Of a stretch of DNA of 34,221 nucleotides, positions 1-34,221 are shown piece by piece. The position numbers and the translations under genes are program-made. The stretch is from Lacrimispora saccharolytica (GTDB taxonomy: Bacteria > Bacillota > Clostridia > Lachnospirales > Lachnospiraceae), in NCBI GenBank assembly GCA_016899975.1, contig JACJJN010000031.1, positions 1 through 34,221 on the forward strand. The letters are read 5' to 3'. The notes under the pieces were generated by a model, which ran no database searches, was not told where the DNA came from, and saw only the letters and a program-made list of their open reading frames with translations. Position 1 is the stretch's first letter; each line of letters starts with the position of its first letter.

Positions 1-76
1 ATCGCGTAAAATAAGGCTTTAAGCGACTTTTTACGTTCAAAACAGAACTTTAGTGTAACTCGCATGCAAAGTTAGC

Positions 77-104
77 ATTCTATCATATTTACTCGATTTT
101 TCAA
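77..104 (-). promoter_or_regulatory. Putative sigma-A promoter reading out of the left edge
   Basis: On the minus strand a TTGAAA box (99-104) lies 16 bp upstream of TAGAAT (77-82). No coding sequence is visible between it and the window edge, so it would drive something to the left. The match is good, but in AT-rich DNA such matches also occur by chance. Confidence 0.4.
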
Positions 105-178
105 GAACAATCTCTTTTTTTCGCTGAAATCATGGGATTTTCTTGCATCTCCCATACGTCTGCTTATGAAGACGAGAG

Positions 179-277
179 TTAATTATCATGGAAGTTCACA
201 GCAAATAATTGCCAAATCGTAATTACAAATCCAAAAATCGTGACAATACTTGCTAAATTTCCAACAGCACTCCACAT
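179..277 (-). CDS. Small hydrophobic (single-TM) peptide, 32 aa
   Basis: An ATG at 277 opens a 32-codon frame ending in TAA at 179-181. The peptide is almost entirely one hydrophobic segment, from about residue 4 (VGNLASIVTIFGFVITIWQL) to a short polar tail FHDN, so it would be a single-span membrane peptide. It starts 4 bp after the stop of the 121-aa gene at 282-647, and that tight spacing suggests co-expression. No Shine-Dalgarno stronger than the AAAAGAAGAG run inside the upstream stop region is seen. It is below normal gene-calling length. I have no family assignment; it could be a translated remnant of a larger protein, but the intact start, stop and helix make a genuine small protein plausible. 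Confidence 0.42.
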   Translation of the reverse strand: MWSAVGNLASIVTIFGFVITIWQLFAVNFHDN

Positions 278-281
278 AATT

Positions 282-647
282 TTACTCTTCTTTTGACTTT
301 AAATAAGAATACTTGGGCATTTCTCCATATAAATTATCAAAAACCTCTTCCCATCTATTCTCGTCTCTGAATCCTTTTGCAAGTTCCTCACACATGTGAT
401 AATCGCCTCTATGGTCTGGAACAATTTCATACATTGCCTGTTCAAACCCACCATGACCACACTTTTCTCCTCGCTCAATGCGTTCTCTATAATCTTGCAT
501 AAGAGCCATGATTCTTTTGTACTGTTCTCTGGTTAAACCATACTCAAAAATACTACGGCTCACGTCATCGTTATCAAAAAGCAATTGCTGACGAAACTCA
601 ATAAAGTCCAGACGTTCCATAATCTTATTATACTCTTTAGCATCCAT
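282..647 (-). CDS. Conserved-looking hypothetical cytosolic protein, 121 aa
   Basis: Charged, soluble, mostly helical 121-residue protein with no signal peptide or membrane segment. The N-terminal part (roughly residues 1-55) has the flavour of the small DUF1878/YhaI group: a short helix with ERLDFIEF, then an acidic segment, then a 'GLTREQYKRIMALMQDY' helix. The C-terminal half carries GEKCGHGGFEQAMYEIVPD and many aromatic and acidic residues, which I cannot match to a family. The ATG at 647 is preceded by a GAAGGAGC Shine-Dalgarno, which fixes the start. It sits downstream of the VanZ-like gene, separated by a structured 147-bp gap, and just upstream of the 32-aa membrane peptide. Function is unknown; the family suggestion is from memory only. 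Confidence 0.6.
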   Translation of the reverse strand: MDAKEYNKIMERLDFIEFRQQLLFDNDDVSRSIFEYGLTREQYKRIMALMQDYRERIERGEKCGHGGFEQAMYEIVPDHRGDYHMCEELAKGFRDENRWEEVFDNLYGEMPKYSYLKSKEE

Positions 648-712
648 GGCTCTTGCTCCTTCATCATCTTATTATAGTTCATCACATCTCTGCCGATCAC
701 AGATCGTTGCCT

Positions 713-770
713 GCTGCTCACCACGAAGAGGTGTGTGATTATCCGAGCAGCATCGGGAGCCACCGCTCCC
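713..770 (-). other. Two adjacent stem-loops between VanZ-like gene and hypothetical gene
   Basis: On the minus strand GGGAGC-GGTG-GCTCCC (755-770) forms a 6-bp hairpin. It is followed by GCTGCTC...GAGCAGC (713-751), whose interior can also pair (CACC/GGTG around TCTTC). There is no U-run, so these are not obvious terminators; they could be mRNA processing or stabilising structures. Confidence 0.35.
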
Positions 771-794
771 AATATTCCACATAATTCTATTCTT

Positions 795-1406
795 TTACAG
801 ATGCTTTTTTGCCTTCGTAATTCCGTAGTACATTAAACCGCCAATCATTCCACCGACTGTGTTATAGAACAAATCAGACAGTTGGAATGTACCGAGCCTT
901 AAAAACAGCTGTAGCATCTCAATGCTCATCGAAAAAATGAACGCAATATTTCCGCTATACCACAGTATCTTCTTCCAGCTACTGCCCACTTTCTCTTGAA
1001 ATGTCCATATAACCATGCTGGTGAACGGCACCATCATGATCACGTTCTCAATGCACTCTGTTGTAAGTTTCTGCTCGCCGTTCACGGTCTCCCAAATACC
1101 CCATCCGCCCATAACATTTGACAACGGGTTCATCCACAGATTACGGTTTAACAGAGTTCTAAACAGGATCATCGAAGTCACGAAAACCAATAGGAACAAC
1201 TTCCGGAAAAACGCACTCTCTTTAAATTTCTGATACCAAGTCACTATGGCGCTCTTCCAGCCCTTGCCAGCATGTGTAGGCTCATATGCATATAGGTAGA
1301 AAAACAAGGCCAGGAAGGAAATCAGGAGCGAGAATCCAAACGGCTCGTAGAGAGTCGTCAGAATGTTTGTGAGAATCTTCCCGAGTAAATCAATCGTTTC
1401 TTTCAT
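795..1406 (-). CDS. VanZ-like family membrane protein
   Basis: A 203-residue polytopic membrane protein. Hydrophobic segments lie near residues 22-42, 68-85, 120-140, 148-168 and 178-197. The C-terminal half has the VanZ-family signature: an N-V-I-MMVPF stretch, then SIEMLQLFLRLGTFQLSDL (the conserved E-x2-Q followed by G-x-F-x-x-x-D) and NTVGGMIGG. VanZ proteins give low-level teicoplanin resistance in enterococci, but the family is widespread and most members have no known role. Here it starts 6 bp after the stop of the nucleotidyltransferase gene, so it is the last gene of the polysaccharide operon and probably acts at the envelope. The family assignment is solid; a resistance role is not implied. 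Confidence 0.85.
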   Translation of the reverse strand: MKETIDLLGKILTNILTTLYEPFGFSLLISFLALFFYLYAYEPTHAGKGWKSAIVTWYQKFKESAFFRKLFLLVFVTSMILFRTLLNRNLWMNPLSNVMGGWGIWETVNGEQKLTTECIENVIMMVPFTSMVIWTFQEKVGSSWKKILWYSGNIAFIFSMSIEMLQLFLRLGTFQLSDLFYNTVGGMIGGLMYYGITKAKKHL

Positions 1407-1412
1407 CGCCGT

Positions 1413-2315
1413 TTACAGATCACTGAACAGGTCAGCCTTATACACGCCGTTCTCCAACATCTTCTTAAAGCTGTCCTTTACGGCTGCAACATCTTCGTGA
1501 TAGGTCATGCCGTACCAGGTATCGTTCGTTTTCAGAACCTTCACAGACATCTTGCCCTGCTCCAGCAGTTCACCGATAAAGATAGGGATCAGATACTCTG
1601 CTTTCAGAGGATTCCCTGGGACTTCTTTCTCAAAGAACTCTTTGAAGCCTTCTTCCAGTACATCCAGAAAATCAGGTGTCAGTCCCCACATATTCATGGA
1701 AACCAAAGAATTCACATCCACAGCCACACCGTCTGCTTCTGCTCCTATTGCAGTCTTTACAATACTCTTTGTCTCTACAACTTCAGTCAGATTGTTCTGG
1801 TCATCCATCTTGCAGATGCCACGGGTCACGCCACCGTTATCAGACAGCGTGTTCTTCAGCACAAAGCCAGCCATGCAAGACTTTCCACCATTCACCAGAT
1901 ACTCATGTACGGCTTTGAAACCTTCCTTGCCGTAGTAATCGTCCGCATTGATGACGATAAACGGAGTCTTGATGATCTTCTTCGCTGCAAGCACAGCCTG
2001 ACCGGTTCCCCACGGCTTTGTGCGACCTGCTGGAAGTTTTCCCGGAATATCGTCAATGTCCTGAAAAGCGTAATCCACAGTTACATTATGAGAAGAGCAA
2101 ATGGAGGCAATGCGATCACCGATGACCTCTTTGAACTCCTTCTCGATATCCTTGCGGATAATAAATACCATGTGGTTAAAGCCTGCTTCAATGGCATCAT
2201 GGATTGAGTAGTCCATGATGATGTGATTAGAAGCATCGACCGGCTCCAATTGCTTGATTCCTGTTCCGAAGCGGCTGCCGATACCGGCAGCCATAATAAG
2301 TAATGTTGTGTTCAT
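1413..2315 (-). CDS. Sugar-nucleotide nucleotidyltransferase (GT-A fold)
   Basis: About 300 aa. The N-terminus has the nucleotidyltransferase phosphate-binding loop (LLIMAAGIGSRFG followed by the conserved K of GIKQLEPV), and VINADDYYG near residues 125-133 is the metal-binding D-x-D-like segment. These proteins transfer an NMP from NTP to a sugar-1-phosphate (or a choline-type phosphate). Lachnospiraceae polysaccharide loci often carry this variant as a 'nucleotidyltransferase'; the exact substrate cannot be read from sequence. A frame can also start with GTG at 2318, but AGGAGG lies 7 nt from the ATG at 2315 and only 4 nt from the GTG, so I use 2315. It precedes the VanZ-like gene and follows the Fe-S protein after a 55-bp gap. 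It is richer in GC than the genes just upstream. Confidence 0.84.
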   Translation of the reverse strand: MNTTLLIMAAGIGSRFGTGIKQLEPVDASNHIIMDYSIHDAIEAGFNHMVFIIRKDIEKEFKEVIGDRIASICSSHNVTVDYAFQDIDDIPGKLPAGRTKPWGTGQAVLAAKKIIKTPFIVINADDYYGKEGFKAVHEYLVNGGKSCMAGFVLKNTLSDNGGVTRGICKMDDQNNLTEVVETKSIVKTAIGAEADGVAVDVNSLVSMNMWGLTPDFLDVLEEGFKEFFEKEVPGNPLKAEYLIPIFIGELLEQGKMSVKVLKTNDTWYGMTYHEDVAAVKDSFKKMLENGVYKADLFSDL

Positions 2316-2370
2316 CACTTTTCCTCCTTTATTATCTAAACTATAGACTTTCTTTTTCTCCCAGCCACTT

Positions 2371-3531
2371 TTAATGCCTTAACATTGCTTTTAATCTTTG
2401 TTTCACAGGTGACAAAACTCTTCTTATTTTTTCAAGCATCTTCATTGATCCGTATTTTTTTAAACAGTACTCGAATCCTTTTTTTTCAATCATCCTTTGG
2501 AATTCTTCGTAGTGATATGGTTTAGGTGAAGGACTATTCAAATTCTTCTGATTAATTTCATTTAACGAACACTCTATTATATCAAATTTGTTTTTTAGTG
2601 TTTCAAATACTTTTTCCCCCTTTTCGGAATTTATAATAACAGATGATACGCCCAATTTATCCTCAAATGCCTCATTTACATTTTTCAGATTCCAAAAATC
2701 TCCAATTGTTATGTCTCCTTGTCGTTCCATACTTGAGAATCTACATGCATAACAAGAATCTCTTAATATATAATTATTGGTAAATAAACGATAAAAATTA
2801 TCCACCCATATAGGAGCATGGTATATTCGTCCATTTTTAAATTTAATATATATTTCTTGATTTCTCCACCCATACACTTTCTCTCGAAATTTAAGTTCTA
2901 TTATTTGAGAGGAATACAGCTTTTCTTTTCCCTTTAAAAATGCGTTTAATAATTCACTACTTGGTACACCATGACAAATTAAATCCAACGTATATAAATT
3001 ATCATATTCTTTTCTCAAATATTTCTTCAAACCAGCTACCTCACATGGCGTACCTGTAAACAACACCTCTTTTCCTTCCTTCAGATCTTTCTGTACCATA
3101 CAAAAAATCGAATGTTTATCACTTTGTACATATTTAGAGCCTTGAAATTTCCGAGCATCTTCAATCGTTGTCGCTCTTCCATGTTTTACTTGAAAATCAT
3201 CGTTCATCTCCACGCCATACACAACGCCATCATTGTTCAAAATATATTTTGCAACTTCTACAAATACTCCACCTGAACTACTTTTTGCTCGTTCATGCTC
3301 ATCTTTATTTTTTACTCCATAAGCTATTTTTTTAAACTTCTTATTCTTTTCTTTATCTTTTAATGGACAAACCTTTTCGCATAATCCGCAATTAACGCAT
3401 GAATCTTTTCTAATTTCAGGATACAAATATCCCTTTTCATCATGTTTCATATAAATTGCATGTTTAGGACAAATATTCAAACATGCTGAACATCCACAAC
3501 AGTCCTCTTTATTTATATATAACTTTTCCAT
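2371..3531 (-). CDS. Ferredoxin / F420H2-dehydrogenase beta-subunit-like protein of polysaccharide loci
   Basis: 386 aa. Two 4Fe-4S ferredoxin motifs sit at the N-terminus: C11-x2-C14-x2-C17-x3-C21-P and C45-x2-C48-x2-C51-x3-C55-P. The FrhB-type N domain follows (SSSGGVFVEVAKYIL, then FTGTPCEVAGLKKYL) and then the C domain (LDLICHGVPSS, YACRFSSMERQGDITIGDFW). In methanogens this fold oxidises or reduces coenzyme F420. In clostridial capsule clusters the same architecture occurs beside pyruvyl transferases and GTs, with an unproven role that presumably involves a flavin-dependent redox change of a sugar or lipid carrier. It ends 2 bp from the flippase gene, so it is co-transcribed. The gene is strongly AT-rich, like its upstream neighbours. 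Family assignment is certain; reaction and substrate are not. Confidence 0.85.
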   Translation of the reverse strand: MEKLYINKEDCCGCSACLNICPKHAIYMKHDEKGYLYPEIRKDSCVNCGLCEKVCPLKDKEKNKKFKKIAYGVKNKDEHERAKSSSGGVFVEVAKYILNNDGVVYGVEMNDDFQVKHGRATTIEDARKFQGSKYVQSDKHSIFCMVQKDLKEGKEVLFTGTPCEVAGLKKYLRKEYDNLYTLDLICHGVPSSELLNAFLKGKEKLYSSQIIELKFREKVYGWRNQEIYIKFKNGRIYHAPIWVDNFYRLFTNNYILRDSCYACRFSSMERQGDITIGDFWNLKNVNEAFEDKLGVSSVIINSEKGEKVFETLKNKFDIIECSLNEINQKNLNSPSPKPYHYEEFQRMIEKKGFEYCLKKYGSMKMLEKIRRVLSPVKQRLKAMLRH

Positions 3532-3532
3532 C

Positions 3533-5044
3533 TTATTTTCCTTTCATATTTCTCAATCTTATAAGTATCGTTCTAAAATTGTCTCTTGCAAATATAATAT
3601 GAAAAATACAAATAAAAACTAAACTATAAGCTCCAACACAGATTGCGTAAAAAAGCCATGTAATAAGACTTGTTGGCGTAAACTTTATTAGCATTGGTGC
3701 CGTAACATATATTACTATAATCATTAAAATTGCAGTACAAATATTTAACAAAGTACTTTTTCTAGTCATATGTGTTACCATTTTGGGTATAAAAAAGTAC
3801 AAATCAATACAACGATATAAATTAGATAAGCAGGAAGCTAACATGATTCCAGCTAATCCCCATTTTATTCCAAAGCAAATACCTCCTATCAATAAAATAG
3901 CTGCTTGAACCGTACTTTGAACTCTTGTTTCCTTATATAACCCCGCCGCTATCACCAACATTCCTTGAGGTGTTTTTAGATTGTATAAGATTCCATTAGC
4001 TACAAATAAAATAGCAAGTGTAAGATTTGTATATTGAATATCATCAACTCCACTTGTATAGACCCCTACAAACGGTAGGATTGTAACTAATGTAATAGAA
4101 TATATAACGCTAACCATAAAATAATAAAGATATTCGAAATCACTATATGCCTTTTGAAATGCTGTCTTATCTTTCTTAACAATTAATTCCCCAAAACCTG
4201 CTGAGACGCCCGTAGAAAATACAGACATTACTCCATTAATCCCAGCCATCACCATATTATAAACTGAATAAACACTTACCATTTTAAGAGATGAAAAAAT
4301 GGTTGTCATAACTGCTGGAGATGCATTTTGTACAGTTTGAACTATCTGTAAATATAATGCACTCCATCTCTTATCCATCGCACCATAATCAGGTTCCACG
4401 TCATAACATATAAAGTGGTAATTAGTTTTAACATACACATACAATATTAATGTTCTCACAAATATTGATAACAATGCAATAATTCTCAACAAGACAATAT
4501 TAATATGCATTATTGATAAGGCCACGACAATGATAGTATTTAAAACTGTATACACAATCGAAGCCAATGAAATTACATATGTCCTTTGATCAGCAGTAAG
4601 CAATGCTCTGTATTTTGCCAAAGTAAAAAATTCTAACGAGCCATTAACTCCCAACACAAGAACTAAAACGAAAATACTCGTTTGATCTAAAACAGTTGAA
4701 TCTGTAATAAAAGGATAACATATAGCCAAGATTACAACCAAACCTACAAAAATGAATCCTGATTTCACATAAAAGTGCTTCGCAGCAACTACTATCCGGT
4801 TGATCCTATTGTAGTCTTTCTCTGCGATAGGTTTGTACAAAGAATAAACCGCTGCACTTGACAAACCAGCCTCTACTAGATTGAAGTAACTAATAAACTG
4901 TAGAATAGATGATATCAAGCCATTAATTTCAGATCCATATGCTGTCAACATAAATCTAGGCGTTATAAACCCTGCAATCATTGTTACGACCTGTAATAAT
5001 GCTGTCGTAACCGAATTCAACATAAATTTTTTTGAGCGTCCCAT
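3533..5044 (-). CDS. Polysaccharide flippase, Wzx/MATE-like
   Basis: 503 aa, almost entirely hydrophobic, with about 12-14 membrane-spanning segments spread over the whole length. The N-terminal 'SVTTALLQVVTMIAGFITPR' helix and the following 'YGSEINGLISS' are typical of the polysaccharide_synt (Wzx) branch of the MOP exporter superfamily. Wzx proteins flip the undecaprenyl-PP-linked repeat unit across the membrane for polymerisation. It sits between the GT2 gene (3 bp gap) and the Fe-S protein gene (2 bp gap), a tight operon. Only one flippase and one polymerase are present, which fits a Wzx/Wzy-dependent polysaccharide. The gene symbol wzx is functional shorthand rather than a recognised orthologue. 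Confidence 0.88.
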   Translation of the reverse strand: MGRSKKFMLNSVTTALLQVVTMIAGFITPRFMLTAYGSEINGLISSILQFISYFNLVEAGLSSAAVYSLYKPIAEKDYNRINRIVVAAKHFYVKSGFIFVGLVVILAICYPFITDSTVLDQTSIFVLVLVLGVNGSLEFFTLAKYRALLTADQRTYVISLASIVYTVLNTIIVVALSIMHINIVLLRIIALLSIFVRTLILYVYVKTNYHFICYDVEPDYGAMDKRWSALYLQIVQTVQNASPAVMTTIFSSLKMVSVYSVYNMVMAGINGVMSVFSTGVSAGFGELIVKKDKTAFQKAYSDFEYLYYFMVSVIYSITLVTILPFVGVYTSGVDDIQYTNLTLAILFVANGILYNLKTPQGMLVIAAGLYKETRVQSTVQAAILLIGGICFGIKWGLAGIMLASCLSNLYRCIDLYFFIPKMVTHMTRKSTLLNICTAILMIIVIYVTAPMLIKFTPTSLITWLFYAICVGAYSLVFICIFHIIFARDNFRTILIRLRNMKGK

Positions 5045-5047
5045 ATT

Positions 5048-5989
5048 TTACCTTGCCTTTATTCCTAACATTCCCATAATATAGTATATTTTTTGTTTAA
5101 TTCCGTTTTCCCCAACTGCTTTTAATTTGTTATAATAAACCTTTACTTCACTTTTCATTCCGTATTCATTTGCCAATCGGAGATAAAAACGATTAAAGTG
5201 TACAAATACTTTTCGAGTGTATATATTCTGATCATTGACATCACATATATTCTTTACAAGATCATATAATGTATTTTCATGTTCTTGAAATCTTCGGATT
5301 GTTTTTTCATAATTATTATTATCTTTATTAGAATGACTGTTTTTATGTAGAATATACTTATATAACGTTTTATCAATGTATCCAATTTTTTTTTCGTGAT
5401 ATGCTACTGGCAATAAAATCTGATAATTCTGCCCAATTCGGCTCTCATTTATATGTCTACTTGGCACATACTTAAAAAATATATCTGTTCTCATAATATA
5501 GATACCCGGACAAAATACAACATTTTTACTGAATAATAAATCTTCAAAAAAATTATCTTTTTCAGGTTTAATTCTTTGTAAACGCTTTATAACATTTCCA
5601 CTCTCATCTACATAATCAGCCCAAGACATTGCCAATGGAATATCTGGATGTTGTTCCATGTATTTCACCTTTTCGCTAATATTGTTTCGATACAATTCGT
5701 CATCTGAATCTGGCCAAATAAAGTATTTTCCTTGAATATATGGAAAGCCCAAATTCATAGCCTTTGCTTGTCCACCATTCTCCTGCTTTAAATACACAAA
5801 ACGAATGTTTCTTTCTTCAAATTTCTCCTTATACTTATAGACAATATTTTCAGTTCTATCAGTTGAGCCATCATTAATAAAAATCACTTCATAATTTTCA
5901 TAATCCTGTTCCAAAATTGAGACAAAAAATGCATCTAAATATTTTTCAGAATTATATGACGGAGTAATAATACTCACTAACGGTTCCAC
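5048..5989 (-). CDS. Glycosyltransferase family 2
   Basis: About 313 aa. The GT-A fold starts immediately: VSIITPSYNSEKYLDAF, then nucleotide-binding INDGSTDRT (about residues 38-46), then the metal-binding PDSDDE (about 93-98). The C-terminal half is variable, charged and helical. It transfers an activated sugar to a lipid-linked repeat unit at the cytosolic membrane face. The open frame extends back to an ATG at 6022 inside the polymerase gene. However, the GTG at 5989 has GGAGGT six bases upstream, whereas the ATG has no Shine-Dalgarno, so I take 5989; this also removes the overlap with the upstream gene. Sugar donor and linkage cannot be inferred. AT-rich, like the whole inner part of the cluster. 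Confidence 0.86.
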   Translation of the reverse strand: MEPLVSIITPSYNSEKYLDAFFVSILEQDYENYEVIFINDGSTDRTENIVYKYKEKFEERNIRFVYLKQENGGQAKAMNLGFPYIQGKYFIWPDSDDELYRNNISEKVKYMEQHPDIPLAMSWADYVDESGNVIKRLQRIKPEKDNFFEDLLFSKNVVFCPGIYIMRTDIFFKYVPSRHINESRIGQNYQILLPVAYHEKKIGYIDKTLYKYILHKNSHSNKDNNNYEKTIRRFQEHENTLYDLVKNICDVNDQNIYTRKVFVHFNRFYLRLANEYGMKSEVKVYYNKLKAVGENGIKQKIYYIMGMLGIKAR

Positions 5990-6009
5990 TTTAACACCTC
6001 CACTCAAAT

Positions 6010-7278
6010 CTAAAACTTCCATTTAATAGTTCTTTTACTGACCATATAAGAAGAATCCGCTACTTTTATATTTGAAACCAACAGGATAATAATAATCAAA
6101 ACAATTAGCTGGCATGGATAATATAATGTATTTCCAGTAAAACTATAAACTCCAAACAAAATAATCCAATAAATCAAAAGTATATTCCAAAAAACAGGAT
6201 TTTCTTTAACTGCAGATATTGTCTTAAACAGCATCAAGATAATAAGTAATGTCATTAATAGAAAACCAACGATTCCAGTTTCTGCCAAAAGCTGAATGTA
6301 TACATTGTGTGCCTGATAATTCCAACGTTCTCCATAATATCGAAATCCTCGATAAAAGGCATAATCATTAAACGATAAAAATCCTTTTCCAAACAATGGG
6401 TTTTGCCGAAACATTTCCATTGCATAATTCCAAAACACTTCTCTACCCGAAAGTACGTCTCCTTCACTATTCACAATGCGATTGATGATTAAAGACGCAC
6501 CAGGAACCAGTACATATGCACCTATAATAAATATAGTAATTCCTAAACCAACACCTGCCAATTTTATAAATTTATTGTTTTTGGAAAAAAGTATAACATA
6601 AATTAGCAAAACTGCTATTGGGATAATAAAAAGCGTCCTTTTTCCCGTCATCATTAGCGCTACCATTACAATAAGACTCTGAATAATATATTTATGTGAT
6701 TTATGACAGATATATTCTGCAAAAATCATCCCTAGTCCTAAATTACAGATAAATGCCGCATATGCCTTTTCAAAAGCGAGACCTGCGATTGCTCCGCCTG
6801 ATGTAAGCGCACGCATAGTTTCATCTCCGAATGACACAAATCTAAACAATCTATGAAAAATATCCGGCGATGCCGCTTCTAAAAACATAGAAAAAATAAA
6901 TATCCAAAATAAAGCCCTGAAGATTTTCAATAAATAGCGATAAAATATTTCTGAAAACCTAAAAAGGACAATACTTATGCCCGAAATAAAGTATATACTA
7001 TAATCTATAGATCCATCAGAGCTAGAAAACCAAATGCAACCGACAAGTAGAATTGAAACAAATGCAACATATAGACCTATAAACTTATTCATTTTTACTG
7101 TATAATCTTTTTTTGAAACGAACAACACAAAACACAAAACGATTATGAAGAGCGATAGGTGTTTTGTGTACATCATCAACTTGTTATTGGTAGAAAAAAT
7201 AACCAGATTAATAAGTAAAGCAATTATTATTTCTAATGTTTTAGTACCAGTTAAATTAGAATGACCTTCCATCTTCAT
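6010..7278 (-). CDS. O-antigen polymerase/ligase-like membrane protein (Wzy-like)
   Basis: 422 aa with about 10-12 hydrophobic segments. Between the later helices is a large polar loop, from about SGREVFWNYAMEMF to HNVYIQLLAETGIVGF, containing NPLFGKGF and the HN-x-Y-x-Q-x-L-x-E-x-G signature of the Wzy_C/O-antigen-ligase family. Polymerases of this type join flipped repeat units on the outer membrane face. The N-terminus overlaps the end of the pyruvyl transferase gene by 23 bp, and a GAGAGG stretch lies about 7 nt before the ATG. Its position next to GTs, a pyruvyl transferase and a flippase supports polymerase rather than ligase. Sequence conservation in this family is too low to tell substrate specificity. 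Confidence 0.85.
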   Translation of the reverse strand: MKMEGHSNLTGTKTLEIIIALLINLVIFSTNNKLMMYTKHLSLFIIVLCFVLFVSKKDYTVKMNKFIGLYVAFVSILLVGCIWFSSSDGSIDYSIYFISGISIVLFRFSEIFYRYLLKIFRALFWIFIFSMFLEAASPDIFHRLFRFVSFGDETMRALTSGGAIAGLAFEKAYAAFICNLGLGMIFAEYICHKSHKYIIQSLIVMVALMMTGKRTLFIIPIAVLLIYVILFSKNNKFIKLAGVGLGITIFIIGAYVLVPGASLIINRIVNSEGDVLSGREVFWNYAMEMFRQNPLFGKGFLSFNDYAFYRGFRYYGERWNYQAHNVYIQLLAETGIVGFLLMTLLIILMLFKTISAVKENPVFWNILLIYWIILFGVYSFTGNTLYYPCQLIVLIIIILLVSNIKVADSSYMVSKRTIKWKF

Positions 7279-8362
7279 TCAAAACCCTCTCAAAATACTG
7301 ATTTGTTTTTATATATTGTTTTCTGATCTGATCATCGGCAAAATTAAAATCTCTACTAACATTTAATCTACAATCCTCTAATGTTTTCACCTTACATCCA
7401 TCTAACCCTGTTAAACATAACAAAGAGTCGACTCTATCATTAGGCTTAAAATCTTTTTGTAATGCTTCCACATAAAAATCTTTATGAAAAATAACAGAGA
7501 AGGCTGTTCCATGGAATGAATTAGTCACAACATAGTCAGCATATTTTATATATCCCAAAAACTCTTCTACTGATGCCGAATACACTCCTTTTATATCCGG
7601 AGTTTTCATTTGATCTACTACATCAAAATTCAACGCCACAATTTTTCTGCCCGTTAATTTAGATAATTTTCTTGCAAAGTCAAAAATCAAATTCGATGTA
7701 TTCAATTTGTAAATTAATATATAATTCTTAAGTTTAGGTTTCTTTGCAAGTTTTTCCCATTCTTCTGCGGTCAATAAAAAGACTGGATCCACAGATAATT
7801 CCGAATCTTTTCCGGTTAGTTTTTTTACAATCTGTTGTCCTGCATTTTCACGGATAGATAATTCAGAAAAAGTTGATAGCAAACTTTTATAATCATTTAC
7901 ATAGCTGTCTGGAATCTCCTTCATACCAAACGAAGCAGCATAGGAAAGTTTGTTATCACAATTTTTTACAAATTGTAAAAAATATGTTTTATCGAAATCT
8001 GTACATGCAAAATTGAAAACCTGATCGCTTCCTGTTATAAACTTATCGTAGCGAAGATTCGCCTTATCTATATTAAACTTATCATAAACTTCTGTACTTA
8101 TTCGGACATTTTGATCCAAAAATCTGTAAAATTCTCTTTTTTTCTTATATGTGTTTTTAAAATTCAACATTCCTCTAATAATCTGTTTTACAGACTTGTC
8201 CTTTATTGTGAATGTTTTATAAAAATTTTCCATATGTTCACATCGATAATCTATAACCTCTGCATCATAGTTAGAAACATTTAAAAATTTCTGTAATGCA
8301 TATGTTTGCAAAACTGCCCCATAATTAATTGCTCTGTGAAACGTAATAATTCCTATTCTCAT
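7256..8362 (-). CDS. Polysaccharide pyruvyl transferase family protein
   Basis: About 368 aa. The N-terminal MRIGIITFHRAINYGAVLQT is the hallmark start of this family. Further hallmarks are YDKFITGSDQVFN (about residues 105-117), a SIRENAG segment and the C-terminal VTNSFHGTAFSVIF. Members add a pyruvate ketal from PEP to a sugar of the repeat unit and belong to the GT-B-like CsaB/WcaK group. A frame can be extended to a TTG at 8383. The ATG at 8362 is better, because GAGGG lies 6 nt upstream. It lies 17 bp downstream of a GT2 gene and overlaps the polymerase start. Pyruvylation would give the polymer negative charge. In clostridial loci this family often travels with the F420H2-dehydrogenase-beta-like protein, which is also present here. 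Confidence 0.88.
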   Translation of the reverse strand: MRIGIITFHRAINYGAVLQTYALQKFLNVSNYDAEVIDYRCEHMENFYKTFTIKDKSVKQIIRGMLNFKNTYKKKREFYRFLDQNVRISTEVYDKFNIDKANLRYDKFITGSDQVFNFACTDFDKTYFLQFVKNCDNKLSYAASFGMKEIPDSYVNDYKSLLSTFSELSIRENAGQQIVKKLTGKDSELSVDPVFLLTAEEWEKLAKKPKLKNYILIYKLNTSNLIFDFARKLSKLTGRKIVALNFDVVDQMKTPDIKGVYSASVEEFLGYIKYADYVVTNSFHGTAFSVIFHKDFYVEALQKDFKPNDRVDSLLCLTGLDGCKVKTLEDCRLNVSRDFNFADDQIRKQYIKTNQYFERVLNEDGRSF

Positions 8363-8379
8363 AAATATCCCTCTATAAA

Positions 8380-9372
8380 TCAATTTATTTTAGATAGTAT
8401 CTCAAAAACTCGTATCAATTTCCATTTAAGCGAATAATATACAACAATATTTTTCAAATTTGTCGGCTGATATAAGTCAATAACACGCATTATCTCCTGA
8501 TCATTCAAAAGTATTCTATAAAAGTCTTTAGCATCTCTCGTTTTAGAAATCTTATTTATATTGAATCTCAAGGTAAAAAAAGTCCGATTAATTATTCTTC
8601 GTTTCAAATTATAGTCTTTCAAAACATCTCCAAACAGTATGCAAACTTCATTATATAAATTTACAATTCTTTTTAAGACGGATACATCAATTCGATGCGT
8701 AAACGAAGTGTCATTAACACGGTATAAATATACAGCTTCAGTGCAAAAGGCTATTTTTTTAGCATGTGTCATAAACATCAGCTTAAATAACAAATCTTCA
8801 GAATAAACATCTCGTTCGGAAAAAAATTGTATACCCTCATTTTCAATTATATCTCTTTTGAAAATGCTATCCCATACCGCAATACATCCAGAGTATCCAT
8901 CTTTCTCTTCGTAAGAAATCATATCAGCCATTGCAGCCTTAATTTCTTTGCAGCCAATTAAAACTCTATCATTTAGTGGATGTTCCTTTATAATCTTTCC
9001 ATCATGCATATCAACTATTCTACAAGAAACCATATCTGCATTTGTTTCAATCGCTCTTTGATACAGTTTTTCAAGCATATTCTCCTTATACTGATCATCC
9101 GAATCTAAGAATGCAATATATTCACCTGTAGATTTTTTTATACCAAAATTTCTTTCTAAACCTTGCCCCACATTTTTATTAGTATATAATTGAATCCTAT
9201 TATCTCTTTTTTTATATTTTTCACATATCAGAAAAGAATTATCTGTTGAACCATCATCGATTAATAATAGTTCAATATCTCGCAACGTTTGATTCAATAC
9301 GGATTCAATACATTGCTCCAGATAAAGTTCCGCATTATATATTGGTACAATTACACTAATTTTTGGTCTCAT
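8380..9372 (-). CDS. Glycosyltransferase family 2
   Basis: 330 aa. Typical GT2 start, KISVIVPIYNAELYLEQCI, with LIDDGSTDNS at about residues 37-46 and AFLDSDD at 87-93 (metal and nucleotide-sugar binding). A longer C-terminal region has IVAWDS-like features ('CIAVWDSIFKRDII') and ends in a basic, aromatic helix that could sit on the membrane. It belongs to the EpsH/WcaA-like transferases that extend the repeat unit. It is the gene upstream of the pyruvyl transferase. The 87-bp gap on its 5' side contains no clear promoter or terminator. Sugar specificity cannot be told. Confidence 0.88.
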   Translation of the reverse strand: MRPKISVIVPIYNAELYLEQCIESVLNQTLRDIELLLIDDGSTDNSFLICEKYKKRDNRIQLYTNKNVGQGLERNFGIKKSTGEYIAFLDSDDQYKENMLEKLYQRAIETNADMVSCRIVDMHDGKIIKEHPLNDRVLIGCKEIKAAMADMISYEEKDGYSGCIAVWDSIFKRDIIENEGIQFFSERDVYSEDLLFKLMFMTHAKKIAFCTEAVYLYRVNDTSFTHRIDVSVLKRIVNLYNEVCILFGDVLKDYNLKRRIINRTFFTLRFNINKISKTRDAKDFYRILLNDQEIMRVIDLYQPTNLKNIVVYYSLKWKLIRVFEILSKIN

Positions 9373-9459
9373 TCATCATTCCCCATACACTATCACAAAT
9401 TCTAGTTTCTTTTAATGTCATCATATTCTTCTTTTTAATTTGATTCTGGTATCAAATAA

Positions 9460-10401
9460 TTATTTTGTATTCTTCTCGTCACTTGATGTAATTAAATAAT
9501 CATAAAAGTTATGTCCGTGTTTAATATCAGCATCTAATTTATATGTCAACTTATGAATACCTGTAAGTTTTTTGATCCAATTCCATTTCTCTTCTGAATA
9601 ATCATCAGCTAAAACCTTAACAAGATACTCGCTATAATCACTGTTCATATATGGAATTGCTTTCTCAACTTCCGGATTGCTTTTTACCACCAAAGTGATA
9701 ATCAAATTTGGCGGCAGATACTCAATTACATGTTCGTTTTTGAGCCAATATGCGAAAGCAACATTTCTTATTTCTCGAATTGTTTTGTTTCCTTTTTTTG
9801 CATGAAGAAACCATGCAGGATATAGCACAGGGTTATCTATCAGCAGCAGTGAATTTCGTACTGCAAAAAAATCGCTATTTAAAATCATATCTGGAATAGG
9901 ATCTGTAAGATATACCGTTGAATCAATCCATGTTCCACCATAATGTTCCAGTAATGCAAATCTCATCAGATCCGCATACCCCGCCATCGGAATCTGTCCA
10001 GCATCCTTTTTCTTTTCAATGTAATCTGGCAATCGAATGTAATTTGCAAGATTTTGATCATTCAGCAAAATGATTTTTTGATTGGAATGTTTACATACAG
10101 ATTCATAGCACTTCTGAACAATGATCGGTGCCTGTTCAATACCTTTGTTCCAATAAATCCAGATCGGATTCTCTACATCATTTTGGGGAAAGCTAAGCCC
10201 CTCAACATCTGTGTCTTTATACTTTAAATATGGTTTTATCTTGGTAGAAGCTCGTTCCTGCCACAATACCTTCCGCACCTCATAATCCTTGACAAGATGC
10301 AATTTGATAAACATAAATACCCCTCGTTTGACGGCATTCACAATTCCATATCTTTGAATAAATCCTTTCATGCCAATATTTTGATAGTAGTCATTCAGCA
10401 T
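9460..10401 (-). CDS. Capsular polysaccharide synthesis glycosyltransferase (Caps_synth/GT32-like)
   Basis: 313 aa. The key region is ADLMRFALLEHYGGTWIDS (about residues 143-161), the A-D-x-x-R...YGG-x-W-x-D signature of the GT32/Caps_synth transferases. It is preceded by NPIWIYWNKGIEQAP, the usual 'P-I-W-x-x-W-x-x-G' entry strand. The protein is a paralogue of the next gene upstream (10452-11306), sharing long near-identical blocks such as LTGIHKLTYKL and MNSDYSEYLV/LNSDYSEYLV. It carries about 22 extra N-terminal residues. A 50-bp gap separates the two. It probably adds a sugar or sugar-phosphate to the repeat unit. The start ATG at 10401 is the first in frame. Confidence 0.82.
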   Translation of the reverse strand: MLNDYYQNIGMKGFIQRYGIVNAVKRGVFMFIKLHLVKDYEVRKVLWQERASTKIKPYLKYKDTDVEGLSFPQNDVENPIWIYWNKGIEQAPIIVQKCYESVCKHSNQKIILLNDQNLANYIRLPDYIEKKKDAGQIPMAGYADLMRFALLEHYGGTWIDSTVYLTDPIPDMILNSDFFAVRNSLLLIDNPVLYPAWFLHAKKGNKTIREIRNVAFAYWLKNEHVIEYLPPNLIITLVVKSNPEVEKAIPYMNSDYSEYLVKVLADDYSEEKWNWIKKLTGIHKLTYKLDADIKHGHNFYDYLITSSDEKNTK

Positions 10402-10451
10402 AATAATTTAATTGTCTCCCTTTATCTTGCAGAAACTACTATTCAAAAGGC

Positions 10452-11306
10452 TCATAGATTCCGCACCAGATAATGGTAAACTGTTTCCTCCTTATCAATT
10501 GATGGTTCTAATTTATAGGTTAGTTTATGTATCCCGGTAAGCCGCTTAATCCAATTAAATTTTTCCTCTGTAAATTTATCTCCTAATACTCTAACCAGAT
10601 ATTCGCTGTAGTCACTATTCAAATAAGGCATCATTTTCTCAACCTCTGGTGATGACCTCATTATTTGTGTAATTACAATATTTGAAAACAGATATTCTGG
10701 TACATGATTATTTCGTTTCCAGTAGGCAAATAGAACATTACGAATCTCACAAATCGTTCTATTATGTTGCTTGGCGTGGATGAACCAGACCGGATACAAT
10801 ACGGGATTATCAATTTCGCCGAGTGAATTGTGAAACACAAAAAAATCACTATTTAATATTTCCTGTGGGATTTCATCTGTTAGCAGTATTGTTGCATCCA
10901 TCCATGTCCCACCATAATGCTCCAATAATGCTACACGCATCAAATCTGTATAAATCGCTAATGGAAGGACTCCGCTTTTTAATTTCTCATTCAGATAATC
11001 CGGCATATTTATATAGTTCTGCACATTGTTTTCTGTAAGCAAAACAACTTGTCTGCCGGCATATTTTTTTACAGATTGATAGCACGTCCTTACTATCTCA
11101 GTTGCCTGCTCCAACCCTGTATTCCAGAATAACCAAATAGGTTCATCTACTTGGGTTTCTGGGAACGTCAGCTTTTCAGGAGCAATATCTCTGAACTTCA
11201 GATATTTTTTACAAACCGCTGTGCCACCCCCCGATTGCCAAAGCAGTTTTCTCAGCTCATAATCTTTGACAATATGAAGCCGGTTACGAAGAAACTTGTT
11301 CCGCAT
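10452..11306 (-). CDS. Capsular polysaccharide synthesis glycosyltransferase, paralogue of the downstream gene
   Basis: 284 aa. Same architecture as its neighbour: EPIWLFWNTGLEQAT near residue 55-69, then TDLMRVALLEHYGGTWMDA (about 120-138) with the D-x-x-R and YGG-x-W-x-D signature. The C-terminus contains NSDYSEYLVRVLGDKFTEEKFNWIKRLTGIHKLTYKL in pieces also found in the paralogue, so the pair arose by tandem duplication. Relative to the paralogue it has a shorter N-terminus. Its 5' end overlaps the GT4 gene by 23 bp, indicating translational coupling. Divergence of the loops between the shared blocks suggests the two have different acceptors. Substrate is unknown. Confidence 0.82.
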   Translation of the reverse strand: MRNKFLRNRLHIVKDYELRKLLWQSGGGTAVCKKYLKFRDIAPEKLTFPETQVDEPIWLFWNTGLEQATEIVRTCYQSVKKYAGRQVVLLTENNVQNYINMPDYLNEKLKSGVLPLAIYTDLMRVALLEHYGGTWMDATILLTDEIPQEILNSDFFVFHNSLGEIDNPVLYPVWFIHAKQHNRTICEIRNVLFAYWKRNNHVPEYLFSNIVITQIMRSSPEVEKMMPYLNSDYSEYLVRVLGDKFTEEKFNWIKRLTGIHKLTYKLEPSIDKEETVYHYLVRNL

Positions 11307-12510
11307 TCTTTTCTCCTCGATAAATTTTCATCAGTTTTATATAGTAGCTCTCTGTCGTTTCATAATTCACCTGACTACAATTCTTTGTATATCTTTCCAA
11401 TACATCTTGTGTTTGAAGAACTTTCTTTATCGCCTTCATCAGTTCTTCCACATTACCTGCTTCAAACAATTCTCCGGTTTCACCAGGCTCAATTAATTCG
11501 GGGATACCTCCCATTTTAGATCCAACAACAGGCGTACCCAAAAGTACCGACTCCATAACAGAGTACGGGCAGTTTTCATACCATTCAGACGGGCAAACAC
11601 TGATTGCTGCCTCAGCAATAATGCGATAGAGTTCTTCTCCAGTCTTAAATCCCAGATACTTCACATTGGGGATATCATTCATTTTATCAACCGACGGGCC
11701 ATAGCCAATAAACACAAATTCTGTATTTGGCATCTTCTTGGCTACTTCAAGCAAAGTATCTGTTCCTTTATCTCGCGACAGATGTCCAAACTCTAATACA
11801 TAACCCTTTTTTTGAATGTTATCCAAGTGCGGCATCTCTTTTTTGAAATTATGCAGCCCGATGGTTTTATCACGGAATCTTTTCTGCGTGTCCAACTTTG
11901 ATTTAAGAAAATAACTACAGCAAATATAGGCATCCACATATGAGTATGCTTTACTATATTTCCACATATATCCATCCAGTGTTCCAAGAAGACTTTTTGC
12001 TCTGGAATTTTTCAAGCATTTAGTTTGAAGGCAATGAATATAATGACCATCCAAGCATCGTTCACACGGCTTCATGTTCACATCGAACATTCCATGGCTG
12101 GGACAAACAAGCTGATAGTCATGTGTCGTGTAAACAATCTTACATTCTTTTTTTGTTTCTTTACGCCATTTGTTAATTTCCAAAATAATAGAAGGGGTCA
12201 GATGATACTGTATATTATTGAGATGTACTACATCTGGCTGAAAATCATCTAAAACTGCACGAATTTTTTTACGCGCTTCTCTTGAGTAGATAATACGAAA
12301 AGGTGCATTTAAATTTGCCTTTATTCCTTGAGAGAAATCCATATTCGTCACATATGATCCTACTCGATTTCCTACTATATTTTTTTCATTTTCAAGACCA
12401 AAGTACTGGACTTCGTGCCCATGTTCTTCTAACATTTTTCCCACATCGAATGTATACGTTTCCGCTCCACCCTTGGGAAATATAAATTTATTTACAAGTA
12501 AAATCCGCAT
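11284..12510 (-). CDS. Glycosyltransferase family 4 with Cys-rich insert
   Basis: 408 aa, GT-B fold. The N-terminal domain starts MRILLVNKFIFPKGGAETYT, with the G-G-A-E acceptor-side loop at 14-17. The C-terminal nucleotide-sugar domain has LEFGHLSRDKGTDTLLEVA and CPSEWYENCPYSVMESVLLG, the E-x7-E donor-binding motif. Between the domains, CERCLDGHYIHCLQTKC (around residues 148-164) is a four-cysteine cluster seen in one GT4 subgroup that may bind zinc or stabilise a loop. It follows a 94-bp gap after the first intact GT4 and overlaps the next gene. The likely role is a retaining transferase acting early on the lipid-linked repeat unit. Donor sugar is unknown. Confidence 0.87.
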   Translation of the reverse strand: MRILLVNKFIFPKGGAETYTFDVGKMLEEHGHEVQYFGLENEKNIVGNRVGSYVTNMDFSQGIKANLNAPFRIIYSREARKKIRAVLDDFQPDVVHLNNIQYHLTPSIILEINKWRKETKKECKIVYTTHDYQLVCPSHGMFDVNMKPCERCLDGHYIHCLQTKCLKNSRAKSLLGTLDGYMWKYSKAYSYVDAYICCSYFLKSKLDTQKRFRDKTIGLHNFKKEMPHLDNIQKKGYVLEFGHLSRDKGTDTLLEVAKKMPNTEFVFIGYGPSVDKMNDIPNVKYLGFKTGEELYRIIAEAAISVCPSEWYENCPYSVMESVLLGTPVVGSKMGGIPELIEPGETGELFEAGNVEELMKAIKKVLQTQDVLERYTKNCSQVNYETTESYYIKLMKIYRGEKNAEQVSS

Positions 12511-12604
12511 ATTTTAACTTCCTTTTCTGTGAGTTTGCTTTATTTCGTATTTCCTGTCCAGATAAAACAATAGCAGAGATGTTTATCAATAAAATTATTC
12601 TTCA

Positions 12605-13726
12605 TCATTTCCTATATAACTTCATCGTTTCCTTTACGACATCATCCCAGTTATATTTCTCGAAGATAAAGTCAGCTGCCTGATTCTTCATTTTCATAAC
12701 CATTTCTGGATGGTCACAAGCATCTTGCAGTTTTTCTTGCAAGTCCTCTATATTCGACTTTTGGAAAATCAATGCCTTATCTTCCACAACCTCTGCGCAC
12801 TCTGGAATGTCAGATACCAGACAGCAATTACCATAGCTCATTGCTTCCAGTAGACTTAAGGGCATTCCCTCCAGATCAGACGGCAGCGTGTAAATATAAG
12901 CATTGCTGTACAGTTCATCCAACATCGCTCCCTGTACAAACCCGGTAAAGAGAATCCGATCGTCGCCCTTCGCCAGGTCTTTCAATTCCTCCATAAAGGA
13001 ATCCGTATCGCTAGAGCCGCCTGCGATGACCAGCTTTTTATCTGTCTTGACATTCTTGAACGCCTCAACCAGATATCGAATACCTTTTTCTGGCACCAGA
13101 CGACCGAGGAACAATATGTAGGAATCTTTTTCCAGTCCAAAATTGTCCGTGATCAGCTTTGCCTTCCGATTCTCTGGCCTATTGACACCATTAGGGATAA
13201 AATGCGTCTCCCTTCCGTACGTATCCATGAAATATTTCTGAACGCCTTTGCTTAGAACAATGATTTCATCTGCATATTTCACGGCATTTTTTTCACCCTG
13301 TCGGATAAATTTGGATCCAACTCCAAATTTCCATTTTTCGCGGGCCCAGTCCAAACCGTGAATAGTGCTGATTACACGCTTGCCAAAAAGTTTTGGTATC
13401 CAACAGAAAAAGGCAGGGCCTTCTGCATGGATATGCACCACATCGTATCTTCCAAATGCACTACAAAGTGCTGCGAAAAAGGAAGAGCTTACCGCTGCAA
13501 GTCCCTTCTTCTCAATGGTCGGAACAACCTTTTGACGGATACCATCATATTCAATTGTCTTGTCATACTCTGCACCGCTCACATGATGACCTGCTCTGTT
13601 GTAGCAAGTCACGTCACAGCCATTCTGTGCCATTCGGGTACATAATTCTTTTACGACAATCTCTATCCCGCCTTCACGAGAAAGACGTTTCTGTCCGAAA
13701 ACCGCAAGTCTGATTTTTTCTTCCAT
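12605..13726 (-). CDS. Glycosyltransferase family 4, intact paralogue of the two truncated copies upstream
   Basis: 373 aa. The N-terminus LAVFGQKRLSREGGIEIVV has the R-x-G-G-x-E loop of rhamnosyl-type GT4 (DUF1972-like) enzymes. HAEGP then IPKLFGKRVISTIHGLDW marks the acceptor domain. The donor domain has LFLGRLVPEKGIRYLVEAF and LPSDLEGMPLSLLEAMSYGN (E-x7-E). This is the only full-length member of a small local family. The fragments at 14048-14500 and 14789-14890 match its N-terminus clearly but with many substitutions, so they are old paralogues rather than recent copies. A GGAGAGAAGTA leader provides the ribosome site at the ATG. It is the first complete transferase after the initiating enzyme and may add the second sugar. 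Confidence 0.88.
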   Translation of the reverse strand: MEEKIRLAVFGQKRLSREGGIEIVVKELCTRMAQNGCDVTCYNRAGHHVSGAEYDKTIEYDGIRQKVVPTIEKKGLAAVSSSFFAALCSAFGRYDVVHIHAEGPAFFCWIPKLFGKRVISTIHGLDWAREKWKFGVGSKFIRQGEKNAVKYADEIIVLSKGVQKYFMDTYGRETHFIPNGVNRPENRKAKLITDNFGLEKDSYILFLGRLVPEKGIRYLVEAFKNVKTDKKLVIAGGSSDTDSFMEELKDLAKGDDRILFTGFVQGAMLDELYSNAYIYTLPSDLEGMPLSLLEAMSYGNCCLVSDIPECAEVVEDKALIFQKSNIEDLQEKLQDACDHPEMVMKMKNQAADFIFEKYNWDDVVKETMKLYRK

Positions 13727-13848
13727 TACTTCTCTCCAACCGTCATTCCATAGTTTCTATTCTTGCCCTAGGCCTATACACAATCCCAGCAGTTCTTATC
13801 CTTAAATTGTCATGCTCGTCTTTCACTATTCACCTTTCCTACTTCATA

Positions 13849-14113
13849 GCACAACAACAAGCCTGTATACAGATTGCAGTAACAATCTATACGCAGGCTT
13901 GTCCTCGTACCTCCTAATTTTGTTTTCTGCTCTATCAGCTTTCGCTGTGGTGGGTTAAGTATAGAGCGCAACCAGAAGCCATTAACCTCTGAAAACACGC
14001 TAGTCCTAGCGCACCATGACAAGCAGAAACAAGTTGAGGTGAAAAGGTCAAGCCGCGCAAACCCGCATGAATTCAGGCTTTTTCCTGGTTGTCCATATTA
14101 TTTCACACTCCCC
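13849..14113 (-). repeat. Element A: unrecognised hairpin-ended repeat truncating a GT4 gene
   Basis: On the minus strand the element begins where the GT4 fragment loses homology (after ...ACGATTCATG, about 14113) and runs to TTGTTGTGC near 13849. It shares ordered blocks with element B: ATAATATGGACAACC, GCGGCTTGACC, then a ~33-bp block around GCTCTAT...AACCCA, then AGGAGGTACGAG. A very long hairpin follows (13857-13902, about 20 bp of stem: ACAAGCCTG...CAGGCTTGT). An internal GCTCTAT/ATAGAGC stem carries an AGC-GAAA-GCT tip. No transposase, terminal inverted repeat or target duplication is visible. Confidence 0.6.
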
Positions 14114-14500
14114 ATGAATCGTAGCAACACAACGCTTCCCAAAAAGTTTTGGTAACCAAATCATGGCACATGGGCCTTCGGCGTGAAAATGAACAACATC
14201 ATATTTTCCAAGTGCCGCTTCGAGTGCTGCGAAAAAAGAAGAACTCATTGCGGCCAATCCTTTGGCATTTATTGTGAATACACTTCTAATTCTTATTCCC
14301 TTGTATTCCTTTAGATTCTCACTATCAAATTTCTTACCGCTTATATGATGGCCCCGACGATTAAAGCAAGTAACCTGGTGGCCCCTTTTTACCATCCGGG
14401 TACTTAATTCCTCCACAACGATCTCTATGCCACCTTCTCTAGATGGGATTCTTTTGTGTCCGAGCATACATATTTTCAATTTTTTCGTAATATTTCCCAT
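14048..14500 (-). pseudogene. Truncated GT4 glycosyltransferase (N-terminal ~130 residues plus 21 foreign residues)
   Basis: The frame of 150 codons matches the intact GT4 at 12605-13726 from the start through LPKLFGKR-x-x-x-TIHG (about residue 129). It then switches abruptly to 21 unrelated residues (ECEIIWTTRKK...VCAA) encoded by element A. The whole donor-sugar domain is missing, so it cannot be an active transferase. The start at 14500 has an AAGG just before the ATG and the N-terminal acceptor motif SREGGIEIVVEEL is intact. The same foreign tail, GDGDIIGTTKK...LAA, is attached to the next fragment upstream. It may simply be decaying, but the open frame with a shared ending is notable. 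Confidence 0.75.
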
Positions 14501-14608
14501 CCTTGACCCACTCCCTACCAGGTTTTCTCTTCCGCAATTTCATTTCCAAATTAGTTTTATCTCCACTGCTCATGAAACCAATTTTGATTTCATCAGCACC
14601 AAAGACAA
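14501..14608 (-). other. Leader segment between element B and the GT4 fragment
   Basis: About 108 bp between the hairpin end of element B and the ATG at 14500. Its last part (GGGAGTGGGTCAAGG-ATGGGA) resembles the leader before the fragment at 14890 (GAGGAGTGGACAAGAG-ATGGGA), so gene leader, gene start and element repeat as one composite unit. Another frame is open here, but nothing supports it as a gene. Confidence 0.45.
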
Positions 14609-14852
14609 GCACGACAACAAGCCCATACCTGACACTTTCGTGCCTGGCATAGGCTTGCCTCAAACCTCCTGTTCAGATTTTCATGCTCTCTAAGATTGGG
14701 TCAAATAGAGCCATCAAGAAACCATCCACTATCTTAGCCTTTTGACGTCTTACCCGTTTGGCATGAAAAATCGAATTTGAGATTTTGGTCAAGCCGCCAA
14801 AAGCCTTGATTTTGCGTGGTTTTTCTTGGTTGTCCCTATTATATCTCCATCA
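14609..14852 (-). repeat. Element B: unrecognised hairpin-ended repeat truncating a second GT4 gene
   Basis: Same block order as element A on the minus strand: ATAATAGGGACAACC, GGCGGCTTGACC, a block around GGCTCTATTTGACCCA, then AGGAGGTTTGAG. The hairpin at 14618-14657 (CAAGCC...GGCTTG, 17 of 18 positions paired including wobbles) has a GAAA tetraloop, followed by TTGTTGTCGTGC. Many stem positions differ from element A but remain paired (G-U, A-U exchanges), which suggests selection on structure or at least recent common structure. The host gene loses homology after ATGCTCGG. Confidence 0.6.
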
Positions 14853-14890
14853 CCGAGCATTGCTATGTTCAACTTTTTTTGTTCTCCCAT
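14789..14890 (-). pseudogene. Very short GT4 start fragment fused in frame to element B
   Basis: ATG at 14890 begins MGEQKKLNIAMLG, clearly homologous to the GT4 starts (compare MGNITKKLKICMLG). After 13 residues the frame runs into element B (DGDIIGTTKK...) and stops with TGA at 14789-14791, giving 33 aa. The stop lies in the GGCGGCTTGACC block, exactly where the larger fragment at 14048-14500 also stops. Only the first beta strand of the glycosyltransferase remains, so it has no enzymatic role. A GAGGAG Shine-Dalgarno-like run lies 10-15 nt upstream. Confidence 0.6.
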
Positions 14891-14998
14891 CTCTTGTCCA
14901 CTCCTCACATTCCTTGCGGTTACTTTCCAGGCTCCAACCGCCTTTTATTAGGCAAGAAAACGCCTGCAATCCCGATTTTCAAATTTTTTCGTCTCAAA

Positions 14999-15173
14999 CA
15001 CGACGAACAGCGGGTAGACTTGCGTCCATCCGCTGCGGCATTACTACCCTCCTTAAGTCGGCCAAAAGCGCCTTATCTACGGGCTTTTTGCTCACTTTCC
15101 CGGGTAAGAAAATATGAACAGTATCAGCGAACCTCTCGGCTCTCCCTGACTTGTTCCTATTATGCCGCATTCA
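14999..15173 (-). repeat. Element C: shorter, divergent copy truncating ugd
   Basis: On the minus strand it starts ATGCGGCATAATAGGAACAA (matching the ATAATAGGGACAA start of B) and includes GCGCTTTTGGCCGACTT (compare GGCTTTTGGCGGCTT in B). It then has AAGGAGGGTAGTA and a hairpin at 15008-15035 (CAGCGG...CCGCTG) with a GCAA tetraloop, then TTCGTCGTG. It lacks the middle GCTCTAT block of A and B. The loop is GNRA, as in B, with a completely different stem sequence. Confidence 0.52.
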
Positions 15174-15255
15174 TATGATGCTGAGACAACAGGATAGCAA
15201 TAGATAATCCCACATATCCAGTTCCAGCTACAGCAATCGTATACTTCTTATCCAT
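15160..15255 (-). pseudogene. ugd: UDP-glucose 6-dehydrogenase start fragment
   Basis: The ATG at 15255 opens MDKKYTIAVAGTGYVGLSIAI, the unmistakable N-terminal NAD-binding strand and G-x-G-x-x-G loop of UDP-glucose/GDP-mannose dehydrogenases, continuing LLSQHH. Homology ends after about 27 residues, at the junction with element C, and two stops (TAA TAG) follow directly. A full gene would be about 390-420 codons, so the NAD-sugar catalytic core is absent. The frame is also open upstream of the ATG for about 50 codons with acidic, unrelated sequence. The strain may need another ugd copy if its polymer contains glucuronic acid. Confidence 0.82.
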
Positions 15256-15906
15256 AACGTATTTCCTCTTTCCATCCGGATGAACCGGAATATTTTCTAT
15301 GATTGAAATCACTGTGGTAATCATTTTTTCATGTTTTTCACAGTGCTCATCTTCCAAGTAGTCATTTTCAAAACATGTCTGTCCATCAACGTAATATATA
15401 ATTCCACTTAAATCAATACTTTATTGACTTCAGTAAATCCATTCGAATAGACAGTCTTTGTACATAAATGATATTTAACATGCAACTAATCTCATTTTTA
15501 AAGACTTGCTATTATGTAACAAGTATTCCTTAAACTCTCTGATATAATCGTGATTTTAGCATTGAGAACGAATCAAAACCCTGGCATCTTTTCGCTTTAT
15601 AATAAGCAACCCTATCGCCTGTCCATCCAAGTTTCGCTCTACAGTAAAGAAATCACTATACAACCGACGTTCTCCCCTTCCATCTCATTTTCATGAATTT
15701 TCTGTCCAATACCTTTTACAAGCAATCATATACACAACAATATTCCGTCTATTGAAATGCCATCCAAAAAACGATATGTTTATCTATCCACTTTTACGCT
15801 AGCATTATATCACCTTAAGGTTTACATAACAACTTCTTTTTCAGTTTTACTTATCCAAACTCTTACCTTTCCATCTTAGATCCATGTCATCGACCACAAC
15901 ATCTCA
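15256..15906. other. 651-bp gene-poor stretch with coding debris
   Basis: No intact gene is seen. Next to ugd, a minus-strand frame of about 50 codons (ENDYLEDEHCEKHEKM..., 15256-15420) is in frame with the ugd start and looks like the tail of a lost gene. Further right, 15556-15660 encodes FFTVERNLDGQAIGLLIIKR followed by a stop, flanked by frame-broken sequence including KGIGQKI. This is possibly a ruined GNAT-type acetyltransferase, but the match is weak. The remainder is AT-rich with no convincing promoter. Confidence 0.4.
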
Positions 15907-17322
15907 TCACTCCGCTCCATCCCCCGAAACCATATTCCCAACGGTCTTCAAAATAATCTTAATATCCAAAGCGAAGCACCATTCCCGGATATACCTCTCA
16001 TCCAGCTTCACGACTTCCTCAAAATCCGTAATATTGCTCCGTCCGCTTACCTGCCACATTCCAGTCAGACCCGGCTTCGTCGCCATACGGATTCGATGTC
16101 TCGGAGAATACTTCTCCCATTCATCCAAAGTCGGCGGTCTTGTGCCGACCATGCTCATATCCCCTTTCAGCACATTCCAGAACTGCGGGAACTCATCGAT
16201 GGAGGTCTTCCGGATAAAATGCCCGATTCCCTTAATGATTCGCGGATCGTCGTCCATCTTGAACATCATTCCGTCTTTGACTTTGTTCTGTTCCATCAGT
16301 TCTTTCTTCCGTTCCTCCGCATCCATATACATGCTCCGGAATTTGTAAATCCTAAACTTCCTTCCGTTCTTTCCGATTCGCCATTGAGAAAAGAAAATCG
16401 GACCCGGAGACTTGAAGTAAATCAACGGCGCCACGAACATAAAAAGAACACCTGTGATTAGACATCCCGCCAGTCCTCCGGCAAGATCCATCGCACGCTT
16501 CAGGATTGCCTGCCCGTTGGTCATCACATTGACAGAACTGGTGACGACCACATATCCCGCGATATTCTGCACGAAGCGGTTCGTATTTTCAAAGTCCTCC
16601 ATCTTCGCCATCCGAATATGTACCGTAATTCCCATCTCTTCACACAGGTTGACCAGTTCTGCCGGCAGCTCGATTTCCGAAGGAAGCGTAAAGAATACCT
16701 CGTCCACCCATTCCCTGCACAGATACTCTTCTGCCGTGGACGCATCCGCAACCACCGGCACGCCTTCATAGGACCAGCCTTTTACATTTTCATCCATCAG
16801 GATAATTCCTGTCAGCCGGAGTCCGTAATGGTTGTTCTCCTTGATGGTCCGCACCACCTTCTCAGCCATATGGGAAGAGGTAACAATAACGAAGGAGCGG
16901 GTGCCGTTCTCGCTGAGATATCGCTGCACATACCTCTTCCATCCCAGCCTGCACAGATATCCCAGTATGAAATAGAAAATCGTAAAAACTACATAGACCA
17001 GACGCGAAAGATTATAGGCATCTTTCATCAGATATAAGACAACCAATACACCCACCGAGACTTCACAGGTATGTAGGAACGTCGACCTGAATTCTTTCAG
17101 ATACCCACGACGCAGTACATTTGCATACGTGGAAAAAAAGATGCACGTAAGCACATCAATAAAAAAAAGCAAAATCGCCGTATTCACATAAATCTTATCG
17201 TAGTATGGGAATCCTCCGTGCCGCCAGAATGCCGCCGCAAAAAAAGAAAATTGCACACAGAGCAGATCAATCACTATGAAATCAAAATGTTTAAACCAAC
17301 CCTGACTGAACTTCCGATACAT
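15907..17322 (-). CDS. Polyprenyl-phosphate sugar-1-phosphate transferase (initiating enzyme)
   Basis: 471 aa. The N-terminal half has four to five membrane helices (about residues 12-110) and then a soluble Rossmann-like CoA_binding_3 region (FVIVTSSHMAEKVVRTIKE). Near residue 270-295 is the last membrane helix. The C-terminal catalytic bacterial sugar transferase domain follows: SPGPIFFSQWRIGKNGRKF, YKFRSMYMDAE, IRKTSIDEFPQFWNVLKGDM and MVGTRPPTLDEWEKY, ending LTGMWQVSGRS. Enzymes of this WbaP/EpsE group move a sugar-1-phosphate from a nucleotide sugar to undecaprenyl phosphate, the first step of repeat-unit synthesis. It is the first gene of the polysaccharide locus in transcription order and is more GC-rich than the middle of the cluster. 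GAGGG lies about 10 nt before the ATG. Which sugar is used is not readable. Confidence 0.92.
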   Translation of the reverse strand: MYRKFSQGWFKHFDFIVIDLLCVQFSFFAAAFWRHGGFPYYDKIYVNTAILLFFIDVLTCIFFSTYANVLRRGYLKEFRSTFLHTCEVSVGVLVVLYLMKDAYNLSRLVYVVFTIFYFILGYLCRLGWKRYVQRYLSENGTRSFVIVTSSHMAEKVVRTIKENNHYGLRLTGIILMDENVKGWSYEGVPVVADASTAEEYLCREWVDEVFFTLPSEIELPAELVNLCEEMGITVHIRMAKMEDFENTNRFVQNIAGYVVVTSSVNVMTNGQAILKRAMDLAGGLAGCLITGVLFMFVAPLIYFKSPGPIFFSQWRIGKNGRKFRIYKFRSMYMDAEERKKELMEQNKVKDGMMFKMDDDPRIIKGIGHFIRKTSIDEFPQFWNVLKGDMSMVGTRPPTLDEWEKYSPRHRIRMATKPGLTGMWQVSGRSNITDFEEVVKLDERYIREWCFALDIKIILKTVGNMVSGDGAE

Positions 17323-17420
17323 TGAATAGTTACCCTCACTTTTATCCTATTTTTCGATACAAGTTACAACCATGCTGTTCGGTAAATAAATGAAACTTTT
17401 ATGTAACGCTAATATAGCTT

Positions 17421-17449
17421 ATCTTATACTTTTTACCTGCAAAAAGCAA
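17421..17449 (-). promoter_or_regulatory. Putative sigma-A promoter of the polysaccharide locus
   Basis: TTGCTT (17444-17449) and TAAGAT (17421-17426) are separated by 17 bp on the minus strand, about 90 bp before the ATG of the initiating sugar transferase. This leaves a ~90-nt untranslated leader. Reasonable but not unique in such AT-rich DNA. Confidence 0.42.
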
Positions 17450-17716
17450 CCGATATTTCATATTCTGTTCACTTTTTATTCAAAAAAACAAAATCCAACA
17501 ATTTTTTTCTTACAAATTTATTTAATATTTTTCCTGTCCAAATTCTTGCCCACATTTCTGCAAACACGATCATTCGGTCTTTTCCAGGCTCTTTACTTTT
17601 TCCTTCCGCAAATTTTACTTTTTTACTGTAAAAATATTGCTACCTCCCTCTATCTTTTATCCTAAGATTTACCTTTCCCTGCAAAACACGATGTTATTTT
17701 TCCCGCCACACAAATA

Positions 17717-17754
17717 GGGCCATCTGCGATGTATACTTTCATCACAGATGACCC
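17717..17754 (-). terminator. Hairpin terminator after the acyltransferase gene
   Basis: Minus-strand GGGTCATCTGTGATG and CATCGCAGATGGCCC form a 15-bp stem with G-U pairs and an 8-nt loop, 58 bp after the stop codon. The following U-run is poor (TATTTGTG), so termination efficiency is uncertain. Confidence 0.6.
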
Positions 17755-17811
17755 TTTACAGTACAATTTCTTTCTATTGTTTATAATTTGGTGTTTATGA
17801 ATTGTCTATCT

Positions 17812-18816
17812 CTATTTCGCTTTATTGTATTCCCTGTCTGCAGATCTACTCACCAGTCCTTCAACAAACTTCAAGCCCTTTTTCACTACAATTGCAAACA
17901 CAACAGTTCCGCTGATCACAAGAATAACGGTAACAATATACTGCACCCATCCTTCTCCAACCAATGTCGTTAAGCCCAGCTTCTCGGCAATACGAAACAG
18001 CATCATATGCGATAAATAAACTTCCATGCTTATACCACTAAAGAACTTTGTAACACGGTTGTCCAGAATTTTCCCGCTATTTGCAATGGCATATAAAAGC
18101 AAAGCTATCGCTACCATCAAACGTGTGACAACATTTGCTCCCAAACCGTAATATGCTGCTGCAGAAACTACTATGACGCCTACTCCAAACCATTGATTAA
18201 ACGTTTCAATTTTCTCTCGATAAAGGTAAATCAGCCCACCCGCCAGAAAAAAACAGCCACAATATAAAATATTCGTCCGTCTTACTTCAAAATAATTCGA
18301 ACAGATGAAACTGTAGATGATGCTAATTCCAAATGCTATCCACGCTCTTCTCCTATTTTCAATGAGAACACAAAAAAACGGAAAACAAAGATAAAACACA
18401 AAAATCAAGCCCAAAAACCATCCAACACCAATTACAGTAATATTTCCTGCATTTGGAAGAAATCCAAACAACAATGTTATATCTGCAAACGCTTCATAAA
18501 GAGCCTCCAGGGATGGAGACATAAGCACATCGCAAAATACCAAAAGACTGAAAAATGGCAAGATCTTTTTAAATCGTTTTGCATAAAAACCAGAAATACA
18601 AAGCGTACCATTCAGAACCTGCTGATAATATCCATGGCACATACCAAACGCTGAAATCATCATAAACAGAAAAACAAAATCCGTAAATGAAGGAATTACT
18701 GTCTCATAAATTACCCCGCTTATCCTATAATCGTTATTTGCAGCCATATGCATCATTACAATGCCAATGCAAGCAATTGTCCGAAGTCCATCAATCGCTC
18801 CATAATGTTTTTTCAT
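17812..18816 (-). CDS. Acyltransferase 3 family membrane protein
   Basis: 334 aa with about 10 membrane helices. The N-terminus AIDGLRTIACIGIVMMHM carries the family's D-G-L-R motif and the catalytic-type histidine (about H23) at the end of helix 1. A second family landmark is YAKRFKKILPFF near residues 78-89. Such proteins O-acetylate or otherwise acylate surface polysaccharides and other exported carbohydrates; a few move succinyl or other groups. It lies beside the polysaccharide locus but is separated from it by a terminator and promoter, so it is probably a separate unit. Modification of the exported polymer is an attractive but unproven role. The start ATG at 18816 has an AGCGAGG-like site upstream. 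Confidence 0.86.
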   Translation of the reverse strand: MKKHYGAIDGLRTIACIGIVMMHMAANNDYRISGVIYETVIPSFTDFVFLFMMISAFGMCHGYYQQVLNGTLCISGFYAKRFKKILPFFSLLVFCDVLMSPSLEALYEAFADITLLFGFLPNAGNITVIGVGWFLGLIFVFYLCFPFFCVLIENRRRAWIAFGISIIYSFICSNYFEVRRTNILYCGCFFLAGGLIYLYREKIETFNQWFGVGVIVVSAAAYYGLGANVVTRLMVAIALLLYAIANSGKILDNRVTKFFSGISMEVYLSHMMLFRIAEKLGLTTLVGEGWVQYIVTVILVISGTVVFAIVVKKGLKFVEGLVSRSADREYNKAK

Positions 18817-18899
18817 TTCTAACCTCGCTTATATGTATCCACTTTTCTTATTTCTTTTTCCCAATCATCTTGGATATTTTCTTTTCCCTGTTCTTCCTT

Positions 18900-21152
18900 T
18901 CAAACATACGCCAGCAGCTTTTCAAATTCCTCCGCCGGCATAGGCTTGTAATAAAAATATCCCTGTGCCTCTGTGACACCATGTTCTTTCAGATACCGGT
19001 ACTGCGTCTCTGTTTCCACTCCCTCAGCGATGGTCGCCATGTCCAGCGCTTTTGCGAGCGCTATGGTCGCATCGAGGATTTTTTCGGTTCTCTCCCTGCC
19101 GATTCCCCAGGTAAACTCACAATCCAGCTTCAGGACATCAAATTCCAGTTCCTGAAGAGACTGCATCGAGGAATATCCGGTTCCGAAATCGTCCAGCAGC
19201 ACAGTGAATCCTTCTTCATGAAGCGCCCGGATCACCTTTCTCAACTGTTCCCTGTCTCTTTCGGCAAAAGTTTCCGTCACCTCAAACTGTATATCTTTCG
19301 TGCTCAACTGATGTTTCTCCAGATATGCTCTCCACTCCCTGGCAAAATTTTCCGAATATAAATAAGTACGCGAAAGGTTTACCGAGACCGGAACCGTCCG
19401 CAGTCCCCTCTCCTTCCATTGACTCTGAAATTGACAGACCGCTTCCATCATCGCCCGGTCTACCTTTTCGATAAAACCATTCGTCTCAAAAAACGGAATA
19501 AATTCCCCTGGCGGAATCAGGCTTCCATCCTGCTTTTTCCATCGTACCAGCGCCTCTGCTCCACAGATACTTCCATCTTCGATCCTTACCTTCGGCTGGA
19601 ACCACGGGACAAATTCTTTTCGCTCCAGCGCCGGATACATCTGATCCTCATATATTTTTTCCATCAGCTGCCGGTTTCTGAGGGTCTCATCGCTGAAGCA
19701 GAACGCCGTCTCATGTCCGTCTTTCAGTGTCTGGTTCGCCTGCATCGCACTGCCGCAGATTCGTTCCATTTGGACACTGTCGATCTCTTCCCTCTCTTTC
19801 TCAGTGATCTCATATACACCGATCGCTGCCTTGAAATGGATATTTCCCATATTCTCCGAGAGTTTTTTCAGACACTGCTGCATCTGCTCCAGGCGCTCCA
19901 GCAGTTCCTCATACTCCCGGTACAGCCACAGCACGGTAAACCGGTCCGCAATGCGATGTCCCACCAACTCGTCTTCCCGGCAGTTTTCCCGCAGCGCCTG
20001 CTCCAGCCGGCAGATCGTCTCATTCCCCGCCTTCACGCCGAGCAGTTCGTTGATCAGCTTAAAATGGTTGATATCCACCGCCAGCACTGCCGCCTTGCTT
20101 TCTTTCTGTTTTCTCAGAGTTTCGACCGCCGCCAGCATAAAACTGGTATTGTTCATTCCTCCGGTCATCGGATCCACATAGGCATAATATTCCAGCCGTT
20201 TATTCTGCTTCTTCTGCTGTCTGACGATCAGCGCTGCCGCCAGAAAGAAAATCACACCTATCAGAACATACATCCATCTGGTACTGTCCATGATCGGAGC
20301 ATAATGCTGGTTCGCCGCTTCCACCGGCACAACGGTTACAAGAAACCAGTCATTGATCCCCAGCGGACAATAATATGCATATTTCTTTCCATCGGAATCA
20401 CAGGTGATCGTTCCTTCTCTGCCCTGCAGCAGATCCCCAGCCATTTTTTCTGCTTCCCCCAGATTCTCTTTGTTGTCCTGTTCCAAACCTTCCATAATAT
20501 TTTGGTAGTTTCCGTTTTCTGCCATCATAACTTCCCCGCCGGAATCCACCACGTAAGAATAGCTTCCGCCCTGAAATGAAGAGGAAAGAAGACTGATCAG
20601 ATGATCCGTCTCATATACTGCGTAGATTGCTCCAGAGATTTTTCCCTGGATTGCTATCGGGGCACTGTACAGATTGATCTTTTTCCCGTCCTTCTGATCC
20701 GTCATCGTCGGTGTAATCTCCACCTGTCCTTCCATCGCGCGCTGAAAAAATTCTGTTTCCGAGAAATCATAGGTATCTCCCTTTACACTGTACGCCTTTC
20801 CGTCCTCCAGGATAAAACCGACATCCTTAAAATCATACAGTTCCAGCAGCGGCTCCAGTTTTTGAAGCGTCTCTTCTTTGTCAGCATCGATCTCCGCCCG
20901 GTATTGACCCGCAATCCTTTGAAAAAGAGTCATCTTGTTATTGATCTCATACACCAGGATCCTGCTGTTCCGCTGAGAAGAGCTTTGCAGGACTTCCTGT
21001 GCCTGCTCCCGTATCGTAGTTCCGATTCCTCTATAATAGAAGACCATAACGATACAAAACAAAAAACTAAGAAAAAGCAGGCAAAACGTTGCAGGCAGAT
21101 ATCCATATTTGGTTTTATATCCGTATTTCGGATTCTCATGTTCTTTCTTCAT
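18900..21152 (-). CDS. Membrane sensor with degenerate GGDEF and EAL (c-di-GMP phosphodiesterase) domains
   Basis: 750 aa from the preferred ATG at 21152. One membrane helix near residues 21-40 is followed by a ~250-residue extracellular sensor of Cache type, a second helix at about 294-311, then GGDEF (about 320-480) and EAL (about 495-750). The GGDEF active site reads HRIADRF instead of G-G-D-E-F, so cyclase activity is probably lost. The EAL domain keeps the family residues: AEALVRW, SVNLS, FEVTET, DDFGTGYSS, LKLD, IAEGVETE and QGYFYYKPM. It should therefore hydrolyse c-di-GMP in response to an external signal. The frame can be extended to 21248, but that part overlaps a terminator hairpin, so I reject it. 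The location beside an exopolysaccharide locus suggests control of polymer output. Confidence 0.88.
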   Translation of the reverse strand: MKKEHENPKYGYKTKYGYLPATFCLLFLSFLFCIVMVFYYRGIGTTIREQAQEVLQSSSQRNSRILVYEINNKMTLFQRIAGQYRAEIDADKEETLQKLEPLLELYDFKDVGFILEDGKAYSVKGDTYDFSETEFFQRAMEGQVEITPTMTDQKDGKKINLYSAPIAIQGKISGAIYAVYETDHLISLLSSSFQGGSYSYVVDSGGEVMMAENGNYQNIMEGLEQDNKENLGEAEKMAGDLLQGREGTITCDSDGKKYAYYCPLGINDWFLVTVVPVEAANQHYAPIMDSTRWMYVLIGVIFFLAAALIVRQQKKQNKRLEYYAYVDPMTGGMNNTSFMLAAVETLRKQKESKAAVLAVDINHFKLINELLGVKAGNETICRLEQALRENCREDELVGHRIADRFTVLWLYREYEELLERLEQMQQCLKKLSENMGNIHFKAAIGVYEITEKEREEIDSVQMERICGSAMQANQTLKDGHETAFCFSDETLRNRQLMEKIYEDQMYPALERKEFVPWFQPKVRIEDGSICGAEALVRWKKQDGSLIPPGEFIPFFETNGFIEKVDRAMMEAVCQFQSQWKERGLRTVPVSVNLSRTYLYSENFAREWRAYLEKHQLSTKDIQFEVTETFAERDREQLRKVIRALHEEGFTVLLDDFGTGYSSMQSLQELEFDVLKLDCEFTWGIGRERTEKILDATIALAKALDMATIAEGVETETQYRYLKEHGVTEAQGYFYYKPMPAEEFEKLLAYV

Positions 21153-21189
21153 TTTTTCTCTCTGCTTTCCTATGTACTCAAAATGAAAA

Positions 21190-21212
21190 AGAATCCTGCT
21201 TTGCAGGATTCT
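21190..21212 (-). terminator. Terminator hairpin before the EAL gene
   Basis: Minus-strand AGAATCCTGC-AAA-GCAGGATTCT is a perfect 10-bp stem followed by TTTTTC. It lies 38 bp upstream of the EAL gene start, so it ends transcription coming from the tRNA-Phe side or attenuates a transcript into the gene. Confidence 0.75.
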
Positions 21213-21306
21213 CCGCCTGCGGCGGGTCGCACAAGCGACATCTTCCACTCCGCCGAAGTGCGATCCTCGCGGAGCGTTTTTATTTCATAGGAAAGCAATT
21301 TCCTAT
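21213..21306 (-). other. Cluster of nested stem-loops
   Basis: Between the two terminators are several palindromes: GTCGC-TTGT-GCGAC nested in GGCGG/CCGCC, a CTCCG/CGGAG pair, and CATAGGAAATTGCTTTCCTATG at 21285-21306. The block has a look of a repetitive intergenic element, which could be tested by genome self-comparison. No gene is present. Confidence 0.45.
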
Positions 21307-21331
21307 GAAAAAAACCGCCTTGCAGGCGGTC
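21307..21331 (-). terminator. Terminator of the tRNA-Phe transcript
   Basis: ACCGCC-TGCAA-GGCGGT followed by TTTTTTC on the minus strand, a classic intrinsic terminator about 125 bp downstream of tRNA-Phe. Confidence 0.78.
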
Positions 21332-21456
21332 TGACATTTTCCGTTTCACTTCCTGCCGTTCAGTCTGCAGCAAAACGAAACTGTAAAATCCTTTTTTATC
21401 CCTCTCTGCCCAGATCATCCCTCCGCGCAAAGAAATATCTCCAGATATAAAGAAAA

Positions 21457-21529
<73 letters not shown>

Positions 21530-21549
21530 AAATCTTTAACACGAGATTC

Positions 21550-21578
21550 ATTCTATCATACTCTCATGGGCAATGCAA
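21550..21578 (-). promoter_or_regulatory. Promoter of tRNA-Phe
   Basis: TTGCAT (21573-21578), a 17-bp spacer and TAGAAT (21550-21555) on the minus strand, 20 bp before the tRNA 5' end. Spacing and distance are ideal for sigma-A. Confidence 0.75.
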
Positions 21579-21634
21579 GCATTTCTTATAAAATACAGAT
21601 TTTTATTTGTAACAGTTCCGCTGCATTTCTTTAT

Positions 21635-22474
21635 TTAATAAAATCCCCGCAGCTCTTCCGGTCGTTTGCCAAGCATCAGGCTTTCCACCACATAGGCGAC
21701 ACCGTCGTCCTCATTGGACGGCGCGATCAGGTCCGCTACCGCCTTGATCGCCGGCTGACCGTTCTGCATCGCCACGCCCAGACCTGCATATTCCAGCATC
21801 GAACGATCGTTAAATCCGTCGCCGAACGCCATCATCTGACTTCTGTCCTTTCCCAGATATTCCAGCAATCGTTTCAGCGATGCTGCCTTATCGATTCCTT
21901 TCGGCATGACCTCAAGGAAATATGGCTCTGAGCGCAGTACGCTCAGTTCTCCCTGGAAATAGCCGTCCACCTTCTTCTCCACATCCGCCAGGTAAACACC
22001 ATTTTCCATCAGCATGCACTTCACCACCGGAAAGGTAATCTCCTCCCGGAAATTTTCGATCTTGCGGACGTTCATCTTTGTGCAGATAACTTCTTTCAGC
22101 ACATACGTATCATCCGGTGTCTCGGTGAGAATATCGTCTCCCTGGTAGGTCAGAAGTGACGTGTGATACTTCTCCGCCAGATCCGCCAGCTGCTGCGGTA
22201 CGCCCGCCGGAAGCCAGTTCTCGTAGATCGGCTCCCCGGTCCTGCAGTCGATGATCACCGCGCCATTGAAGGAAAGCATATAGCCGTGATACTTCTGCAT
22301 TTCCAGTTCCTCCGCCAGCGGCGCAACGCCGTAAGTCGGGCGGCCGGAAGCCAGCACGATCCTTCCTCCGGCCTCCTGATACGCTTTCAGCACCTCTTTC
22401 GTATGAGGCGTAATTTCTTTTTTATTGTTGGTCAGGGTTCCATCCAAGTCAAGAACCAGAATTTCATACTGCAT
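21635..22474 (-). CDS. HAD-superfamily Cof-type phosphatase
   Basis: About 279 aa. The four HAD motifs are visible: LVLDLDGTLTN near residues 6-16 (nucleophile and acid/base aspartates), a SGRPT motif after the first helix pair, a conserved lysine in the KGIDKAASL region, and FGDGFNDRSMLEYAG with the metal-binding aspartates. The large cap domain between motifs 2 and 3 is the C2B type of the Cof/YidA/YwpJ group, which removes phosphate from sugar phosphates, flavin precursors or similar metabolites. The ATG at 22474 has GGGAG 9 nt upstream; an in-frame ATG at 22489 would place the Shine-Dalgarno inside the gene. It follows the MarR gene by 49 bp. Substrate is unknown. Confidence 0.9.
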   Translation of the reverse strand: MQYEILVLDLDGTLTNNKKEITPHTKEVLKAYQEAGGRIVLASGRPTYGVAPLAEELEMQKYHGYMLSFNGAVIIDCRTGEPIYENWLPAGVPQQLADLAEKYHTSLLTYQGDDILTETPDDTYVLKEVICTKMNVRKIENFREEITFPVVKCMLMENGVYLADVEKKVDGYFQGELSVLRSEPYFLEVMPKGIDKAASLKRLLEYLGKDRSQMMAFGDGFNDRSMLEYAGLGVAMQNGQPAIKAVADLIAPSNEDDGVAYVVESLMLGKRPEELRGFY

Positions 22475-22523
22475 GATTTTTTCTCCCATATCTGTTTTTC
22501 TGCCGCTATTCTATCCTATTTTA

Positions 22524-22958
22524 TCACTCTATCGACCGCTCCATATTCCCGCAGATTTTCCGGAGGATCCGCAGAAATTCCTCATGCTCCTGTTCGGAGA
22601 TTCCTTCGCATATAATCTCGTCCATCTGCCGGAGCACTGCCTGTACCTCTCTCGCTTTCTTCTCCCCGGCCGGAGTAAGGCAGACCTGATAGGATCGGCG
22701 GCAGTCAGGATTTTTCTCCCTCCGCAGAAGCCCTTCCTCCTCCAGACGATCCAGTGACCGTGACATGGTCGTCACATCCAGATGACACAGATCCGCCAGC
22801 TCTCTCTGGGAGAGATTCGGTCTCTGAAGAAGGCGGTTCAGAATTCCCACCTGTCCCTGGCCCGGTGTAAGCCCCAGTTCCTGAAGTTTCGGTCGGATCA
22901 GCTGTTTACGCGCTCTCTCCGCATGAAGCAATCCTTCTCTGATTTCTCTTTTTTCCAC
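22524..22958 (-). CDS. MarR-family transcriptional regulator
   Basis: 144 aa from the GTG at 22958, which is preceded by GGAGGG six bases upstream; an upstream ATG at 23009 lacks such a site. The winged-helix domain is clear: LTPGQGQVGILNRLL, then the helix-turn-helix SQRELADLCHLDVTTMSRSLDRLEEEGLLRR in pieces, and the wing with DCRRSYQVCLTPAGEKKA. MarR dimers bind palindromes and release them on ligand binding. It is the gene directly after the two ABC exporter genes (75 bp gap) and very probably controls them through the palindrome at 26712-26737. Placing the repressor last in the operon makes an autoregulatory loop. Ligand unknown. Confidence 0.9.
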   Translation of the reverse strand: MEKREIREGLLHAERARKQLIRPKLQELGLTPGQGQVGILNRLLQRPNLSQRELADLCHLDVTTMSRSLDRLEEEGLLRREKNPDCRRSYQVCLTPAGEKKAREVQAVLRQMDEIICEGISEQEHEEFLRILRKICGNMERSIE

Positions 22959-23033
22959 CTGTATCCCTCCTTCCGGATTCTGACATTTTTTATGCCGGCA
23001 GAAATTCATCCTCCCGCTGGCTGAGCGGTTCCC

Positions 23034-24944
23034 TTATTCCAGTTCAAACTGCCCGGTATACAGCTGGTAATACCGTCCTTTCTGCTCAAGCAGTTCCTCA
23101 TGGCTTCCGCGCTCAATGATAGTTCCCTTTTCCAGTACCATGATGGCTTTCGAATTTCGTACCGTAGACAGCCGGTGTGCGATGACAAATACTGTCCGCC
23201 CGTCCATCAGCGCATCCATTCCCTGCTCGATCAGTTTCTCGGTTCTTGTATCGATGGAACTGGTCGCCTCGTCCAGGATCAGCACCGGCGGCCGTGAAAT
23301 CGCCGCGCGCGCGATTGCGAGAAGCTGTCTCTGACCCTGGGACAGATTTGCTCCGTCTCCTTCCAGCATGGTGTCATAACCCTTGGGAAGCCTCCGGATA
23401 AAGGAATCCGCATTGGCGATCTTCGCCGCCTCACGCACATCCTCCTCAGAGGCATAGAGCCTTCCATAGCGAATATTATCAGAAATCGTGCCGGTAAACA
23501 AGTGGGTATCCTGAATTACCATGGAAAGTGAACGTCTCAGATCGTCCTTTTTCATATCCCGGATATTGATACCGTCGTAGAGGATCGTGCCTCCGCTGAT
23601 CTCATAAAAGCGGTTGATCAGGTTGATGATCGTCGTTTTTCCCGCTCCCGTAGAACCTACGAAAGCAATCTTCTGTCCCGGCTTTGCGTAAAGACTGATC
23701 CCGTTCAGGATCGTCTTTTCCGGCACATATCCAAAGACCACATCATGGAAACGGACGTCGCCCTTCAGCGGCACCAGGGAATACGTCACTCCCTGTGCGT
23801 CTCTCAGCTCCTGTTTTGCAGGGATGTGCCCCGGAGTCTCGGACAGATACGGTACCTTCCATGCGAAGAGTCCGCAGTATTCCTCACACTCTTCCAGCGT
23901 TCCGTCTTCTTTCTTCCGGGCATTACACAAGGTCACAGTGCCTTCGTCTTCCTCCGGCTCCTCATTCATCATTTCAAAGATTCGCTCCGCGCTGGCAAGA
24001 GCCACCAGAAGGAAATTGATCTGCTGAGTGAACTGATTCATCGGCATCGCACTCTGTCTTACATAAACCAGGTAGGAAGCCAGGGTTCCAAGATCCGTCA
24101 GCCCGGACAGGGCAAACAGGCCGCCGACGCAGGCGGAAACCGCATAATTGACATAAGACAGAGCCACAACCGTCGGCACCGTCATTCCCGAGTAGGTCAG
24201 TGCCTTCGTAGACGCCTCCCGGAGCGCCTCGTTTCTCCTGCAGAACTCTTCAAAATCCTGCGGTTCATGGTTGAACACCTTCTCCACCTTCTGGCCTGCC
24301 ACCATCTCCTCCACAAAGCCATTGATGCTTCCCAGGTGCGCCTGCTGTTCGGAAAAGTACTTTTTGCTCAGTTTCCCGTTGTGGCGGATATACAACACCA
24401 TCAGAAACAGAAAGAAAAAGACGATCAGCGACAGCCTGGCATCCAGTACCAGCAGCATGATGATGGTTCCGGACACGGTGATAAAGCTCTGGATCAGCAT
24501 CGCAAAGCTGTTGTTCAGCGCTTCCGAGATCGTGTCCACATCGTTGGTAAAGCGGCTCATCAGTTCCCCGTGGGTGTGAGCATCAAAGTATTTCAGCGGA
24601 AGTTTCTGCACATGGGAAAACAGATCCGCCCGGATTTCCTTCACGACCGTCTGGGAAGTGCGGACCATCAGCTGATTGTAGCCGAAACATGCCAGCGCTC
24701 CGACGGCATACATCACTCCCATAAAAAGGATCATCCGGATCAGTCCCGGCACATCCTTCTGCAGTACATAGGTGTTGATCACCGGTTTCAGCAGATAGGT
24801 TCCATAAATATTGGCGAGAGCGCTCACTGCCACAAGAACGGCGATCGCAGCCATGATCTTCTTGTGCCTGCCCAGGTAACTGAACATCTGAAGCAGGGTC
24901 TTTTTTGTATTTTTCGGCCGTTTATAACTGGTTGTCCTTGCCAT
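23034..24944 (-). CDS. ABC exporter half-transporter, catalytically canonical subunit
   Basis: 636 aa. Six membrane helices lie in about the first 320 residues. An unusual acidic linker of about 60 residues follows (EEPEEDEGTVTLCNARKK... through TPGHIPAKQEL), then the nucleotide-binding domain. Walker A is VGSTGAGKTT, the signature is LSQGQRQ, Walker B is VLILDEATSSID with the catalytic glutamate, and the switch is IAHRLSTV. The long linker is known from the YheH-like member of heterodimeric exporters. The ATG overlaps the partner's stop by one base (TAATG), so the two are translated together. It is likely a drug or lipid exporter; the altered signature (Q for G) belongs to the composite degenerate site with the partner. 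Confidence 0.92.
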   Translation of the reverse strand: MARTTSYKRPKNTKKTLLQMFSYLGRHKKIMAAIAVLVAVSALANIYGTYLLKPVINTYVLQKDVPGLIRMILFMGVMYAVGALACFGYNQLMVRTSQTVVKEIRADLFSHVQKLPLKYFDAHTHGELMSRFTNDVDTISEALNNSFAMLIQSFITVSGTIIMLLVLDARLSLIVFFFLFLMVLYIRHNGKLSKKYFSEQQAHLGSINGFVEEMVAGQKVEKVFNHEPQDFEEFCRRNEALREASTKALTYSGMTVPTVVALSYVNYAVSACVGGLFALSGLTDLGTLASYLVYVRQSAMPMNQFTQQINFLLVALASAERIFEMMNEEPEEDEGTVTLCNARKKEDGTLEECEEYCGLFAWKVPYLSETPGHIPAKQELRDAQGVTYSLVPLKGDVRFHDVVFGYVPEKTILNGISLYAKPGQKIAFVGSTGAGKTTIINLINRFYEISGGTILYDGINIRDMKKDDLRRSLSMVIQDTHLFTGTISDNIRYGRLYASEEDVREAAKIANADSFIRRLPKGYDTMLEGDGANLSQGQRQLLAIARAAISRPPVLILDEATSSIDTRTEKLIEQGMDALMDGRTVFVIAHRLSTVRNSKAIMVLEKGTIIERGSHEELLEQKGRYYQLYTGQFELE

Positions 24945-26668
24945 TACAGATTCGCTCCTTCCTGCTGAGAATAGTAGATATCCTGATAAATCTGGTTTCT
25001 CTCCAGAAGCTCCTGATGAGTTCCGATATCGTTCAGCTTTCCGTCATCCAGGATCAGGATCTGATCCGCATGTGCCACCGACGAAACCCTCTGGGCAATG
25101 ATGATCTTCGTCATGCCCGGCAGTTCCTTTTCCAGCCCCTCACGGATTTTTGCCTCCGTCGCCGTGTCCACCGCACTGGTGGAATCGTCCAGAATCAGTA
25201 CCTTGGGCCTTTTGAGGATTGCCCGGGCGATGCAGAGCCGCTGCTTCTGCCCGCCCGAGACGTTGACGCCTCCCTGTCCCATCTCCGTCTGATAACCGTT
25301 TTCCAGCCGGTCGATAAATTCATCCACGCAGGCAATCCGGCAGGCGGTATCGATCTCCTCCCGGGTCGCGTCCTCCTTGCCCCACCGGAGATTTTCCTCC
25401 ACGGTACCGGAAAACAGAGTATTCTTCTGAAGTACCATCGCGATGGAATCCCGCAGTCCTTTCAAAGGATATTCCTGCACCGGATGGCCGTCCACCAGCA
25501 CTTCACCCTCCGTCACATCATAAAGCCGGGGGATCAGCTGTACCAGCGTACTCTTCGCCGAACCGGTCTGCCCGATGATTCCAAAGGTCTGTCCCGGAAG
25601 GATGTGAAAACTGATATGCTCCAGCACATTCTCCGCGGCATCCTTATGATATTTGAAGGACACGTTCCGGAACTCGATCTCTCCGCGCTGCACTTCGATT
25701 TCTTTCGCCTGCTTCTCCGTGATATCGATCTCCTCATCCAACACTTCCCGGATCCTTCGCCAGGAAGCCAGCGCCCTCGTCAGCATCAGGAAAACGTTGG
25801 ACAGCATCATCAGGGAGTTCAGCACCTGCAGCACGTAGCTGAGGAATCCGGTCAGTTCTCCGATCTCCATCTCCCCCGCCATCGCCATATTTCCTCCGAA
25901 CCAGAGGATCGCGAGAATCGTTCCGTACATGACAAACTGCATGGCAGGCATATTCAGGACGGCTGTGCGGAAGGCACGTTCCGAATTGTTTTTCAGGTTC
26001 TGGTTCACGCTCTCAAATTTTTCAATCTCATGGTCTCCCCGCACGTAAGCCTTTACCACGCGGATCGCCGTCAGATTTTCCTGAATGATCCGGTTGACTT
26101 TATCCACCGCTCCCTGCATCACCGCGTACATGGGACGTACTCGGGAAATGATCAGGAACAGCAGAATCCCCAGAAGCGGCGCGGCAACGAAAAAGACCAG
26201 CGCCAGTTTTGGGTTCAGATAAAAAGAGACCGCCAGTGACGTCAGCATCATAACCGGCGCGCGGAATCCCGGACGCATACCTGTGGACACGGAATTCTGG
26301 ATGGTGTTCACATCACCGGTGAGCCGTGTCACAAGGGAAGCGCTGCTGAAATGGTCCGTGTTGGCAAAAGAAAATTCCTGTAGCTTTTTAAACTCGGCTT
26401 TTCGAAGTTCCGCGCCGAGCCCCTGGCCGCATGCCGCCGCGTAGCGGGCGCATCCGTGACCGAGGATCAGACTGATCAGCGCGTAGATCACCATCTGCAG
26501 CCCCTTCATTAAAATATAATTTCTGTCGCCGTTCGCCACGCCCACATCGATAATATCCGCCATGACCATGGGAATCAACAGCTCAAAAACCGTCTCCGCC
26601 TCAATACAGAAGATCGCCAGCAGGGCTTCCTTCCGGTAAGGCTTCAGACAGGCAAGAAATTGCTTCAT
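24944..26668 (-). CDS. ABC exporter half-transporter, degenerate-site subunit
   Basis: 574 aa with six membrane helices (about residues 15-300) and an NBD from about 335. Walker A is GQTGSAKST and the signature is the normal VSGGQKQR. However, Walker B ends LILDDSTSAVD (Asp in place of the catalytic Glu) and the switch histidine is replaced: IIAQRVSSV. These two changes mark the non-hydrolysing site of heterodimeric exporters such as BmrCD, LmrCD or TM287/288. It is the first gene of the operon, behind a strong promoter with a palindromic operator, and GGAGG precedes its ATG. Together with the next gene it forms one exporter of unknown substrate. Confidence 0.92.
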   Translation of the reverse strand: MKQFLACLKPYRKEALLAIFCIEAETVFELLIPMVMADIIDVGVANGDRNYILMKGLQMVIYALISLILGHGCARYAAACGQGLGAELRKAEFKKLQEFSFANTDHFSSASLVTRLTGDVNTIQNSVSTGMRPGFRAPVMMLTSLAVSFYLNPKLALVFFVAAPLLGILLFLIISRVRPMYAVMQGAVDKVNRIIQENLTAIRVVKAYVRGDHEIEKFESVNQNLKNNSERAFRTAVLNMPAMQFVMYGTILAILWFGGNMAMAGEMEIGELTGFLSYVLQVLNSLMMLSNVFLMLTRALASWRRIREVLDEEIDITEKQAKEIEVQRGEIEFRNVSFKYHKDAAENVLEHISFHILPGQTFGIIGQTGSAKSTLVQLIPRLYDVTEGEVLVDGHPVQEYPLKGLRDSIAMVLQKNTLFSGTVEENLRWGKEDATREEIDTACRIACVDEFIDRLENGYQTEMGQGGVNVSGGQKQRLCIARAILKRPKVLILDDSTSAVDTATEAKIREGLEKELPGMTKIIIAQRVSSVAHADQILILDDGKLNDIGTHQELLERNQIYQDIYYSQQEGANL

Positions 26669-26711
26669 GACTTTCCTCCTTTTTCTCCTCCTGTATCACA
26701 TTCTTGTCGAT

Positions 26712-26737
26712 ACAATAGTTGTTTATGCAATTATTGT
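26712..26737 (-). promoter_or_regulatory. Palindromic operator, probable MarR binding site
   Basis: Half-sites ACAATAATTG and CAACTATTGT (minus strand) are reverse complements at 9 of 10 positions, separated by 6 bp. The palindrome covers the -10 box and the start point of the ABC operon promoter, the ideal position for a repressor, and the same operon encodes a MarR protein. Confidence 0.78.
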
Positions 26738-26761
26738 AGAAGCAATTTTATCAGATGTCAA
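26733..26761 (-). promoter_or_regulatory. Strong sigma-A promoter of the ABC exporter operon
   Basis: TTGACA (26756-26761, perfect consensus), a 17-bp spacer and TACAAT (26733-26738). It lies about 65 bp before the ATG at 26668, and the -10 is inside the palindromic operator. Confidence 0.85.
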
Positions 26762-26802
26762 TATGATTGCCGGGAAATCTTTGGATTCCTGAAAACGGGT
26801 AC

Positions 26803-26828
26803 AAAAAAAGACCCGGATTTTCCGAGCC
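26803..26828 (-). terminator. Terminator after the LysO-like genes
   Basis: Minus-strand GGCTCGG-AAAAT-CCGGGTC followed by seven T residues, 17 bp past the stop codon of the LysO-like gene. Confidence 0.78.
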
Positions 26829-26844
26829 ATTGGGATAAATAAGT

Positions 26845-27507
26845 TCAAAAATTAAAACAAAGCGAAATCAAAACCGGCACCAACGCGGAACAGATCACAC
26901 CGTTGATCACCGACAGTACCACCGTTTCTTCATTGGTGTACTTGAACATCATCGGCAGCGTCGTATCCTCGCTGGTCGCCCCCGCCGGCGCAATACAGCT
27001 GTAATAATTCAGATGTTTCGCGATCCACGGGATCATAAAGAAAGAAAAAATCTCCCGCATCAGATTGCTGAGGAACGCAATACTTCCCATCTGCGCCCCC
27101 GCCAGGTTTTCAATAGTAACCCCTGCGAGACTGTACCATCCAAGCCCGCTGGCAATCGCCGTACTCACATTCATCGGAATTCCGGTCAGCACTGCGCAGA
27201 CCATTCCGCCTGCAATGGAACCCACAACAATTCCCGCCGGGATGATCAGGATCCTCACATGATATTCCCGGATTTTCTTTATCAATCCATGATGCATTCC
27301 GATACTGATTCCTACCAGAAACATCAGCAAATACAGGATCATATCCCGGTGTCCAACCAGAAATCCTGTCACCGAACTTCCAAAATCCGTCAGACCGCAC
27401 AGGATTCCTCCAACCAGCGCAGCCACTGCCAAAATAACCATTTTCCTTCTCTGTCCTTTCTCTTCTCTATCTGTGAATCGTCCTTTTTCAAAACCTCTTG
27501 CTGACAT
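26845..27507 (-). CDS. LysO-family exporter, larger C-terminal half
   Basis: 220 aa. A polar N-terminus of about 22 residues precedes six or so membrane helices starting MVILAVAALVGGILCGL. The family landmarks are SGLGWYSLAGV and LSNLMREIFSFFMIPW, and the end GATSEDTTLPMMFKY is the LysO/DUF340 substrate-site region. In E. coli LysO is one ~300-aa protein that exports lysine. Here it is split: the first two to three helices are in the adjacent gene, whose stop directly abuts this ATG (TGA ATG). The pair probably assembles in the membrane. It lies after the aminotransferase and dehydrogenase genes, separated by a hairpin. Substrate could be lysine, a related amine or something else. Confidence 0.85.
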   Translation of the reverse strand: MSARGFEKGRFTDREEKGQRRKMVILAVAALVGGILCGLTDFGSSVTGFLVGHRDMILYLLMFLVGISIGMHHGLIKKIREYHVRILIIPAGIVVGSIAGGMVCAVLTGIPMNVSTAIASGLGWYSLAGVTIENLAGAQMGSIAFLSNLMREIFSFFMIPWIAKHLNYYSCIAPAGATSEDTTLPMMFKYTNEETVVLSVINGVICSALVPVLISLCFNF

Positions 27508-27810
27508 TCAGCGGTCCGCCTTCGAAGAATCCTTCTGCTTCTCCGATCTGGACGTCATAAATTTTCTGGTCAGCCCGTAGACCAGGATCAGTGAAAATCC
27601 TGCGGGGATCAGATAAAACAGAAAGCTTGTCAAACCAAGCGATCCCAGCTCCTCCAGAAAATTCTCCCTGCTCCCCAAAGTCACTCCCATACAGAAAATC
27701 AGCAATACGGTACATACTACCTGAAGTTTTGCGTTGAATCTTTTATACTTCTCCGGAAAAAAGCGGTTGCCGATCAATACGCCGACACACATCACCAGTA
27801 AAATGTCCAT
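27508..27810 (-). CDS. LysO-family exporter, small N-terminal half
   Basis: 100 aa with three predicted helices: DILLVMCVGVLIGN, LQVVCTVLLIFCMGVTLGS and SFLFYLIPAGFSLILVYGL, followed by a charged tail ending KADR. It corresponds to the N-terminal DUF340 half of fused LysO proteins. AAGGAGGAAGG lies just before the ATG. The stop is immediately followed by the ATG of the larger half with no spacer, so the two are coupled. The split is a clean gene boundary with a proper tail and not a frameshift, because the second frame also has its own polar N-terminal extension. Split LysO pairs are, as far as I recall, common in clostridia. Confidence 0.82.
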   Translation of the reverse strand: MDILLVMCVGVLIGNRFFPEKYKRFNAKLQVVCTVLLIFCMGVTLGSRENFLEELGSLGLTSFLFYLIPAGFSLILVYGLTRKFMTSRSEKQKDSSKADR

Positions 27811-27875
27811 TTCTTACCTTCCTCCTTGTTTTCAACCTGTTCTGGCGTGCCTCTGCCCGCCTCCGAACTTTCACA

Positions 27876-27910
27876 AAACGAGCTGCCGCTCACAGAATGA
27901 GCAGCAGCTC
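27876..27910 (-). terminator. Hairpin between dehydrogenase and LysO-like genes
   Basis: Minus-strand GAGCTGCTGCTCA and TGAGCGGCAGCTC (13 bp with one G-U pair, 5-nt loop) followed by GTTTTGTG. It looks like a terminator or partial attenuator inside the operon. No clear promoter is seen in the ~65 bp before the LysO-like start, so read-through may feed those genes. Confidence 0.62.
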
Positions 27911-28033
27911 TGGCACACATCTTACTATGTATTTTCTTTCATGTCAACCGCTTAAAAAGACCTTTCCGCTTTCACCATCCACGACAGCTCTCCGAACGTC
28001 AACAGAACTCATTCCTTTGGATATCCCGGCGTA

Positions 28034-29179
28034 TCAATCACCCAGCGCTTCCCGGTAGATTTCACGGACCTCCTCCTCGGTAAATACTTTCGGATGATTC
28101 TGTATACTCACAAGGGATACCTTAAAGGCATTTTCGGTCATCCAGTCTATGTCCGCTGCCTTGACGCCTTCCGTCGCAAGATTTGTTCTTAAATCGAGTT
28201 TTTCAAGGAAGCTCGTCAGCGTACTCACAAAATCGGTTTCATTAGTCCCGCCGAGAAGCCTTGAGATCCAGGCAAATTTTTCCGGAGCGGAGGAAATCGA
28301 ACGGCGGTAGATAACCGGTGCGAGCGCGGCAAGACCCCTTCCGTGTGTGATGTTTCGCAGACCACTTGCCGGATGCTCCAGCCCATGAGGGGCAGTCACA
28401 CCGGCCTGATTGATGGACATGCCTCCCAGTGTACTGGCGAATGTAATCCGGCACCATGCTTCTATATCTTCAAGGCCATTATATACCGGAATAAGATTTT
28501 CGCCGATCAGACGGATCCCTTCCAATGCGAAAAGTTCTGTGATTTGTGAACAGGTCCCGCTCAGGTATGCCTCCATACAGTGACAGAGAGCATCGAAGCC
28601 TACGGAGGCCAGCACTTTTTTCGGCATGGTCTTCATCAGGTCGGGATCGATGATAGAGGCTCTGGCGATCACAGAATTATCCCGCAGCGATTTCTTATCT
28701 TTCGTCCCATCGTCTGTCAGAACGGCAAAACAGTTCCCTTCACTTCCGGTTCCGCATGTAGTTGGAACAAGGATCAACGGAAGAGCTTTTTTTCCGGTTC
28801 TCTTCCCGTATATATAATCAAAGACCGGACCCTCATTGCAGGCAGCAAAAGCGATGGCTTTGCTGCAGTCCATGATGCTGCCACCGCCCAGTCCGACGAT
28901 GACCTGGATGCCGGCTTCCTTTGCGATCCCTGCGCCTCGCATGACCGTGGAAGCAGAAGGATTGGGTTCGGCTTCGTCGAATACGATCACCTCTGTCCCT
29001 GCCTTTTCAAGCAGGGACTTTGCACGATCCAGGAGACCGGATCGTTTTGTACTGCGCCTTCCTGTGACAATCATGACCTTCTTTCCGTACCGGGCAGCCT
29101 CCTCTCCGAGAACTTCTGTTTTCCCGGGGCCGAAGATCAGGTTTACCGGAAGATAATATTGAAATGAATTTATCTGCAT
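28034..29179 (-). CDS. Iron-type (group III) alcohol dehydrogenase
   Basis: 381 aa. The NAD(P)-binding loop GLGGGSIMD is at 97-104 and VPTTCGTGSEGN follows at about 138-149. Metal ligands by family spacing are D196, H200 (GFDALCHCMEAYLS), H265 (HGLEHP) and H279 (THGRG), 14 residues apart as in FucO. Members reduce aldehydes or semialdehydes to alcohols, for example 4-hydroxybutyrate, 1,3-propanediol, lactaldehyde and sulfoacetaldehyde reductases. Sitting 27 bp after an aminotransferase gene, it most likely reduces the aldehyde made by that enzyme, disposing of electrons. GGAGG precedes the ATG. Exact substrate is unknown. Confidence 0.9.
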   Translation of the reverse strand: MQINSFQYYLPVNLIFGPGKTEVLGEEAARYGKKVMIVTGRRSTKRSGLLDRAKSLLEKAGTEVIVFDEAEPNPSASTVMRGAGIAKEAGIQVIVGLGGGSIMDCSKAIAFAACNEGPVFDYIYGKRTGKKALPLILVPTTCGTGSEGNCFAVLTDDGTKDKKSLRDNSVIARASIIDPDLMKTMPKKVLASVGFDALCHCMEAYLSGTCSQITELFALEGIRLIGENLIPVYNGLEDIEAWCRITFASTLGGMSINQAGVTAPHGLEHPASGLRNITHGRGLAALAPVIYRRSISSAPEKFAWISRLLGGTNETDFVSTLTSFLEKLDLRTNLATEGVKAADIDWMTENAFKVSLVSIQNHPKVFTEEEVREIYREALGD

Positions 29180-29206
29180 CCTCTTTCCTCCATTCTGCTT
29201 CCGGAT

Positions 29207-30424
29207 TTATGCAGTAAGTTCTTCCACGGCTTCCCGGATGATCTCTGCTGCTTTGTCGCAATGCTCTTTTGTCAGGATCAGCGGCGGCACCATGCGGATC
29301 ACACTGCTTCCGATTGCCGTGATCAACAGCTTTTTGTCAAAACATTTGTGTTTGACATCGATGGCATTGACCGTTTCGTCAAATTCTACGCCGACCAGAA
29401 GCCCCTGTCCTCTGACCTCTTTGATATGGGGAAGCATCTTCAGCTTTTCCATAAAATAAGCGCCCATCTTTTTCGCATTTCCGGCAAGATCCCGATCCAG
29501 CAGCTCCCCGATCTCCGCAAGAGACGCGGCACAGGATACCGGGCTGCCTCCGAATGTGGTTCCGTGAGAACCCGGCGTAAAGGCTTTTGCCACTTCCGCG
29601 GAAGCGCAGATCGCACCGATGGGCATTCCGCCTCCCATGGCCTTCGCCATGGATACAATATCCGGCTTGATCCCGTAATTCATGTAGGACATAACCGCTC
29701 CGGTCCTGCACCATCCGGTCTGAACCTCATCGAGAAGGAGCAGCATTCCTTTTTCATCGCACAGCCTGCGCAGTCCGGACATGAATTCCTGCGTTGCCGG
29801 ATGAACGCCTCCTTCTCCCTGTACCGGCTCCACCATGATCGCTATCGTATCTTCTGTCACGGCATTTTTAAATGCTTCCAGGTCATTGAACTCCGCATAG
29901 GTAAATCCTGGGACCATGGGTTTGAATCCGATCTGGCAGCCATTGTCCGGCTGGCCTGTAGCGCTCATAGAACCATAGGAGCGGCCGTGGAAGGACTCTT
30001 TTGCGGTCACAATATTGTAGCGCGTCGGTCCGTATTTTTCCACGCCGTATTTCCGGGCCATTTTGATCATCGCCTCGTTGGCCTCAGTTCCGGAATTCTG
30101 GAAAAAGATCTTGTCCATTCCGGTGACTTTACATATTTTTTCCGCCAGCAGCGCCTGTGGGATCGTATAAGGATAATTAAAGGTATGCATAATGTCGTCC
30201 ACCTGTTCCTTCACCGCGGCTACGACCTTTTTGTTGCAGTTTCCGGCGCTGTTTACCGCGATACCGGCATAGAAGTCCAGATAGGCTTCCCCGTTTTCAT
30301 CGTAAATGTACATATCTTCCGCCCGTTCTGCGATCATAGGGAACCGCTCATAGGTATCGATCATATATTTTTCAACAAGTCCCTTGATGTCTTCTTTTGT
30401 ATATCCTGTCTCAGCCAGTTTCAT
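29207..30424 (-). CDS. Class III PLP-dependent aminotransferase
   Basis: 405 aa, usual size for the acetylornithine/ornithine/GABA aminotransferase class. Visible are NSGTEANEAMIKMARKY (110-126), FHGRSYGSMSATG (145-157), MVEPVQGEGGV (197-207), LLLDEVQTGWCRTG with the PLP-ring aspartate D232, and SMAKAMGGGMPIGA with the Schiff-base lysine K261. HGTTFGGSP closes the cofactor site. These enzymes remove a terminal amino group from omega-amino acids or diamines. The neighbouring alcohol dehydrogenase suggests the product is a semialdehyde that is reduced further. It resembles ArgD in style, but the context is catabolic, so arginine synthesis is unlikely. Confidence 0.9.
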   Translation of the reverse strand: MKLAETGYTKEDIKGLVEKYMIDTYERFPMIAERAEDMYIYDENGEAYLDFYAGIAVNSAGNCNKKVVAAVKEQVDDIMHTFNYPYTIPQALLAEKICKVTGMDKIFFQNSGTEANEAMIKMARKYGVEKYGPTRYNIVTAKESFHGRSYGSMSATGQPDNGCQIGFKPMVPGFTYAEFNDLEAFKNAVTEDTIAIMVEPVQGEGGVHPATQEFMSGLRRLCDEKGMLLLLDEVQTGWCRTGAVMSYMNYGIKPDIVSMAKAMGGGMPIGAICASAEVAKAFTPGSHGTTFGGSPVSCAASLAEIGELLDRDLAGNAKKMGAYFMEKLKMLPHIKEVRGQGLLVGVEFDETVNAIDVKHKCFDKKLLITAIGSSVIRMVPPLILTKEHCDKAAEIIREAVEELTA

Positions 30425-30444
30425 ATTCTTCTCCTCCGCTCTTC

Positions 30445-31074
30445 CTACCGCAGTCCTTTGATCTGCAGATAATCTTTTACTACTTTTACGCAGTTGTCGA
30501 TTCCGACCCGTTCGCTGTTAAGCGTCATGTCATAATTTACCGGGTTCGTCCAGTAATTTCCATTTGTATAGTAAGCATAATAGTCCGCCCGGTATTTGTC
30601 CGTGTGGGCGATCGTTGCGTTGGCGACTTCCTCGGTGACACCCATGTTTGCGATGGTGCGTTCCACGCAGAATGCCCGGGGCGCTTCCACGTAGATGCTG
30701 ACTACGTTCGGCCTTCCTCTTAAGATCCAGTCGGCGCATTTCCCAACGATCACACAGGATTCTGTATCAGCCAGATTTTCAATGATCTGCTTCTGATACT
30801 GAAATAGTGTGTCGTCCGAGACGAACTTTTCATTTCGGGCAATGTAATGCCTCGCCCGGGGAAGCCCTTTCAGAAAACTGGAAAACCCTCCGTGGGCACG
30901 CACTTTCTCGTTCACTTCCTCGAATAATTGCTCGTCCAGTCCGCTCATCTGGCTGGCAAGTGTGAGGATCCGGTTTTCATAACAGTGGATCCCCAGTTCC
31001 TTTGCCAGTTTTGACGCGATCTCTTTCCCTCCGGTGCCGAACCCTCTTGCAAATGTCACGACATAATTCTTCAT
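30445..31074 (-). CDS. Cytidylate-kinase-like family protein
   Basis: 209 aa, soluble. The N-terminus NYVVTFARGFGTGGKEIASKLAKELG is a variant P-loop (G-x-G-T-G-G-K) of the cytidylate-kinase-like family. The middle carries VIVGKCADWILRGRPNVVSIYVEAP with the NMP-kinase-like core strand, and the C-terminus NPVNYDMTLNSERVGIDNCV is the family's typical ending. Members in gut clostridia occur beside transporters and regulators, and their substrate is unestablished. It lies between the ATPase gene (29 bp) and the aminotransferase gene (20 bp), inside one operon, so it probably acts on a metabolite of the same pathway or in its control. GAGGAGG precedes the start. Confidence 0.83.
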   Translation of the reverse strand: MKNYVVTFARGFGTGGKEIASKLAKELGIHCYENRILTLASQMSGLDEQLFEEVNEKVRAHGGFSSFLKGLPRARHYIARNEKFVSDDTLFQYQKQIIENLADTESCVIVGKCADWILRGRPNVVSIYVEAPRAFCVERTIANMGVTEEVANATIAHTDKYRADYYAYYTNGNYWTNPVNYDMTLNSERVGIDNCVKVVKDYLQIKGLR

Positions 31075-31103
31075 CTGTCATCCTCCTCACACGCAGACAA
31101 TGG

Positions 31104-31844
31104 TCAGCCTGCCAGATATCTGCTTAAAAATTCTCTTGTTCTCGGATTTTTCGGTGCGGTAAACAGGATTTCCGGAGACGCATCCTCCGCCACATAGCCT
31201 TTGTCCATAAAAATCGTTCTCGTCGATACGTCTCTGGCGAATGCCATCTCATGGGTCACAATGATCATGGTAAGTCCGGTCTCAGCCAGCTCTTTCATAA
31301 CCTCCAGAACTTCCCCTACCATTTCCGGATCCAGGGCGCTGGTAGGCTCGTCAAAGAGAAGGACTTCGGGGTTCATGCAGAGCGCCCGCGCGATAGCAAC
31401 CCTCTGCTTTTGACCGCCTGAAAGTTGTTCCGGTCTGGCATTGATATAGGGCGCCATCCCTACCTTTTTCAGGTGTGTGATGGCTCGGTCAAAAGCCTCT
31501 TTCTTTGAGATATGGAGCACTTTCCGCGTGCAGCACATGCAATTTTCCAGTACGGTCATATTGTTGAACAGATTGAAGGACTGAAAGACCATACCAACTT
31601 TTGCCCGGTATCTGTTGATCTCTCTCTGGATATCTTTGAGCTCCTTTCCGTGATAGAGAATCCGTCCGCTGGTCTGATGCTCCAGACGGTTGATGCATCG
31701 AAGCAGGGTGGATTTTCCTGAACCGGATGAACCGACGATGCAGATCACTTCTCCTTTATTCACGGATATGTCGATTTTCCTGAGCACTTCATGCTCTCCG
31801 AATGATTTGCTCAGATTTTCAATCCTGATAATATTCTCTGCCAT
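31104..31844 (-). CDS. Amino-acid ABC transporter ATP-binding protein (GlnQ-type)
   Basis: 246 aa. Walker [10 protein letters not shown] at 38-46, Q-loop [16 protein letters not shown], signature LSGGQKQR at 141-148, Walker [13 protein letters not shown] at 161-172 and the switch histidine in [10 protein letters not shown]. The [13 protein letters not shown] stretch is diagnostic of the polar-amino-acid uptake subfamily (GlnQ/HisP/ArtP). It energises uptake with the permease and binding protein encoded just upstream. It starts 14 bp after the permease stop with AGGGGAGG before its ATG. All catalytic residues are intact. Substrate is set by the binding protein, not by this subunit. Confidence 0.94.
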
Positions 31845-31858
31845 ATTGCATCCTCCCC

Positions 31859-32620
31859 TTACTGCGCCTCCATATACTCTACCGCAAGAACATAATCCTT
31901 CTTTCCTTCCATCTTCTTTTCAATCAGGAGGAAAAGTCTTCCAAATACAAAACAAAGGACAAAGTAGATCACTGCGATAACGAGATAGGCCTCATAATAT
32001 TTGTAGTAATTGGCTCCCGCTGTCTTGGCTGCCATGAAAAGTTCCTGTACTGCGATGACATTTAACACAGAGGTCATCTTCAGATTCGTGAGAAACGTGT
32101 TTGCCATTTCTGGGAGTATGTTGCGAAACGCCTGCGGTAGTACGATAAAAAACATTGTTTTCAATGGAGACATTCCCATTGCAAGAGCACCTTCTCTCTG
32201 ACCTGTATCGACGGAATTGATCCCTGCACGAACCGTTTCAGCCATGTAAGCGCCCGTATTAAGAACCGTTACCAGGATTCCGGCGGCAGCAGAGGAAAGC
32301 TCCACGCCCGATTGACGAAGCCCGTAATATACGATCATCGCCTGTACGATCATGGGGGTTCCTCGAAAAATCTCCACATAGATCCGGAATATGCCCTTGA
32401 TCAATTTCAGACCCATAATCTTTACGATATTGTCTTCCTTTGTAATTTTGATATCCTGAATCAGCCCGACCACATATCCAAAGATAAATCCGAGAATGGT
32501 CCCGATGACCGCTATGTACAGTGTCAGGATTGTTCCCTGGATGAACATATTCGAATATTTGTCGGCCAAAAAAACCACCCATTCGAAGGAATTTGCCGGC
32601 TCAGTAATATTAAACATCAT
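31859..32620 (-). CDS. Amino-acid ABC transporter permease (HisM/GlnP type)
   Basis: About 253 aa from the ATG at 32620, preceded by GGGAGG 8 nt upstream; a longer frame to 32662 overlaps the binding-protein gene and lacks a ribosome site. Five to six membrane helices are seen, beginning [27 protein letters not shown]. The cytoplasmic EAA loop of the family reads [31 protein letters not shown] (in two adjoining pieces), the contact for the ATPase, and [21 protein letters not shown] is the conserved R-G-T-P segment. Only one permease is present, so it probably forms a homodimer. Confidence 0.93.
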
Positions 32621-32658
32621 GCAGAATACCTCCCTTTTTATTCTGTCATTTTTCCATG

Positions 32659-33537
32659 TCACTCTGACGCCGGCTGCAGTTTGATCACCTGATCCATCAG
32701 TTCATCCATAGCGGCTTTATCGTTCCAGCCGATGGCGTCCATAGCGTCCTGGATCTTGTCTCTGAAGGCTGTGTCATCTTTTCTTGTCGCGATACATACA
32801 TTTACCATTTCCTCATCTCCCGTAAAGGTATCGGAAGAATCCAGTGTGATCACTTTCAGATCGTCGTTCGTCAGTGCTGCAGACTCGGCTGTCGGCAGAT
32901 CGACCACACATACATCAGCAACCCCGTTAGAGATAGCCATAAAGCATTCGGACGTTGTCTCATAATTTCCTGCCTGTACTCCGCCCTCTATCTGCTCCAG
33001 AAGAGGAACCCATCCCGTTCCGAGCTGTGTCGTAAGTTTACATCCTGTTCCGGCAAGATCAGAAAGCTTTGTCACATTCTCATATGCTCCGCCTTTCTTT
33101 ACGACAATACAGTTGTCCCTGTAATAATATGGTTCTGTAAAAGAATAAGAAATCTCACGCTCAGCTGTTCTTCCCATACCGGCAATGATCGCATCGTAAT
33201 CGCCCGCATCCAGAGATGTCCCGATAGAACTCCAGTCTACTTTATGAATTTCAAGTTTCATTCCCATCTCATCAGCAAGCATTTGTGCTACCGCAACGTC
33301 GTAGCCATATGCATAAAAATCTGATCCGTAGATCGGAACTGCTTTCGAGCCATCCGACAACTCTTCCGTCTCCTGTGTCCAGTTGAACGGAACATAGTTG
33401 CATTCCATTCCTACGCGAAGCACATTATCATCTTCCGAATCCGTATCCGCACGGTTGGACCCGCACCCCGCTGCCAACACCATTGTCATTAAGGCTGTCA
33501 TACATACCGCAGCCACCCTTCTGTAGCTATTTTTCAT
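32659..33537 (-). CDS. Amino-acid ABC transporter substrate-binding lipoprotein (family 3)
   Basis: 292 aa. The signal peptide has a basic start and a hydrophobic core (AAVCMTALMTMVLAAGC); the lipobox LAAG-C puts the lipidated cysteine at C25. The mature domain is SBP_bac_3: LRVGMECNYVPFNW, YDVAVAQMLADEMGM, then YDAIIAGMGRTAEREISYSF with the arginine that usually holds the alpha-carboxylate. VCVVDLPTAES holds the aspartate of the alpha-amino site. An alpha-amino acid ligand is thus likely, perhaps a basic or amide one. GAAGGAGGAG stands 7 nt before the ATG. It is the first gene of the operon, behind the structured leader. Confidence 0.93.
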   Translation of the reverse strand: MKNSYRRVAAVCMTALMTMVLAAGCGSNRADTDSEDDNVLRVGMECNYVPFNWTQETEELSDGSKAVPIYGSDFYAYGYDVAVAQMLADEMGMKLEIHKVDWSSIGTSLDAGDYDAIIAGMGRTAEREISYSFTEPYYYRDNCIVVKKGGAYENVTKLSDLAGTGCKLTTQLGTGWVPLLEQIEGGVQAGNYETTSECFMAISNGVADVCVVDLPTAESAALTNDDLKVITLDSSDTFTGDEEMVNVCIATRKDDTAFRDKIQDAMDAIGWNDKAAMDELMDQVIKLQPASE

Positions 33538-33562
33538 AATACACTCCTCCTTCTGGCGACAA

Positions 33563-33766
33563 CAAAGGCGTTCATCCCATCTGAGGAATGAACGCCTTTG
33601 TTCCTACATGTTCAAAAACATGATTTTATTATAAAACTTAATCGAATACAGTCTTCTGCGCGTCTGCAGTCCGGCAGAAGAACAGCGGATATAACAGAAA
33701 AAGCGCCCATTTCATTAGAAATGAACGCCTTTGTTTCACACTATCATATGTCTGTCCGATTAAGTT
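33563..33766 (-). ncRNA. Candidate cis-regulatory leader RNA of the amino-acid operon
   Basis: The predicted transcript starts near 33766, directly with AACTTAATCG (33757-33766). Its perfect complement CGATTAAGTT is at 33635-33644, giving a 10-bp closing helix. Inside are hairpin P2 (33698-33733, about 15 bp with wobbles, then TTTTT) and hairpin P3 (stem TCTTCTGC/GCAGAAGA at 33674-33681 and 33652-33659). After the closing helix comes hairpin P4 (33563-33600, 13 perfect bp CAAAGGCGTTCAT/ATGAACGCCTTTG). P2 and P4 share the same 5' arm (CAAAGGCGTTCATT-C/T-CT), so they can exchange partners. No T-box sequence, lysine, glycine or SAM riboswitch signature was recognised. Confidence 0.55.
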
Positions 33767-33772
33767 GACTTT

Positions 33773-33802
33773 ATTATATATAAAAACAGAAGGGATTGTC
33801 AA
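33773..33802 (-). promoter_or_regulatory. Promoter of the amino-acid operon
   Basis: TTGACA (33797-33802), an 18-bp spacer and TATAAT (33773-33778) on the minus strand, both perfect consensus hexamers. The start point near 33766 coincides with the first base of the long-range helix in the leader. Confidence 0.82.
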
Positions 33803-33857
33803 CGTAATTTCTGCATATCATTTTTTTAAATCCTCCCAAAATTTTATGCATTTTTGC

Positions 33858-33894
33858 AAAAAAAAGCCTGCAAATATCAAATTTACAGGCTTTT
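33858..33894 (-). terminator. Terminator after tRNA-Asn / rRNA operon
   Basis: AAAAGCCTG...CAGGCTTTT (9-bp stem extended by AAAT/ATTT) followed by a run of T residues on the minus strand, 4 bp after the tRNA. Confidence 0.82.
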
Positions 33895-33897
33895 GAG

Positions 33898-33970
33898 CTC
33901 CCCCTGTTGGACTCGAACCAACGACACTGCGGTTAACAGCCGCATGCTCTACCGACTGAGCTAAGGAGGA
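33898..33970 (-). tRNA. tRNA-Asn (GTT)
   Basis: 73 nt. Acceptor TCCTCCT pairs with AGGGGGA (one G-U), discriminator G; D stem GCTC/GAGC; anticodon loop CT-GTT-AA; T arm GGTTCGAGTCC. CCA is not encoded. It lies 178 bp after the 23S 3' end, in the position of the last gene of an rRNA operon. Confidence 0.97.
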
Positions 33971-34148
33971 ATATTATGCAATTATTTACAAATAACCCAA
34001 CACTCTGTTATAAATAACATTTTGCTGGATTACTCAGAAAGGTATTGGATATACCTTCAAAACCGCATACACATTTCGTACATCTGCTATCATACCATAC
34101 TTTCTTTCGGAACACAAGACCTGGCAGTACTTTTTTTCCTGCCCTCTT
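33971..34148 (-). other. Spacer between 23S rRNA and tRNA-Asn, without 5S
   Basis: This 178-bp AT-rich spacer carries no 5S rRNA gene: no 5S consensus block and too little room beside processing sequences. The ACCTTCAAAACCGCATAC phrase (plus strand, from 34055) is common in rRNA operon spacers of clostridia. Confidence 0.6.
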
Positions 34149-34221
34149 GGTCAAGCCCTCGACCGATTAGTAACAGTCAGCTCCACACATTGCTGTGCTT
34201 CCACCCCTGCCCTATCTACCT
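34149..34221 (-). rRNA. 23S rRNA, 3' end (partial)
   Basis: The minus strand ends with the universally recognisable 23S 3' terminus: AGGGCAGGGGTGGAAGC, a TGTGTGGAGCTGAC stretch, then TACTAATCGGTCGAGGGC and TTGACC. Only the last ~73 nt are in the window; the gene continues beyond the right edge. Confidence 0.95.

Follow-up and report, generated by a model that had tools for sequence, protein, structure and literature searches.

A structured RNA family at the cut starts of polysaccharide genes in Lacrimispora saccharolytica and other Bacillota, with a putative relationship to large serine recombinase half-sites

The stretch of DNA analysed here, referred to as the window, comprises 34,221 nucleotides from Lacrimispora saccharolytica and is the whole of contig C127 of genome G000. 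On its minus strand the same arrangement occurs three times: the 5′ start of a cut gene runs into a folded element, and a leader then connects the element to the next gene start. An earlier note, made from the letters of the window, had located these three units, and its coordinates are correct to within a few bases. The relevant features are listed below, with bit scores from the covariance model R1 described later.

15163..15255, minus strand: ugd 5′ fragment, 27 native codons ending in QHH, then MNAA and the stops TAA TAG
14999..15173, minus strand: element A, short variant; fold z −4.42; R1 9.5 bits over the 3′ 57 nt
14852..14890, minus strand: GT4 5′ fragment of 13 codons; the cut separates GG from T in a Gly codon; frame read by eye
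14610..14852, minus strand: element B, a 24-bp putative half-site plus structured RNA; R1 173 bits; fold z −4.46
14829-14852, minus strand: putative half-site of element B, TGATGGAGATATAATAGGGACAAC, from the half-site comparison
14114..14500 (ORF 14048-14500), minus strand: GT4 5′ fragment, 129 codons plus GG; Pfam Glyco_transf_4 on the ORF
13850..14111, minus strand: element C, a putative half-site (GGAGTGTGAAATAATATGGACAAC) followed by structured RNA; R1 149 bits
12610..14115, minus strand: transferred unit of element C, leader and intact GT4 gene; ~93% identity to four other loci; bounded on the left by the 5′ end of the element
12605..13726, minus strand: intact GT4 glycosyltransferase; Pfam Glyco_transf_4, Glycos_transf_1 and DUF1972 match

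The match of a ugd query to the window is confined to residues 3–23, and the fragment itself gives no match in a Pfam search; the same ugd fragment also stands before an A element at a second locus (L063). In the 129-codon GT4 fragment, the cut falls in the Gly codon after codon 129. The 5′ end of element A contains a putative half-site, TGAATGCGGCATAATAGGAACAAG, that fits poorly and is preceded by TA instead of GG. The earlier note had found no 3′ part of a cut gene after its element, and this is true of every copy that was read on its right side. Elsewhere in the window (680-751, minus strand), RF02682, the HDV-like ribozyme as in F. prausnitzii, matches with 80.9 bits; this site is at the far end of the polysaccharide cluster, directly after an ORF that appears VanZ-like by eye. 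In the L006 stretch from a genome of the same genus, two near-identical repeats of ~75 bases (~730-810 and ~965-1045) are seen by eye upstream of the ugd fragment.

Elements B and C belong to one structured RNA family of ~230–260 nt. R1 was built from 27 copies, B and C among them, and works mainly by sequence, since RNAalifold gave it only 9 pairs. The fold z-score of C is −5.72, and for none of the three elements was any of 200 shuffles as stable. A five-helix model pairs 91.8% of the cells in the 27-copy alignment; shuffled alignments reach 86.5%, and sliding the model leaves no more than 46%, a test that favours the structure because it was drawn (partly) from the same 27 sequences. Changes on both sides of a helix are found in 46 cells, against 15.9 in shuffles, and none of 500 shuffles is as high; other covariation measures are only moderately above shuffles (26/500 shuffles as high for both-side-changed pairs and 24/500 for further pair types). 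The covariation lies mostly in the 3′ hairpin, with none in helices 1 and 2. The spacing from ATAATA to a GGYTTCTTG block is nearly constant at 119–128 despite diverged DNA between them, and GACAAC and GTTGTC form inverted repeats at the element ends. Against Rfam, the elements match no family above its gathering threshold and nothing convincing below it; the best sub-threshold match is the rimP leader on the opposite strand. The description of all three elements as related thus holds strongly for B and C and weakly for A. The likeness of A is confined to its ends (the 3′ 57 nt recognized by R1, plus ATAATAGG; the GGYTTCTTG block was not found in it), and A is a shorter and weaker relative.

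The earlier note held that its proposal would fall if a covariance search found no other copies, and further copies were found: R1 detects the family in 38/397 genomes of the bacterial family at E≤1e-3 and in 9/391 genomes of the class at E≤1e-6, G000 included in both counts. Full-length copies of at least 97 bits are present in 15 of those 38 genomes, again including G000, and copies per genome are few. Within the genus of the window, a DNA search gave one further copy (L006) in 1/6 other genomes. A strict pattern, ATAATAKGNACAACCARGAAAAA, was run against 84,980 species genomes and has 29 matches in 28 stretches; by record title, the genomes with matches are mostly Lachnospiraceae with a few other Bacillota (Faecalicoccus, Absicoccus and C. 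polynesiense). A strict pattern has no match in viral contigs. Pattern matches L008–L011 and L017, with 3 mismatches, were dropped as probable chance, the later blocks being absent by eye. Element C also occurs on 6 plasmids of Lactococcus, Lactiplantibacillus and Levilactobacillus with 97–100% of the query aligned, and is 94.3–96.1% identical to the full-length copies on five of them and 87.5% to that on the sixth. In the two annotated full matches inspected, the element is located at the end of a short DUF1972 gene, which itself comes after the sugar transferase gene in an EPS cluster. Another 3 plasmids have just the initial ~91 bases of element C; a truncated element of this kind from Lactococcus plasmids (L052, 9001-9101) has an epimerase gene directly after it.

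In most CPS copies, the 5′ part of a cut polysaccharide gene abuts one fixed position of the element and a new gene start follows. The 5′ border is a precise junction and, as a correction to the earlier note, lies ~12 bases 5′ of ATAATAGGG. The genes on the left include ugd, aminotransferase genes, sugar transferase genes of two kinds, and genes for GT4/DUF1972 glycosyltransferases in which the position of the cut varies (families assigned mostly by eye, with a few Pfam checks). Their fragments range from ~10 to ~400 codons, and the one in L039 appears frameshifted. The first 24 bases of the element form a putative CPS-type left half-site, resembling ATAATAGGGACAAC, and GG directly precedes this 24-mer in 33/44 rows from several gene families, which are not independent events because the rows share ancestry. 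That GG is in codon phase 1–2 in 24/33 rows by script, or 26/33 with two rows read by eye, and outside the glycine phase in 7/33; for reference, 40% of the GG dinucleotides in ten reference genes are in phase 1–2. The 11/44 rows lacking GG are mostly aminotransferase copies and element A. The 44 rows omit L023, L026, L030, L032, L037 and L043, which are the same contigs as L015, L013, L014, L019, L007 and L016, respectively, as well as L061. The last of these, from G227, is an exception in which the element follows a complete sugar transferase gene, no gene is cut and the first ~16 bases are absent.

The reading frame chosen for the cut gene enters the element and stops at +54/+57 in 23/44 rows and at +4 in another 14, the remaining 7 having their stops at other positions; the script chose the wrong frame for the window (B) and L038, and the GT4 frame read by eye reaches +54 in B. 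The idea of a system that caps genes after their 5′ ends fits this outcome, but not as its cause, since the junction resembles an attachment site. An ssrA-like degron reading of the resulting C-termini (SLA, LAA, CAA) was considered; its basis is the shared frame only.

The gene starts can be stacked more deeply than in the window. A Lachnospiraceae MAG (L048) carries six cut GT4 starts and then one intact gene, with three of the starts capped by this element and three otherwise. Pairwise comparison of the six fragments and the intact gene gives dS of at least 0.68, several values being saturated or not computable, and dN of 0.04–0.17, a pattern better accounted for by functional, already diverged alleles arriving one after another than by duplication within the locus. 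The complete genome G775 has two elements in tandem between ugd and an aminotransferase gene, and L016 and L018 each have two sugar transferase starts in succession. The L048 starts with other caps are u2, u3 and u4 (oriented positions 2980-3100, 3350-3860 and 4270-4360); u2 and u4 have the motif AAAAACTCATTTT...TAATGATGCCCACA in common, and behind u3 lie ~500 bases of a different stretch.

The element can also be transferred together with what follows it. The segment from −14 to +1491 relative to element C, containing the element, leader and GT4 gene, is ~93% identical in the window, Lactiplantibacillus plantarum L049, Lactococcus L050, G227 and G174. The 300 bases to its left show 46–61% identity among these five loci, corresponding to background or distant homology, and the match extends leftward by ~100 bases in L049/L050 and ~43 bases in G174/window. 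On the right, the window departs from the other four at the GT4 stop, those four have the start of the next gene in common, and G227 and G174 continue together. Since the right limits differ, only the left border recurs. We conclude from these alignments that element C, its leader and the intact GT4 gene moved as one unit. The earlier wording, a small non-autonomous element that deletes flanking DNA, is not supported in that form: in these five loci leader and gene are transferred as well, and in no copy read does the cut gene resume after the element.

A second setting for the RNA is provided by a ~185-nt subclass, also found by R1, that heads operons of ~70-kb conjugative elements. The interior of the element in G287 encodes a T4SS coupling protein, PrgI and TrbL-like proteins (Pfam), and by eye a terminator-like hairpin and T-run follow the RNA in this subclass. 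Upstream of 6/7 copies inspected, and in opposite orientation, lies the 3′ portion of a tyrosine integrase gene that is cut at the RH motif (by Pfam for G287, G034, G073 and both copies in G181; by eye for two G372 copies). The exception is L072 (G206), with no adjoining integrase half. In the complete genome G287, the N-half (Pfam positions 6–134) and C-half (133–170) of the integrase lie 70 kb apart; when the flanks are joined, they form an open frame that spans 400 residues between stops and in which HDLRHSH is restored. Integrase halves meeting at Pfam position ~134 are also found in G073, 70.8 kb apart on one contig, and in G181. A distant search of plasmids with the ICE-type copy found nothing. 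In L086, two ICE-type RNA copies (~8060-8244 and ~14075-14259) lie 6 kb apart in opposite orientation beside different integrase 3′ parts.

By the far end of the G287 element is a gene for a large serine recombinase (LSR), in which Resolvase, Recombinase and zinc-ribbon domains are recognized, and two further LSR genes lie behind it. Three LSR genes in a row likewise adjoin the far half-site in G034 and twice in G181 (domains checked for one):

G287, C1:701088-704710: LSR gene triplet
G181, C2:225391-229016: LSR gene triplet
G181, C2:178284-181906: LSR gene triplet
G034, C82:24612-28249: LSR gene triplet

The far half-site, TTTGTCGTGGGCTTGACATACGGG followed by TG, recurs beside the integrase N-halves in G073 and G181 and is present in 18/299 genomes; a reversed control is absent. 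Combining both half-sites of G287 gives the attP TTTGTCGTGGGCTTGACATACGGG-TG-CCGTTACGGTATAATAACGACAAA, an imperfect inverted repeat, which is what LSR attachment sites are expected to show. Integrase genes have thus been split by LSR-bearing ICEs through LSR-type insertion.

The ICE left half-site and the CPS element start are co-linear. In both, ATAATA occupies bases 11–16 from the junction, and GACAA, with single changes in some copies, bases 19–23. Over 24 bases, identity to the CPS starts is 12–16 for G287/G073, 12–17 for G206, 15–20 for L078, 15–19 for L076 and 15–18 for L080; the ICE ends with LSR support reach only 12–16/24, the closest (L078, up to 20/24) is an ICE-like end, and these ends were found with a CPS-trained model, so that the letters in common are partly selected for. 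No such selection applies to the distance from the gene junction, which is also shared. L076 has 18 contiguous bases in common with L013-type copies. Across six ICE or ICE-like ends, the co-linear 24-mers (12–20/24) suggest that the CPS junction carries a putative left half-site. The L076, L078 and L080 ends abut a cut UPF0020-type methyltransferase gene, ResIII helicase gene and DUF1016/YhcG nuclease gene, respectively; L076 and L078 lead by eye into apparent conjugative elements, and the L080 sequence ends 530 bases on. Short hairpin relatives of the 5′ block stand directly after the cut non-polysaccharide genes in all three.

Two questions bear on whether the CPS junctions were made in the same way: (i) is an LSR encoded nearby and (ii) where is the remainder of the cut gene. 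For the first, a tblastn search with the G287 LSR gave no match in 40 CPS/EPS stretches (the window, five long stretches, 28 pattern loci and six others, some overlapping), a search that distant LSRs could escape; both ICE controls match. Pfam searches found no LSR on the window contig or, among all 8 of 8 matches listed, on contig C53 of G268; none lies near the CPS copy among the 9 of 11 matches listed for G324 and the 4 of 6 listed for G145, and the nearest in G227 is ~90 kb away among 16 of 21 matches listed. The surroundings of 36 LSR loci were also searched for the left motif, and none contains a convincing half-site of the CPS type. For the second, the 3′ halves of the cut genes are absent from 25–60 kb downstream in G145, G268 and G324, and from the window. 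No LSR was found in any of the 40 stretches and the gene remainder is missing where sought; both results count against an LSR origin of the CPS junctions, which, like the one-sided replacement, is an inference. Also counting against it are the rows in which GG is absent or out of the glycine phase, the 12–16/24 identity of the LSR-supported ICE ends, the other caps in L048, and the exceptions L061 and L072.

We propose that each unit is the scar of an LSR-type recombination, consisting of half an attachment site and a cis-acting RNA that heads the incoming operon, and assign this reading a probability of roughly 0.57. The first 24 bases of the element would be one half of an LSR-type attachment site and the cut gene on the left the matching half of the target site, with the core probably the GG before the half-site, mostly in a glycine codon. 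Joining at these sites most likely follows LSR chemistry. The conserved RNA, which begins immediately inward of the half-site, would be co-transcribed with the long downstream operon and act in cis. In an excised ICE circle, the order would be LSR, attachment site, RNA, terminator and transfer operon. In the CPS loci, the joint would connect the start of the resident first gene to an incoming operon, whose transcription would then start at the resident promoter. Neither the remainder of the cut gene nor the old operon is left, and the probable reason is that homologous recombination resolved the other end. The locus would thereby be replaced, and the stacked gene starts would be a record of earlier replacements. 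Among the explanations offered in the earlier note, the one that comes closest is a recombination junction formed by a structured RNA element: such an RNA family exists and has a precise 5′ border, and the LSR origin at CPS loci is the part that we add by inference.

The RNA would most likely act as a processive antiterminator or a terminator-resistant leader. CPS loci and ICEs alike have an RNA of conserved secondary structure ahead of a long operon, so a role in transcription is the simplest guess. NusG-like (LoaP-like) genes occur in six CPS loci (L021, L026, L032, L034, L044 and L046; Pfam-confirmed for one), and none was detected in the remaining stretches searched apart from a second copy of the L032 contig. 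These same observations, together with the helix covariation and the longest ORF of the next 2 kb being on the same strand in 33/35 rows with enough sequence (one is opposite and one has no ORF; 9 rows are too short), could instead indicate a purely cis-regulatory RNA acting in antitermination or attenuation, with the cut genes as by-products of ordinary CPS recombination at a conserved anchor. We consider this somewhat unlikely, as it leaves unexplained both the cutting of different genes at one fixed distance from the element and the co-linearity with the ICE-end half-sites.

It is less likely still that the element is a small, MITE-like non-autonomous mobile element, its two ends no more than ~270 bp apart, whose insertion is followed by deletion of the 3′ flank. 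The inverted repeats at its ends would suit such an element, as would L034, where the C element is 92–98% identical to other C copies, the right flank is at background (47–53%) and the left flank at 43–66%. Yet the cut gene resumes after the element in no copy with its right side read, leader and gene travel along in five loci, and genomes hold few copies. We also regard it as improbable that the units were duplicated in tandem where they stand, whether by slippage or by unequal crossing-over of an element end with the interior of a gene: the seven GT4 starts in succession in L048 and the paired sugar transferase starts of L016 and L018 have the expected look, but the dS and low dN of the L048 units indicate that they are not recent copies of each other, and the genes after A, L013 and L014 belong by eye to a different family from the cut ones. 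We give very little weight to the proposal that the N-terminal fragments are functional themselves, for example as chain-length modulators, and that the element ends them cleanly. Most frames are indeed open to the common stops, dN is low in L048, and work with a truncated form of EpsF and on EPS chain length has been reported (PMC7023835); pieces of 10–13 codons, however, cannot be enzymes, the fragments span ~10 to ~400 codons and that of L039 appears frameshifted. We also considered IS605-type ends, integron attC sites and remnants of group I/II introns, and set them aside, as no enzyme, consensus or second exon was seen.

Capsule and EPS clusters vary widely from one strain to the next. 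If the recombination-scar reading is correct, the swap of a whole cluster would leave a precise, searchable signature, so that events could be counted and ordered, as with the six cut starts of L048. Cut glycosyltransferase starts now recorded as ordinary proteins (e.g. 'DUF1972 domain-containing protein') would be explained as well. A broader and more tentative idea, possible rather than probable in our estimation, is that of a mobile module in which an LSR half-site is fused to a termination-overriding RNA. Any operon behind the joint, whether for ICE transfer or for a capsule, would then be switched on by a transcript crossing it, and capsule diversity in gut Firmicutes would be driven by recombinase-made, one-sided locus replacement, with successive events left behind as stacked, RNA-capped gene starts. 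The link between an attachment site and a conserved RNA would be directly testable, and a new RNA family becomes available for functional tests.

The ICE subclass resembles known LSR integrative elements of phages and ICEs, including those of multi-targeting LSRs, in its insertion into a conserved gene motif, dinucleotide core, inverted half-sites and LSR at one end (PMC10083194). The CPS copies differ from these systems in showing one half-site only, no LSR found in reach and DNA that is replaced rather than inserted. In the titles and abstract starts of open PMC full texts, we found no description of this element, of LSR-made CPS junctions or of a conserved RNA directly inside an LSR half-site.

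Enterobacterial polysaccharide operons are headed by a conserved element, JUMPstart/ops, that has been suggested to assist exchange. The present element occurs in another phylum and, as JUMPstart/ops is described, is set apart by a border that cuts genes at a fixed base. In integron gene cassettes, a gene and a folded recombination element move together; here the element is upstream of the gene, with the attC consensus compared by eye only. EAR/put-type antitermination RNAs are structured RNAs at the heads of long operons. The terminator-like hairpin after the ICE subclass RNA is a point of similarity to these RNAs and to LoaP leaders. LoaP-dependent leader hairpins are likewise structured RNAs heading long polysaccharide or biosynthetic operons, and a UNCG hairpin motif is a feature of LoaP targets (PMC12691694). 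In contrast to the LoaP, EAR and put leaders, the RNA described here is larger (~180–260 nt), has no Rfam match, is accompanied by NusG-like genes in only six of the loci searched and is situated at recombination junctions.
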